Assembly: GCA_027365105.1 (NCBI GenBank)
Contig: DAHXNZ010000004.1
Coordinates: 30,852-94,851, forward strand
DNA length: 64,000 nt
Source: Thermoplasmata archaeon
GTDB taxonomy: Archaea > Thermoplasmatota > Thermoplasmata > Lutacidiplasmatales > UBA184
Reading direction: 5' to 3'
The notes beneath the pieces were generated by a model, which ran no database searches, was not told the origin of the DNA, and was given only the letters and a program-made list of their open reading frames with translations. Position 1 is the stretch's first letter. Each line of letters begins with the position of its first letter. A program made the position numbers and the translations under genes. Below, in pieces: positions 1 through 64,000 of the stretch.

Positions 1-19
1 GGATCGATGGAGGCCGAGC

Positions 20-256
20 ATGTGTCGTGAGTGCGTGGGAAGAAGCGATTTGCAGGAGACGAGCTCAGGGGTAGAGAGCCCGTGGTGTAGGGATTGCCAT
101 CACTGGATTGGCGACGCTCCTGCGCCGCCTCCGCGAACCGTCGTTCGGAGGCGTCCGTTTCAAGTTCTTCCTCCTGAACCAAGTGGGTCGTACGTCATCG
201 GCGGTTGCCACTGTGAATGTAGGGGGAGCTCGGTGGTCTTCCGAATTCCATCGTGA
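20..256 (+). CDS. hypothetical small Cys-rich protein
   Basis: ORF with CREC, WCRDC and CHCEC motifs; its stop overlaps the next ORF start (GTGA, 253-256). No recognised family. Confidence 0.25.
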   Translation: MCRECVGRSDLQETSSGVESPWCRDCHHWIGDAPAPPPRTVVRRRPFQVLPPEPSGSYVIGGCHCECRGSSVVFRIPS

Positions 257-573
257 ACGTAGACATGTGCGACGCGTGCCTTCCGCTGGACGAGGAGGAT
301 CCCTGCCTATGCGATTGTCGCCTCTTCTTCGATGTCTGGGACCCGACCGTGGGGACCCACGTCATGGTCTGCGTCGGTGCCGAGTCGAGGAGGACCCCGG
401 GACGACCTGGGATTGGCTGTTACTGCGACCACCGCGCCATCTGGACGGACGAGACTACTGCTGAGCACTTCGGAGCGGGGATTCTCACTCCCAGAACTAT
501 TCAGCACGACAAGGACCAGCCACGAATTCCCGGGCCGCTGCTGATTCCACCCAGGCCGGGGGAGGTAAGCTGA
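253..573 (+). CDS. hypothetical acidic Cys-rich protein
   Basis: MCDACLPLDEEDPCLCDC...CYCDH pattern; GTG start overlaps upstream stop by 4 nt. Confidence 0.3.
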   Translation: MNVDMCDACLPLDEEDPCLCDCRLFFDVWDPTVGTHVMVCVGAESRRTPGRPGIGCYCDHRAIWTDETTAEHFGAGILTPRTIQHDKDQPRIPGPLLIPPRPGEVS

Positions 574-695
574 TCGATGGCGTTTCCGCGTCTCTCGGCA
601 ACGTCGAACGACCCAGGGGGAGCTCTTCGGACCGTCAACGAAGCGCAGCCCGACAGGTTCCTCGTATTGGCGCGAGAGTTCGGGGGAGTCGAACT

Positions 696-1262
696 ATGAC
701 CGACCTGCCGACCCGCCCCGCGCTGCGCGCCGCGGTGTATGCACGGGTGTCCCGACAGGACGAGGTCGGGATCCTCGAGAACCAAGTGCGTGACCTTCGG
801 GACCTCGCCGCTCGGAACGGCTACGTCGTGACCCGGGAGTACGTAGAGATCGCTTCGGGGGCGGATGACGGGCGAACCCAACTCAACGCCCTTCTCCACG
901 ACGCGGCGCTCCTCCGGGGCCGACCGTGGGACGTGGTTCTCTTCCGCTCCCTGAGCCGAATGACACGGACAGGGACGCTCGGCGCGCTGGATCTGCTACG
1001 ACGGCTCGATTCCTACGGGGTCCAGTGGCGGTTCTTGGAGACTCCCATGCTCGATTCCACCAGCGACACCCCGGCGCTCGTCCGAAACGTGATGCTCACC
1101 CTAATCGCGGAGCTCGACCGGGACTACCGGGAACGCATTTCCAAGGCCACCCGGGCCGCGTTTGAGCGCAAGAAGGCCTTGGCCAAGGGTCGGGGGGAAT
1201 CGGTTGTCTGGGGACGCCGGCGAAAGGCTACCCCCCTGCCGAACGAGGGCGCGACCGCCTAA
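696..1262 (+). CDS. serine recombinase / resolvase-type catalytic domain protein
   Basis: AAVYARVSRQDE..LENQVRDLRDLAARNGY...FRSLSRMTRTG...DRDYRERISKATRAAFERKK is a typical resolvase N-terminal catalytic domain. Confidence 0.85.
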   Translation: MTDLPTRPALRAAVYARVSRQDEVGILENQVRDLRDLAARNGYVVTREYVEIASGADDGRTQLNALLHDAALLRGRPWDVVLFRSLSRMTRTGTLGALDLLRRLDSYGVQWRFLETPMLDSTSDTPALVRNVMLTLIAELDRDYRERISKATRAAFERKKALAKGRGESVVWGRRRKATPLPNEGATA

Positions 1263-1541
1263 TCCCAAAGGGGGCGATTACGGTCCTGTAGGCTCCTCAA
1301 GTCGGGCCCTTTCAGAAAGGTTGGGCAACCCTTGAGCGCGTTGACGCATCCCCTCGGGATCCACGAGGGTCTGTTCCGCACGGTGGAGCGCGTCGCTCGC
1401 TACCGCCGCCTCTTGCTCCGCCCAGCTTGCGAAGGAGTGTAAGGACTCAGCTCCACGGCCCGGCTGAACGCGCGCGCACGCGCGTTCACTTCGGCCGACA
1501 GTTCTAAATCTAGGGAGCCGTTCAGCCATCGCCCGAGAGCG

Positions 1542-3122
1542 ATGGCCCCTCGGGATCTTCGACTGCTACTCGCCCCGGAAGAACCGGACGACTCCATCGT
1601 TGTTTCGCGCAAGAAGGTCGCCGAGTTGCTGCGGCGATTGGAACGGCTCGATCAGACCGAGCACCAGCTCCGAGAAGCGCAGGAGGAAATCCGCCGCCTC
1701 CGCGAGGAGAAGGCCCGATCCAAAGAGAAGCGTGCCTCCCTGAAGGCCGCACTCGACAAACTACGGAGTTCCCTCTCCGTCCTCGGCACCGATGCGAAGA
1801 CCGCGGCCGCTGTGGGAGTGCCCTCGAGCCGCGTCTTCTTCCGGCAGACCCCTCCACCCCCGAAGGACCGGCGGCGAACCGGTGGCCAGCCCGGTCACCC
1901 GGGCGTGACCCGACCTCGGCCCACAGCGAACGCGCCTCCCAAGATGCTCGCGCTGAAGGAGTGCCCGAAGTGTACCCATCCGCTCGGCGAACCCGCCGAC
2001 TCGTGGAGCCGGCCCGTCACCGACCTCCCCGCTCCCGGCCTCGAGATCTTCGACCTCGAGGTGCTCCGCTACAAGTGCCCGGGCTGCGGGGAACGGGTCC
2101 ACGCGCCCATCCCCGAGGCGTACCGGGGCGACTTCGGTCCGCGCCTCAAGGCGTTCGTGGCCGAACTGCGGGTCCTCGGAATGCCGTTCGAGAAGATTGC
2201 GGAGCTGTTGCGGATGCGCTACGACCTCGAGGTGAGCGTGGCCTCCCTGATCGCGATGGAGGACGGGGTGGCCGAATCGCTGGACGAGACCTATCGGAGC
2301 CTCGGTGAGGAGTTGCGGGACGCCGAGCGGACCCCCTCGGCGCAGGGGGATGAGACGGGGATGCCGGTGCACGGGAAGACGGAGTGGCTGTGGGTGGGCA
2401 CGTCGCCGAACCTGACGGTCTACCACATCCTCGCCGGTCGGAGTGGCGAGGCGGCGGCGACGATGTGGGCCGGGTATCGGGGGAAGCTGACCCACGACGG
2501 ACTGGATTCGTACAACTCGCTGACGGAAGCCGAGCACCAGATGGATCTGGTGCATTCGAATCGTTGGCTTCAAAAAGTCGAGGCTGGCCACGGGATCCGG
2601 CCGAGGGGGTTGCTGAAGGAAGAGGGGCCGACCTACGAGCGGGCGGGGCGTCCTCCGAAGGAGTTCCTGCGGTTCGCGGCGGGGGTACGGTCACGGTTGC
2701 GAGCCGAGGTTCGGTGGGTCGAGCGGTATCCGAAGGCCACGCCCGAAGCCCGGGAGCGTCGGTATGCTCGGGCGGTTCGATCGATGGGTCGGTTCCTGGC
2801 GAAGGGGTGGCGGGACGAGGATGCAGCGCGGATCGCGGACGAACTGGGTCAGCGGCTCGAGACGTTGTTCACCTTCGTTCGACGGCCCGGGGTGTCGTGG
2901 AACTCGAACGAGGCGGAACGCGAAGTGAGGGTCGCGGTCGTCCATCGGAAGATCAGCGGAGGTCGGAGGACAGCACGGGGGGCGTGGGTCCTCGAGCGAC
3001 TGTTGACGGTGTGGAGGACCTGTGCCAAGCGCCAGATACAGTTCTGGGGGATTGTGGGTGAGCGACTCGGAGCCCTGCCTCAGGCCGGGGTAGGTCCTCC
3101 GTCAGCCGGGCCAGCGAGCTGA
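1542..3122 (+). mobile_element. IS66-family-like transposase (transposase ORF only; element ends not defined)
   Basis: Coiled-coil N-term, TGGQPGHPG, CPKCTHPL/CPGCGERV zinc-binding region, QGDETGMPVHGKTEWLWVG, C-term SWNSNEAEREVRVAVVHRKISGG. Confidence 0.85.
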
Positions 3123-3496
3123 GTCCTGACGAAGGAGTTCTTGTCAGCCCAGCGAAAGTCGAGCCAGTTCTTGGCCATCCAATGCTCCAAGCGCATGAGC
3201 TTGACCACGCGTGCCCCAGGTGGGATTCGACCTCCGCTCCCCTGTTCGGGGGCGGACTCGGCTCCGACCAACATCCATTCCAACACCGTCACAACTTCGA
3301 GGTGGAGCGACCGAGCATTAGGTCTTCGGTCCCCAGCTTAGCGGGATGATGAGGCGGGCTGGGCCGTTACGGGTTGTGCAACTCTTCGGGGCTCTTCCAT
3401 TAAGGGAACTGAGGAGCAAGGGAGCCACAAGACCCGACAGCACAACAGGTCGGCGCCTCCTGTAGGATTATCTACGGTGTAACCGATGCGTGTCCA

Positions 3497-3976
3497 ATGG
3501 CAGAAAGGCGCGTAATCTCTGAACTTGAGTACGAGTCGAGAGTGACCCGTGCGGGACTCTGGGCCCTCGCTGGCGTGCTTCTCCTTGCGATGGGGGCACT
3601 TCTCCAGTATCTTGCCGGCCCGATCAGTTCCGAAACCTGCTACGGGTATGGTTATCCGACTATCTCGCAGTGGGTATGTTCGTTCACATACGAGACCTCT
3701 TCAATGACGAGTCTCTCGGGGTTCGGTTTCATACTATTGCTGATAGCGCTGGTCCAGTGGGTCAGAGTGGACAGGTACTGCCAAGTGGTTCGACCTTTCG
3801 ACCATCAGGCGGAGCCCCCCGAACCGTCCGGGCCAAATGCGGGGCAACAGGCTCCACAATCTCCGATGGCCCCAACGGATTCATTCTGCCCTTCGTGCGG
3901 GTCACGTTGCGCGCCGGGTAGCTCCTTTTGTTCAAGCTGTGGCCACGAGGTCGGGAGACCCGCCGACGAGCTCTGA
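3497..3976 (+). CDS. membrane protein with C-terminal zinc ribbon
   Basis: Two hydrophobic segments, then CPSCGSRCAPGSSFCSSCGHEV. Confidence 0.7.
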   Translation: MAERRVISELEYESRVTRAGLWALAGVLLLAMGALLQYLAGPISSETCYGYGYPTISQWVCSFTYETSSMTSLSGFGFILLLIALVQWVRVDRYCQVVRPFDHQAEPPEPSGPNAGQQAPQSPMAPTDSFCPSCGSRCAPGSSFCSSCGHEVGRPADEL

Positions 3977-4140
3977 TTGAGCTAGGGCGACTTCCAGACC
4001 TGTACCAGCGTCCCGCAAGTCGGTCTCCCCCTCGCCGAGCGAAACCGGTCATGCGGAAAACGGTCTCGAGGGGCTCGGCGGTCGCAGGCGCTGGATGGGA
4101 CACCCACCAGGCAGTAATGCGCATTAGGTCCAAGGCTCAG

Positions 4141-5127
4141 TCAGGCGGGTAGCTTCTTACCACAACCTACACAAAATGAATGGCCAGGCGAGGTCTGGGT
4201 GCCGCAATAGGGACAGTACTTCAGGGCTGTCGTCGGGGAAATGGCGGGGACCGCCGAGTAGATGTCAGCATACGTCTGGCTTGGAAGGGATTTGCCGCCT
4301 TCCAATGGGGACATCCCCGGAGCGCTGGGCGTGTGCGTTTCCGGCACGACGGCCGGTGGTGGGCTTACAGATGGGGAGTGTGGAGCTTGGGCTGATCGAG
4401 CGGCCCGCTTGACTTCGACGAGTCGAAGGAGGCGAGCCCGGGAGACCATCTGAAATGCTTCCTTCGCCACCGCCTCCGAGCCCATGTCAAACTCAACCCC
4501 GTTCACCTGGATGAGGTGTCTTTCTGAGCCTGGGGTCGGAATGGGGATCAGTGCGACAACGATGAGGCCACCAGACTTTGTCCGAGTCAGCAACTTCAGT
4601 TCGGTGATCGATTCGAGCGGCCACCCGAGCCAATGAGCAGCGTTCCTAGCTCGTCGTTTCGGCGGGTCTGACCTGTACAGGAAGCGCTGGTTCGTAACGA
4701 TGATGCTGGGCAGTTGCTTTGTGTCCGTATAGAAGGCGGCAGGAAGTTCGCCGGCGGAAAGGGCTACGGCCGTCGCGACAGCGGATGGTAGGGAAACTCG
4801 GGGGAGGGATGGCAATCGACCCAGTGGCGTCGTCGTCACATTATCCCCCTGACCATCTTTTGGGACGGCATTCATCGGATTGGCTGGAGTCCGCCTCACA
4901 AGCCGGATGACTCCGACCACTAGGGCCACCCCAATTCCCGCGATTATGAGCAGACCAGCGACTATTAGCAGAGTTGTAAGACCGCCAGCTGTCGTCTGCC
5001 CGGGAAGTAGTCTTCCAGCGATCCCCACACCAAACACCACCGCGCCAGTCAGCGTGAGGGCAAGCACAACCTTCCCGGCTCCAAGCGGCTCAACTGCCCA
5101 CTCGGGTCTATTCATCTCCCTCCCCAT
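4141..5127 (-). CDS. membrane protein with C-terminal zinc ribbon
   Basis: Two N-terminal TM segments, central region possibly PH-like, C-term YCPYCGTQTSPGHSFCVGCGKKL. Confidence 0.7.
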   Translation of the reverse strand: MGREMNRPEWAVEPLGAGKVVLALTLTGAVVFGVGIAGRLLPGQTTAGGLTTLLIVAGLLIIAGIGVALVVGVIRLVRRTPANPMNAVPKDGQGDNVTTTPLGRLPSLPRVSLPSAVATAVALSAGELPAAFYTDTKQLPSIIVTNQRFLYRSDPPKRRARNAAHWLGWPLESITELKLLTRTKSGGLIVVALIPIPTPGSERHLIQVNGVEFDMGSEAVAKEAFQMVSRARLLRLVEVKRAARSAQAPHSPSVSPPPAVVPETHTPSAPGMSPLEGGKSLPSQTYADIYSAVPAISPTTALKYCPYCGTQTSPGHSFCVGCGKKLPA

Positions 5128-5209
5128 TTGTCAGGCCCTTTGACCCGTGTCCGGGGAATGTCTTGATTGGCAGCTTATGCCCGTCTGGAAACAACTGACC
5201 TCACAGATT

Positions 5210-5404
5210 TTATGGCGCCCTCTGCCGAAACAGTGTTCGTCGAGTCGTTCGGTCATATCCTGCTGAGACCCTGAGCATGAGCCCACATTTCTGGCACCGT
5301 GCTCGACCCCGAATATCGGGCTTTCCGTCAACGGAACCATGCCGCATACAGTGCCCCTTGAGGACGTGTTCAGAAGCCACACGCACAAGGTCGACGTGAG
5401 CCAT
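5210..5404 (-). CDS. small zinc-binding-like protein
   Basis: Start ATG at 5404 preceded on the minus strand by GGAGGGGAAGTAACG (strong Shine-Dalgarno); contains HCMRHG...RCQKCG. Confidence 0.5.
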   Translation of the reverse strand: MAHVDLVRVASEHVLKGHCMRHGSVDGKPDIRGRARCQKCGLMLRVSAGYDRTTRRTLFRQRAP

Positions 5405-5540
5405 CGTTACTTCCCCTCCTAGGTAACTGGGCCTGTCAGATAAGAGCTTCGAGGGCAATCACAACCTGTGGATCGAGAAGGGCGGTACGCAAGCGACGAC
5501 GCTGGACCTACCCATCGCCTTCAAATAGTCGTGTCGGGGG

Positions 5541-6128
5541 TTGTACGGGTGTCGTGCCTATGTCATGTCGGTAAAGCCCGCGAGCGAACCTGAGCGGACG
5601 ACGATCAAGGACCTCATCGTCTACCTAGCGAAGAGGACGAAGCTCAACGCCACCCGGGTTCAGAAACTGGTCTACCTGATCGAGGCTGAGTACGCGGACA
5701 AGCGCGGTCGGAAGCTCCTTCCGTTCCAGTACTACTACGACCACTTCGGGATGAACTCGGTTCAACTCGAAAATCGTGTTCTCGATATCGCCCGGTCCAA
5801 GGACCCTCCTTTCACTGCCGAATTCAGGAACCGGGACGGCGGGGTTGGGTTCGATCTCAAGCTCAGCGCGGGAGTCCCTGACCCGACCCTCCCTCCTGGC
5901 GTCAAGGCCGCTGTTGATTACGTCCTGAAGGAGTACGCTGGAATTGGCGGGACGATTCCGCTGGCGAGGGCCGCGAAACAGACGCTGCCCTTCTGGGGGA
6001 CCGAGCGAGGCGCGAAGGTCGACTGGAGCATCCTAACGAATCCGAACCTCCGAGGTGACTGTACTGATAAACTGAGCGAAAAGGGGCGGAAGCGACTCCA
6101 AGAGGCTCTGGCCGTCGCCAGCAAGTGA
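5541..6128 (+). CDS. DUF4065/Panacea (SocA-like) domain protein, putative antitoxin
   Basis: TIKDLIVYLAKRTKLNATRVQKLVYLIEAEYADKRGRKLLPFQYYYDHFGMNS matches the Panacea core pattern. True start may be the ATG at 5563. Confidence 0.75.
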   Translation: MYGCRAYVMSVKPASEPERTTIKDLIVYLAKRTKLNATRVQKLVYLIEAEYADKRGRKLLPFQYYYDHFGMNSVQLENRVLDIARSKDPPFTAEFRNRDGGVGFDLKLSAGVPDPTLPPGVKAAVDYVLKEYAGIGGTIPLARAAKQTLPFWGTERGAKVDWSILTNPNLRGDCTDKLSEKGRKRLQEALAVASK

Positions 6129-6149
6129 GCAGGCGGGGACCAAAGCTGA

Positions 6150-6440
6150 ATGCGTGTAATCAGCCTTAGTAATCCTCCGTACACGAAGCGGGATAACGAA
6201 TACTACGAGGACAAGAAGTCAGATTGGGTCGGGCACGACTCAAAGGCAAGGCAGATAGTCGACGGCATGGAGGCGCGGATTCTGAGGACCCCGTCCGCTA
6301 TTGGCAAGGCGTCCGTCGAGCCGAAGGATACCCGCCACGTTCACGTCGGTGCGCACGGGGTCCTATGGTGGAAAATCCACAAGGCGGCCCTCGAGGTCGA
6401 GTTCATCGACATCGGCCACTGGGACGCGTTCTTTGCGTAG
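6150..6440 (+). CDS. small RelE/ParE-like protein, putative toxin
   Basis: 96 aa, 21 nt after the DUF4065 gene; C-term RHVHVGAHGVLWWKIHKAALEVEFIDIGHWDAFF resembles the RelE/ParE pattern (xVRVGxYRVLYxI...VxVxxxGHRxxxY). Confidence 0.5.
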   Translation: MRVISLSNPPYTKRDNEYYEDKKSDWVGHDSKARQIVDGMEARILRTPSAIGKASVEPKDTRHVHVGAHGVLWWKIHKAALEVEFIDIGHWDAFFA

Positions 6441-6699
6441 CGTATTCGTTTGGCCAATTACCAGCCCCTCAGGCAAGGTCGCCCATGACCGGGTAGCGGA
6501 GGTCGGAGAAGTAACGCGTTCTGTCGCATTTGGTCGGAATCCACCTGCGCCAGGCTTGATGTATTCGTTAACCGAGCCTAACGCATCCCAGCACGGGCGT
6601 CTCCCTTGCCCAAGGTTGTGCCGGGATATTATTGCGCTTTGCTCTGAAACGTTCCGGTCCGCCTCGACTGTTGTGGGGAGCGGCGGTAGCGTGGGTTCC

Positions 6700-7745
6700 G
6701 AGTGGCGGATGAACGACGCCACGGCTTCGGGATGACCTTGCATCCAGCGTAGTTCCCGTTCCACACCCGCCCGGATCTCCTCACCGGGCTTCGGACACCA
6801 ATTCGCCGACCGTTGGTGCTTCATCACCCTCCGCACCGGTTCATCCGGATCCAGTCCCGGTGCCTACGGCGGGAATCACCGCGTCTCCGGACGCCTCCGG
6901 TGCTCCCACAGGAAGATCTTGACGTCTTTGCGTCGGGGATGGTCCCATTTGCCCCAGATCATTATCCCGCGGCCGGGCATCCCGGTCAGCAGCATCTCCA
7001 TGAACCCCAGAACCCGGGTCCAGTCGATGCTCTCCTCGGGGAGGTCAAAGACGAGCGCCCCATCGGGACTCACTGCCGGGATCAGGTTGAGCTTCGGGCG
7101 ATTCCCCTGCCGATACCGGATCTCCGGGCGACTGCCTGGGGAAGCCTAGGTCCGCCGTACGTTCGGGAACGACGGCGGACAGCTCTTCCCCATGAACAGG
7201 ATCGTGGCGCCCAAACGACGCGCCCGAACCGGGATCCTCGGCCCCTCCTCCTTCGTCCACCCCCGGATGTACGCCTCGTCCCGCTCCATGGCCCGCGGGG
7301 GGGACCTGCGCCGCGAACCCCATGGCCCGCAGCAGCCGCCACGCTCCCGACTCGGTATACTCCATCCCGAATTCGTCCCGGATGATCTCGGTCATCCGTT
7401 TCAGCGTCCAGTGGTCGGCCTCGTAGCCGTGAGTGCGCGCTCCTAGAGGAGGATCTTCTGGAGCGTTTGCCGTTGTTCCACCGTCAGCCGACGAGCGGGT
7501 CCGGGGTGGTTGTGCTCGCGCCACGATCGAGGACCTTCGGCGAGCCGTCACGTGTCCCAGACCCCGTCGGTTCGCCAGGCAACCCCGAGACAACGAGCCA
7601 CCTCGGCCCTGGAGACCCCGCGCCGAAGCCACCCGTAGGCCAGCCTCCGTCGCTCCTCGCGATCCGACACCAAACGGCGGTGACGCCTTCGGGCAGATCG
7701 AAACCTTCCACCGTTCCCCTTCCTGCGCGCCACCACGGGGATTGG
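6700..7745 (-). pseudogene. decayed IS630-family-like transposase
   Basis: Fragments in different minus frames: YGWLRRGVSRAEVARCLGVAWRTDGVW; HGYEADHWTLKRMTEIIRDEFGMEYTESGAWRLLRAMGF; PGRGIMIWGKWDHPRRKDVKIFLWEHRRR; ANWCPKPGEEIRAGVERELRWMQGHPEAVASFIRH. Confidence 0.7.
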
Positions 7746-7980
7746 CTCCGCTAGATGTGAGCATTACCACTCAGAGAGCCGTAACTGAGCCGGATTGTCG
7801 GTGGATGAGGGCTGGCTCTGTCGGGGTTTCGGATGACGGGTCGACGCCGCGACCTCACATCCCGGAGTTCGCCGAGCGAAATCCAGGGGAGTGGCTTGGA
7901 TCCGGTTCCGGACAGGACGGGGCCCGTGCCCATCGAGGCCTGACGAATCGATCTGACTCGAGGCTAAGCCGAAGACGTAC

Positions 7981-7989
7981 CTTATATAT
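7981..7989 (+). promoter_or_regulatory. TATA box of the surface-protein gene
   Basis: CTTATATATGG ~25 nt upstream of the GTG start at 8010, consistent with a leaderless archaeal promoter. Confidence 0.6.
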
Positions 7990-8009
7990 GGTAATTTTAC
8001 AACTTCGCC

Positions 8010-10946
8010 GTGAAGCACAGCGAGGGAAGGCCTTCGGGATTATCCCGGATCAGCCGGCCCGCCCGGGTGAAGCTGGTCGTCATGGTCGTCGCCCTGGCCG
8101 GCCTCATGGTCGCCTCCCCCCTCCTCGCCGGGTTCGGGAAAACGATCCAAGAAGCGCCCCTCATCTCGACCTCCTTGACAGCATCTCCTCGCATGACCGG
8201 CCCATTCCCATCGTCGGGGGTCGCACCCCATTACCCCGTGAAATTCACCGAGTCTGGCCTTGCCTCCGGGACCAGTTGGTGGGTCACCTTGAACGGCACT
8301 CTCCGCAACTCCACCAGCGCGTCGATCACCTTCAGCGAGCCGAATGGGACCTATCCCTACAGGATTGGCACGACGAGCGGCGGGATCCTGAAATCGCCGA
8401 ACGCGACAGGAACGGTACGGGTGGCAGGAGCTCCGAACACGGTGGTGGTGCCGAGCATCGGGGTAGGCTCCACGCCGTATGCCATTGCCTACGATGCCTC
8501 GAACGGCTACCTCTACGTCGTGAACGAAGTTTCAGACAACGTGACAGTGATCGACGGCACGAACAACTCGGTAGTGGTGCCGAGCATCGGGGTAGGCTCC
8601 CAGCCGTTTGCCATCGCCTACGATGCCTCGAACGGTCACCTCTACGTCCCGAACACCGGTTCGGACAACGTGACAGTGATCGACGGCACGAACAACTCGG
8701 TGGTGGTGCCGAGCATCGGGGTAGGCGACTTCCCGGATGCAATCACCTACGATGCCTCGAACAGCTACCTCTACGTTGCGAACGACTATACAGACAACGT
8801 GACGGTGATCGACGGCGCGAACAACTCCGTGGTGATGCCGAGCATCGGGGTAGGCTCCGTGCCGGAGGCCATCGCCTACGATCCCTCGAACGGCTACCTC
8901 TACGTCGCGAACTCTGGCTCGAACAACGTGACGGTGATCGACGGCGCGAATAACACGGTGGTGGTGCCGAGCATCAGGGTGGGCCACTTGCCGGAGGCCA
9001 TCGCCTACGATCCCTCGAACGGCTACCTCTACGTCGTGAACACCGGTTCGGGCAACGTGACGGTGATCGACGGCGCGAGCAACACGGTGGTGGTGCCGAG
9101 CATCGGGGTGGGCTTCGAGCCGTTTGCCATCGCCTGCGATCCTTTGAACGGCTACCTCTACGTCGCGAACTACGGTTCGGGCAACGTGACGGTGATCGAC
9201 GGCGTGAGCAACTCGGTGGTGGTGCCGAGCATCGGGGGAGACCCCACCCCGTCTGGCATTGCCTACGATCCCTTGAACGGCTACGTCTACGTCGGGGGCG
9301 GCGGTGCGAACAACGTGACAGCGATCAATGGCAATGGCATCGTGTCGACTCTGTGGGGTCCCGCGTATTCGGTGACCTTCACCGAGTCTGGCCTTGCCTC
9401 CGGGACCCGGTGGTCGGTCACCCTGAACGGCACTCTGCACAACTCCACCACCGCCTCGATCACCTTCAGCGAGCCGAATGGGACCTATCCCTACAGGATT
9501 GGCACGACGAGCGGCGGGATCCTGAGGTCGCCGAACGCGACGGGAACGGTACGGGTGGCGGGAGCTCCGAACACGGTGGTGGTGCCGAGCATTGGGGTGG
9601 GCTCTGGGCCGACGGGCATCGCCTACGATGCGATGAACGGCTACCTCTACGCCGCGAACTCTGGCTCGGGCAACGTGACGGTGATCGACGGCGCGAGCAA
9701 CTCGGTAGTGGTGCCGAGCATCGGGGTGGGCTCTGGGCCGACGGGCATCGCCTACGATGCGACGAACGGCTACCTCTACGTCGCGAACTACGCTTCGGGC
9801 AACGTGACGGTGATCAACGGCGCGAGCAACTCGGTGGTGGTGCCGAGCATCGGGGCGGGCTCCTACCCGGCTGCCGTCGCCTACGATCCCACAAACGGCT
9901 ACCTCTACGTTGCGAACTCCGGTTCGGACAACGTGACGGCGATCGACGGAGCGAGCAACACGGTGGCGGTGCCGAGCATCGGCGTGGGCTTCAACCCGAG
10001 GGCCATCGCCTACGATCCCACGAGCGGCTACCTCTACGTCGTGAACACCGGTTCAGGCAACCTGACGGCGATCAGTGCCAACGGCTTCGTGTCCACAGTG
10101 TGGAGTCCCATGTATTCGGTGACTTTCACCGAGTCTGATCTTGCCTACGGGACCCCATGGTCGGTCACCCTGAACGGTACTCTCCGCAACTCCGCCAACG
10201 CCTCGATCGCCTTTACGGAGCTGAACGGGACGTACAACTACAGCGTGAACTCCCCGGGGTGGCAGCCGTCACCGACGACGGGGAGTGTGAAGGTGAGCGG
10301 GGCGAACCCAGCGGCCGTATCGATCCAGTTCACGCAGGTCACCTACACGGTGACGTTCACGGAGAGCGGACTGCCCCTCACGCCCGGTCCGGAGTGGAAC
10401 GTGACGTTGAACGGGGTCACGCACAGTTCATCCACCAGCACGGTCACGTTCACGGAGCCGGACGGGACGTACAACTACAGCGTGAATTCCCCGGGGTGGC
10501 AGCCGTCACCGACGACTGGGAGTGTGGAGGTGAGCGGGGCGAACCCGACGGCCCTCTCGATCCAGTTCATAGAGGTCACCTACACGGTGGCGTTCACGGA
10601 GAGCGGACTGCCCTCCACGACCGGTCCGGAGTGGAACGTGACGTTGAACGGGGTCACGCACAGTTCATCCACCAGCATGATCACGTTCGAGGAGCCGAAC
10701 GGGACGTACCGCTACTCAGTGGAGTCAATCTCCGGCTACACCGTCACCCCAGCGGCAGGGAACCTCACCGTCCATGGCACCCCCGTGAGCCAAGCGCTGG
10801 TGTTCTCAGCGACCAGTGGGGGAGGGTCCTCCTCCGGATTCCTCGGGCTCCCCGGGAACACCGGCTACTACCTCTTGGGTGGAATCGTGGCGGTTGTGTT
10901 GGTCGGAGTCGCCGTCATGCTCATCCTACGGGTGCGACACCGATAG
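8010..10946 (+). CDS. large surface/secreted protein with YVTN-type beta-propeller repeats and C-terminal TM anchor
   Basis: N-term signal-like helix, repeated VVVPSIGVGxxPxAIAYDxxNGYLYVxNxGSxNVTVIDG units, PEGA-like repeats, C-term GYYLLGGIVAVVLVGVAVMLILRVRHR. Confidence 0.92.
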   Translation: MKHSEGRPSGLSRISRPARVKLVVMVVALAGLMVASPLLAGFGKTIQEAPLISTSLTASPRMTGPFPSSGVAPHYPVKFTESGLASGTSWWVTLNGTLRNSTSASITFSEPNGTYPYRIGTTSGGILKSPNATGTVRVAGAPNTVVVPSIGVGSTPYAIAYDASNGYLYVVNEVSDNVTVIDGTNNSVVVPSIGVGSQPFAIAYDASNGHLYVPNTGSDNVTVIDGTNNSVVVPSIGVGDFPDAITYDASNSYLYVANDYTDNVTVIDGANNSVVMPSIGVGSVPEAIAYDPSNGYLYVANSGSNNVTVIDGANNTVVVPSIRVGHLPEAIAYDPSNGYLYVVNTGSGNVTVIDGASNTVVVPSIGVGFEPFAIACDPLNGYLYVANYGSGNVTVIDGVSNSVVVPSIGGDPTPSGIAYDPLNGYVYVGGGGANNVTAINGNGIVSTLWGPAYSVTFTESGLASGTRWSVTLNGTLHNSTTASITFSEPNGTYPYRIGTTSGGILRSPNATGTVRVAGAPNTVVVPSIGVGSGPTGIAYDAMNGYLYAANSGSGNVTVIDGASNSVVVPSIGVGSGPTGIAYDATNGYLYVANYASGNVTVINGASNSVVVPSIGAGSYPAAVAYDPTNGYLYVANSGSDNVTAIDGASNTVAVPSIGVGFNPRAIAYDPTSGYLYVVNTGSGNLTAISANGFVSTVWSPMYSVTFTESDLAYGTPWSVTLNGTLRNSANASIAFTELNGTYNYSVNSPGWQPSPTTGSVKVSGANPAAVSIQFTQVTYTVTFTESGLPLTPGPEWNVTLNGVTHSSSTSTVTFTEPDGTYNYSVNSPGWQPSPTTGSVEVSGANPTALSIQFIEVTYTVAFTESGLPSTTGPEWNVTLNGVTHSSSTSMITFEEPNGTYRYSVESISGYTVTPAAGNLTVHGTPVSQALVFSATSGGGSSSGFLGLPGNTGYYLLGGIVAVVLVGVAVMLILRVRHR
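8436..9338 (+). repeat. 7 tandem 129-bp (43-aa) YVTN-like units
   Basis: GGTGGTGGTGCCGAGCATCGG recurs at 129-bp spacing (8441, 8570, 8699...). Confidence 0.95.
9570..10085 (+). repeat. 4 tandem 129-bp YVTN-like units (second block)
   Basis: Same 43-aa unit four times, after a second copy of the PEGA-like block 1134 bp downstream of the first. Confidence 0.92.
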
Positions 10947-12008
10947 GACTGGGCGCCTTCCGGGCTGGCGGGTGGTCCCGCCGCATCATGAGGATGTTCT
11001 AAACCCTCAGGGTCCGCCTTCCGCACCCCGGGTTGCGAGCCGTGGGGCCGGCCCAACACTGCGGCACGTTCCCGGCGAGAGCTCGAAGTGTTGGCCTCCA
11101 CGTTTCGTCTGCCAGGCCCGCCGCATCCCAGCACGGGAGTCTCCGCTGCCGAATGCTATGCACGAGCAGTAATTCCGGTAGTCGGATCGGTGGCTTTCGG
11201 CGGAGGACCGCCGGCGGTCTTGCCAGTGCGGCCATGGGTGGCGGCTTGACGTGCGCGCTGGCCCCGGAGTATCTCCGAGGGTCGCTTCCGCGGCCCCGAC
11301 TCCTGCGACTCCTGATCCATCTCCCAGCTCCAGCCGACTGATGGCACGGCGGATCCATGGCTCGTCAGGAATCACCTGGACCGCCCCGGGGTCGGCGGCC
11401 GGCCGATCGACCTTCGGGCTGACGGAGAGCCCCATCTCCCGGCCGGAGGCCCACTCGCGGATCGAGGGCCCCGACTCACTGCCTCCGCGATCGCCTCCTC
11501 GACCACCTCGATCACATCTCCGGGCGATTACTTGGGGAATTGCATCGGCACGCGTCTACCGGCGGGCGCCGTCCCCGTCCAGGAGGACATGGCGGTGGGG
11601 CAGAGACGTCCGCTGGAGGACGCCATGCCGGAAGGCCTGTCGGCTCCCGCCCGTGCTGACCCCACCCCGAGGACGCTGCTGGGGCGGGTTGGGAGCGGCC
11701 CAGCCCAGGGCTCCGGGCGAAGCGGTCAGCCCTTTCGCACGATAGGTGGCTCCCTGCCGCGCCAGAGCCCGCCCAAGCTTCGGGGCTCCGTGAGGGGACC
11801 GACTCAGTCTAGGGGCGGGACGTCCCCGGAGTGGCGCCACCGTTGGCGGCGATGCCTGCGTCTGCGGAGTGGCACCCCCGCGGGCGGCCATCTGCCCGAC
11901 CGACTCTCGAGGTCGGGCCGTGCCCTCGACCTGACGGATCAGCCAGTCGATGCGTCGGTCGGTCTTTGTGGGGGGGTCTGACTCGACACGGCGGAGTTAG
12001 GCGCGCTC

Positions 12009-12110
12009 ATGCGCGAGTCCGTGCCCCTCTACACCCGAACCGCGCGAGGAGAGCGGGTGATCGGCCCACGGTTCCCCCGAAGTCGCGGACCCATGGGTCC
12101 GTTGCAACCC
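12009..12110 (+). pseudogene. possible IS630-type transposase fragment
   Basis: MRESVPLYTRTARGERVIGPRFPRSRGP resembles the PLYxRAPRGERxxGxVPRNRG segment of IS630-type transposases; no intact ORF around it. Confidence 0.35.
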
Positions 12111-12757
12111 CGCCGGGTCGTCCCTCCCGACCGCCCTTTCCCTGGCCGGTGAGCCGGCACGTCGGCCGGGCCAGGCGATCTGCGAGGCGCCAAGGAACCG
12201 GCGTTCAGAGAGCCGTCCCACTCTCGGTGCCCCCCGCGGGCCTCCCTCATCGAGGGCGGAGATCGGCCCGCTCCCGAGACGGGGTACGGCTCCCGAGTCT
12301 TGGGAGAGCGGAGAGCCGGGTAGAATCCCGGCCTTCCTCTGCGACGGCCTCGTTCGACCCGGCCCGCGGCGGTTCGGCCGGGTCCCCGCCACCGGTCTCC
12401 CGACGCGGTGGGAGCCGACGGTTCTTTTCCTCCTTCCTCGCCGGCGTCGAGCCTTCACCGGTGGAGTCAGGCCCCCGACACGGACCGGGGCACGATCCCT
12501 CCTCGCCCCATGGGGGGTCAGACCGGGGTCAGCTCGATCCCCGAACTCCGCCCCCGAGGCCGGCGCCCGGTCGATTCGGTAAGCGGCGCCGAACCCAGGG
12601 CCCATCGGATTCGAGGGGCGCCGGGGGGGATGTGCACCCCCTCCCCGGGATCGGTGCGGAAGCTTCCTAGGATGGGTTCAGATTCGAGGTTCTCAAGGTT
12701 GAGAACCGGGGATTGGAAATTCGCGGGGTGGGATGACCCCCCGATCCTTCTCTTGGA

Positions 12758-13315
12758 TTGGAGACGAAGATGAGCGAAGGACACAATCTGCCGGTCTGGA
12801 TCCTGGGTGCGCTGCTGGTCGTGGCGGGCGTCGGCTTCGGGCTCGCGGCGGGGCTTCCCCTGACGAGCGCCTCCGGGGGTACTCCCTCGGCCGCGGCCCC
12901 GGCCCACCTGGAACTGACCATCGTCATCAACCCTGTGAACGGGATGCCCCAGTACTCTCCCGCGAACTTTACGGTTCCCACCGGCCTCGTCGTCGTCACG
13001 ATCCACGATACAGACAGCCCGATGAACTGGTCCGGATGCCTCTGCCAGGTCCGCGGCGTGGTCCACGGGGTCGAGTACCTCAACCAGACCCCGTACGCGA
13101 TCCTTCCGTCCGCGAACGTGGCCCACACCTTCACCATCCCGGCCCTCGGGCTCAACGTCCTGAGTCCGGGCCAGAGCACCGTGACCTTCACCATGGATCT
13201 CGTCAACCCCGGGGCGTTCACCTGGTTCTGCATGGCGCCCTGCGGCTCGGACGGAAGCTCCGGGGCGCCGATGGGGGTGCCGGGCTACATGACCGGCACG
13301 ATGACGGTCGCATGA
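12758..13315 (+). CDS. cupredoxin-like (COX2/CuA-like fold) membrane-anchored protein
   Basis: N-terminal TM; AHTFTIPALGLNV and FTWFCMAPCGSDGSSGAPMGVPGYM align by eye with COX2 copper-site regions. Start may be the ATG at 12770. Confidence 0.75.
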   Translation: METKMSEGHNLPVWILGALLVVAGVGFGLAAGLPLTSASGGTPSAAAPAHLELTIVINPVNGMPQYSPANFTVPTGLVVVTIHDTDSPMNWSGCLCQVRGVVHGVEYLNQTPYAILPSANVAHTFTIPALGLNVLSPGQSTVTFTMDLVNPGAFTWFCMAPCGSDGSSGAPMGVPGYMTGTMTVA

Positions 13316-13834
13316 CGCCGTCCGCCCCGGGATCGGCCCGGTGGGTCGAGATCCTGCGCATCGGGCTCGGGCTGATTTGGCTGGCCAACCTGGTCTTCAT
13401 CGTCGACCCGGCCAACCAGTTCTTTCCGACCTACGGCAGCACGGTGCTTTCATACGCCCCGAGCACCCCGGCCGTGCTCGGGGGCGCGTCCCTGACGGCC
13501 TTCGTCGCGGCCCATGCGGGTCTCTTCGCCGCCCTGACCGCTGCCGTCACCGCGTACCTTGCGGCCGCGTTTCTTTCCGGGATCACGGTCCGGCCGGCGA
13601 TCGTTGTCGGGGCGATCTTTGTCGGGCTCCTCCTGGTGACCCAATGGGGTCAGACCTTCGGGATGCCCGGCGGGACCGATGTCGGGCCGATGCCCCTCTA
13701 CCTGCTGGTCTACGCCCTGCTCTGGATCGGCGGTGCCGGGACCGCGCTCCGGCTCGGGGCTCCCCGGCGCTGGGCACGGCCCGGCCGGACCGGCGCGGCC
13801 CGGCCGGCCGACCCGGTCCGAGGGTCGATGGCCC

Positions 13835-13857
<23 letters not shown>
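13312..13857 (+). CDS. DoxX/DoxD-like membrane protein
   Basis: Multi-TM; RIGLGLIWLANL, GGTDVGPMPLYLLVYALLWIGG; ATGA overlap with the cupredoxin gene. Confidence 0.65.
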
Positions 13858-16609
<2,752 letters not shown>

Positions 16610-16783
16610 GCGCCGGGAATCACGGCCGGCCTTATGGGCTCTTTGCCGGCCCGCCGGGGGCGACCGCGGGCGCCCGCCCTCGGCGTCCGTCCGCTCCCAT
16701 CCTTGCGGCCGGCGATGGTTGAAGGATCGGCCCCGACCGGCCCAGGGCAGCCCTTCGGCCGCCCTCCCCGGCCGGTCGAACCC

Positions 16784-17767
16784 CTAGGGCGACGGGTCCG
16801 TCAGCTCGGTCGAGTGCGACCAGCCGACCGTCCCCCGGGTGCCCGGCGGAGGAATCGGCTCGGCCGGACCAACCTCGATCTCCACCCGCTCCCCGGAGTC
16901 GAGCTGGACGATCAGCCGGGCCCCGCCGCCGATGGGGCCCCCCGCGACGAGATACCCCCGCCGCCCGGCCCCTTCGCCCGGAACAAACCGGAGGTCCCGG
17001 GGATGGACGGCCGTCCAGACGCCGTTCTCCCGGACCGTGTTGTAGCCGAGGAACCGGGCCGCGCGAACGCTCGAGGGGCGGTCGAAGACCTCCCGGGGGG
17101 GGCCGAACGATTCGATCCGGCCGTCGAAGAGCAGCGCGACCCGATCTCCGAGGAAGAGCCCCTCGGCCCGGTCGTGGGTCACCTGGAGGACCGCCACACC
17201 CGCGGCGGCGAGCACCGAGCGGAAGTCGGCCATGAGTTCCGCCCGGATCGTCACGTCGAGGGCGCTGAAGGGTTCGTCCAGGAGCAGGACCCGCGGCCGG
17301 GCGGCGAGGGCCCGGGCCAGGGCCACCCGCTGGCGTTCGCCGCCCGAGATCTCGGTCGGGCGTCGGTCGAGGAGCGGCCCAATCCCGAGCCGCTCGGCCA
17401 GTCCGAGGACCGTCGCGCGCACCTCCGACTCGCCGGCCCCCCGGATCCCCGCCGCGTAGGCGATGTTGGCGAATACGCTGCGCCGAGCGAACAGGCCCGG
17501 CTCCTGGCCCATCAGCACCACGCCGCGGCGGTGCGGAGGCCGACGGCCGACCGCCTCACCGAAGACCCGGACCTCGCCGGAGTCGCAGGGTTCGAGGCCG
17601 ACGATCGCCCGCAGCAACGTCGACTTTCCGCTCCCGTTCGGTCCCATGAGGACCACGAACTCCCCCGGCGCGACGGTCAGGTCGACGCCCCGCACGACCG
17701 GCACGGCCCGGTACGCCACGCGGAGGCCGCGCACCTCGAGCGCCGGGGGCGGATCAGGACCGGCCAC
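16784..17767 (-). CDS. thiQ: ABC transporter ATP-binding protein, probable thiamine uptake
   Basis: Walker A GPNGSGKST, signature ISGGERQR, LLLDEPFSALD; operon with permease and binding protein under a TPP riboswitch. Confidence 0.85.
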   Translation of the reverse strand: MAGPDPPPALEVRGLRVAYRAVPVVRGVDLTVAPGEFVVLMGPNGSGKSTLLRAIVGLEPCDSGEVRVFGEAVGRRPPHRRGVVLMGQEPGLFARRSVFANIAYAAGIRGAGESEVRATVLGLAERLGIGPLLDRRPTEISGGERQRVALARALAARPRVLLLDEPFSALDVTIRAELMADFRSVLAAAGVAVLQVTHDRAEGLFLGDRVALLFDGRIESFGPPREVFDRPSSVRAARFLGYNTVRENGVWTAVHPRDLRFVPGEGAGRRGYLVAGGPIGGGARLIVQLDSGERVEIEVGPAEPIPPPGTRGTVGWSHSTELTDPSP

Positions 17768-19373
17768 GCCCCCCTCCCAGCGCCAACCCGGCGATCGCCA
17801 GCGCGCTGACGACCAAGAGGAGACCCGCGGCGGCGTCGGCGACCCCGGGGAGCCGGACGCCCTGAAGCCGGTAGACGGCGACGGTCAGGGTCGTGAATGA
17901 GGGCGTGACGAGGAAATAGGTGGCGGTGAACTCGCCGAGCCCGAAGGCGAAGGCGAACAGCCCGGCGACGGTGAGCCCGCCTCTCAGCCGGGGGAGATCG
18001 ATATCGGTGAACGCGGTCCACGGCCCGGCCCCCAGCGTCCTCGCGGCCTCCCGGGGCGCCGCGGAGAGGCCATCGAGCGGGACCGACAGGCTCTGGATCA
18101 CGAACGGGAGCCCCAGGGTGGCCTGGCTCACGACGATCAGGATCCACGCCTCCCGCGGCCCCCCGAGGATCGGCTCCCAGACCGAGGCCAGGGCGAACGC
18201 GAGGAGGATGGGGGAGATGAGCAGCGGGAGCAGGGTCAGGGCCGGCAGCAGGCTCGGGGCCCCCGGGCGGAGGCTCCGCGCGAAGACGAACCCGAGCGCG
18301 AGCCCCACGGCGATCGCGGCGGCGGCGCCGGCAAAGGCCAGGGTGTTCAGCGTCGCGTCGCCGATCGAGATTCCGAGCGACCGGGTGGTCGCCGGCCCGA
18401 AGAGCAGGCTCCACGATGCCCCCCAGGCGCGGCCGCCGACCGGCTCGACCGTCCGATCGAGGACCGCGGCGACGAGGAGGGCCTCGGCCGTGGCGAACCC
18501 GACGGTGATCCCCGCGAGGAGCATCGCGGCCGGCGAGAGGTTTTGCCGGCGGAGCCGGGGTGCCGGTCGGCTCCCGCTCGGGGCGAGCCGCGGAAAGAGC
18601 AGCAGGTAGGCCGCGGTCGGGAGGGCCAGGAAGGCCAGCGTGAGCGTGGCGAGCATCGCGGCGCCGCCCGGGTTCAGCAGGATCTGGTCGAGCGACCAGA
18701 TCCGGTCCTCCAGGGTGTACTGAGCCGGCCCGGCGAGGAGCAGGGGCCCGGCGAAGGCGAGGGCCGAAAAGAGGAAGGCGAGCAGGGCGCCGGCGAGCGC
18801 TCCCCGCCACGACGGCGGGCCCCAGACGTCCCGGTACACCCGGCTTGGCGGGGTCCCCAGGGAAGCGAGCGACTCTTCGAGGGGCCCCGAGGCGCTCTCG
18901 GCGCCCACCGCGGTGAAGAGGGCGACCATCGGCGCGTTGAACGCCACATTGACCGCGACGATTCCGCCGATCCCCCGGCCGAGGAGTCCGAGGCCCGGGA
19001 GAAGGCCGAGGAGGAGCCCACCGGGACCGAAGAGGTCGGCGACGCCGAGCACGACCAGGAGGCTCGGCAGGAGGAACGGCAGGAGGAGGAGCGACCGCAC
19101 CAGACGGCGGCCGGGCCAGTCGTACCGGCCGAGGAACACTCCGACCGGATAGCCCACGAGCAGGGACGCTCCGGCCGAGAGCCCGCCCTGGACGATGGAG
19201 TTCCCGAGGGCCTCCCGGTTCAGGGGATCGGCGAAGAGGTTCGCCCATCCGGAGAGCGTGCCGGCGGCGGGGAATGCGGAAGCGACGACCTCGCCGACCG
19301 GGAGAAGGACGAACGCGGCCAGGAAGATTCCGAGGGGGAGCGTGGCGGCCACGGCGAGCCATCGAGGGCGCAT
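17754..19373 (-). CDS. thiP: ABC transporter permease, probable thiamine uptake (ThiP-like)
   Basis: 539-aa multi-TM protein of fused-permease type; overlaps the ATPase gene. Confidence 0.85.
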   Translation of the reverse strand: MRPRWLAVAATLPLGIFLAAFVLLPVGEVVASAFPAAGTLSGWANLFADPLNREALGNSIVQGGLSAGASLLVGYPVGVFLGRYDWPGRRLVRSLLLLPFLLPSLLVVLGVADLFGPGGLLLGLLPGLGLLGRGIGGIVAVNVAFNAPMVALFTAVGAESASGPLEESLASLGTPPSRVYRDVWGPPSWRGALAGALLAFLFSALAFAGPLLLAGPAQYTLEDRIWSLDQILLNPGGAAMLATLTLAFLALPTAAYLLLFPRLAPSGSRPAPRLRRQNLSPAAMLLAGITVGFATAEALLVAAVLDRTVEPVGGRAWGASWSLLFGPATTRSLGISIGDATLNTLAFAGAAAAIAVGLALGFVFARSLRPGAPSLLPALTLLPLLISPILLAFALASVWEPILGGPREAWILIVVSQATLGLPFVIQSLSVPLDGLSAAPREAARTLGAGPWTAFTDIDLPRLRGGLTVAGLFAFAFGLGEFTATYFLVTPSFTTLTVAVYRLQGVRLPGVADAAAGLLLVVSALAIAGLALGGGRGRS

Positions 19374-19376
19374 CGA

Positions 19377-20600
19377 CTAGCCCCACCGGTCGGCCAGCGC
19401 CTGCCAGTCGGCGAGCCAGCCGGGCAGATCGGCGGCAATCTCACCCGGGGAAAGCGCCCCGTTGAGCGGGGAGATCGAATTCGGGGATTCGGCGTACCGG
19501 AAGACGGCAGGCAGAGGCACGGACGCATTGGCCGGATACTCCCACTCGTTGGTCGGCAGGAGCGACTGCACCGTCGGGCTGAGGAGCCAGTTGATGAGCG
19601 CCTGGTCCAGGGCCGGGTGGGCGCTTCCGTGGACGATCGCCGCACCGTAGATCGTCCGCCAGCCGTAGGCGGTCCCGTTCCACCAGGGCACGGTTGAGTT
19701 GTAGGCTCCGGGAGTCCCCGAGAAGGCGGCGAAGGCGGGATCGGTGGTGTAGCTCACGAAGAAGCCGGGGGCCCCGGTCGGGCCCGTGAACTCGTTGAAG
19801 GCGTCCTGCCAGTCGATCGCTTGGGGGGCGACCGGCAGGGTGGCGTTCCAGAACGGCTGCCAGGGCTGGTGGAGGACCGACTGGTAGTAGGCGATCTCGC
19901 TGACCAGGAACTCCTCGCCGACGATCGACGTGGTCGGGTTCTCGTAGAGGAAGTTCTCGGCCCAGCGAAGGTGGCTGGCCAGCGCGGGGAGGCTGAGCCG
20001 GGCCGCGGCCCCTCCCAGGGCGGAGTTGAAGCTCGAGTTGTAGTCGATCCCCAGGTAGCCGTACTCGTACGGGGTGGCGGCAGCGTCGGGCGCGAGTTCC
20101 GACGCGAGGCCGGGCACCATTCCGGAGAGGGCGGGGCTGCGGTACGGGACGATCAGCCCCGCCTCCAGGGCGGCCGTCGCGGTGACCTCGTCGAGGCCGA
20201 CGACCACGTCCGCCTCCGGACCGATCGGGTGGTCGATCGCGGCGAGCAGGCTCCCGGAGGGTTCGACCAGGGTCACGGTCGTCCGGTGGGCGCCGGCAAA
20301 GCTTCCGAAGACCGATTCGAGGGCCGCCGTATTGCAGGGCCCGCCCAGGAAACTCGGGTACGTATAGACCGTGAGCCGAGTTCCGCCGCTTCCGAACTGG
20401 GTCGGGCAGCTTCCGCCTCCGCCCGGGCGGAGATCGATATAGATCCCGACCCCGGCCAGGACCAACGCCACGGCGATCCCCAAGGTCAGGATGATCCGCC
20501 CGGTCCGTCCCGGGCGTCGGACGGGACGTCGGGGGACCCGATCGGAAACGGGGCCGCTCACCCGACGCGCTGATCGACTGAGAGTGGTATCAGGTCCCAC
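19377..20600 (-). CDS. thiB: thiamine-type ABC transporter substrate-binding protein
   Basis: [30 protein letters not shown]...[13 protein letters not shown] start directly after the TPP riboswitch. Confidence 0.85.
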
Positions 20601-20692
20601 ATGTCCATCCCTTCGCGGGCATTACCCCGATCAGGTTCCTGGGGTCGACGAGACGGGCTCGTCCTCTCAGCCGATACACAGCTCCCCCGTTC
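20601..20692 (-). ncRNA. TPP riboswitch (THI element)
   Basis: Minus strand: CGGGGGAGC...GGCTGAGAGGACGAGCCCGTCTCGTCGACCC...AACCTGATCGGGGTAATGCCCGCGAAGGGA, matching CUGAGA and ACCUGAUCYGGRUAAURCCRGCGNAGGGA. Confidence 0.95.
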
Positions 20693-21078
20693 CTGCAGTA
20701 CCGCGGTGCCTTTTAACGTCTCGGGAAGGGTCAACCCGGAGGGAGAGCGGAGCCCGGTTCGAGGCCCCGATCTGCCGAATGAAACCCGACCGTCGCGCCG
20801 TCGCCTGCCCGATACGGGCCCCCTGGACCGGAGGGGTCGGCGCCCACGGGAACCACCCCCGTACCGGCGGCCCAGTACCGGGGCCCCAGAGTTGCGTGGC
20901 CTTCCCGGAAGCGCCGGATCGACACCGGGTCCGACGGGACAAGGCCGGAGCCGGATTCTCCGGCCCCGAGCCCCTCCGCGGGCTCTTCCATCGGGCGCGG
21001 CGTCCCCCCCGGACCGGCCGGCCCGTCGGGTTCCGCACGCTCAAATACGGCCGTCGGGTTTGGAGGGCGCCTCCGCTC

Positions 21079-22014
21079 ATGGTCGAAACTCTGGAAGGGC
21101 TCCGATTCGGGTCCGAACTGGTCAAACGCGGCTTCGCCCGGATGCAGCAGGGCGGGGTGATCATGGACGTGACGACCGCCGAACAGGCCCGGATCGCGGA
21201 GGCGGCCGGGGCGGTCGCCGTGATGGCCCTCGAACGGGTCCCGGCCGATATCCGTGCCGCCGGCGGCGTCGCCCGGATGGCCGATCCGACCAAGATCCGG
21301 GAGATCCAGGCCCAGGCGTCGATCCCGGTCATGGCGAAGTGCCGGATCGGGCACATCGCCGAGGCCCGGATCCTCGAGGCGCTGGAAGTGGACATGATCG
21401 ACGAATCGGAGGTCCTGACCCCGGCCGATCCGTTCCGCCACGTCCCGAAGTCGGAATTCAAGGTCCCGTTCGTCTGCGGTGCCCGCAACCTGGGCGAGGC
21501 GCTCCGGCGGATCGATGAGGGCGCGGCGATGATCCGGACCAAGGGCGAGGCCGGGACCGGCAATGTCATCGAGGCCGTTCGGCACATCCGTCAGATCCGG
21601 GAGGAGATCGACGCCCTCGTGCGCATGCGGCCCGCCGCGGCCGCCGCCTGGGCGAAGCGGGAACGGGTGAGCCGGGGGGTGATCCAGGAGGTCCGGCGCC
21701 TGCGTCGCCTGCCCGTGGTCAACTTTGCCGCGGGCGGCATTGCGACCCCGGCCGACGCGGCGCTCTGCCGCCTGCTCGGCGTCGATGGGGTCTTTGTCGG
21801 GAGCGGGATCTTCAAGTCGGAGTTTCCCGAGAAGGTCGCCCGGGCCGTGGTCGACGCGTCGCTGCATTTCGACCAGCCGGAGCTCCTGGCTCGCGTCTCG
21901 GAGGGCCTCGGCTCCCCGATGAAGGGGATCGACCTCGCCGGCCTGCGCCCCGAAGAGCTGCTCCAGTCCCGAGAGTCCGATCCCCGCCGGATCTCCTCCC
22001 CTTCGGCCCATTAG
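21079..22014 (+). CDS. pdxS: pyridoxal 5'-phosphate synthase PdxS subunit
   Basis: [72 protein letters not shown]. Confidence 0.97.
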
Positions 22015-22060
22015 GCCGGCGGCCAGGGGATCCCCCCGGAGGAGTGGCTCGGAGCCCGCT

Positions 22061-23206
22061 GTGCGCATCGTTCAGATCTGCCCGTTCTTCGCCCCCCACG
22101 CCGGGGGGGTCGAGTCGCATGTTCGGACGCTCTCCCGGGCGCTCGCGGCCCAGGGCCACGAACTGACCGTCGTGACCTCCCGCTACCGTCGCCGTCTGCC
22201 GAAGGAGGAGGAGTTCGAGGGCGTCCGCATCCTGCGCGTCCCGACCCTCGCCACCGTCTTCAACACCCCGATCGACCCCGGGGTCGGGCGGCTGCTTCGG
22301 AGCCTGCCGGCCGACGTCGCCCACCTCCACTACCCGCCTCCGATGACCCCCTACTTCGCCGTCCGGACCCTGGTCAAGCGGGGGGTGCCGACCTGCCTGA
22401 CCTACCACTGCGACCTCTATCTGGGCGGCGTGGGGGGCAGCCTCCTCGCCGGGCTCTTCGAACGGATCTTCCTCCCCCGCATCCTCTCGAACGCCGATGC
22501 GATCGTCGTGCACACCCGCAGCTACGGGCGCACGTCGCGGAGCCTCCGGGACCGCCCGCTGGAGATCATTCCCTCGGTCGTGGACCTCGATCGGTTCCGC
22601 CCGGGGCTTCCGGCCGATCGGCTCCGCCGTACGCTGAGGCTCGAGGGCCGTCGGGTGCTCCTCTTCACCGGCCGGCTGGTCCCCCACAAGGGGGTCGACG
22701 TGATCCTGCAGGCGCTCCACCTCCTGCCCGACGATGTGGCGGCCGTCGTGGTGGGCTCCGGCCCCCGGCTGCGCGACCTGGTCCTGTTGGCGCGTCGTCT
22801 GGGCGTGGAGGACCGGGTCCGGTTCTGCCCGTCGGTCGCCGACGACGACCTGCCGACCTACCTCGCGCTGGGCGACGTGTTCGTCTTTCCCTCGCAGAAC
22901 CGGCTGGAGGGCTTCGGCCTCGCGATCGCCGAGGCCCTCGGCGCCGGCCTGCCGGTGATCGTCGCCGACATGCCCGGGGTCCGTGAGGTCATCACGCCCG
23001 GCATCGAGGGGCTCCTGACCGAGCCGCTGATCGCCGAGGACCTGGCCCAGAAGGTCCTGAGAATCCTGGACAGTCCCGACCTCGCCGCCCGGATGGGCGC
23101 GGCCGGCCGCCGCCGGGCCGAGGAGCGGTTCGGGCTCCCGAAGGTCACCGCGGAGATCCTGAGCCTCTACCAGCGGATCGTCGCGCGGCATCGATCGCCT
23201 GCTTGA
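22061..23206 (+). CDS. glycosyltransferase, GT4-type
   Basis: PFFAPHAGGVESHVRTLSRALAAQGHE; LLFTGRLVPHKGVDVILQAL; EGFGLAIAEALGAGLPVIV. Confidence 0.93.
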   Translation: MRIVQICPFFAPHAGGVESHVRTLSRALAAQGHELTVVTSRYRRRLPKEEEFEGVRILRVPTLATVFNTPIDPGVGRLLRSLPADVAHLHYPPPMTPYFAVRTLVKRGVPTCLTYHCDLYLGGVGGSLLAGLFERIFLPRILSNADAIVVHTRSYGRTSRSLRDRPLEIIPSVVDLDRFRPGLPADRLRRTLRLEGRRVLLFTGRLVPHKGVDVILQALHLLPDDVAAVVVGSGPRLRDLVLLARRLGVEDRVRFCPSVADDDLPTYLALGDVFVFPSQNRLEGFGLAIAEALGAGLPVIVADMPGVREVITPGIEGLLTEPLIAEDLAQKVLRILDSPDLAARMGAAGRRRAEERFGLPKVTAEILSLYQRIVARHRSPA

Positions 23207-24038
23207 GATCGGCCGCCCGACGTCCGATCCCCCGGGCGCCGTCGGGGCCGTAGAGGATGCCCCGGGAGGAGTTGATCAGCAGGCGCCGGCCGGCCTTTCC
23301 CAGGCCGGCGGCCACGGTCCGTTCGAGGTCGCCCGCCTGCGCGCCGACACCGGGCACGAGCAGCGGGACCGTCGGGCCGAGGATCCTCCGGGCCATGGCG
23401 ACCGCCTCGGGATACGTCGCGCCGACCACGGCGCCGACGTTGCCGGACCGGCGGGCCCGACGTTTCACCTCCGCCAGCACACGGTGCCAGACCGGGGCGG
23501 TTCCCGACCGCAGCTCCTGGAGGTCCCGGCTCCCCGGATTCGACGAGTGGGCGACGACAAAGTACCCCCGCTCGACCTCGGTCTCGAACGGATCGAACGA
23601 ATCCCAGCCCATCCAGGGGGTGACGGTCAGGGCGTCCCAGCCCCCGGAGTTGAGGAGCCCCGAATGGAACCATCGGACGGTGTTGGGGATGTCGTTGACT
23701 TTGAGGTCGAGGATCGTGATCGGGCCCGCCCCGATCCGACGGGGCAGCTCGAGGAGCCGGCGGATTCCCTCGGCGCCGAACGGCAGGTAGGCACCGAACT
23801 GGGCCTTGTAGGCCGCGGCCACGGGCCGGGTGGCTTCGAGCACCTCATCGAGGAACCGGTCAAGGGCCCGGGGGGCCGGACGCCGACCGAACCGGGCCGG
23901 CCAGAGGCGGGGGTCGGGGTCGAGCCCGACGCAGAGCATCGATCCGGTCCCGGCGATCCGGTCGTCGAGCCGTTCGGAGAATCGCCTCGGCACGGAGGCG
24001 GCACGGGCCCTTTCCGTAAATCGGTTGCGTCGCCGCAC
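23145..24038 (-). CDS. pyrF: orotidine 5'-phosphate decarboxylase (subfamily 2 type)
   Basis: MLCVGLDPDP; AYKAQFGAYLPFGAEG; ILDLKVNDIPNT; LLVPGVGAQAGD. Confidence 0.92.
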   Translation of the reverse strand: MRRRNRFTERARAASVPRRFSERLDDRIAGTGSMLCVGLDPDPRLWPARFGRRPAPRALDRFLDEVLEATRPVAAAYKAQFGAYLPFGAEGIRRLLELPRRIGAGPITILDLKVNDIPNTVRWFHSGLLNSGGWDALTVTPWMGWDSFDPFETEVERGYFVVAHSSNPGSRDLQELRSGTAPVWHRVLAEVKRRARRSGNVGAVVGATYPEAVAMARRILGPTVPLLVPGVGAQAGDLERTVAAGLGKAGRRLLINSSRGILYGPDGARGIGRRAADLKQAIDAARRSAGRGSGSPR

Positions 24039-24100
24039 CGTTCACCCGGGCCGTCGGCTTTAAGGCCGGCGGACTCTCCCCGTCCTTCGGGGAGCTTCGG

Positions 24101-25252
24101 ATGGCGACAGACGGTGCCGCAGACCCGGTCGAGATCCGTCTCAAGGACCTGCGTCCGGGCCCGCCGGTCTCGTTCATCGCCCGGATTGTCCAGGTCGAGC
24201 GGAGGGAGATCACCCGGAAGAGCGATGGCCAGCGGCGGCCGATCCTCTCGGGGCTCCTGAGCGACGGGACCGGCACGGTGCGGTTCACCTGGTGGGACCC
24301 TCCCTCCGAGGAGATCGACCGGGGGACCGTGCTCCGGATCGCCCGGGCGGAGGTCCGCGAGTACCTCGGGCGCGCGGAGGTCGCCTTCACCTACCGGACC
24401 CGAATCGCCCCGGCGGCCGAGGCCGAGCTTCCCCGGCTCGGCTGGGAGGAGATGCCGATGCGGCGGATCCGGGACCTGACCCCCCCGGACGAGGGGTTCC
24501 GGCTCGATGCCCGGGTGGTCCGGGTCGCCGCCCGCGGTGTCGCGGTCGGCGCCGAGCACCGGACCGTCTTCGAGGGCCGGCTCGCCGATGACAGCGGCGC
24601 GATCGGCTTCACCGCCTGGAGGGACTTCTCCCTCCGGGAGGGCGAGGCGGTGCGGATCGGGGGCGGATATCTTCGGAACTATCGGCGGCGCCCCCAACTG
24701 GTCCTCGATGACCGATCGATCGTCGCCCGCCTGCCGGACACCCGTCTGCCCCCCGCGGCCGAACTGGCGGCGCCGGCCCGACAGAGCCTGGCCCGGTGCG
24801 AGGCGGAGGGCGGCGGCGAACTGGTCGAACTCGCCGGTCGGGTCGTCGGGATCCTTCCTCCGAGCGGGCTCATCTATCGATGCCCGGAGTGTCGTCGGGT
24901 GACCCACCAGGGGATCTGCCGGACCCATGGGCCGGTCAGCGGCGGGCCCGACCTCGCCGCCCGGCTGGTGCTCGATGACGGAACCGGGGCCGCCACGGTG
25001 AACCTTGACCGTGCGGCGACCGAATCGGTGATCGGCCTCTCCCTTGACGCCTGCCTGGAACGACTCCGGTCGACCCCCGACCCGTCGGTCATCGAGGAGC
25101 TCCTCTGGGAGCGTCTGATCGGAACCTGTTGGACGGTCCGGGGGTCGGCGTACGTCGACGACTTCGGCCTGTCGGTCCATCCCGAATCGATCGAGCCCCG
25201 CCCCCGGACCGAAGCGCCCGACGCGGCCGATCTCGAACGGAGGCTCGCGTAG
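24101..25252 (+). CDS. RPA-like ssDNA-binding protein (OB folds, zinc finger)
   Basis: Repeated OB-fold segments; CPECRRVTHQGICRTHG zinc motif; followed by an RPA-associated gene. Confidence 0.85.
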   Translation: MATDGAADPVEIRLKDLRPGPPVSFIARIVQVERREITRKSDGQRRPILSGLLSDGTGTVRFTWWDPPSEEIDRGTVLRIARAEVREYLGRAEVAFTYRTRIAPAAEAELPRLGWEEMPMRRIRDLTPPDEGFRLDARVVRVAARGVAVGAEHRTVFEGRLADDSGAIGFTAWRDFSLREGEAVRIGGGYLRNYRRRPQLVLDDRSIVARLPDTRLPPAAELAAPARQSLARCEAEGGGELVELAGRVVGILPPSGLIYRCPECRRVTHQGICRTHGPVSGGPDLAARLVLDDGTGAATVNLDRAATESVIGLSLDACLERLRSTPDPSVIEELLWERLIGTCWTVRGSAYVDDFGLSVHPESIEPRPRTEAPDAADLERRLA

Positions 25253-26167
25253 ATGCCGGCCCGCGAACCGGCCTGGCGGCTCTGTGCGGCCGAACTCCTG
25301 CAGGCGACGGAAGAGGAGCAGGGTACCGGCGAGCGTCCGGTCACCTACCGGATCAGCCCGTACGGCGCCCGGATCGGCCGGGCCCTGCTGGCCGGGCGGC
25401 TCACGCCGCCCGAGCGGGTCGGGCGCGACGAGCGGGAGCCGTTCTACCGGGCGCGGCTCGCCGACCCGACCGGCGAGATCGCGGTGACGGCGGGGAGCTA
25501 CCAGCCCCGGGCGATGGCGACGCTGCGCCGGCTGGCCGCCCCGACCACGGCGCTGGTGGTGGGGCGCCCCCATCTCTACCGGGGCCGCGACGGCACCGCC
25601 TACGTCTCGATCCGGGCCGAGGGGATCGCTCCGCTGGACGAACCGGAGTACCGTGCGGTGGTGGGCGAGATCCTCGGCCAGACGCTCGACCGGCTCGAGG
25701 TGCTTGGCGCGGTCCGCGCCGGGGGGGTGGCGCCCGAGGCCGCGCCGGAGCTCTGGGTCGTCGGCGCTCGGGCCTCGGCGGCCCGGTTTCCATCGGCGTC
25801 CCGGGACGGGCTCCTGCCCTCCCTCCGATCGGCGCTTCAGGCCCTGCGGGGGGGGGCCCCGCCCCCTCCGGTCCCTCCTCCCGTGAGCCCGGCCGCCTGG
25901 GCGCCCTCCGCCCCGGAGCCTCCCCCGGCACGGCCGGCCCCGGTCCGCCCGGTGACCGAGGCCGAACGGGCCGAGGAGGAGACGGTCCTCGACCTGATCG
26001 ACGAGCTCGCCGACCGGTCGGTCGACGGCTACGCCGAAGTCCGGGAGACCTTCAAACGGCTCGCCGAACGGGGCCTGACTCCCGAACGGGCCGAGGAGCT
26101 CCTGGGCCGCCTCGAGACCGAAGGCGCGGTGGAGGAACCGGTGGTGGGCAAGCTCCGGCGGGCCTAA
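25253..26167 (+). CDS. RPA-associated OB-fold protein
   Basis: ATGs directly after the RPA gene stop; N-term OB-like, C-term winged-helix-like EETVLDLIDELADRSVDGYAEVRETFKRLAERG. Confidence 0.8.
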   Translation: MPAREPAWRLCAAELLQATEEEQGTGERPVTYRISPYGARIGRALLAGRLTPPERVGRDEREPFYRARLADPTGEIAVTAGSYQPRAMATLRRLAAPTTALVVGRPHLYRGRDGTAYVSIRAEGIAPLDEPEYRAVVGEILGQTLDRLEVLGAVRAGGVAPEAAPELWVVGARASAARFPSASRDGLLPSLRSALQALRGGAPPPPVPPPVSPAAWAPSAPEPPPARPAPVRPVTEAERAEEETVLDLIDELADRSVDGYAEVRETFKRLAERGLTPERAEELLGRLETEGAVEEPVVGKLRRA

Positions 26168-26312
26168 CGGGCCTGGGCGTGGGGCGATGGCTGGGGACGA
26201 GGATTTATATCGGTGCCCGGCTCGGGGCGCGGGGGGATGAAGAGCACCTGTCTCTCCGAACACGTGACGAGACCTACGACGTGCTGACCCCCAACCCTGC
26301 GGAATCCAAATC

Positions 26313-27251
26313 ATGCCAACTTCCCGCTCGCTCTGGGTCCCGATCCTCGTCGCCGTGGTATTGATTGTGGCGGGGGTGGCCGCGGCGGGCTACGTCTACG
26401 CGAAGAACCGCCCCCCCTCCCCGGCGCCGCTCCTTACGATTCAGAAGGGGTACAATGCGACGGTCAACTACATCGGGGAGTTCGCTACGGGCCCCCAGGC
26501 CGGCCGGGTCTTCGATACGTCGATTTATGCGGTCGCCCTGAACAACCTGACCTACCCGAAGAGCCTGCTCTACCAGCCCCGGGCGAACGAATCGGCCTAC
26601 ACTCCGCTGGCCGTCCATGTGGGTCCGACTGCGCCCTCGGGCGGCTACGTGATCAATAACCTCTCGTTCATCACCGTCATTCCCGGGTTCTGGCAGGGGA
26701 TCATCGGGCTTTCGGGGAACCGGACGGTGACCGTGATTATCCCGCCCAGCCTGGGCTACGGGCCGCTCAACCCGTCCTGCCTCGTCACCCAGCCTCTGAC
26801 CTACACGATGCCCACCGTCGTGACGCTTTCCCGCGCGCAGTTCGCGACCCAGTATCCCGGCGTGCCGATCACCGTCGGGAGTACGCTCTCCCAGCCGATC
26901 TACGGCTGGCCGGTCCTGCTCTTCAGCGCGAATGCGACGTCGGTGGTGCTGGTGAACCAGCCCGGGGTCGGGTTCGTCTCCTCACCGTTCGGCTGGCCGG
27001 TCGAGGTCACGAACGTCACGCAGGGGCCGAGCGGCGGCAACCTGACGCTCCACAATGAACTCAGCGTGACCCAGGCGGGCCTGGTGAAGGGCAATCTTCC
27101 GACGAACCAGACCGTCTGCCATACGGGGACCTTCGTCGTCTCCTCGGTGAACCTCGCCAGCGGGACCTTCACGGAGAACTTCAACTCCCAGGTCGCCGGG
27201 GCGACGCTCAAGTTCATCATCACGGCCGTCGACATCTTCCCGCCGAAGTAG
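26313..27251 (+). CDS. FKBP-type peptidyl-prolyl isomerase-like exported protein
   Basis: N-terminal TM; VNYIGEF...GRVFDTS; VIPGFWQGIIGLS..RTVTVIIPPSLGYG. Confidence 0.75.
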   Translation: MPTSRSLWVPILVAVVLIVAGVAAAGYVYAKNRPPSPAPLLTIQKGYNATVNYIGEFATGPQAGRVFDTSIYAVALNNLTYPKSLLYQPRANESAYTPLAVHVGPTAPSGGYVINNLSFITVIPGFWQGIIGLSGNRTVTVIIPPSLGYGPLNPSCLVTQPLTYTMPTVVTLSRAQFATQYPGVPITVGSTLSQPIYGWPVLLFSANATSVVLVNQPGVGFVSSPFGWPVEVTNVTQGPSGGNLTLHNELSVTQAGLVKGNLPTNQTVCHTGTFVVSSVNLASGTFTENFNSQVAGATLKFIITAVDIFPPK

Positions 27252-27269
27252 GGCGGGGCCCTGGGCCGT

Positions 27270-28172
27270 CTACCCGAGGGTGATCCGACCCCGCTTGAGG
27301 AGTTCGTCGAGCCGCTGGTCGACGCTCGATTCGAGCGCGGTCCGTTCCTCCGCCCGCCGGGTGCGCGGAGTGAACTCGCGAATCGTGTTGCGGGCCTCGG
27401 CCCGCCGGGCCCTCAGCGTGCCGAGGAGGGTGCGGCCCTCCTGCTCGAGCCGCTGGATTTCCCGGCTCTCGGCGAACAGCCGGTCCATCGTGTCGCTGCG
27501 CTGGGCGGCGATCCGCCGGATCTCGGCGACGACGCTGCCCGCGGCCTCGAGGCGGCCCCGAATGGTGCCCATCGCCGCCTCCCGCTCCTTGCGGATCCGA
27601 TCGAACTCCTGGGTGATCCGGTCGACCGCGGCCCGGGCCTCGGTGACCTGGTGGGCCGCCGCCTCCTCCCGGGCCCGATCGGCGGCGGCCTCCTGGGCGT
27701 GGGCCTCCAGCTCGGCCAGCATTCGGGTCCGCTCCCGGAGCCGGACCAGGAGCGCGCGCTCGTCGTCCAGCGAGAGCACCTGGGTCTGCTGGCGGTGCTC
27801 GAGCTCCTGGATCTCCTTCCGCACCGCCTCGGGTCGAAGATGGGCCTGCGGCCGGGCGGCCGCGCGGATCTCCCGGTACTGGATCAGGGCCTGAGCCAGG
27901 GCGGCGCGGGCCCGGTCCCGTTCCGATCGGAGCCGGAGCAGCTCCTGCCCCAGGCTGCGGTGGGTCTGGTGGACCTCTTCCGCCTCCTGGAGCGGGCCTC
28001 CCCGCTGCGTCGCGAGCGCCTTCTGCTCGGCACTGAGCCGGCGGACCTCCGCGAGGAGCTGTTGCCGCTTCGCCCAACGCGACTCGAGCTGGGAATCGAT
28101 CGCCCGGAGGCGATCCTGGATCTCCCGTTCCTCCCGATCCGACTCTTCCGATAGCGATGTCCGATACGGCAC
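27270..28172 (-). CDS. coiled-coil protein of unknown function
   Basis: 300-aa highly charged heptad-like sequence. Confidence 0.75.
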   Translation of the reverse strand: MPYRTSLSEESDREEREIQDRLRAIDSQLESRWAKRQQLLAEVRRLSAEQKALATQRGGPLQEAEEVHQTHRSLGQELLRLRSERDRARAALAQALIQYREIRAAARPQAHLRPEAVRKEIQELEHRQQTQVLSLDDERALLVRLRERTRMLAELEAHAQEAAADRAREEAAAHQVTEARAAVDRITQEFDRIRKEREAAMGTIRGRLEAAGSVVAEIRRIAAQRSDTMDRLFAESREIQRLEQEGRTLLGTLRARRAEARNTIREFTPRTRRAEERTALESSVDQRLDELLKRGRITLG

Positions 28173-28196
28173 GGCACCCCCCCTAGGACCCGAAGG

Positions 28197-28967
28197 TCAC
28201 AAAACCCCTTCCCGTCCTCGCCGCCGCCCCGTCCGGGGCCGGATCGATGGCCGGTCGGGCAGGAGCCACTGGGTCACGTAGAGCGCCGCCGGGACCGCGG
28301 CATCGATGTTGACGACCGCGAGCGGGGCGCACGATTGGAGCATGGCCGTCAGGGCGGCCTCGCCGCGGCCGCCCCGACCGTAGCCGATCGAGGTCGGGAT
28401 CCCGAGTACCGGGGCGCGGACGAGACCGGCGACCACGGTCGGCAACGCGCCCTCCCGGCCGGCGCAGACCAGGTACGCGCGGGGCGCCCGGGCCTCGATC
28501 CGGGCCAGGGCCCGGGTGAGCCGGTGCATCCCGGCGACCCCGACATCGTAGGCGGTGAGCACCTCGACGCCGAACGCTTCGAGGATGACCCGGGTCTCCT
28601 CGGCCACGCCCACATCGCTCGTGCCGGCGGCCAGCAGGGCGACCCGGGGCTGGGGGAGCCGGAGCCCGAGCGGGCCGGCGAGCCGGGCGACCCGTCCGGC
28701 GGCGAGGAGGCGGACCGGGAGCCCGCCCCGCATGGCGGCCCGAAGCGCCCTCCGCTGCGGTGCGGTCGGGCGGGAGATCAGGGCCCCGGTCCGATGGGCA
28801 TGGAGCGCCCGGAGGATTCCCAGGAGATGGTCGACCGTCTTGCCTTCGCCGAGGATGATCTCGGGGACCCCGACGCGTTGCGACCGTTCCCGGTCGATCT
28901 GGGCGTACCGTCCGACCCGTAAGGTCGCGGTTCGTTGGGGCCGGCGGGCACCGGTGCGGCGAGCCAT
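28197..28967 (-). CDS. larB: LarB-like (AIR carboxylase-related) protein
   Basis: PEIILGEGKTVDHLLGIL; AAGTSDVGVAEET...VGVAGMHRL; VCAGREGALPTVVAGLV; GYGRGGRGEAAL. Start chosen at MARRTG. Confidence 0.82.
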   Translation of the reverse strand: MARRTGARRPQRTATLRVGRYAQIDRERSQRVGVPEIILGEGKTVDHLLGILRALHAHRTGALISRPTAPQRRALRAAMRGGLPVRLLAAGRVARLAGPLGLRLPQPRVALLAAGTSDVGVAEETRVILEAFGVEVLTAYDVGVAGMHRLTRALARIEARAPRAYLVCAGREGALPTVVAGLVRAPVLGIPTSIGYGRGGRGEAALTAMLQSCAPLAVVNIDAAVPAALYVTQWLLPDRPSIRPRTGRRRGREGVL

Positions 28968-29026
28968 CGTGACGCCCCCACCCAAGCCATCATATATCGG
29001 GTCCCGGTGCTCGCCCGAACCCACCT

Positions 29027-30175
29027 ATGGTCGATTTTTCCCTGACCCCGGACCAGGAGAGCCTCCGGGAGCTGGCGCGCAAATTTGCACGCAGCGAGAT
29101 GGCCCCCCGAGCGGCGGAGGTGGACCGGACCGGGCGGTTCCCCGAGGAGATCTACCGGAAGGCGTGGGAGCTCGGCCTCATGAACCTCAATGTGCCCGCC
29201 GAGTTCGGCGGGACCGGCCTCGGGCTCTTCGACCAGTGCCTGATTGTCGAGGAGCTCGCCTACGCCTGCGCCGGGATGACCACCTCGATCATCGCCAACT
29301 GCCTCGCCCTCGAACCGATCCTGCTGGGGGCCACGCCCGAGCAGAAGGAGCGATGGCTGCGGCCGTTCTGCGCGGACTACCACCTGGCGTCCTTCTGCCT
29401 GACCGAGCCGAGCGGCGGGAGTGATGCGGCCGCGCTCAAGACCCGGGCGCGCCGGTCGGGCGACGACTACCTCCTGACCGGGGAGAAATGCTTCATCACC
29501 AACGCCCCCCACGCCGCCCTCTTCACCGTCTTCGCGACGCTTGACCCTGCGCTCCGCCACAAGGGGATCACCGCCTTCGTCGTGCCCCGGGACGCGGTCG
29601 GCCTCGTCCCCGGCCGTGAGGAGGAGAAGATGGGCCATCGGGCCAGTGCGACCAGCACCGTCCGCTTCGACGAGGTCCGGGTGCCGGCGGCCGACCGGTT
29701 GGGGGCCGAAGGGGAGGGATTCTCCCTGGCGATGCGGACCCTCGACCAGACCCGGACCCCGATCGGGGCGATGGCGACGGGGATCTCTCAGGCCGCGCTC
29801 GACCTGGCCGCCCGGTACGCGCTCCAGCGGACCACCTTCGGAAAGCCGATCGCCGAACACCAGGCGATCCAGGCGAAGCTCGCGACGATGGCCCAGCAGC
29901 TCACCGCTTCCCGGCTTCTTACGTGGTTGGCGGCCTGGACGATCGACGGCGGCGCCCGGGGGACCTTGGAGTCGTCGATCGCCAAGTGTTTCTCCTCCGA
30001 TGCGGCACTGCGGGTCGCCGATGAGGCGATCCAGACCTTCGGCGGGTACGGCTACATGAAGGAGTACCCCGTCGAGAAGCTGCTCCGGGACGCCAAGCTC
30101 ACCCAGATCTACGAGGGCGCCAACGAGATCCAACGCATCGTGACGGCCCGAGAACTCCTCAAACGCTACGCCTGA
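29027..30175 (+). CDS. acyl-CoA dehydrogenase
   Basis: FCLTEPSGGSDAAALKTRA; DRLGAEGEGF; RTTFGKPIAEHQAIQAKLA; QTFGGYGYMKEYPVEKLLRDAKLTQIYEGANEIQ. Confidence 0.96.
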   Translation: MVDFSLTPDQESLRELARKFARSEMAPRAAEVDRTGRFPEEIYRKAWELGLMNLNVPAEFGGTGLGLFDQCLIVEELAYACAGMTTSIIANCLALEPILLGATPEQKERWLRPFCADYHLASFCLTEPSGGSDAAALKTRARRSGDDYLLTGEKCFITNAPHAALFTVFATLDPALRHKGITAFVVPRDAVGLVPGREEEKMGHRASATSTVRFDEVRVPAADRLGAEGEGFSLAMRTLDQTRTPIGAMATGISQAALDLAARYALQRTTFGKPIAEHQAIQAKLATMAQQLTASRLLTWLAAWTIDGGARGTLESSIAKCFSSDAALRVADEAIQTFGGYGYMKEYPVEKLLRDAKLTQIYEGANEIQRIVTARELLKRYA

Positions 30176-30185
30176 GCGGTGCCCC

Positions 30186-30962
30186 ATGGAGATCGCGGTC
30201 TGCGTGAAGCCGGTCCCCGACCCCGACACCCGGCTCCGGGCCTCTCCCGACCAGCGGACGTTGGATCCGGAGGGGGTCAAGTATGTGCTCGCGGGGTACG
30301 ATGAATCGGCGGTCGAGCAGGGGCTGCTCCTCCGGGAGCAGATTCCAGGGAGCGCCGTCCGGGCCTTCGCGTTCGGGCCGGCCCCGCGGGCACCCGAGAT
30401 TCTCCGGAGTTGCCTCGCCCTCGGCTGCGACTCGGCCACCCATGTGGCGGCGAACGAACCGGTGGACGATCCCCTGGTCGTGGCGGCCGCGCTCGGGACC
30501 GTCCTGGGCTCGCGGCCCGCCGACCTGATCCTTGTCGGGAAGCAGGCGCTGGACGACGAGGAGGGCCTGGTCGCTCCGGCGCTCGGCGCGCTGCTCGACC
30601 GGCCATCGTTCTCCTCGGTGACCGATCTGCGCTGGAGCCCCGACCGGGCCCGGTTCAGCTTCCGCCGCTCGACCGAGGTCGAGGTCGAACGCTGGGAGGC
30701 ACCCCCACCGCTGGTCCTCGGGCTCCAGCAGGCATGGAACGATCCGCGCACCGCGAAACTGCCCAACGTCCTCAAGGCCCGTCGGATGCCGATCGAGTCG
30801 GTTCCGGCCGCCCCGGGAGCCGCCGCCGGCCGCAGCGTCCCGCTCCGATTCGATCTCCCGGCGCCCCGCGCGGGCGCCCGAATGATTGAGTACTCGACCC
30901 CGGCGGAGGCGGCCGAGCGCCTGGTCCGGATCCTCCGGGAGGAGGCGAAGGTCTTTCCATGA
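30186..30962 (+). CDS. etfB: electron transfer flavoprotein beta subunit
   Basis: [52 protein letters not shown]. Confidence 0.95.
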
Positions 30963-31942
30963 CGCCGGCCATCCTCGTCATCGGGGAACTCCGGGAGGAC
31001 AAACCGACCGACGCCTCCCGGGAGGCGGCCGGGGTCGCCCGCCGTCTCGTCGGGGACGCCCCGGTCATGGGCCTTCTGATCGGGAGCCCGGTGGAGCCCG
31101 CTGCGGCCGGGTGGTGCCGGGACGGCGTCGACACGGTGCGATGGCTCGCCGAGCCCCCGGCCGGGGGGCGGCTCGCCGGCGCGCTGGTCCCGAGCCTCCT
31201 CGCGCTGCTCTCCGAGGGCTCGATCGAACTGGTCCTGCTGCCGTCGACCGGCTTCGGACGCGAGCTCGCGGGAGCGCTGGCCGCCCGGTGGGATGCGGGC
31301 GCGGCCACCGGCGTGACGGCCATCACGCGCACGGCCGAGGGCTGGGAGGTCCGGCGGCCGGTCTTTGGCGGTCGGGCCACGGAGACCCGGATCCTGTCCG
31401 GCCCCCGCGCGGTGGTCGCCCTGCGGCCCCGATCGTTCCCGGCGCCCGAGCCTCGGGAGGCCCCCGCGGCCGCGGCCGTCCAGGCGGTCGTGGCCCCCGG
31501 CCCCTGGGCGGCCGGTCCGACGCGGATCGGGAGCGAACCGGTCGTCTCGGGCGGGGGACCGGCCCTCGGCGACGCGCCGATCGTGGTGGCCGGGGGGCGC
31601 GGCGTCGGATCGTCCGACCAGTTTCGGCTCATCGAGGAACTGGCCGGTGCGCTGGACGCGGCGGTCGGCGCCTCGCGCGCCGTCACCGATGCGGGCTGGC
31701 GGCCGGCGAGCCTGCAGGTCGGTCAGACCGGTCGGACCGTCACCCCGCAGCTGTACATCGCCGTGGGGATCTCGGGGGCGATCCAGCATGTCGTCGGCAT
31801 GATCGGTTCCCGGGTGATCGTCGCGATCAACTCCGATCCCTCGGCGCCAATCTTCAAGGTCGCCGACTACGGCATCGTGGGCGATCTCCTCCAGATCGTT
31901 CCGGCCCTGACGGCGGAGATCCGTCGGGTACGGGGTCGCTGA
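30959..31942 (+). CDS. etfA: electron transfer flavoprotein alpha subunit
   Basis: [41 protein letters not shown]...[25 protein letters not shown]; overlaps etfB. Confidence 0.96.
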
Positions 31943-31963
31943 GCCGCCCTTCTGTCCGCCGGG

Positions 31964-32647
31964 TCACTGCGTCTTTGCCGGCGGGAGTTCCGGCCGGTCC
32001 GACGGGCCGGGTTCGATCGGCCCCGGCGCGGCCGGCGGGGCGGTCCTCGGCGGCGCCGCCGTGCCGCCGGCGAGGAGCCTCGCGCGCGAGTCCTCGATCA
32101 CCTTCTGGAACCGGAACGGATGCGGGATTCCTTGCCAGTCCTGGTTGCCGAGGGAGGCGCCCGACTCCGAGCTCACGCGCATCGTCCCGTAGCGGAGAAG
32201 CCGCTGGCCCACCGACTGATGGACGTCGACTCCGCGGAGTTGGAGGATCGGCATCTCCTCGAAGTTCCGGGAGAAGATCCCGCGCTGCAGCACGACCCGG
32301 GTGGTCGTCACCGCGTAGACGGTCGAGATCCACCGCAGGTACCGGTCGAGCAGCCCGAGGAGGGCGCCGAGCAGGAGGAGCAGGAACGGGATGAGAAGGT
32401 AGGTTCCCGGGCTGACCCCGAAGAGGACCGGTCCGCGCGCAAAGAAGGCGGTCAGGTAGGGGAACGCCGGCCAGCCCGGGCGGACCGCCGCGGCGGCATA
32501 CGCCAGGATCCCGAAGACGATCGAGGCGGCGACCGATTTCGGCAGATAGAAGAGCGCGGTCCCGCGCGTCTCGGCGAGCAGCCGCTCCTCTTCGGCCAGG
32601 TAGCGGGCCTTGAAGTGCCGGGGCGTGATGGGAGTGAGCGGGATCAT
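31964..32647 (-). CDS. membrane protein with bacterial-type PH domain
   Basis: TM segments followed by YAVTTTRVVLQRGIFSRNFEEMPILQLRGVDVHQSVGQRLLRYGTMRV. Confidence 0.8.
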   Translation of the reverse strand: MIPLTPITPRHFKARYLAEEERLLAETRGTALFYLPKSVAASIVFGILAYAAAAVRPGWPAFPYLTAFFARGPVLFGVSPGTYLLIPFLLLLLGALLGLLDRYLRWISTVYAVTTTRVVLQRGIFSRNFEEMPILQLRGVDVHQSVGQRLLRYGTMRVSSESGASLGNQDWQGIPHPFRFQKVIEDSRARLLAGGTAAPPRTAPPAAPGPIEPGPSDRPELPPAKTQ

Positions 32648-32729
32648 CCGGGCACCTAATGAGCCCTCCTTGATAAGCCATGTCGCCCGCCGGCAGGAAC
32701 CCAAATACCGCCGGTCGTTCGGTCCGCGC

Positions 32730-33578
32730 ATGGGCGTGACCGATTGCCACATCCACATCAACCCGATCTGGGAGATGCGACCCGAGGCCCGTCGGCGGCT
32801 CGAACTCGCCTCCGGCCTCGAATCGATGCTGAGGCACCCCGAGGAACTGATCGCCTACCTCGACCGGGCCGGGGTCGAACGGGCGGTCCTCATCAACTAC
32901 GTGGCCCCGGAGGTCATCGGCTACAGCGAGGCCGCCAACGACTTCGTCGCCGAGTATGTCCGCGCCGATCCCGAGCGGCTGATCGCCGTCGGAGGCATCG
33001 GGACCGGCCACCGCTCGCCCGGCGCCCGGGTCCGCGAACTCGTGGAGCGCCTCGGCATCCGCGGCATCAAGATCCATCCCCCCCACCAACGCCTCTACCC
33101 GGACGCCTACCGGACGGGGGAGTGGCCCGAGCTTCGGGAGGTCTACGAGACCCTCGAGCGGTTCGCGGTTCCGGTGATCTTCCACACGGGGACGAGCGTC
33201 TTTCCCGGGGCGGTGAGCCGGTTCGGCGAACCGCTCCGGATCGAGGAGGTCGCCCTCGACTTTCCGAGGCTGCCGATCGTACTGGCCCATGGCGGCCGTC
33301 CGTTGTGGATGGACCAGGCGGTCTTCCTCGCCCGGCGGTTCCCCAACGTCTGGCTGGAGCTCTCGGGCGTTCCCCCGAACCGGATCCTGGAGTACTTCCC
33401 GGATCTCGCCAAGGTCGGCGCCAAGGCGGTATTCGGCACCGACTGGCCCGGGCCCGGGGTCCGGGATATCGCGGCCAACCTGCAGGCGTTCCGGGCCCTG
33501 CCGATCCCGGCCGAGCTAAAGGTCCAGATCCTCGAGAGCAATCCGCTCCAGCTCTTCCCCCGGCATCCCCCCAACTGA
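32730..33578 (+). CDS. amidohydrolase-family TIM-barrel metal-dependent hydrolase
   Basis: DCHIHINPIWEM; IKIHPPHQRLYP; PVIFHTGTS; IVLAHGGRPLW; VFGTDWPGPG. Confidence 0.9.
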   Translation: MGVTDCHIHINPIWEMRPEARRRLELASGLESMLRHPEELIAYLDRAGVERAVLINYVAPEVIGYSEAANDFVAEYVRADPERLIAVGGIGTGHRSPGARVRELVERLGIRGIKIHPPHQRLYPDAYRTGEWPELREVYETLERFAVPVIFHTGTSVFPGAVSRFGEPLRIEEVALDFPRLPIVLAHGGRPLWMDQAVFLARRFPNVWLELSGVPPNRILEYFPDLAKVGAKAVFGTDWPGPGVRDIAANLQAFRALPIPAELKVQILESNPLQLFPRHPPN

Positions 33579-33603
33579 AATAGTCGGCCCGGCTGATTGG
33601 GAC

Positions 33604-34023
33604 GTGGAAGACAACGAACCGGTTCCTCCGATCCCCTCCACGGAGTCCGACGAGCCGGCACCGACCGTGGAAGTCGTCGAGGGGGGGGAAGAGGTCGGGC
33701 GCCTCCCGCTCCCGCGCCGCCAGCGCGGCGAGGTGTTCGGCATGGCGACGCAGCTCCTGGGCGCCGCCCGGATCCGGGTCCTCTGCGAGGACAACACCTC
33801 CCGGATGGGCCGCATCACCGGCAAGATGAAGAAGAAGATGTGGATCCGGGAAGGGGATCTGTTGATCCTGAGGCCGTGGGGGTTCCAGGAGGGCAAGGCC
33901 GACATCCTGTTCCGGTACAGCCGCACCCAGGCGACCTACCTCTCCCGACGCAAACTGCTCCCCGCGTCGATGGACCGGTTTGGGGGCGGGGACGAGCCGA
34001 CGGCCCCCGCTCCAGCGAACTAG
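33604..34023 (+). CDS. translation initiation factor aIF1A
   Basis: EVFGMATQLLGAARIRVLCEDNTSRMGRITGKMKKKMWIREGDLLILRPWGFQEGKADILFRYSRTQATYL. Confidence 0.95.
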   Translation: MEDNEPVPPIPSTESDEPAPTVEVVEGGEEVGRLPLPRRQRGEVFGMATQLLGAARIRVLCEDNTSRMGRITGKMKKKMWIREGDLLILRPWGFQEGKADILFRYSRTQATYLSRRKLLPASMDRFGGGDEPTAPAPAN

Positions 34024-34028
34024 GGCCG

Positions 34029-35534
34029 ATGCCGACGGACGACCGCCGTCCGTTCTCCTCGCTCGAGATGGCGATCGTCGAGGCCAATGCGCTGGCGCTC
34101 GGCACCTCGCTGACCGATCTCATGGCCGCGGCGGGCCGGGTCGTGGCTGAGGAGGCCGCGCGGCGACTGCCTCCGCCGCCGGGCCAAGTCGCAATCGTCA
34201 TCGGCCCCGGAAACAACGGGGGGGACGGTCTCGCCGCGGCCCTCGAGCTCCGGCATCTCGGCCATCGCCCCGAGCTCTGGAGGCTTCCGCCGCCCGAGCG
34301 GCTGCGCGGCGCGGCCGTCCGGCGATTCTACGAGGAGGCCGTCCGGGAGCTGCCGATCCACTCCGGCGTTCCGGCCGTCGAGGATCTGACCGGTTTTTCC
34401 CTGCTGATCGACGGGATCCTGGGCACCGGCCAGGACGGACCGCTGCGGCCTCCCTACGTGGACGCGGTGGCCCACCTCCGCCGCTCCGGGCGGCCGATCC
34501 TCGCGATCGACGTGCCGACGGGGATCGGGGATCCCGAGGGGATCCGGGCCAACTGGACCGTGGCCCTGACCGGCCCGAAGGTGGAAGCGCCGGCCGACCG
34601 ATGCGGGGAGCTCATCGTCCGCTCGATTGGCATCCCGCCGGAAGCGTGGCAGTCGACCGGCCCCGGGGAGTTTCAGGCACTCCGCACCTGGAGCCATGCC
34701 TCCGAACGGGGCCGCAGCGGTCGCCTGCTGATCGTCGGCGGAGGACCGTATGCGGGCGCTCCGGCCCTCGCGGGCCGGGCGGCACTTCGCACCGGGGCCG
34801 AACGGGCCACCCTCCTCGTCCCGGGATTGGTCGCCCCGGTGGTCCAGGGGTTCGGACCGGACCTCATCGTCCAGGGTCTGGGGGACGGACGCCGTTGGAC
34901 CCCGGAGGAGCTCCCCGTCGCCCGGGCGACGATCGAGCGGCTGCGACCCGCGGCGATCGCGATCGGGATGGGCGCGGGCGACGACCCGAAGACGCGGGAG
35001 TTCTTCGAGGGGCTGCGGGACTGGCTGGAGACGCACCCCGACGACCACGGGCCGGTCCTCTACGATGCCGACGCTCTGGCGGTGCTCGCCGACCGGCCCC
35101 CGGTGGCGTCGGCCCCCGCCGCCCCGGTCTTCGCGACCCCCAATCTCGGCGAATACCGCCGGTGGTTCGGGGGGAGCCGGGAACCGACCGCCCCGGAGGT
35201 CGCCGACCTGGCCCGGGCCCGGGGGCTCCATCTCCTGGTCAAGGGACCCACCGACTGGCTCTCCGATGGGCTCCGGACGGTCCGCAACGACCATCACCAC
35301 CGGGCGATGACCGTGGGGGGGATGGGGGATGTCCTGGATGGGGTGCTCGGAGGGCTGCTGGCCCAGGGGACCGAGCCGTGGGTCGCCGGGCGGCTCGCCC
35401 CGTACTGGACCGGCGAAGCCGGAGAGCGGGCCGCCCGGCTTCGCGGATTCGGGCTCCTGGCGAGCGACGTGATCGAGGAGATCCCCCGGTCGGCCGTTGA
35501 GGCCCTCGGCGGCTCGGTCGGGGATCAGGCGTAG
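34029..35534 (+). CDS. bifunctional NAD(P)HX epimerase / ADP-dependent dehydratase
   Basis: VIGPGNNGGDGLAAALELRHLG; IDGILGTGQ; AIDVPTGI; VFATPNLGEYRRWFG; VKGPTDWLSDG; TVGGMGDVLDGVLGGLLAQG. Confidence 0.92.
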   Translation: MPTDDRRPFSSLEMAIVEANALALGTSLTDLMAAAGRVVAEEAARRLPPPPGQVAIVIGPGNNGGDGLAAALELRHLGHRPELWRLPPPERLRGAAVRRFYEEAVRELPIHSGVPAVEDLTGFSLLIDGILGTGQDGPLRPPYVDAVAHLRRSGRPILAIDVPTGIGDPEGIRANWTVALTGPKVEAPADRCGELIVRSIGIPPEAWQSTGPGEFQALRTWSHASERGRSGRLLIVGGGPYAGAPALAGRAALRTGAERATLLVPGLVAPVVQGFGPDLIVQGLGDGRRWTPEELPVARATIERLRPAAIAIGMGAGDDPKTREFFEGLRDWLETHPDDHGPVLYDADALAVLADRPPVASAPAAPVFATPNLGEYRRWFGGSREPTAPEVADLARARGLHLLVKGPTDWLSDGLRTVRNDHHHRAMTVGGMGDVLDGVLGGLLAQGTEPWVAGRLAPYWTGEAGERAARLRGFGLLASDVIEEIPRSAVEALGGSVGDQA

Positions 35535-36178
35535 CGGACCCGTCCGCGGATCGCCTTCGCCCGGGCCACGACTTCGGCGTGGCCATGGGGGTGGCCGTCG
35601 GCATATCCCGCGAGGAAGGCCCGCATCAGCACCTCGCTCCGGGGCACCAGCGACTTGAAGTCCTCCTCGACGAGGTGGAGGTCAATCCCGAGCTCCTCGA
35701 TGCCGGGCTGGCGGGAACCCATCGAAAGATCGAGGAGGGCCGGCGGGCCGTCCGGCCCTTCCGGAAAGAGGACGTTGGAACTGGTGAGGTCGCCGTGGGA
35801 GATCGGAGCCGCGTGGAGGAGCCCCAGCGCCCGGCCGAACGCTCGAACCGCCCGCTCGAGCCTCGCCGGCTCGACGCTCGGATCCTCCAGGATCTCCTTC
35901 AGGGTGGGGCCCGGAAGCCGCTCCAGGATGATCCGGGCGTGGGTCATATCGACATCGTAGATCAGCGGGGTCCGGACGCCCGCGCGCCGGGCCTCGACCA
36001 GCAGCCGCGCCTCGGTGCGGATCCGGTCCCGGCGCAGCCGGTCGTCGAACTCCTTCGGCCGGTAGCCCTTGGCCTCCCGGTCCTTGATCAGGACCGGGAA
36101 TCCCCACCAGTCGCCCTCCCGGAGGGTGGCCTCGGCCCCCCGGGAAACGGTGGCTCCGGTCCGGGTACCTTCGGTCAT
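35525..36178 (-). CDS. Bud32 (KEOPS-associated kinase)
   Basis: LIKDREAKGYRPKEFDDRLRRDRIRTEARLLVEARRAGVRTPLIYDVD; GDLTSSNVLF; DLSMGSRQPGIEELGIDLHLVEEDF. Confidence 0.92.
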   Translation of the reverse strand: MTEGTRTGATVSRGAEATLREGDWWGFPVLIKDREAKGYRPKEFDDRLRRDRIRTEARLLVEARRAGVRTPLIYDVDMTHARIILERLPGPTLKEILEDPSVEPARLERAVRAFGRALGLLHAAPISHGDLTSSNVLFPEGPDGPPALLDLSMGSRQPGIEELGIDLHLVEEDFKSLVPRSEVLMRAFLAGYADGHPHGHAEVVARAKAIRGRVRYA

Positions 36179-36185
36179 GGTCGTG

Positions 36186-37061
36186 TCAGTGATGGTCCCG
36201 GGCCGCGACGACCCGGACCATGGCCTCCCGGGCGATCCGGGCCGCGAGGGCACTCGTGTTGCCCTGGTCGTAGTGGGGAGAAACCTCCATGATGTCGAGG
36301 CCCGCGAGCCGGGGGGCCACCGCATCGATCGCCTCCTTGACGTCCCGCGGGGTGAGCCCGAACGGCTCGGGCGTGCCCGTGCCCCCGGCGTAGGCGGGGT
36401 CGATCGCGTCGATATCGAGCGAGACGTAGATCCGGTCGGTCCGCAGGCGGGCCAGCGCCCGGTCGAGCGTGGCCCGGATCCCTTCCCGATGGATCTCATG
36501 GGCGCTCACGAACGACATGCCGATCCCCCGGTTCTCCTCCATCTCTTCCCGGGAGACCGACCGGACGCCGAAGACCACGACCCGTTCGGCCCCGACCTTC
36601 TCGACGATCCGTCGGGAGGAGCAGGCGTGGCTCCGGGAGTCTCCGAGGTAGCTGGAGCGGAAGTCCATGTGGGCGTCGAGGTAGAGGACCCCCAGGGACG
36701 GTCCGTCGTCGGGATAGGCCTCGACGACCGGCGGCGAGCAGGCGTGGTCGCCGCCCAGGACGATCGGGATCTGGTCGGCGCGGTAGATCGGCTTGAGCTC
36801 CTCGCGGACCGACGCCACCATCGCCGCGGCGTTCCCGAACTCCTCGGTGTTGCCGAGGTCGTGGATCGGCACCTCGGAAAGATCGACCCCGGTCTCCAGG
36901 TCATACGACTCGAAGTTCCACGAGTGCTGCCGGATCGAGTCGGGGCCGAACCGGGCGCCCGGCCGGAACGAGGTGGTCCGGTCGAACGGGACCCCGAGGA
37001 CCACGAACTGGGCCTCCTCCCGATCGGCGCGGGCGTCGGCGAAGGTGGTCGGCCGTTCCAT
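36186..37061 (-). CDS. speB: agmatinase/arginase family ureohydrolase
   Basis: VLGVPFDRTTSFRPGARFGPDSIRQ; LGGDHACSPPVV; YLDAHMDFRSSY; VSLDIDAIDPAYAGGTGTPEPFGLT. Confidence 0.93.
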   Translation of the reverse strand: MERPTTFADARADREEAQFVVLGVPFDRTTSFRPGARFGPDSIRQHSWNFESYDLETGVDLSEVPIHDLGNTEEFGNAAAMVASVREELKPIYRADQIPIVLGGDHACSPPVVEAYPDDGPSLGVLYLDAHMDFRSSYLGDSRSHACSSRRIVEKVGAERVVVFGVRSVSREEMEENRGIGMSFVSAHEIHREGIRATLDRALARLRTDRIYVSLDIDAIDPAYAGGTGTPEPFGLTPRDVKEAIDAVAPRLAGLDIMEVSPHYDQGNTSALAARIAREAMVRVVAARDHH

Positions 37062-37157
37062 ACGCCGGCGACCCGCCCGTATTATAAGACGGTGTGCGGC
37101 GGGTCCGGCGGGCGCCCGGGTTAAGAGCCCCTCCGGGTTGCATCCGGGGGGGCAGCG

Positions 37158-37943
37158 ATGGACGCCGAGGAGTTCTGGGGGAGGAAGGCCGAGGAGGACG
37201 GAGTCGAGATCCTGGTGCTCCGCCACCCGCCGGTGAACGCGCTATCGCAGGGGGTGCTGGAGGGCCTCGAACGGGAGCTCTCCCGGCTCGAATCCACCCC
37301 CTCAGTCCGGTGTGTCGTCCTTACGGGCGACGGCGCCTACTTCAGCGCCGGGGCCGACCTCAAGGAGATGGCGACCATCGATCCGGCCCACGCGCTTCCG
37401 GTCGTCCAACGGACCCATCAGATTTTGGACCGCCTGGCCGGACTGGCGGTCCCCACGGTCGCGGCCGTCAACGGCCTGGCCGTCGGAGGCGGACTCGAGC
37501 TGGCCCTGGCCTGCGACCTTCGGATCGCCGGGGAGTCGGCCAAGTTCGGGGCGCCCGAGGTCCAGTACGGGCTCATGCCGGCGTACGGGGGGACCCAGCG
37601 GCTGCCGCGGATCGTCGGACGGGCCAAGGCGGCGGAACTGATCTTTACCGGCGCGATGATCCCGGCGACGGAAGCGCTGCGGATCGGGCTCGTCAACAAG
37701 ACGGTGGCCGCCGGTCAGGAGCTCCGGGCGTCCCGGGACTGGGCCCATACGATCGGCCAGCGGGCGCCCCGGGCCGTCCGGGCCGCGAAGCGCGCCCTGC
37801 GGGAGGGGATCGAGCGCCCCCTGTCCGAGGGGCTGCGCCGGGAGTCGGAGCTGTTTGCCTCGGAGGTCGCCCCGAGCCGCGACCTCGCGGAAGGGATCCG
37901 GGCGTTCTCCGAGCACCGGCCGCCGAAGTTCACCGGGGAGTGA
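37158..37943 (+). CDS. enoyl-CoA hydratase
   Basis: LRHPPVNALSQGVLEGL; LTGDGAYFSAGADLKEM; VAAVNGLAVGGGLELALACDLRIAGESAKFGAPEVQYGLMPAYGGTQRL. Confidence 0.95.
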   Translation: MDAEEFWGRKAEEDGVEILVLRHPPVNALSQGVLEGLERELSRLESTPSVRCVVLTGDGAYFSAGADLKEMATIDPAHALPVVQRTHQILDRLAGLAVPTVAAVNGLAVGGGLELALACDLRIAGESAKFGAPEVQYGLMPAYGGTQRLPRIVGRAKAAELIFTGAMIPATEALRIGLVNKTVAAGQELRASRDWAHTIGQRAPRAVRAAKRALREGIERPLSEGLRRESELFASEVAPSRDLAEGIRAFSEHRPPKFTGE

Positions 37944-37945
37944 GC

Positions 37946-39139
37946 ATGCCGATCGAGTTCACGTTCACCCCCGACCAGGAGGCGTTCCGCCAGGCGGCCC
38001 GAACGTTCTTGGAGAAGGAGGTGGCGCCGGTCGTCGCCGAGATGGACGAGCGCGAAGAGTTCCCGACCGAGTCGGTCGCGCGGCTCCGGGCGGAGGGCTA
38101 CTTCGGGATCCCCATCCCCGAGGCGTACGGAGGGCTCGGCCTCGGAAAGGTCGGCTACTGCATCTTTCTGGAGGAGCTCGGCAAGATCGACGCCTCCCAC
38201 GGCACGATCGTCGGAGCCCACACCTCCCTCGGGACCACGCCGCTGCTCTACTACGGCACCGAGGAGCAGAAGCGCCGCTGGCTCGTCCCGGCCGCCCGGG
38301 GCGAGCGGCTGCTCGCCTACAGCCTCACCGAGCCGGGATCGGGAAGCGACTCGGGCTCGGTCCACACGACGGCCACCCCGAAGGGGGATCGCTGGATCCT
38401 CGAAGGCAACAAGATCTACGTCTCCAACGGTCGGGAGGCCGACACGATCATCGTCATGGCTGCGAACGATCCGGCCCGCGGCCCCAACGGCGGCGTGACG
38501 GCGTTCGTCGTCGATACCGACAGCACCGGGTTCAAGGTGGGCCGGTGCGAGAAGAAGATGGGCCTGCACGGAACCTCGACCGCCGAGCTGATTCTCGACC
38601 GTGTCGAGGTCGGCCCCGAGGCCGTGCTGGGCGGGGTCGGCACGGGCTTCCTGGTGGCGATGACCGCGCTCGATGTCGGCCGGGTCTCGCTCGGTGCGGC
38701 TTCGCTCGGAGGGATGGAGGCCGCCTGCCGCCAGGCGCTCGAGTTCGCCCAGAGTCGCCGCCAGTTCGGCCAACCGATCAGCGACTACGAGGCGATCCAG
38801 TTCAAGCTCGCCGACATGGCGATGAAGATCCAGGCGCTCCGCTACCTGGTCTACCACGCCGCCCAGCACCAGGACGACCTCGGCACCGACCCCCGGGCCT
38901 GGCCGCGCGGTGCCCGGGCCGAGAAGACCCGGGAGGCGTCGATCGTCAAGTGCCTCGGGTCGGAGTGGTCCGGCGAGGTCATCGACGCGGCGCTGCAGAT
39001 CCACGGGGGTCTCGGCTACATCCGGGGGACCCCGATCGAGCGCGCCTACCGGGATCAGCGGATCACCGAGATCTTCGAAGGGACCAACGAGATCCAGCGG
39101 CTGGTCATCGCCCGGGACCTCCTGAGCCGGGGGCTCTGA
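37946..39139 (+). CDS. acyl-CoA dehydrogenase (second)
   Basis: AYSLTEPGSGSDSGSVHTTA; RRQFGQPISDYEAIQFKLADMAMKIQ; QIHGGLGYIRGTPIERAYRDQRITEIFEGTNEIQRLVIARDLL. Confidence 0.95.
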   Translation: MPIEFTFTPDQEAFRQAARTFLEKEVAPVVAEMDEREEFPTESVARLRAEGYFGIPIPEAYGGLGLGKVGYCIFLEELGKIDASHGTIVGAHTSLGTTPLLYYGTEEQKRRWLVPAARGERLLAYSLTEPGSGSDSGSVHTTATPKGDRWILEGNKIYVSNGREADTIIVMAANDPARGPNGGVTAFVVDTDSTGFKVGRCEKKMGLHGTSTAELILDRVEVGPEAVLGGVGTGFLVAMTALDVGRVSLGAASLGGMEAACRQALEFAQSRRQFGQPISDYEAIQFKLADMAMKIQALRYLVYHAAQHQDDLGTDPRAWPRGARAEKTREASIVKCLGSEWSGEVIDAALQIHGGLGYIRGTPIERAYRDQRITEIFEGTNEIQRLVIARDLLSRGL

Positions 39140-40868
39140 GCGGCCCCGCCCCCGGTCCGCCGGACGCCGCGCGCAGGAGCTCCTCCCGGAGCGTCCGGCG
39201 GAGCACCTTCTGGATGCCGGTCCGGGGCAGCTGCTCCCGGAACTCGATGCGTCGCGGCGCCTTGAAGTGCGCGATCCGGCCGCGGACGTACTCGATGAGC
39301 TCCTCGGGGCCGATGGTCGCTCCCGGGCGACGGACGACGACCGCCACGACCATCTCGCCATGGGCGGCCTCCGGGAGGCCGACCACGGCCGCCTCGGCGA
39401 CCGCCGGATGGGCCGTCAGCACCTCCTCGACCTCCCGGGGATAGACCTTGAGGCCGCCGACGTTGATCATGTCCTTGAGCCGGTCGACGATGTAGGTGAA
39501 CCCGTCCGCATCGACCTGGGCCGCATCGCCGGTCCTTAGCCAGCCGTCGACGAGCACCTGGGCGGTCTCCTCCGGGCGCCGATAGTACCCCGCCATCACC
39601 TGGGGGCCCCGGACCCAGAGCTCGCCCACCGCGCCGGGCGCCGTGAGGGTCTGCCCGGTCGCCGGGTCGACGATCTTCTGGTCGGTGCCCGGCAGCGGGA
39701 GACCGACCGAACCGCTCCGGTGTTCCCCGTCGATCGGGTTCGCGTGGGTCACCGGCGACGCCTCGGTCAGCCCATACCCCTCGACCACCGCCGCGCCGGT
39801 GAGCTCTTCGAACCGGTGGGCGGTCGCCGCGAGCAGCGGCGCGGAGCCCGAGATGCAGACCGAGATCGAGTGCAGGTCGTGCCGGCCCACCTCGGGGTTG
39901 AGGTTGATCGCCTGGTAGAGTGAGGGCACGCCGGGAAGCTGGGTCGGGCGGTACCGGTCCACCAGCCTCAACAGCTCGGGGACGTCCGGCCGGGTCTGCA
40001 GGACCACGGTCCCCCCGTCGAACAGCCCGTTCAGGAGCGCGACGGTGAGGCCGTAGATGTGGAAGAGCGGGATCGTGGCGAGCACGATCTCCCGTCCGGA
40101 GACCGCCCGGGTATTCCAAGCGGCCACCTGGGCCACGTTGGCCCGCAGAGCGCGGTGGGTCAGCATTGCGGCCTTGGGCTCGCCCGTCGTCCCGCCGGTA
40201 TACTGGAGGACCGCGACCTCGCGGGCGGGATCTCCGGTCCGGGGCGGCAGGGTTCCGGTCGCCGAAGCGACCTCGTGCCATCGCACAAACGCGGCCCCCG
40301 TCGGGGTCCCGGTCGAGTAGCCCCGACGCCGCAGGACCGCGTTCACGAAGGGGCGGATCCAGATCGGGTAGAACGCGCGGGTTTTCGCCCAGATGACCCG
40401 AATGGACGGGCGGGTCGCGAGCAGGGGGTTCAGGTTGGATACCAGCGCCTCGATCGTCACGACCGCCCGGGGGTCGGCGTCGTCGAGGAGGCGCGCCAGG
40501 TCGTCCCCGAGGTAGAGGGGGCTCACCTGGACGACCGTCGCCCCGGCGCGCAGCGTCCCGAAGAAGGCGATCGGGTAGGCCGGGCCGTTGGGGAGGTAGA
40601 GCGCGACCCGGTCGCGGGGCCGGACCCCGAGCCGGGTCAGCCCGACGGCCCACCGCTCGACCGCCTGCCAGAGCTCCCGGTAGCTCCAGCGGGCCCCGTA
40701 GTGGATGAGCGCGGTCCGCGCGGGCCATCGCTCCGCCGACCGGTGGAGCGCGTCGGTCAGGAATTCGTTCGGGACCTCCAGCCGGGGCGCGACGTTCGGG
40801 GGGTACGACCGGAGCCAGGGCCGGGGGAAGTCCGGGTCGCTCTCGGGAGGGGTCGGTCCGCGGTCCAC
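39105..40868 (-). CDS. AMP-dependent acyl-CoA synthetase/ligase
   Basis: VLQYTGGTTGEPKAAMLTHRAL; GYGLTEASPVTH; LRTGDAAQVDADGFTYIVDRLKDMINVGGLKVYPREVE. GTG start at 40868 chosen. Confidence 0.93.
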   Translation of the reverse strand: MDRGPTPPESDPDFPRPWLRSYPPNVAPRLEVPNEFLTDALHRSAERWPARTALIHYGARWSYRELWQAVERWAVGLTRLGVRPRDRVALYLPNGPAYPIAFFGTLRAGATVVQVSPLYLGDDLARLLDDADPRAVVTIEALVSNLNPLLATRPSIRVIWAKTRAFYPIWIRPFVNAVLRRRGYSTGTPTGAAFVRWHEVASATGTLPPRTGDPAREVAVLQYTGGTTGEPKAAMLTHRALRANVAQVAAWNTRAVSGREIVLATIPLFHIYGLTVALLNGLFDGGTVVLQTRPDVPELLRLVDRYRPTQLPGVPSLYQAINLNPEVGRHDLHSISVCISGSAPLLAATAHRFEELTGAAVVEGYGLTEASPVTHANPIDGEHRSGSVGLPLPGTDQKIVDPATGQTLTAPGAVGELWVRGPQVMAGYYRRPEETAQVLVDGWLRTGDAAQVDADGFTYIVDRLKDMINVGGLKVYPREVEEVLTAHPAVAEAAVVGLPEAAHGEMVVAVVVRRPGATIGPEELIEYVRGRIAHFKAPRRIEFREQLPRTGIQKVLRRTLREELLRAASGGPGAGPLRAPGSGGPGR

Positions 40869-40870
40869 GG

Positions 40871-41311
40871 TCAGTCCTGGACGAACTGGACGCCCGGTTT
40901 GTAGCCGGGATGAAAGTGGACGGCCGCGCCGAGCGGAAGGTCGGCCGGATCGGCGACGCCCGCGACCCAGCCGGTGATCCGGCCCCCTTCGGCGAGTTCC
41001 ACGACCACGTAGGCATACGGGGCCTCGTTGAGGAACTCGTCGCTCGGGACGTGCTGGACCGAGCAGGCGACGATCGTTCCGCGGCCCGAGAGGTCGACGT
41101 CGGTGAGGTCCCGGCTCCCGCAGCGCGGGCACGCCAGCACCCAGGTCGCGGTGCGGAACCCGCAGCCGCAGGCGAACCCGCGCAGCCGGCCGAGGTCGGT
41201 GTATCCCTTCAGGTAGTCGGCGATGGAGTGACCCTCGGGCGCGGTCATGGCGGTTGGCTTACCCCCGCCGGAAGATGTGGACCGAGCAGGAGCCTCCGGT
41301 TGCGCCGACAT
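40871..41311 (-). CDS. DUF35-type Zn-ribbon/OB-fold protein (thiolase partner)
   Basis: FACGCGFRTATWVLACPRCGSRDL...GRGTIVACSVQHVPSDEFLNEAPYAYVVVELAEGGRITGWV; directly downstream of thiolase. Confidence 0.9.
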   Translation of the reverse strand: MSAQPEAPARSTSSGGGKPTAMTAPEGHSIADYLKGYTDLGRLRGFACGCGFRTATWVLACPRCGSRDLTDVDLSGRGTIVACSVQHVPSDEFLNEAPYAYVVVELAEGGRITGWVAGVADPADLPLGAAVHFHPGYKPGVQFVQD

Positions 41312-42413
41312 TGTGGGTCAGGGCGGTCTCGCTCCGGGGGACCGCGCGGGCACCGGCGGTCCCGTTCATCTGCTCGAACACCTCGACGACCTGGGCGACC
41401 CCCGTCGCGCTCACCGGGTGGCCTTTCGCCTTGAGGCCGCCGGACGGGTTGACCGGGAGCCGTCCCTTCCGGGCCGTCTCCCCCTCCCGCGTCGCGGCAC
41501 CGGCGGCGCCGCGGGGGTAGAATCCGAGATCCTCGAGGGCCAGGAGCTCCGCCAGGGTGAAGCAGTCGTGGACCTCCAGAAAGTCGATCTCCTTCGGGGT
41601 GAGCCCCGCCGCACGGAAGGCGAGCTCCCCGGCCCGCCGGCTGGCCGGCAGCCCCAGGAGATCGGTCCGATCGTGCATGTCGACGATCGATCCGGTCCGG
41701 ACCGAGGCCGCGACGACGAGGGGCGTGGTGGGCGGGCGTCGGAGGAACTCCTTCGCCGCCACGACGACCGCGGAGGCCCCGTCGGAAAACGGGCAGCAGT
41801 CGTAGAGCCGGAACGGGGAGGCGACGATCGGGGAGTTGAGGTAGGTCTCGAGCGAGATCTCCTTCTGGAAGTGGGCGTGGGGATTGAGGGCCGCGTTGGC
41901 GTGGTTCTTGATGGCCACGGCCGCGAGCGTCTCGTCCGGCAGCGGAAAGACGCGTCGGTAGGCGCTGGCCAGGGTCGCATACAGGCCCGGGAAGGTCGCC
42001 CCATTGCGGGCTTCGAACGGGAAGTCCGCCCCGGTCGCGAAGTAGCCGGTCGCGGTGACCGTGTCGAGGTGGGAGAGCTTCTCGGCGCCCACGACCAGGA
42101 CCGCGTCCGCAAAACCGCCGGCGACGTGGACGAACGCCTCGTGCAACCCCGCGCTCGAGGAGCTGCAGGCCGACTCGATCGTGCACGACGGGACCTCCGG
42201 GATCCCCAGGGCGGTATTCAGGAGCGGTCCGAGATGGCCCTGATGCTCGGCCATCCCGAAGGCGTTGGAAACGAACGTATGATCGATGTCCTGGGGGGCC
42301 AGGCCGGCCCGGTCGATGGCCGCCAGGGCGACCCGGGCGGCCGCCTCCCGGGCCGATTCGGCCATCCGTCCGAACCGGTTCGTGGCGGCGCCCACAATCC
42401 AGGTCTCGCGCAT
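41259..42413 (-). CDS. thiolase (SCP2/acetyl-CoA acetyltransferase-like)
   Basis: VPSCTIESACSSSSAGLHEAFVHVAGGFADAVLVVGAEKLS; EVHDCFTLAELLALEDLG; NPSGGLKAKGHPVSATGVAQVVEV; THNVGATGGSCSVHI. Confidence 0.94.
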   Translation of the reverse strand: MRETWIVGAATNRFGRMAESAREAAARVALAAIDRAGLAPQDIDHTFVSNAFGMAEHQGHLGPLLNTALGIPEVPSCTIESACSSSSAGLHEAFVHVAGGFADAVLVVGAEKLSHLDTVTATGYFATGADFPFEARNGATFPGLYATLASAYRRVFPLPDETLAAVAIKNHANAALNPHAHFQKEISLETYLNSPIVASPFRLYDCCPFSDGASAVVVAAKEFLRRPPTTPLVVAASVRTGSIVDMHDRTDLLGLPASRRAGELAFRAAGLTPKEIDFLEVHDCFTLAELLALEDLGFYPRGAAGAATREGETARKGRLPVNPSGGLKAKGHPVSATGVAQVVEVFEQMNGTAGARAVPRSETALTHNVGATGGSCSVHIFRRG

Positions 42414-42451
42414 CGGACCCCTCAGTACCGATACCCCTTCGTGGGCTTAAT

Positions 42452-42784
42452 CTAATCCCCCGGGGGCGTTGTCGGCGCCCGGGCGAGGCCGAGGAGCCCG
42501 GCCAGCCGATCGAACGCCTCCGCGGCCCGCTCGGGGTCCCGCGTCTTGACGAGGAACCGACCCCCCTGGCTGATGGTCACCTCCGGGGGGAGCTGCACGA
42601 TCAGCATCACCCGGGCATCGATGACGGAAAGCCCGGCCCCCTCGAGTCGCTGGCGCACGCCCCGGAGATCCAGCGAAGCCCGGCGCTCCGGAACCGCTTC
42701 GTAGCCCCCGCCATTGGAACAGAGCCGGAGCGTCCGGTAGCGCACGGCGACCGGTGCTCCGGGCCGGGGGTCGGCGCGGGTCAC
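42452..42784 (-). CDS. small hypothetical protein coupled to the ThiI-like gene
   Basis: GTGA overlap with the upstream gene stop (42781-42784); LDLRGVRQRLEGAGLSVIDARVMLIVQLPPEVTISQGGRFLVKTRDPERAAEAFDRL. Confidence 0.6.
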   Translation of the reverse strand: MTRADPRPGAPVAVRYRTLRLCSNGGGYEAVPERRASLDLRGVRQRLEGAGLSVIDARVMLIVQLPPEVTISQGGRFLVKTRDPERAAEAFDRLAGLLGLARAPTTPPGD

Positions 42785-43407
42785 ATCACGATGGCCCGGC
42801 GGACGCAGTCCTCGAGGATCGCATCGGCATCGACCCGGGCCTCCTCTTCGAGGATCGAGAGGAGGCGGGACCGGGTCGCCGGCCGGTCGGGGACGGCCTG
42901 ACAGCAGACCCCCGGCCGGGTCGAGATCGCGTAGGTACCGATCTCCTTCGCGACCGCCTCGATCTCCTGTTTGTCGAGGCCGACCAGGGGCCGGACGATC
43001 GGGAGCTCGACCGCCTGCGTCGCGCTTCGCATGTTGCTGAGCGTCTGGCTCGCCACCTGGCCCAAGGCCTCGCCGGTAATGAGGAACGTCGCGTTCTCCC
43101 GTACGGCGATCCGTTCGGCCGACCGCCACATGAACCGGCGGCAGAGGATGCAGCCCACATGGCGGTCGGTGGACCGCATCAGGGTCACTTGGGTCGAGCC
43201 ATGAGGGACCACATAGAGCGGGATCGGTTGCCGGAACCTCTCCCGCAGGATCGTCAGATGGTCGAGGACCTTCTCGAGGGGGGAGTCGTCGGTGAAGGGG
43301 CGGTTGTCCATGTGGACCGCCACCGCCTCGTGCCCCTGCCGCAGGAGGTAGTAGAGGGCGACCGGTGAGTCGATCCCCCCGCTCATCAGCATGACGCCCC
43401 GGCCCAT
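42781..43407 (-). CDS. ThiI C-terminal-like PP-loop sulfurtransferase
   Basis: VMLMSGGIDSPVALYYLLRQGHEAVAVHMDNRPF (PP-loop); CILCRRFMWRSAERIA; ITGEALGQVASQTLSNM; PGVCCQAVPDRPATRS. Confidence 0.88.
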   Translation of the reverse strand: MGRGVMLMSGGIDSPVALYYLLRQGHEAVAVHMDNRPFTDDSPLEKVLDHLTILRERFRQPIPLYVVPHGSTQVTLMRSTDRHVGCILCRRFMWRSAERIAVRENATFLITGEALGQVASQTLSNMRSATQAVELPIVRPLVGLDKQEIEAVAKEIGTYAISTRPGVCCQAVPDRPATRSRLLSILEEEARVDADAILEDCVRRAIVM

Positions 43408-43758
43408 ACGCCCGGACAGCCGGGGCCGAGTAATTAGCAGTATCGTCCACGACCGGGACCCGATCTGGGGCGGCCGGCCCGACCCGACGCCGGGTGCGGC
43501 GCCCCCAAACTCCCCCGGACACGGGGGGGCGGGGCCGGGATCCATCGGACTGACCCGGACGCGGTGCCCGCCCCTCGAGGCCCGGCCCCGGCAGGGGAGA
43601 GACATCGGAAGGGTCCGCGCGCCTCCCTCCGGGCCGATCGGCCCGCCCGGGCCCCTGCGGGTCGCGGCCGGAGGGCCGCGGTCGCCCCGCACGGAGGCCG
43701 GCCCCGCCGGATGCCGAGGACTCCCGGCGGTTAAATAGCCCCCTCGGGTGGCCGCAGC

Positions 43759-44580
43759 GTGGCCGCCTCTCCCGGGTTCCAGTTGGCCGCGCGCGAGGCC
43801 GGAACCGGCCCCGCCGTGCTCCTCCTCCATGGAGCCTTCATGGACCAGACCTTGTGGGATCCGGTCCTCCCCGGCCTCGCCGCGAGGTTCCATGCGATCG
43901 CCCCCGACCTGCGCGGTCATGGCGCCTCGGCCGCTCCCCCGGGGTCGACGTTCAGCTTCTCCGAGTTCGAAGGGGATCTCGTCGAGCTCCTCGACCGTGG
44001 CCACCATGCCCGGGTCCATGTGGTCGGGTTCAGCGCGGGAGCCTTCCTCGCCCTGGCCCTGGCCCTCCATCGACCCGACCGGGTCCGCAGTTTGGCCCTC
44101 GTGTCGGGAGCCGCCCATGCCGGCCCACAGATGCGCAATGTGACGGAGGAGTGGCGGCGGGTCCGCGAAGAGCAGGGCCTCGATGCGTTCGTGCTCCGGC
44201 TCGTCAAGGACGTCTACTTCGCCGACTATACCGACGAGCACCTGGAGGTCGTCGATCTGGTCCGGACCCGCCTGGCATCGGTCCCCTTCCACGGGCCCCA
44301 GCGTTGGATGCAGACCGCCCTGGGGTTCGACGGCCGCGGGCAGATCGGGGCGATCCGCCGGCCCACCTGGATCGCTCATGGCATGAACGACGTCGTGATG
44401 GATGCCTCCCAGGCGCGGTACCTCCGGCAGTCGATCCCGGGCTCCGAGCTCCGGCTCTTCCCCCGCACCGGGCACATGGTGCCGGTCGAGCGGACCTTGC
44501 CGTTCACGGACGGACTTCTCGACTTCCTGACCCGCGTCGAGGCCGGCCCTCCCGGGGCGCCCATCGACGCTGTTAAGTGA
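43759..44580 (+). CDS. alpha/beta hydrolase
   Basis: VLLLHGAFMDQTLWDPV; LRGHGAS; VVGFSAGAFLALALALHRPDRVRSLALVS; RTGHMVPVE. Confidence 0.92.
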   Translation: MAASPGFQLAAREAGTGPAVLLLHGAFMDQTLWDPVLPGLAARFHAIAPDLRGHGASAAPPGSTFSFSEFEGDLVELLDRGHHARVHVVGFSAGAFLALALALHRPDRVRSLALVSGAAHAGPQMRNVTEEWRRVREEQGLDAFVLRLVKDVYFADYTDEHLEVVDLVRTRLASVPFHGPQRWMQTALGFDGRGQIGAIRRPTWIAHGMNDVVMDASQARYLRQSIPGSELRLFPRTGHMVPVERTLPFTDGLLDFLTRVEAGPPGAPIDAVK

Positions 44581-44589
44581 GCCCACGAC

Positions 44590-44784
44590 ATGGATTCGGG
44601 GATGATCCAGTCGCCTCCCGATCCGACGGCCGAACTCGAGCGCAGAGTCCGCGCCCTCGAGGGCGCAGTGCGGTCGCTCCAGGCGAGGGTGGTGGCGATG
44701 GAGACCCAACTCGGCGTACGGCGAGACCGCCCGGACGACCAGGCGACCGTCGTCCAAAAGGTCAGCTACGACTGGCAGAAATGA
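44590..44784 (+). CDS. small coiled-coil protein
   Basis: AELERRVRALEGAVRSLQARVVAMETQL; overlaps the NUDIX gene start (ATGA). Confidence 0.6.
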   Translation: MDSGMIQSPPDPTAELERRVRALEGAVRSLQARVVAMETQLGVRRDRPDDQATVVQKVSYDWQK

Positions 44785-45422
44785 TTCCGGCGGAGCCGGC
44801 GGCGACGGCCGGGTCGTCCCTGGAACCGTGGCTCGCCCGGTGGAGCCTGTTGCCGCCCCCGCGCGATCGCGCGGGCGCGGCCGTGCTGATCGTCCTGCGG
44901 GAGGCCCCGGACGGTCCTGAGGTGCTCCTGATCGAGCGGGCCATTCGGCCCGGTGGATCGGGTTCCGGCCAGGTCGGCTTCCCGGGCGGCCACGTCGAGC
45001 CGGAGGACGCCACCCTCCGGACTACCGCCCTCCGGGAGTGCGAGGAGGAGGTGGGACTTTCGGCGGCCCACTTCCAGGAGATGCCCCGGTACGTGGGCAC
45101 CCGCTACGCCAGTGCCTTCGGTCTCCAGGTGGCGATCTTCGCGGCGCCGCTGGCCCCCTACGCACCGGCCCCGCTCCCTCGGGATCTCCGGGAGGTCGCT
45201 GCGACCTTCTGGCTTCCCCGGTCGGCGCTCTCGATCACCCGGATGGAGCCGCGGGCCACCCTCTTCGGCCGGTACCCGATGCCCTCGGCTGTCCACGAGG
45301 GGCACGTGGTCTGGGGGTTCACCCGTCGGGTGCTCCGGGAATTTTTCGGCCTCCCCCGCGAGCCCCTCTACGATCCCCGTCAGCCCCCCGAGCACGGGAT
45401 CGACACCGAACGGCACCGCTGA
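44781..45422 (+). CDS. NUDIX hydrolase (CoA pyrophosphatase-like)
   Basis: GSGQVGFPGGHVEPEDATLRTTALRECEEEVGL (Nudix box with upstream UPF0035-like residues). Confidence 0.9.
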   Translation: MIPAEPAATAGSSLEPWLARWSLLPPPRDRAGAAVLIVLREAPDGPEVLLIERAIRPGGSGSGQVGFPGGHVEPEDATLRTTALRECEEEVGLSAAHFQEMPRYVGTRYASAFGLQVAIFAAPLAPYAPAPLPRDLREVAATFWLPRSALSITRMEPRATLFGRYPMPSAVHEGHVVWGFTRRVLREFFGLPREPLYDPRQPPEHGIDTERHR

Positions 45423-45457
45423 CCCACGAGAACGGGTCGGGCGGGCCGACCATAGGC

Positions 45458-45480
45458 ATTTAAATATGGGTTTAAATACC
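45458..45480 (+). promoter_or_regulatory. tandem TATA elements upstream of tbp
   Basis: ATTTAAATATGGGTTTAAATACC: two TTTAAATA boxes 12 nt apart, 18-40 nt upstream of the ATG at 45498. Confidence 0.65.
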
Positions 45481-45497
45481 CAGGTAGGGGACTGAGG

Positions 45498-46046
45498 ATG
45501 GTGAAGATCCGCATCGAAAACGTGGTGGCGTCGACTTCGCTGGGCGACGAGCTCGACCTCCAGTCGATTGCGCTCAATCTGGACGGGGCCGAATACGAAC
45601 CGGAACAGTTCCCCGGGCTGATCTACCGGCTCAAGGTTCCCCGGACGGCCATCCTGCTCTTCCGGTCCGGCAAGGTCGTCTGCACGGGCGCGAAGAGCAT
45701 GAAGGAGGTCGAGGATTCGATCCACACGGTCGCCCAGCAGATTAAGAAGGGCGGCCAGAAGATCAACCTCCACCCCAAGATCGAGGTCCAGAACATCGTG
45801 GCGAGTTCCGACCTCGAGAGCGAGATCAACCTGAATGCCATCGCGGTCACCTTGGGCCTCGACCGGGTCGAGTACGAGCCCGAGCAGTTCCCGGGCCTGG
45901 TCTGCCGGATCCCCGACCCCCGGGTCGTCGTCCTCCTGTTCGGCAGCGGCAAGCTGGTCTGTACGGGGGCGCGCAAACCGTCGGACGTCGAGCTCGCCGT
46001 CAAGAAGATCACGAAGGAGCTCCAGGGCGCCGGCCTGCTCCGCTAG
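45498..46046 (+). CDS. tbp: TATA-box-binding protein
   Basis: Two direct repeats: IENVVASTSLGDELDLQSIALNLDGAEYEPEQFPGLIYRLKVPRTAILLFRSGKVVCTGAKS and VQNIVASSDLESEINLNAIAVTLGLDRVEYEPEQFPGLVCRI. Confidence 0.98.
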   Translation: MVKIRIENVVASTSLGDELDLQSIALNLDGAEYEPEQFPGLIYRLKVPRTAILLFRSGKVVCTGAKSMKEVEDSIHTVAQQIKKGGQKINLHPKIEVQNIVASSDLESEINLNAIAVTLGLDRVEYEPEQFPGLVCRIPDPRVVVLLFGSGKLVCTGARKPSDVELAVKKITKELQGAGLLR

Positions 46047-46053
46047 GGGGTCC

Positions 46054-46926
46054 GTGCCGGGCGGCGACGACCTCCCCGTCGTGGACCACCATTGCCACCT
46101 CTCGCCGAACGGCGAGGGAATCCGGGCGGCGGCCCGGTTCCGGCTGGCCGGAGGCACCCACCTCTTCCTCTGCACCCAGAACTACGACCCCGAGCCGCCC
46201 CGCACCCTGGCCGGCTACGCCGCCCAGTTCGAGACCACCCTCGACCTCGCCCGCCGGGTCCGGGTCGAGACCGGCGTGGTCGTCTACCCGGTCCTGGCCC
46301 CCTACCCGATTGATCTCGCGACCGTCGCCTCGCCCCTCGGGCTCACCGGGGCCCTCGATCTCCACTGCCGGGCGCTCGACCTGGCCGGGGCGTTGGTCCG
46401 GGAGCACCGGGCGGTCGCCCTCGGCGAGGTGGGCTGGGCCCACTTTCCGATCGACCCCGAGGTCGACGCCCGGATCCAGACGGCGTTCGACCACGCCCTC
46501 GGCGTCGCCCGGGACGTCGGCTGTCCGGCGGTGGTCCACGGACCGGACCTCGATCCGGCCGGCTTCTCGGCCCTCGCCGAGCGGGCCCGACTCGCCGGCC
46601 TTCCGGAACGCCGGGTCATCAAGCACTACACCCGGGCGCGATGGCCGGAGGCGGATCGGCACGGGATCCCGCCCTCCTATCTGGCCCGGTCGGACACGGT
46701 GCGGGCCGTGCTGATGGATCCGGGGCCCTGGTTCCTGGAAACCGACTTCCTGGACGATCCCCGGCGGCCCGGTGCGGTGCTGGACCTGACCACCGTCCCC
46801 CGCCGGGCCCAGCGGATCCGGGACCACCGGCCGGAGGTCGCCGACCGGCTCTGGATCCCATTCGCCGAGTCGGTCGAGAAGGTCTACGGCCGGCGGCCTT
46901 CGGCCCAGGAGGCGACCGCGCCGTGA
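46054..46926 (+). CDS. TatD-related metal-dependent hydrolase
   Basis: VVDHHCHLSPNGEGIRAAARF; ALGEVGWAHFPIDPEVDARIQTAFDHALGVARDVGCPAVVHGP; FLETDFLDDP. Confidence 0.85.
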   Translation: MPGGDDLPVVDHHCHLSPNGEGIRAAARFRLAGGTHLFLCTQNYDPEPPRTLAGYAAQFETTLDLARRVRVETGVVVYPVLAPYPIDLATVASPLGLTGALDLHCRALDLAGALVREHRAVALGEVGWAHFPIDPEVDARIQTAFDHALGVARDVGCPAVVHGPDLDPAGFSALAERARLAGLPERRVIKHYTRARWPEADRHGIPPSYLARSDTVRAVLMDPGPWFLETDFLDDPRRPGAVLDLTTVPRRAQRIRDHRPEVADRLWIPFAESVEKVYGRRPSAQEATAP

Positions 46927-47534
46927 AGCCCCGGGGCCTCCTGGTCGCCCTGGAGGGGATCGACGGGAGCGGGAAGTCGACCCTCGCCCGGCGGCTCGCG
47001 ATCCGGCTGCGGCGCCGGGGGTACTCGGTCCGGCTGCGCCGGGAACCCACCGATCCCGACCTGGGCCGGTGCGCGCAGACGGCCGGGACCACCGATCCCT
47101 GGTCCGGTGCGGTCTACTTTACCGCCGACCGGTTCCGGGCCCGGCCGGGGCTTCTCGCCGACCTCCGCCGGTACGATGTGGTGATTTCGGATCGGTCCTT
47201 CTACTCGACCCTGGCCTACCAGGGCCGTCATCTCGCGGCGGCCCAGCGCCGCCGCCTCCTCCGGTGGACCGCTCGAGTGACCCATCGACCGGAGCTGGTC
47301 CTGTGGATCCGGCTCTCGGCCGAACAGGCGATGGGCCGAATCGCCGCGCGTTCCACGCCGCGGGCTCCGCTCGAAACCGAGCGGCGGCTCCGGGGCGTCG
47401 ATCGGGCCTACCGCCGGCTGGCCCGCCGGTACCGGTTCGTCCCGCTGGACGGGACCCGCCCGCCGTCGGAGATGGCGCGCGCCTCGGTCGAGGCCGTCGC
47501 CCGGCGGCTCGGCCGGCCGCGGGGCCGAACCTGA
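46923..47534 (+). CDS. tmk: thymidylate kinase
   Basis: LLVALEGIDGSGKSTLARRL; RREPTDPDLG; FTADRFRARPGL; VISDRSFYSTLAYQG. Confidence 0.92.
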   Translation: MKPRGLLVALEGIDGSGKSTLARRLAIRLRRRGYSVRLRREPTDPDLGRCAQTAGTTDPWSGAVYFTADRFRARPGLLADLRRYDVVISDRSFYSTLAYQGRHLAAAQRRRLLRWTARVTHRPELVLWIRLSAEQAMGRIAARSTPRAPLETERRLRGVDRAYRRLARRYRFVPLDGTRPPSEMARASVEAVARRLGRPRGRT

Positions 47535-47563
47535 TAACCCGGGGGCGGTTGGGAGCCGGGAAC

Positions 47564-48715
47564 GTGGCGCGGATCCTCCTGCACGAAGAGACGCTCGATC
47601 CCGCGTTCGTTCCCCCGCGGCTGCCCCACCGGGAGGAGGAGCGGACCCGGCTCTTCCAGCGGTACCGCGACTCGCTCGAGCACGGAGTTCCCCACCACCA
47701 TCTCGTCACGGGCCGGATCGGGAGCGGCAAGACCGCCCTTGCGAAGCGGGTCGGCGCCGACTTGGAGCGGGCGGGTCGCCTCGGTGACGCGCCGTGCCGG
47801 GTCGTCTACGTGAACTGCTGGCGTCGGGCGAGCGACCGGACCGTGCTGCTCGACCTGGTCCACCATCTCGACATCGAGCTCCCGGACCGGGGGTACAGCC
47901 TTGCCGAGATGCTCGACATCTTCGAGCAGGGGCTCCGCCGTCGACCGCACCACTGGGTCGTCATCCTCGACGAGGCGTCGGCGCTGCTCCGACAGGAGAC
48001 GAAACTGATCTACCTCCTCTCCCGCTCGCGCGAAGTCGGACTCGGGTCGATCTCGCTCCTCCTGGTGACCCCCGAGGACATCCTGCCGTTCCTCGACGCG
48101 CCGAGCCGGTCCAGCTTCGGCATCACCCATCGGCTCGAGCTCGCGCCCTACGGCGCCGCCGATCTCACGGACATCCTGGCCGCCCGGGCCGAACTGGCCC
48201 TGCGGCCGGGCGCCTACACCACCGAGACCCTCGGGCAGATCGCTCGCATCGCCGCACCCAACGGGGACGCCCGCTTCGCGCTCGAGCTGCTCACGAATGC
48301 TGCGCAGGCCGCCGAAGCGGCCGGAGCCTCGTCGATCACTTCCGATCATGTCCGGGCGGCCAAAGGTTCGATCTATCCGACGGTCACCGAGAGCCATCTG
48401 GAGGGCCTCAGCACCACGGGGCTCCTCGTTCTGCTGGCGCTCGCCCGGCGGCTCCGGGGAGGGACCCTGACCCTGACGAGCCGTCTCCTCCGGGAGTCCT
48501 ACGGTGAGTTGGCGACGGAGTTCGGCATCGCACCGGTGAGCCGGACGACCTTCTGGCGGGTCCTCCGGGAGCTCGACCAGCTCGGGGTGATCGGCCTCAC
48601 CACCACCGGGTCGGGGGAGTCGGCGTCGGTCACGATGGACGAGATGCCGGCGAGCTTCCTGACCACCCTTATCGAGGAGCGGCTCGCCCGGGACCCTCGG
48701 GTGCCCAAACGCTAA
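47564..48715 (+). CDS. Orc1/Cdc6 family replication initiator
   Basis: HHLVTGRIGSGKTALAKRV (Walker A); WVVILDEASALL (Walker B); C-terminal winged-helix-like region. Confidence 0.88.
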   Translation: MARILLHEETLDPAFVPPRLPHREEERTRLFQRYRDSLEHGVPHHHLVTGRIGSGKTALAKRVGADLERAGRLGDAPCRVVYVNCWRRASDRTVLLDLVHHLDIELPDRGYSLAEMLDIFEQGLRRRPHHWVVILDEASALLRQETKLIYLLSRSREVGLGSISLLLVTPEDILPFLDAPSRSSFGITHRLELAPYGAADLTDILAARAELALRPGAYTTETLGQIARIAAPNGDARFALELLTNAAQAAEAAGASSITSDHVRAAKGSIYPTVTESHLEGLSTTGLLVLLALARRLRGGTLTLTSRLLRESYGELATEFGIAPVSRTTFWRVLRELDQLGVIGLTTTGSGESASVTMDEMPASFLTTLIEERLARDPRVPKR

Positions 48716-48739
48716 AGAGGGGGGGCCTCTCGGCCGACC

Positions 48740-49657
48740 GTGTCGGCCGGATCGGGCGTGGTGGATCCGCCTCAGGCCTCGCTGGGTCGGCTCCCGATGT
48801 GGATCCGGACCGGGCTGCCCCGCGGCGACTACGCGTCGGTCGACGCGCTGCTCGGCGAGTTGCGGCTCTCGACGGTCTGCCGCGAGGCCCGCTGCCCGAA
48901 CCGTTCGGAGTGCTGGTCGGCCGGCACGGCCACCCTGATGCTCCTCGGCGCCCAGTGTACGCGGCGCTGCCGGTTCTGCGCGGTGGAGACCCGCTCGCCC
49001 CACGGCGCCGTCGACCGGGACGAACCGTCCCGGGTCGCCGAGGCGGTCGCCCGGTGGGGGCTCGCCTATGTGGTCCTGACCCAGGTCTGCCGGGACGACC
49101 TGGACGACGGCGGCGCGGCGATCCTCGCGGAGACCGTCCGGGCCATCCACGACCGCGCGCCGTCGACCCGGGTCGAGCTGCTCGTCGGTGACCTGGGCGG
49201 GCGGGAGGCGTCGCTCGCGACGGTACTCGAGGCCCGGCCGCAGGTGCTGGCCCACAATGTGGAAACGGTGCGCCGCCTTTCCGGGACGATCCGGGACCGG
49301 CGGGCGGGCTACGATCGGTCGCTGGAACTGCTCCGCCGCGCCCGACAGCAGGGCGACGGGTCGCTGGTCACCAAAAGCTCGATCATGCTGGGGCTCGGCG
49401 AGACCGAAGCGGAGGTCACCGAGACGCTCGCCGATCTCCGGTCGGCGGATGTGGACCTGGTGACCTTCGGGCAGTACCTGAGACCTTCGTCGGACCATCT
49501 GCCGGTCGACCGATTCGTCCCTCCCGCGGAGTTCGACGTGTGGGCCGAGCGGGCCCGGGCCCTCGGCTTTGCCGGGGTGGCCTCCGGCCCGATGGTCCGC
49601 AGTTCCTATCACGCCGACGAGCTGTTCCGTCGGGCCCGCCGGCGACGCGAGGAGTAA
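48740..49657 (+). CDS. lipA: lipoyl synthase
   Basis: VCREARCPNRSECW (CX4CX5C) and GAQCTRRCRFCAVET (CX3CX2C radical SAM); VLTQVCRDDLDDGGA; KSSIMLGLGETEAEV; GPMVRSSYHADE. Confidence 0.95.
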   Translation: MSAGSGVVDPPQASLGRLPMWIRTGLPRGDYASVDALLGELRLSTVCREARCPNRSECWSAGTATLMLLGAQCTRRCRFCAVETRSPHGAVDRDEPSRVAEAVARWGLAYVVLTQVCRDDLDDGGAAILAETVRAIHDRAPSTRVELLVGDLGGREASLATVLEARPQVLAHNVETVRRLSGTIRDRRAGYDRSLELLRRARQQGDGSLVTKSSIMLGLGETEAEVTETLADLRSADVDLVTFGQYLRPSSDHLPVDRFVPPAEFDVWAERARALGFAGVASGPMVRSSYHADELFRRARRRREE

Positions 49658-49660
49658 CGC

Positions 49661-50029
49661 ATGGCGAAGAAGGTCCGTAAGCGCCCGGAGGAAGACGAGC
49701 CGTCGAAGATCTTCGAGTTCCCGGTCTTCGACGATGTCGGGTTCGTGACCCACGAGTTCGAGCTGACCTCTGCGACCGCCCTCGGCGGACTCTTCGCGCT
49801 GGTCGAAGGGCTGATCTCGTGGGCCTTCAGCGTCGCGGGCCTTCCGTGGTACGCGGCCGCCATCGTGGCGCCCGCCCTCATCATCGCTTCCCCCTTCGTG
49901 ATTCTCCGGATCCGGTACCAGGCCCGGGACTATACCAAGGGCGACTGGGCCGGGATCATCATGATCCAGCTCTTCGGGTGGCTCGCGCTCTGGTTCCTCT
50001 TCCTGAACCTCTCGCCCCACGCATTCTAA
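49661..50029 (+). CDS. small membrane protein
   Basis: Two or three hydrophobic segments; 4 nt after the lipA stop. Confidence 0.75.
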   Translation: MAKKVRKRPEEDEPSKIFEFPVFDDVGFVTHEFELTSATALGGLFALVEGLISWAFSVAGLPWYAAAIVAPALIIASPFVILRIRYQARDYTKGDWAGIIMIQLFGWLALWFLFLNLSPHAF

Positions 50030-50108
50030 ACCCGAGGCCGTCCCGAACCCGGTCTCGGGGGCCGGCCGGCGGAGATCCGGCGGCCCCCGATCGCGCCGAG
50101 GACGGCGG

Positions 50109-51524
50109 TCAGTGGCTTCGCCAGGGGAGCCGCTTCGCGAGCAGGTCGGCGAGCGCCCACTCGAGGGGTTCCGACGCGGTGACCTCGGCGAGAGGGTGGA
50201 CCGTCGCCGACCGCTGGCGGGCCGTATCCAGGTCCCGGCCGAGGGAGAGGGTGGGCAGGAGGGCCTGGAGCACCGCCTCGAGGCCCCGGGTCTCCCGTCG
50301 CGTCTCGACCGCCAGCTTGCCGTCCGGCCGGAGGTACGGGCCCTGCAGCAGTTCTCCGCTCCGCTCCGCCCACTTGCCCAGGAACTCGCCGACCCGGTCG
50401 ATTCCCGGAGGGGGGCCCTCCCGGATCCGGAGCGCCGGGCGCTCCGCCCCGGCCGTCTCCAGCACGACGACGACCCGGGAGCCGCCCGCGGCCCCGGCCG
50501 CGCCGAGGACCGAGAATCCTTCCCGCTCGAGCGCTTCGCGCATCACCCGCGCGGCCCGGGAGATCTGGGGGTAGAGGGTGTCGTCGACCACGGCGGGATC
50601 CCGGGGGAGTTCGACCACGGCCACATGGGTCCCCCGCAGCTCGCTCCGGCGCCGGGCCTCCTCGAGCGGAAGCCGGGGGGCCTGGTAGGGCACGAACCAG
50701 GTCTCGGAAGGGCAGCTGAGGTACTCCCGGGCGGCCAGGATGAAGAGGCCCAGATGGGCCCGGGACAGGGCGGAGGCCACGTTGCGTCCGGGATCCACCG
50801 GGTCCGGCAGAATGAGCGCGACCTCTCCCGGCAGCCTCGGGGGGTCCCGGGACGGGGCGTCGAGACGGGTGGGGATCGACCAGCGGCGGGCCGCCTCAAG
50901 CAGGCGCCGGAGGGTGCCGAAGCGCAGGATCAGGAGCTCCACGAGGTAGCCCGAGAAACCCTCCGTCCGGGCCTCGGAGCCGAGGATCCCGAGTCCGCGG
51001 AGGAACTGCTTGGTGAGCCGGACCTGGCCGACCATCTCCGGGGTCTGGCGGGCGGCCAGGTACTCCTGGTGGAAGGGGGTCCGGTCGACGGCCGAGATCG
51101 GCCGGGACGGGTCGTCGATCGCGTAGCCCGGCACCGCCTCGACCCGGAAGCCCTCGAAGTCGCCTCGAAGGTAGGGGTGTTCCGCATACCTCTGCTCGGG
51201 CTGGGTGACCAGCTCCCGGCCCACCGCCAGCCCCTCCTCGGCCAGGACCGGCCGGGGGGTATCGGGAGGGTAAAGGAGGAAGAGGTCGATGTCCAGCCGG
51301 TCGGCGATGAAGGTGCCCCGCGCCGCGCTGCCGGCGACGAGCGCCCGGACCAGCGGCCGTCCGCGGGACCGGGCAATGGTCTCGGCCCGTTCGACGAGCG
51401 TGCGGCGGACCCGATCGACCCGAGCCATCAGGTCCGCGGAGGGGGAGATCCGCTCGAGGACCTGCCGTTCGATCCGATCGGTGACTGCCGGCGGGGACTC
51501 CTCCGGGGGCGACGGCTCGGCCAT
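50109..51524 (-). CDS. cca: archaeal CCA-adding tRNA nucleotidyltransferase
   Basis: LVRALVAGSAARGTFIADRLDIDLFLLYP; AEHPYLRGDFEGFRVEAVPGYAID; RLTKQFLRGLGILGSEARTEGFSGYLVELLILRFG. Confidence 0.95.
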   Translation of the reverse strand: MAEPSPPEESPPAVTDRIERQVLERISPSADLMARVDRVRRTLVERAETIARSRGRPLVRALVAGSAARGTFIADRLDIDLFLLYPPDTPRPVLAEEGLAVGRELVTQPEQRYAEHPYLRGDFEGFRVEAVPGYAIDDPSRPISAVDRTPFHQEYLAARQTPEMVGQVRLTKQFLRGLGILGSEARTEGFSGYLVELLILRFGTLRRLLEAARRWSIPTRLDAPSRDPPRLPGEVALILPDPVDPGRNVASALSRAHLGLFILAAREYLSCPSETWFVPYQAPRLPLEEARRRSELRGTHVAVVELPRDPAVVDDTLYPQISRAARVMREALEREGFSVLGAAGAAGGSRVVVVLETAGAERPALRIREGPPPGIDRVGEFLGKWAERSGELLQGPYLRPDGKLAVETRRETRGLEAVLQALLPTLSLGRDLDTARQRSATVHPLAEVTASEPLEWALADLLAKRLPWRSH

Positions 51525-51614
51525 CGCGTTGGGCACGCTCCGGGGCGCATGAAAGGTTGCCGTCGGGGGGGAGTTGGCGCTAAGGGCGGGCCGGTCCTGG
51601 CTGGGGCAGGGGCC

Positions 51615-52721
51615 ATGGCGACCCACGATCCATTGTTCGAGCCGCTCCCGGACGGCAAGGTCCGATGCACCGCCTGTGCCCGGTACTGCACCCTCCCCGA
51701 GGGAGCCCGGGGGTTCTGCTTCGTCCGGCAGAACGTCGGGGGCCGGCTCGAGCTTCTCACCTACGGGCGGGTGGCGGCCCTCCAGGTCGATCCGGTCGAG
51801 AAGAAGCCGCTCGCCCACTACCGCCCCGGGACCCGGGTGCTTTCGCTCGGGACCTCCGGGTGCAACTGGCGCTGCCAGTACTGTCAGAACTGGGAGATCT
51901 CGCAGGAGCGCGAAGTGGCCGGCCGCCCGCTCGCCCCGGCCGACGCGATCCGCCTCGCGATCCGGCACGGCTGCTCCGGGGTCACCTTCACCTACAACGA
52001 ACCGGCGATCTTCGCGGAGTACGCCCGGGACATCATGCGGGCGGCCCACGGGGCCGGGCTCTTCACGAGCTTCGTGACCAACGGCTACCTCTCCCCGGAG
52101 GCCCTGGAGTTCCTTCACGGAGACCTCGACGCCATCAGCATCGACTTCAAGGGGAGCGGAGCGGCCGGATTCCTCCGAAAATACGTGGCGGCCAAGGGCC
52201 CCGGCCCGATCTTCGAGACCATGGAGACGCTGCGCCGTGAGGGGGTCCACGTCGAGGTGACCGATCTGATTGTCCCCCAGGTCGGAGAGGACCCCGAGGC
52301 GCTCCGAGAGCTGGCCCGCCGGATCGGGCAGCGGCTCGGGCCCGAAACCCCCCTCCACCTGCTGCGCTGGCACCCCGATTACCGCATGCTCGACCTGCCG
52401 CCGACCCCACTCCCAACCCTCGAGCGTCTCCACGCGATTGCCCGCTCGGAAGGACTCCAGTTCGTCTACCTGGGCAACGTCGGCCGCCACCCCCTCGGCC
52501 ACACCTACTGCCCGAACTGCGGGGCGTGCGTGGTGGAACGCGAGGGATTCGCCCTGAGGTCATGGGAGCTGACCGAATCGAATGCGTGCCGACGCTGCGG
52601 CGCGCAGCTTCCGATCGTCGGGCGGCCCCCGGAGCGGTACGTCCCGGTCGGCCCCCGGCCGATCTCCGAACCCTGGGTCGGCTCCGGGCGTCTCCCCGGT
52701 CCGGGCCGGCGCGGGGGGTAG
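51615..52721 (+). CDS. amrS: AmmeMemoRadiSam-type radical SAM enzyme (AmrS-like)
   Basis: CTACARYCTLPEGARGFCFVRQN; LGTSGCNWRCQYCQNWEISQ; GVTFTYNEPAIFAEYARD; C-term CPNCGACVVERE / CRRCGAQL. Confidence 0.93.
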   Translation: MATHDPLFEPLPDGKVRCTACARYCTLPEGARGFCFVRQNVGGRLELLTYGRVAALQVDPVEKKPLAHYRPGTRVLSLGTSGCNWRCQYCQNWEISQEREVAGRPLAPADAIRLAIRHGCSGVTFTYNEPAIFAEYARDIMRAAHGAGLFTSFVTNGYLSPEALEFLHGDLDAISIDFKGSGAAGFLRKYVAAKGPGPIFETMETLRREGVHVEVTDLIVPQVGEDPEALRELARRIGQRLGPETPLHLLRWHPDYRMLDLPPTPLPTLERLHAIARSEGLQFVYLGNVGRHPLGHTYCPNCGACVVEREGFALRSWELTESNACRRCGAQLPIVGRPPERYVPVGPRPISEPWVGSGRLPGPGRRGG

Positions 52722-52727
52722 CCCCCC

Positions 52728-53729
52728 GTGCGGCGCGAGGGGGCGATCGCGGCCCTTGGTTTCCTGCTGGTCGTCGTGGCGTGGGGGTTCAACTATCCGT
52801 TCCTCCGGCTCGGCACCGAGTTCGCCCTCCCGGCCTTCCTGTTCTTCCTGCGGGCCCTCGCCGGCCTCCTGTTCGTGATCCCGCTCCTTCGGGGGCTCGG
52901 CTGGCAGGTCGCGCTCCCCCGACGGCAGGTCGTTCGGGCCCTCGCTATCGGGGCCATCGGGTACGGGGCGTTCTTCCTCTTCTGGGGATATGCCGCGGCC
53001 GGGGTCCCGCCCGGCGAGGCCAGCGTGTTCATCTATCTCTTCCCGATCTGGGTGCTCCTGCTATCGGTCCCGCTCCTCGGTCAACGACCCCTCCCCCTCC
53101 AGCTCGCGGGGGTTTTCCTCGGGTTCGGCGGCGTCGTGCTCGTGGCCGGGGTGGGAACCCGGGCGCTCGGGGGCAGCCCGGGCGATCTCCTTCTGCTGAC
53201 CGCGGCCGGGGCCTGCTGGGCGATCGGAACGGTCCTCAGCAAGCGGGCCTTCGGCCGGTTCGAGATGGTGACCGCCAACGCGTGGCAGCTGGCGGCCGGA
53301 ACCGCGGTTCTCGGCGGGGTCGGCTTCGCCACCGAGCCGTGGGGTTCGATCCAGTGGACCGGGGACCTCCTCGTGGTGGTGGCCTGGTCCGGGATCCTGG
53401 GAACCGGGGCGGCCTACCTGATTTGGTACTACCTGCTCGCCCACAACTCGGCAGGTCCGCTGAGCGCGTTTACGTTCCTGGTCGTTGTCGTGGCGTGGGT
53501 CGGATCGATCACCCTGTTCCAGGAATCGATCGATCCCGTCCAAGTGGCCGGGGTCGCCTTGATCCTGATTGCCTTGTATCTGGTGGGTCGAGGGGGGACC
53601 CGGGAGCCCGCACGGCCGCCCGAGGGCCTCCGCCCCGGCCCGGAATACGGTCAGTCCCGGCCGGGGGAAACCCGTATCCACGACAGGAGTTTGTCCGAGT
53701 GCTCCGGCGAGGAGAGGATAATCGCGTAG
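52728..53729 (+). CDS. DMT/EamA-family transporter
   Basis: About 10 TM segments in two EamA-like halves. Confidence 0.9.
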   Translation: MRREGAIAALGFLLVVVAWGFNYPFLRLGTEFALPAFLFFLRALAGLLFVIPLLRGLGWQVALPRRQVVRALAIGAIGYGAFFLFWGYAAAGVPPGEASVFIYLFPIWVLLLSVPLLGQRPLPLQLAGVFLGFGGVVLVAGVGTRALGGSPGDLLLLTAAGACWAIGTVLSKRAFGRFEMVTANAWQLAAGTAVLGGVGFATEPWGSIQWTGDLLVVVAWSGILGTGAAYLIWYYLLAHNSAGPLSAFTFLVVVVAWVGSITLFQESIDPVQVAGVALILIALYLVGRGGTREPARPPEGLRPGPEYGQSRPGETRIHDRSLSECSGEERIIA

Positions 53730-54760
53730 TCGCCGGGTCGGAACTGAGTCTCGATCGGGGGTCCGATCGTCACGGTGTAGGCGGCGTCCCGCCGCGCGGC
53801 ATCCTTCGTGGTGGCGGGGTAGGCCCTCCCGACGAGGATCGCCCCGGTCTCGACCCGGACGATCCGGGCGGCCTCGTCGAACGGCCGGCCCGCCAGCGGG
53901 CTGCGCTCCCCGACCAAAAACTGCTCCAGCGCCGGCCCGTAGGCGGTCGTGGTGAAGACGTCGATCACCTTGGCCACCTCCGGCTGGAGCGCCGCGGCCG
54001 ACACGAGGCGGCCCCCCATCTCGGAAGGGCTGATGACCCAGGTGACCCCGGCGGCCTGCAGGGTCTCCTTGAGTTGCTCCCGAAGGACTGCCACCACGAT
54101 CCGGAGCCCCGGGCAGAGTTCCTTCAGGATGAGCGCCGTCATCACATTCCGGGCGTCGTCATCGCTGGCCACGATCGCTTCGCGGGCCTCGCGGATGTTC
54201 AGCAGGGCGAGGGAGGTCCGCTCCGAGTAGTCGCCGAAGGCGACGAAGATGTCCGATTCTCGGGACGGGGAGAGGGTTCGACCATTCGCATGGCGGGCCT
54301 CCCGGAGAAAACTGGTGATGAACGTCCGGATCTCCGCAAGGTTCTCCTGCCGCCGGGTCATGATCGCCACCTTCCGGCCCTGGAGCAGGAGTTCCTGGAG
54401 GGCCGCCTTCGAGACCGGTGTCCACCCCAGGAGCAGGGTGTGGCCACTCATCCGGGTTCCATCTACGCCGAGCAACTCTTCCTCCTTCACCTGCAGTGAG
54501 ATGAGGGTGATATTGGAGACGGTATACCCGACGATGCCGATCGTGGCGATCATGAGGATCATGGCAAAGCCGCGGGCGTACCAGTTGGACGGGGTCACAT
54601 CACCGTAGCCGACGGTCGAGAGGGTCGTGAGGGCCCAGTAGATGCTGGTGGGCAGCGACGTCGGCTCCGTCAGCATGAACCCGATGACGGAGAAGAAGAA
54701 GACTCCCAAGATGACCGCCAGGAGCTTCCAGACCCGAAGCAAAACCCGCGATATGCGCAT
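53651..54760 (-). CDS. potassium channel with TrkA-N/RCK-type cytoplasmic domain
   Basis: SIYWALTTLSTVGYGDVTPSNWYAR selectivity filter; HTLLLGWTPVSKAALQELLLQG; TrkA-C-like C-term. Confidence 0.92.
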   Translation of the reverse strand: MRISRVLLRVWKLLAVILGVFFFSVIGFMLTEPTSLPTSIYWALTTLSTVGYGDVTPSNWYARGFAMILMIATIGIVGYTVSNITLISLQVKEEELLGVDGTRMSGHTLLLGWTPVSKAALQELLLQGRKVAIMTRRQENLAEIRTFITSFLREARHANGRTLSPSRESDIFVAFGDYSERTSLALLNIREAREAIVASDDDARNVMTALILKELCPGLRIVVAVLREQLKETLQAAGVTWVISPSEMGGRLVSAAALQPEVAKVIDVFTTTAYGPALEQFLVGERSPLAGRPFDEAARIVRVETGAILVGRAYPATTKDAARRDAAYTVTIGPPIETQFRPGDYAIILSSPEHSDKLLSWIRVSPGRD

Positions 54761-55207
54761 CGGCCGAAGAGGCTCCCCGGAGGTAAAACCCTTGGTGTCG
54801 TGTGGATCCGGCCCGTCGATCTCCCCATGGCTTCAGGGGAAGGCAAGGGCTCGATCCCGTAGGGTTCGATCCCTCGCGGCACCCCGGCCACGGCCTGGTG
54901 ATGACCCTCGAGCCGTCGCCAGCCTCCGTTGGTCACGGGACCCTCCACGGGAAGGGTGGCCGTTCGGGTGAGGTTCCGGAATCCGGCGCTCCGACCCGGA
55001 TGCGGGGAGAGCCTCGTGCGGACCCGGGGGCAGGCCACGGCGAGCCCGCTCACGAGGGGATAGGGGCTGTCGGGGTCCACCCCAAGCCAATCTGGATCCG
55101 GACGGGCTAAGGCCGCCCGAGGCCGTCCAGCTCAGACGTGAGAGCGGGCGAGAGAATGGAAGATACCGGGGCTATGATCGTTCCACCACCGGTTGCGTTT
55201 CGCGGGG

Positions 55208-55717
55208 TCACGAGTCCGGGCCGAAAGGCGGTCCTACCGAGACTTTCTCGGCGGCTCGTTCGAGCTTGTCGAGGCAGTTGTTCCAGCCGGGGACCAGCTG
55301 GTCGTAGACGTGTGGGGCGCCCTTCCGGAGTTCGTCGAGCCTTTCATGGACGACGGAGATGTGAGTCTGTCCATGGGGCTCCGGCCATAGTCGAATCGTG
55401 ACGAGAGTGTCATAGGATTCCCCCTTCTGCGGCTCGGTCCCGACAAACGCCCAGCGGAAGACGAGCTCCTCGGGCGGTTCGATCTTGAGGAACTGTCCCT
55501 CGAACTTTCCAGTGCTCACCCCGTTCCGGGAGTGCCAGACCTCGAGCCGGCCACCGACCCGGGGTTCGGCCAGGACCCGGTCGACCGTAAGATCGTCCGG
55601 CGCTATCCACTGGCGGATGAGGTCCGGATCAAGAAAGGCGCGGAAGACGCGGTGGGGCGAGGCGTGAAGGACTCGGTCGATCCGGAGGACGGTCGCTGGA
55701 CCTTCCGGCCGGTTCAT
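55208..55717 (-). CDS. SRPBCC/AHSA1-family protein
   Basis: IDRVLHASPHRVFRAFLDPDLIRQWIAPDDLTVDRVLAEPRVGGRLEVWH...ISVVHERL. Confidence 0.92.
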   Translation of the reverse strand: MNRPEGPATVLRIDRVLHASPHRVFRAFLDPDLIRQWIAPDDLTVDRVLAEPRVGGRLEVWHSRNGVSTGKFEGQFLKIEPPEELVFRWAFVGTEPQKGESYDTLVTIRLWPEPHGQTHISVVHERLDELRKGAPHVYDQLVPGWNNCLDKLERAAEKVSVGPPFGPDS

Positions 55718-56043
55718 GGCTTCCTACCCCCCCGGGGCCGTCTCTCTTCGGAGAGGGCTTCGTCCATCCGGTTCAGGCCCTCCTCCCAGAACCGCTCGTA
55801 GTATGAAAGCCACACCGCGGCCTCCCGAAGCCCATGGCCTTGGATGGAGTAGATGTGCTGCCGCCCTGACTTGCGCAGGCTGACCACTCCCGAGTTCAGG
55901 AGCAGGCGTAGCTGCTTCGAGACGGCCGGCTGGGACATCTGGGAGAGCTGAGCGAGTTCGTTCACCGAACGTTCGCCGTGACGAAGGGCATCGAGGAGCC
56001 GTCGACGCGACGGCTCGGCCAGGAGCTGGAAGGTGTCGCTCAC
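55714..56043 (-). CDS. ArsR-family HTH regulator
   Basis: FQLLAEPSRRRLLDALRHGERSVNELAQLSQMSQPAVSKQLRLLLNSGVVSLRKSGRQHIYSI; ATGA overlap with the AHSA1 gene. Confidence 0.93.
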   Translation of the reverse strand: MSDTFQLLAEPSRRRLLDALRHGERSVNELAQLSQMSQPAVSKQLRLLLNSGVVSLRKSGRQHIYSIQGHGLREAAVWLSYYERFWEEGLNRMDEALSEERRPRGGRKP

Positions 56044-56052
56044 GAAGGTTGT

Positions 56053-56084
56053 ATGCACAAGTGGATATATATCTGCAAATGCAT
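56053..56084. promoter_or_regulatory. concentric dyad around a TATA element, candidate ArsR operator
   Basis: ATGCA-N6-GATATATATC-N6-TGCAT; both inverted repeats centre on 56068.5, between divergent genes. Confidence 0.5.
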
Positions 56085-56148
56085 TCGTTGAAGGGTCCGG
56101 GACGTCGTTCCGGTCTCGCGAGTCTCCACAAACTGGGGTGTCCGGAAG

Positions 56149-56742
56149 ATGCGAAGAGTCACTGCGAACGTGTACATGACCCTGGACGGACGTGGCGCTT
56201 TCCCGAAGTATCCGGGTTCGGACCGGCCGACCCGGACCGCGAACGCCCTCTTCCGCCACATGTGGATTGCACGATACGGTGACGTCACCACCGTGGTCAT
56301 GGGCCGACGATCGTTCCTGGGCCATCGGCGAGTCTGGTCCTCGAAGGCTCGGAAACCCAGCGATCCGAAGTTCCGGCACGACTACTCCCGCTACCTCGAC
56401 CACGTCGATAAGGTGTGCCTTTCGCGTCGGCTCAAGTCGCCGGGATGGCCGAACTCCCGAATCATGAAAGGGGACCTGTCCAAGATCGTGGCGGGTCTGC
56501 GGCGAGAAAAGGGAGGGAACATCATGATCGAAGGCGGCCCCCGTCTGATCCAAGAGGTGCTCCGTCGCCGGCTTGCGGACGATTACTGGTTCTTCATCAT
56601 GCCGGTGGTGTACGGCAAGGGTCCTCGGTACTGGGGGGCGATGACCGAACAAAACACCCTCAAACTCCTCGAAGTAAAGCGCGGCGAGGATGGGGAAATC
56701 ATGCTTCATTACGAGGCCGTCCGATCGCTGGGGGTTGAGTGA
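56149..56742 (+). CDS. RibD C-terminal/dihydrofolate reductase-like protein
   Basis: VTANVYMTLDGRGAFPKYPG; VVMGRRSFL; GGNIMIEGGPRLIQEVLRRRLADDYWFFIMPVVYGKGPRYW. Confidence 0.9.
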   Translation: MRRVTANVYMTLDGRGAFPKYPGSDRPTRTANALFRHMWIARYGDVTTVVMGRRSFLGHRRVWSSKARKPSDPKFRHDYSRYLDHVDKVCLSRRLKSPGWPNSRIMKGDLSKIVAGLRREKGGNIMIEGGPRLIQEVLRRRLADDYWFFIMPVVYGKGPRYWGAMTEQNTLKLLEVKRGEDGEIMLHYEAVRSLGVE

Positions 56743-57508
56743 ATCGGGGCCGCTGTCCAAGGCCCCCCTTGGGACGGAGTCGGTGTGGGCCGTCGGTGGC
56801 AATCTGTGAGATCCACATGCGCCGGGCCGGGACTCTTGACGACCCGCGACTCACCGATGGGATCGGCGAGTGAGGGACGGTCCTCGGGACCGTGAAGCCT
56901 CGGACCGAGGCTGATGTCCGATGGTTCGCCCACTCCCGGCAGCCCGGGATTCAGCGGGCCGGACCCCCCTTCCCCACACAATCCCCACTTTCGGCAGTCC
57001 TGCGCAATGCGGCTCCGTCCGCTCCCCCTCCCGCAGCGGATCGACGAGCCCGCCGGGGGATGCTCCGCTTCGAAGTTCGTCGAGGAGGATGGGATGATCC
57101 CAACCTCGAAAGACCACCCGGAGTGGGTTCACCGTTGGCCCGGATCGGAGGTCGATCCCTTCACGGGCCGCATCGACCGGGTTCCAAAGTCGGTGGGGTC
57201 CGAGGCCCCGAGGTCGGCGGCTGGTCGCACCCCCGTCTCGGCGCAGCTCGTGACCGGCAATCTGAGGGAGGGCGTCATGGGACCCTGAGTCATTCCGGCA
57301 CGACACTCGAGCATGCGCAGGGCCCAGGTTGGCCGGTCCCGGATCCAGGCGAATCTGCTCGACCGGTTGCGGCTCGCCGGCCGAGAACTGGGCCCCAACG
57401 GTCGAACTCTTCCGAGGAAGTCTGCAGGGAGCTCTTCCGGGAACCGCCCGGCCGGTCGATGCCTCCTGGCGGCGAGTGAGCAGTCGGGGGGGTGGGAGAA
57501 TGGGTCGA

Positions 57509-57591
57509 TGCCGGGGCCAGGATTTGAACCTGGGAACTCCTGCGAGAGCAGATCTTGAGTCTGCCGCCTTTGGCCGCTCGGCCACCCCGGC
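57509..57591 (-). tRNA. tRNA-Leu(CAA)
   Basis: Minus strand GCCGGGGTGGCCGAGCGGCCAAAGGCGGCAGACTCAAGATCTGCTCTCGCAGGAGTTCCCAGGTTCAAATCCTGGCCCCGGCA; perfect 7-bp acceptor stem, loop CTCAAGA, long variable arm. Confidence 0.96.
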
Positions 57592-57617
57592 GTTGCCGTC
57601 CACCTACGGCCGCCCGC

Positions 57618-58052
57618 TTATTCCTCTTCCGGCTCCTCGGATTCGGCCAGCTCTTCGGTCGCCTCCTCCGCCGGGACGACCGCAGTGGAGGGTACCTCGA
57701 GTCCCCTGGGGATACTCCCCGGCGCCGGACCCGTCTGGAGCGGGGTGCGTCGGATGCGGCCGCAGACCAGGCAGGACCGGACTCTGCAGCCTCGACGCAG
57801 TCGGGTCCGGACCGTCCGCCCTTCGACCCAGAGCGAAGAGCAGGATCGACAGTACCGTTCCCGGTAGGCCGGGGCGATACGGACCGTGTAGCGCGTTCCG
57901 ATCCGGCGGGCCAGGCGGACGTAGCGATGGCCCTGCGCAAGGTCTCCGCCGGGGCGACCCTCGGCCTCGGCGAGCACGAAAAGGGCCCCGACTCGCTCCC
58001 GGGCGATTCGAACCATGACCGCGGTTCGCCGGCCCCTGCGACCGCGGTTCAT
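57618..58052 (-). CDS. rnp4: RNase P protein component 4 (Rpp21-like)
   Basis: VRIARERVGALFVLAEAE...GHRYVRLARRIGTRYTVRIAPAYRERYCRSCSSLW...CRVRSCLVCGRIRRTP. Confidence 0.88.
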   Translation of the reverse strand: MNRGRRGRRTAVMVRIARERVGALFVLAEAEGRPGGDLAQGHRYVRLARRIGTRYTVRIAPAYRERYCRSCSSLWVEGRTVRTRLRRGCRVRSCLVCGRIRRTPLQTGPAPGSIPRGLEVPSTAVVPAEEATEELAESEEPEEE

Positions 58053-58321
58053 GGCGGCTGAGGCTCCTGGCAGACCGGGCAGTAGCGGGCCGGTTCGGCA
58101 ATCCAGTTGTAGCACCGGGGGCAACTTTTGGACCGGGGCGGAGGGGGCGGAGGGGGTAGGGGGGGACTCGATACCAGTTGCGGGGGCGGAGGCAGGGGAG
58201 GCGCCGGCGGCAGTGTGGCCCGGGGCAGCGGGGGGCTGGGCGGCGGGATCGTGAATCCGCACTTGGCGCAGAACAGGGTTCCCTCCGGGGCAAGTTCCCC
58301 ACAGTGGAGACAGACTCCCAT
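58049..58321 (-). CDS. double zinc-ribbon protein with proline-rich linker
   Basis: CLHCGELAPEGTLFCAKCGF, ~45 aa of mostly Pro, then CPRCYNWIAEPARYCPVCQEP; ATGA overlap with rnp4. Confidence 0.8.
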   Translation of the reverse strand: MGVCLHCGELAPEGTLFCAKCGFTIPPPSPPLPRATLPPAPPLPPPPQLVSSPPLPPPPPPPRSKSCPRCYNWIAEPARYCPVCQEPQPP

Positions 58322-58336
58322 GCCCAGGCAAACTAT

Positions 58337-59170
58337 ATGGCGTATATCACCGTCCATCCCCCAGTGATCCCCCACCGCGTCGCCCTCGCCACCGAGGATC
58401 CTGTCCTCTACATGGAACTCGCGGCGCTGCTGAAGGAGGGGGGCATCCCGGCCGTCAGCGTCCGACCCGGGGAGAGGGTTCCGAGCACCGCGGCAGTCGT
58501 CATCACCTCCCCGGCCGAGGCCCTGGCGATCGAACATCCTCGGGTGGTGGTCGTCCGCGCCGACACCGATCGCCGGGCCCTTTTCGCCGCGATCGTCGAC
58601 GATCCCGACCCGGAGCATGGCCCCGACCGGATCGTGGTGGGGATTGATCCCGGCCCCTGGCCGGGGTTTGCCGTGATCTCCCACCGGGGCTGCCTCGCCC
58701 GGGGCTGCCTCGAGAGCCCCGAGTCGGCAGGAGGGCTCGTGGCCGGACTGCGGGCCGAGTTTCCGGATCGCCCGATTGTCTATCGGGTGGGAACGGGAGA
58801 TCCGGTCGCCCGGAACCGGGTCATCAACGTCCTTCTGGCCGTCGGGGCGACGGTTGAACTCTCCCGGGAGGAAGGCACGACTCCCCGTGGGCGGCGTCGA
58901 CCGAGCGACTCGGAGGCAGCGATGCGCATCGCCCAGCATCCGGGCCGCGGGGTCCGGGGCCGAATCCCCCTGCGGGTAACCCCGGGTGAGGTGGCCAACC
59001 TCCAACGCCGGAGCCGGGAGGGCAGCGGAGGCCGGATCACGATCTCGAAGGAGGCCGCCCGCCGGGTCCTTGAGGGAAAGTGGTCGCTCGCGGAGGCGAT
59101 CTCGGCCAAGCTCCCTCATGGTAGGGCAGGGGCCGAACCGCAGACGCGGAGCCGGCACGAACCGCTTTAA
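58337..59170 (+). CDS. conserved-looking protein with RuvC/RNase H-like motif
   Basis: IVVGIDPGPWPGFAVIS and downstream SDSEAAMRIAQHPG; in-frame GTG at 58364 is an alternative start. Confidence 0.7.
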   Translation: MAYITVHPPVIPHRVALATEDPVLYMELAALLKEGGIPAVSVRPGERVPSTAAVVITSPAEALAIEHPRVVVVRADTDRRALFAAIVDDPDPEHGPDRIVVGIDPGPWPGFAVISHRGCLARGCLESPESAGGLVAGLRAEFPDRPIVYRVGTGDPVARNRVINVLLAVGATVELSREEGTTPRGRRRPSDSEAAMRIAQHPGRGVRGRIPLRVTPGEVANLQRRSREGSGGRITISKEAARRVLEGKWSLAEAISAKLPHGRAGAEPQTRSRHEPL

Positions 59171-59197
59171 CCGCCCCGCTGGTCCCCGGAGCGTACC

Positions 59198-60925
59198 ATG
59201 GCTCTCGATGAGGAGATCCTCCAGCGGCTCCGGCGCCTGGCCCTGGAAAATGCGGTCCGCCATGGAAGCCCTCCCCGGCCCGAGTCGGTGCTCTCCCGGG
59301 CACTCGCCACCGAACCCGGACTCCGGGGCCGGGTGGCGGAGACGGAGGCGGTGATCCGGCAGCTGGTCGGGGAGCTGGGCCAACAGACCCCGGCGGAGTG
59401 GACCAATGCTCTGGACCGCCTGGGCGGAGCCCGTCCCTCGCCCGTCCCGTCGGGGGGAGGATCGACGGGGGACTTCCCGGAGCTCCCCGGCGCCGTGGCC
59501 GGTCGGGTCGTGCTCCGGCTTGCCCCGTTCCCGAGCGGAGCTCTCCACATCGGCAACGGCCGCCTCCTCTACGTCAACGACTACTACCGTCAGCGCTACG
59601 GCGGCCAGCTGTACCTCGTCTTCGACGATACGATCGGTTCCGACGACAAACGGATCGAGCCCGAATTCTTCCAGATGATCCTCGACGACCTCGCGCTCAC
59701 GGGGATCCGACCCGACCGGGTGTTCTACAAGTCGGACCGGGTTCCCCGATTCTACCCGTGGGCCCGCCGGCTGATCGATGCCGGAGCGGCCTACGTCTGC
59801 CGCTGTCCGGCCGAACTCCTGAGGGAGAACCGGCGGGAAGGCCGGGCCTGCCCGGAGCGGGCCCAGAGCATCGACGAGACGGTGGAGCTCTGGGAGCAGA
59901 TGCTCGCGGGCCGGTTCGCCGTCGGCGAGGCGGTGCTCCGATTGAGGACCGATCTCCACGATCCCGATCCGGCGTTCCGGGACCGGGTCCTCTTCCGGCT
60001 CAGTGAATTCGACCACCCGAGGGTCGGACGGAAGTACCGGGTCTGGCCGATGCTTGAGTTCTCTTGGGCCGTGGACGATGTCGAACTGGGGATTACCCAT
60101 GTCCTCCGGGGCAAGGACCTGGTGATCGAGGACCGGATGCAGGAGTACATCTGGAAGGTTCTCGGGGTCCAGGGCCCTCCGTTCCTCCACTGGGGGATGC
60201 TCAGGGTCCGGGAGGCCAAACTCTCCAAGAGCAAATCCTACGCGGAGGTCAAGAGCGGTCAGTTCGACGGGTGGGCCGATCCGCGCACCTGGTCGTTCCG
60301 GTCGCTGGACCGTCGGGGCATCCGGATGGAGGCGGTCCGCAAGTTCGTCCTCGCCTTCGGACTCTCGCTGTCGGACGTCGAGGTACCGGCCGAGACGCTG
60401 TACGCCGAAAACCGGCAGCTCATCGATGCGAGCACCCCACGGCGCGCCTTCGTCGCCCGGCCCCGACCCTTGACCGTCCGCGGATTTCCCCGCGAGCTCA
60501 CCGAGATCCACCTCGCCAACCACCCCGACCGTCCGGAGCTGGGCCGCCGGTCGCTTGAGCTGACCGACACCTTCTACCTCTCCGAGGCCGACCTCACCGC
60601 CCACCCGGGCGAGGAGGTGCGCCTCAAGGACCTTCTCAACCTTCGACTGCCTCCAGAGATCCCGGCCGAGGGCCCCGTCGTGGGGGAGTTCACCGGCCGG
60701 GAGAACCGACGGCTCCCGAGGCTCCAATGGGTCCCTCGGAACGGAGCGGTCCCCGTCGACCTCCTGCAGGTCGACGGATCCCATACGCTCGGGATGGGGG
60801 AGTCCACCCTCACTTCGGCCGAGCCCGGCTCGTCGTTCCAGTTCGAGCGGGTGGGATTTGTCCGACTGGAGTCCGGACGACCCCGCGGCGAGGTACCAAT
60901 CCGGGCGGTTTTTGGCCATCCCTAG
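59198..60925 (+). CDS. gltX: glutamyl-tRNA synthetase, archaeal type
   Basis: RLAPFPSGALHIGNGRLLYVNDYY; LYLVFDDTIGSDDKRIEPEFF; LREAKLSKSKSYAEVKSGQFDGWADPR. Confidence 0.93.
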   Translation: MALDEEILQRLRRLALENAVRHGSPPRPESVLSRALATEPGLRGRVAETEAVIRQLVGELGQQTPAEWTNALDRLGGARPSPVPSGGGSTGDFPELPGAVAGRVVLRLAPFPSGALHIGNGRLLYVNDYYRQRYGGQLYLVFDDTIGSDDKRIEPEFFQMILDDLALTGIRPDRVFYKSDRVPRFYPWARRLIDAGAAYVCRCPAELLRENRREGRACPERAQSIDETVELWEQMLAGRFAVGEAVLRLRTDLHDPDPAFRDRVLFRLSEFDHPRVGRKYRVWPMLEFSWAVDDVELGITHVLRGKDLVIEDRMQEYIWKVLGVQGPPFLHWGMLRVREAKLSKSKSYAEVKSGQFDGWADPRTWSFRSLDRRGIRMEAVRKFVLAFGLSLSDVEVPAETLYAENRQLIDASTPRRAFVARPRPLTVRGFPRELTEIHLANHPDRPELGRRSLELTDTFYLSEADLTAHPGEEVRLKDLLNLRLPPEIPAEGPVVGEFTGRENRRLPRLQWVPRNGAVPVDLLQVDGSHTLGMGESTLTSAEPGSSFQFERVGFVRLESGRPRGEVPIRAVFGHP

Positions 60926-61240
60926 GTGGCTGAACGGTTTCGACCGTCCAAAGGAATCCGTGGGGGCCCGGCCCTGAGTTCGCCTCCGTGGCTCTCGGCA
61001 CCGATGAGCAATTTTCACTCCCCCTGCAACGCGGCGGATGGGCCCGAGAGCTGGAGCCGGATTCTCGGCCTCACCCCCTTCGTTCGGAATTCCGGCCTCC
61101 GTCGGTGGTCAGCGCATTTCCTCGCGAATACGGGAGGCAACCCGGTTTGGGCGGTGAGCAAATCCGGACCCCGCTGCTCCACCGCTTCCGGCGCTTCCGT
61201 CGAGCGGACTGCCGTCCAACGGCCATTTCGCGGCGGCGTC

Positions 61241-61651
61241 TTAGCGATCGGGGGTTCTCGGGTTGGATGGATGAGCGCTCTCCGCCTCGCGCGCCGCCCA
61301 CCCCAGGATGGGCACCAAAGCACGGCGGAGGGATGTTCCACTAGTGGTAAGGCGGTACTCGGTCCGGGTCGGAACTTCGGCGAACAACTCCCGGGTGACG
61401 AGTCCCAGATGCTGCAGTTCCTTGAGCCTCTCGGCCAGGGCTTTGCTCCCCATTCCCTTGACCGCGTCCCGGAGCTCGCTGAATCGCGAGGTCCGCCGGT
61501 TCCCCAGCACGCCAATCAGGGGGAGGGTCCACTTCTTGCCCAGCACACTCACCACGCCGCCCACCGGGTCGATACAATACTCCCTGTCGTCCACCCGGAT
61601 CATGCAGGCAATCTCCCGGGTGAACACAGTGTCCCGACCTTTCCGAGGCAT
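61241..61651 (-). CDS. HxlR-family transcriptional regulator
   Basis: VVSVLGKKWTLPLIGVLGNRRTSRFSELRDAVKGMGSKALAERLKELQHLGLVTRELFAEVPTRTEYRLTTSG. Confidence 0.92.
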   Translation of the reverse strand: MPRKGRDTVFTREIACMIRVDDREYCIDPVGGVVSVLGKKWTLPLIGVLGNRRTSRFSELRDAVKGMGSKALAERLKELQHLGLVTRELFAEVPTRTEYRLTTSGTSLRRALVPILGWAAREAESAHPSNPRTPDR

Positions 61652-61765
61652 GGCGGCGACCTCAATCCCCCCGCACCCGAGGCTTCCCGCACCTGAGTCG
61701 GGTCTCTTCGAGTCCGACCCAGCTGCTCGAGGGCGGACCATCGAGCGAGTGCAGCAAGACAGATC

Positions 61766-62086
61766 TCATCCCCGTCCGATCTCGGAGGTGGCGCGCGGGA
61801 GCTTTCGGTGGAGACGGATCGCCCCCATGGTCAGGAGTCGGGCCCGGATACCCGGGGCGATCCAAGACATAGATCCGATGAGCCCGCCGGCGGCTCCGAG
61901 GAGCCCGGTCGCGGGGAGGACAAGCGGGAGCCGGCAGCACGTCGCCCGGAGCAGCGTCGCTAGTACTCCCCGGGATGAGGAGAGCGTGCGGCTCCGTCCC
62001 GGAGAAGGTGCGGTCCTGGGTGCGAAGCACTTCCCAGGCCTTGTTGCCCGGCTGCCTTGGGACCGCTCGGGGACTGGTGTACGAGG
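61766..62086 (-). pseudogene. possible MerT/MerF-like transporter remnant (no start codon)
   Basis: Minus frame encodes LLRATCCRLPLVLPATGLLGAAGGLIGSMSWIAPG, resembling the MerT first-TM Cys pair; no ATG/GTG/TTG upstream in frame. Confidence 0.35.
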
Positions 62087-62124
62087 TCAGTGGCGTGGCA
62101 GCAAGATCCATCCGACCCCTCCAC

Positions 62125-63540
62125 CTACTCAATGCAACAGCTCATCCGACTCATGTCATGGTGAAACGATTCCGCGGCTATCTTCAGTGCCTCGGAGAAC
62201 GTGGGGAACGTGTGGACCGAATCGATGATATCCTCGACCGTCAGATTCCCGCGGATTGCGTAGGCGGCAGCCTGGACCATGTCGGCCGCGATGGGAGAAA
62301 CGATGTGCACCCCTAGGACCCGCTCAGTTTTCGCGTCCGTGACCATCTTCAGGGCTCCCCGGGTGTCGCCGACGGTGAGCGCCTTGGGGACCCGGGCCAT
62401 GGTAATGACCCGGCAGTCGCAGGAGTAACCGCGTCGGGTGGCCTCGGCCTCTGTGAGGCCCACCGAAGCCACCTGCGGGTTGGTGAACACCGCATGCGGG
62501 ATCCAGTCGTAGCGGATGCTCCTTCTCTGGCGCTTGAGGGCATTGGTCGCGGCGATCGCCCCCTCCTTGGCCGCCACCGTTTCAAGGGCCATGTGACCGG
62601 TCACGTCTCCCGCGGCCCAAACCCCGGGCACGGTGGTCTGGAGGTTCCGATCGGTCCGGATGTATCCCCGCTCATTCAATTCGACCCCGGCCGATTCCAA
62701 CCCCAATTCCGTCGTGTTCGGTACCACCCCCGTGGCCACGAGGACCTCGTCGGCTTCGAGCGGGACCAATGCCTTGCCGTGGTTCAGCTCGCAAACGACG
62801 CGCCCATCGATTCGTTGGATGCGCTGTACCCGGGCATCGATCCGGGTTTTGATCCCCTCGGTCGAGAGACATCGGGCCAACTCCTCGGAGACTTCGGGTT
62901 CCTCCAGGGGTAGGATCCGAGGAGCCGACTCCACAACCGTGACCGCGCTACCGAAGTGGGCATACATCTGCCCGAACTCCATCCCGAGCGAGCCTCCCCC
63001 GAGGACCAGCAACTCCTCGGGTCGATGCTTGCGCTGCATGAGGGTCCGACTGGTCAGGAATCCGGCATCCCGGAGGCCCTCGACCGACGGGACCCTGGGG
63101 GAGGAGCCCGTCGCGATGAGGATGTGCCGGCCCTTCAGCAACCGGCGCCCGGCGCGCACCCTCCTGCCCGGAAGCAAGGTTCCCCGGGCTTCGATGTACT
63201 CGACCTTGCGCTCGTGGAGAACATCCCGATAGTTGAGCCGACGAAGTCGGCGAACCATCCGGTCCTTGTTGGCAATTGCTTCGGGGAAGTCACAGCTCGG
63301 AGACCCCGGAAGATTGCAGGCAAACTGGGGGCTCTGGCGGTAAAAGTACTCGTTCCCGGCCTCCAGGAGGAACTTTGACGGAATGCACCCCACGTTCACA
63401 CAGGTTCCTCCGATGGGGAGGCCGGCGTTGACCATGGCCGACCGGAACCCCAGTTCGTCGGCGCGTATGGCGGCCGCAAAGCCGGCCGCTCCGCCTCCGA
63501 GGATCACCAGGTCGAACTCTTCTCGGAGGGATCGCCGCAT
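62125..63540 (-). CDS. merA: mercuric reductase
   Basis: FDLVILGGGAAGFAAAIRADELG; GGTCVNVGCIPSKFLLEA; VWAAGDVTGH; C-terminal MSRMSCCIE vicinal Cys pair. Confidence 0.93.
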   Translation of the reverse strand: MRRSLREEFDLVILGGGAAGFAAAIRADELGFRSAMVNAGLPIGGTCVNVGCIPSKFLLEAGNEYFYRQSPQFACNLPGSPSCDFPEAIANKDRMVRRLRRLNYRDVLHERKVEYIEARGTLLPGRRVRAGRRLLKGRHILIATGSSPRVPSVEGLRDAGFLTSRTLMQRKHRPEELLVLGGGSLGMEFGQMYAHFGSAVTVVESAPRILPLEEPEVSEELARCLSTEGIKTRIDARVQRIQRIDGRVVCELNHGKALVPLEADEVLVATGVVPNTTELGLESAGVELNERGYIRTDRNLQTTVPGVWAAGDVTGHMALETVAAKEGAIAATNALKRQRRSIRYDWIPHAVFTNPQVASVGLTEAEATRRGYSCDCRVITMARVPKALTVGDTRGALKMVTDAKTERVLGVHIVSPIAADMVQAAAYAIRGNLTVEDIIDSVHTFPTFSEALKIAAESFHHDMSRMSCCIE

Positions 63541-63718
63541 GTCGACAATCACCCCCAAAACGTATTAATGTGGACCCAGAGAAACCGAGAGCAGCTTTCG
63601 GATCGGAAACCGCTAGCTCCTCAACCGGCGCGGCCGAATCTCGATCGCACCCGCCGCTTTCCGTTTCGAAACACGCAGGTCATATACGATTTTTGGCCTA
63701 AAGACCCCGAGGGCGGGC

Positions 63719-63883
63719 ATGGCAAGCCGGCAACTGCATCGGGCGATTGAGAAGTGCCCTTTCTGCGGGGCCGCGGTGCGCCGGGACCGGTTGGAACTCC
63801 ATGCGAAGAGTGTGCATCCGGGCCAAGCGCTCGATAGCGCGACCCTCAAACGCCTGCGTGAGGACCCGACGGGTCCTGAATAG
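63719..63883 (+). CDS. 54-aa C2H2-like zinc-finger protein
   Basis: Reading from ATG at 63719: MASRQLHRAIEKCPFCGAAVRRDRLELHAKSVHPGQALDSATLKRLREDPTGPE*. Below the ORF-track length cutoff. Confidence 0.6.
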   Translation: MASRQLHRAIEKCPFCGAAVRRDRLELHAKSVHPGQALDSATLKRLREDPTGPE

Positions 63884-64000
63884 CAGGCCGTATCAGTAGC
63901 AGGTGGGGGCCCACCCTCTCTCCCACCGATAGTAGCGTCGCGGTTTCTGGGCCGGTGGGTTTATCTGGTCATGCCACTTATGTCAGTACCATGTCCTATC

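What the first reader, a model, noticed from the sequence alone, without database searches (positions are those of the whole stretch)
5541..6440. Putative archaeal Panacea-type toxin-antitoxin pair with a RelE/ParE-like partner
Seen: a DUF4065-like gene (DLIVYLAKRTKLNATRVQKLVYLIEAEY...FQYYYDHFGMNS) is followed after 21 nt by a 96-aa ORF ending RHVHVGAHGVLWWKIHKAALEVEFIDIGHWDAFF, close to the RelE/ParE beta-sheet pattern. Known: Panacea/DUF4065 proteins (SocA, GepA, PanA) act as antitoxins for very diverse toxin folds, often in two-gene operons. Inference: this is a two-gene TA module in an accessory region. The small ORF looks too divergent for a routine family call, so it may be a new toxin subfamily.
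Basis: partly seen in the sequence, partly recalled or inferred. Interest (0 to 1): 0.72.

Follow-up and report, generated by a model that had tools for sequence, protein, structure and literature searches.

The report
Archaeal Panacea–RelE-like toxin–antitoxin gene pair
Two neighbouring genes in a Thermoplasmata archaeon look like a genuine toxin–antitoxin pair, in which a Panacea-domain antitoxin sits next to a RelE/YafQ-type ribonuclease-fold toxin; the same pairing recurs across this archaeal class, so it is a new branch of a known kind of system rather than a new kind.

Summary
In detail: a 187-aa ORF (ATG 5565–6128, +) is followed after 21 nt by a 96-aa ORF (6150–6440, +). The window is from a Thermoplasmata MAG. 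The window proteins alone score below family thresholds (Panacea E 0.09; YafQ E 0.05), but relatives settle the matter. A 46%-identical orthologue of the first passes the Pfam Panacea cut-off. The second is modelled as a RelE/YafQ fold (AlphaFold2 pLDDT 87; best PDB fold matches nearly all RelE/ParE-superfamily toxins). In Thermoplasmata, 16 of 19 informative Panacea loci (short 'orphan' type excluded) have a RelE-like ORF, or a relic of one, directly downstream on the same strand, and distances of the two proteins co-vary (Mantel r 0.85). Related RelE genes in the class are instead paired with small DUF2683/RelB-like antitoxins: antitoxin swapping. Best reading: a type II PanA–RelE/YafQ-like TA module in an IS-rich accessory region, the toxin probably a translation-blocking RNase. 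Caveat: the usual catalytic histidine (YafQ His87) is Trp91 here, and toxicity is untested. Panacea with RelE/ParE-fold toxins is already reported, so this is a new member of a known kind with a divergent toxin.

The parts
5565..6128 (+). PanA: Panacea/SocA-like antitoxin, 187 aa (an upstream TTG at 5541 would give 195 aa)
   Evidence: Pfam SocA_Panacea sub-threshold in the window protein (E 0.094) but above the cut-off in the 46%-identical orthologue L010 (26.4 vs 25.7 bits) and strongly in more distant relatives (E down to 8e-14); model matches a phage Panacea protein and a DarTG antitoxin-complex chain
6150..6440 (+). PanT: RelE/YafQ-like toxin, 96 aa, with an N-terminal extension and motif R62-H63-x-H65 ... 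G89-H90-W91-D92-A93-F94-F95
   Evidence: AlphaFold2 pLDDT 86.8 with beta-alpha-alpha-beta4-alpha order; Foldseek PDB matches nearly all RelE/YafQ/YoeB/HigB/ParE, probability about 1.00; family profile hits RelE in PDB at E 4e-7
6129..6149 (+). 21-nt intergenic gap; second ORF in frame with the first; operon-like spacing (5-57 nt in relatives)
1439..3130 (+). IS66-type transposase (1542-3122) with 29-nt terminal inverted repeats (1439-1467 / 3102-3130): mobile context, not part of the TA
6876..7770 (-). Broken transposase remains (IS630-like by reading, several frames): mobile context, not part of the TA
   Evidence: weak HTH_Tnp match E 0.02; family assignment from reading the translated fragments

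Best explanation
A type II toxin-antitoxin module, antitoxin gene first. The 187-aa stand-alone Panacea protein binds and neutralises the 96-aa RelE/YafQ-fold protein made from the same operon. When the antitoxin is lost or displaced (for instance through loss of the element, stress, or virus infection), the free toxin would block translation, most likely by cleaving mRNA at the ribosome. Shown here: both genes, their families, the toxin's predicted fold, conserved order and strand, co-divergence. Inferred: binding, neutralisation, RNase activity, trigger. The step least certain is the chemistry, because the YafQ general-acid histidine is replaced by Trp91 and the nearby His63, His65 or His90 would have to serve (RNase step on its own: about 0.6).
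For: Order, strand and spacing conserved in at least 13 genomes with both ORFs readable; 16 of 19 informative loci if interrupted or start-less downstream ORFs are counted. In the window's own genome the toxin profile finds only this one gene. The 13 best toxin-family hits in 400 Thermoplasmata genomes all lie beside a Panacea gene; nine of them built the profile, four (G153, G186, G190, G393) are new. PanA and toxin distances correlate, Mantel r 0.85, p 5e-5, n 13. RelE fold model and PDB matches; profile-to-PDB RelE E 4e-7 to 9e-8; relative L012 hits Pfam YafQ_toxin E 1.7e-5, L014 and L019 pass ParE-like_toxin. Panacea in orthologues. A relative's copy lies next to a type II restriction-modification pair, typical company for TA genes.
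Against: No experiment. The window's own proteins are below Pfam/NCBIfam cut-offs. Trp91 occupies the catalytic-His column (also in UBA61), and columns of other YafQ-family catalytic residues also differ. The co-divergence includes shared species history. The co-fold used an artificial tether and no interface score or coordinates were available.
Confidence: 0.8

Rival explanations
1. Same TA module, but the toxin inhibits DNA gyrase (ParE-like) instead of cleaving RNA.
For: Same fold serves RNases and gyrase inhibitors (PMC11980606); this genome does carry a gyrase/topoisomerase IV A subunit (E 6e-153); the canonical catalytic His is Trp91 here; Kurata et al. list ParE among Panacea partners.
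Against: Most close relatives keep the H-x3-F/Y motif of RNase members; best family-level hint is YafQ; archaeal members of the superfamily fall almost entirely outside the gyrase-inhibitor clusters (PMC11980606).
Confidence: 0.1
2. The toxin is a decayed or attenuated copy; the pair is a remnant in an IS-rich region and no longer toxic.
For: Trp91 substitution; surrounding transposase remains; other copies in the class carry in-frame stops (G153, G393).
Against: Both frames intact and no frameshift; Trp at that column is shared with UBA61 at 48% overall identity, which argues for a retained state rather than recent decay.
Confidence: 0.15
3. Type VI-like action: PanA is a proteolytic adaptor that hands the toxin to a protease, as SocA does for SocB.
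For: SocA, a founding Panacea protein, works so (PMC8832971).
Against: Results for the tested PanA proteins fit direct binding and neutralisation (PMC8832971, PMC10440598).
Confidence: 0.05
4. Not a TA pair; two unrelated accessory genes next to each other.
For: TA function is inferred from homology and linkage only.
Against: Recurrent adjacency on one strand with short gaps across several families of the class, and co-divergence.
Confidence: 0.04

Closest known systems
Panacea (DUF4065) PanAT systems (Kurata et al. 2022, PMC8832971; Ernits et al. 2023, PMC10440598)
   Same: Panacea-domain antitoxin in a two-gene locus with a small toxin; under 100 nt between genes; antitoxin first as in 943 of 1,268 pairs of the 2022 survey; often near transposase genes; partner swapping; archaea included; ParE and MqsR-like partners known
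   Different: Stand-alone Panacea with a RelE/YafQ-like partner, recurrent in Thermoplasmata; window PanA is below the Pfam cut-off
DinJ-YafQ / RelBE
   Same: Toxin fold, gene order (antitoxin first), C-terminal aromatic residue
   Different: Antitoxin is Panacea and not a small ribbon-helix-helix/RelB-like protein; catalytic His replaced by Trp in the window copy; N-terminal extension
DUF2683/RelB-like - RelE pairs of the same archaeal class (loci L068-L083)
   Same: Homologous toxin, e.g. RRVHVG versus RHVHVG
   Different: Small (about 77-95 aa) antitoxin of another family; HHD..Y motif intact
SocAB of Caulobacter
   Same: Panacea antitoxin
   Different: SocB is not a RelE-like RNase and SocA acts as a proteolytic adaptor (literature)

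Membership tests
Panacea (SocA_Panacea, PF13274) antitoxins | Match to the Pfam model over its cut-off | tested here: inconclusive
   Window protein 14.1 bits vs 25.7; orthologue at 46% identity 26.4 bits, over the cut-off; others up to 53 bits
[quoted passage not shown]
   21 nt in the window, 5-57 nt in relatives, at least 13 genomes with both ORFs readable
Panacea (SocA_Panacea, PF13274) antitoxins | Neutralises the partner toxin | not testable with these tools
   Needs an expression assay
RelE/ParE (BECR-fold) toxins | Fold | tested here: met
   pLDDT 86.8; PDB matches RelE, YafQ, YoeB, HigB2, ParE, probability about 1.00, TM-scores mostly 0.5-0.8
RelE/ParE (BECR-fold) toxins | Sequence relationship | tested here: met
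   Profile of the nine partners hits RelE at 4e-7; relatives L014 and L019 are over Pfam cut-offs. The six close sequences alone give only E 0.2, though all six hits are RelE or HP0892
YafQ family | Over-threshold YafQ model match | tested here: not met
   TIGR00053 14.3 vs 87.25 bits; relative L012 PF15738 25.4 vs 30
YafQ family | Catalytic His87 and aromatic Phe91 (H-x3-F) | tested here: not met
   Trp91 at the His column, Phe95 kept; His present in G041, G245, G111, G213 (motif from PMC7584586)
mRNA interferases | Ribosome-dependent mRNA cleavage | not testable with these tools
   Needs biochemistry

The most novel reading that the evidence does not exclude
The window's toxin and its close relatives form a RelE-superfamily branch with a remodelled active site (R62-H63-x-H65, Trp in place of the general-acid His) that has changed chemistry or target while keeping a Panacea antitoxin.
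Probability: 0.2. Interest if true: 0.5.

Novelty: new member of a known kind. Interest (0 to 1): 0.36.

Why it matters
It shows that Panacea antitoxins have a recurrent RelE/YafQ-like partner in a class of archaea where a 2009 survey found no toxin–antitoxin systems in the order Thermoplasmatales (PMC2701414), and that homologous toxins in the same class use two unrelated antitoxins. That makes a compact test case for how a folded, hyperpromiscuous antitoxin takes over a toxin that elsewhere is held by a RelB-like chain. Family models miss these proteins, so such pairs are probably under-annotated in archaeal MAGs.

Tried and rejected
Direct family scans (Pfam, NCBIfam, PHROGs, PADLOC) of the window proteins: nothing over threshold. 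phmmer of the toxin alone against PDB: only a chance prefoldin hit, E 0.68. Profile of PanA against PDB: nothing. Close relatives in viral contigs, phages and plasmids: none for the window proteins; a more distant Thermoplasmata PanA finds haloarchaeal plasmid Panacea genes followed by 152–192 aa proteins without a Pfam match, and a Nostoc Panacea–PemK/MazF pair, so the RelE partner is not universal. Co-folding was approximated by reading the two in-frame TGA codons between the genes as Trp to make one chain of 291 residues: pLDDT 84.7, pTM 0.74, linker disordered; without coordinates or an interface score I draw no conclusion on the interface. A first 35-row alignment for this job misplaced partners and was dropped. 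Sigma-70 promoter/terminator scan uninformative for an archaeon. Searches returned errors.

Full report
Observation.

Family of the first gene. Pfam SocA_Panacea matches the window protein only weakly (14.1 bits, E 0.094). The 46%-identical orthologue in G248 passes the curated cut-off (26.4 vs 25.7 bits), and more distant members of the same family reach 35–53 bits. Membership therefore rests on transitive homology. The model of the fused chain matches a phage protein named SocA-like Panacea (probability 0.94, E 0.18) and an M. tuberculosis DarTG chain (probability 1.00, but TM only 0.31–0.45); the latter is a lead, not a test.

Family of the second gene. The window protein alone has only a YafQ hint at its C-terminus (E 0.048). 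Its relative in G111 hits YafQ_toxin (E 1.7e-5, 25.4 of the 30 bits needed) and those in G237 and G116 pass the ParE-like_toxin cut-off. A profile of nine partners finds E. coli RelE in the PDB at 4e-7; with 27 sequences RelE reaches 9e-8 and HP0892 2e-6. AlphaFold2 gives pLDDT 86.8 and the order beta-alpha-alpha-beta-beta-beta-beta-alpha; the best 50 PDB fold matches are nearly all RelE, YafQ, YoeB, HigB and ParE toxins (the one exception by name is Cami1, 8phb).

Linkage. Panacea searches of Thermoplasmata (300 and 400 genomes per class search, and the 106 genomes held for the order) found 52 of 400 genomes with a match. I examined the neighbourhoods of 24 loci. Four are a short (roughly 126–145 aa) Panacea type of one family, f15, without a RelE neighbour. 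Of the other 20, one (G365) ends at a contig edge; of the remaining 19, 16 have a RelE-like stretch directly downstream on the same strand. In two of those 16 the toxin frame is interrupted (G153, G393), in two it lacks an obvious start (G186, G190), G393 also has a stop within the PanA match, and G186's PanA frame is split; these may be relics. The three without are G279, G260 and G189. The profile was built from nine of the 16, so only seven are independent of profile building. Most of the other RelE-family genes inspected in the class have a small upstream antitoxin, DUF2683 by Pfam in one of the two that I scanned. On a toxin tree the Panacea-linked and the other toxins fall on two sides of one branch, with weak support (66/87). 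In 13 pairs, distances of PanA and toxin correlate (Mantel r 0.85, p 5e-5), which fits stable pairing but also reflects shared species history.

Active site. Using the alignment to HP0892 and the literature on YafQ, HP0892 and HP0894 (PMC7584586), the C-terminal H-x3-F/Y motif falls on window positions 91 and 95. Position 95 is Phe, as in all six close sequences. Position 91 is Trp in the window and in UBA61 but His in G041, G245, G111 and G213 and nearly all others. Position 90 is His. R62 and H63 are invariant in the six; in RHH-linked toxins position 63 is Arg. So the fold and part of the active site are kept, the standard general acid is not, and RNase activity of this copy is an inference with that weakness. 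E. coli RelE is known to work without a histidine at this place (own knowledge), so the change does not exclude an RNase.

Context. GC falls to 0.58–0.60 in the pair against 0.72 for a housekeeping gene such as the aconitase at 13835–16609. An IS66 transposase with 29-nt terminal inverted repeats lies upstream and a broken transposase downstream. In the order, 9 of 106 genomes have a Panacea match. In G248 the pair adjoins an EcoRII-C-type endonuclease and a type II methyltransferase. This is the usual setting of TA genes; no trigger can be named.

Comparison. Kurata et al. 2022 (PMC8832971) found Panacea in bacteria, archaea and phages with 88 toxin combinations, including MqsR-like and ParE; Ernits et al. 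2023 (PMC10440598) predicted TA pairs in Ca. Thermoplasmota and dissected PanA with MqsR. Supplementary tables could not be read, so this very pairing may already be listed there. The finding is thus a new member of a known kind. What it adds is the recurrence of a RelE/YafQ-like partner in Thermoplasmata and a divergent branch of the toxin.

Noticed in passing
window 1439-3130: Apparently complete IS66-type element: transposase 1542-3122 and 29-nt, 86% complementary terminal inverted repeats.
   Followed up: partly
window 696-1262: Small serine resolvase (Resolvase N-terminal domain, E 1.4e-20) upstream of the IS66 element.
   Followed up: no
window 6876-7770 (-): Transposase broken across frames, IS630-like by reading.
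   Followed up: no
window 8010-10946: 978-aa protein with YVTN/lactonase-type beta-propeller repeats and repeated 'VTFTESGL' modules, C-terminal membrane anchor.
   Followed up: no
L016, L017, L018, L022, L041-L052 (mostly family f15): Short (about 126 aa) Panacea-like genes without a RelE neighbour in the members checked: orphan Panacea proteins that may not be antitoxins.
   Followed up: partly
L092 1956-2995; L093 1938-3077: Haloarchaeal plasmid Panacea genes followed at 3-14 nt by 152- and 192-aa proteins without a Pfam match: candidate unknown Panacea partners.
   Followed up: partly
L085 7620-9790: EcoRII-C-type endonuclease and type II methyltransferase right after the Panacea-RelE pair of UBA61/G248.
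   Followed up: yes
G142 (L026 1990-2331), G275 (L028 1407-1682), G167 (L040 2049-2324): Other Panacea-linked RelE-like proteins that lack the C-terminal H-x3-Y/F motif.
   Followed up: no
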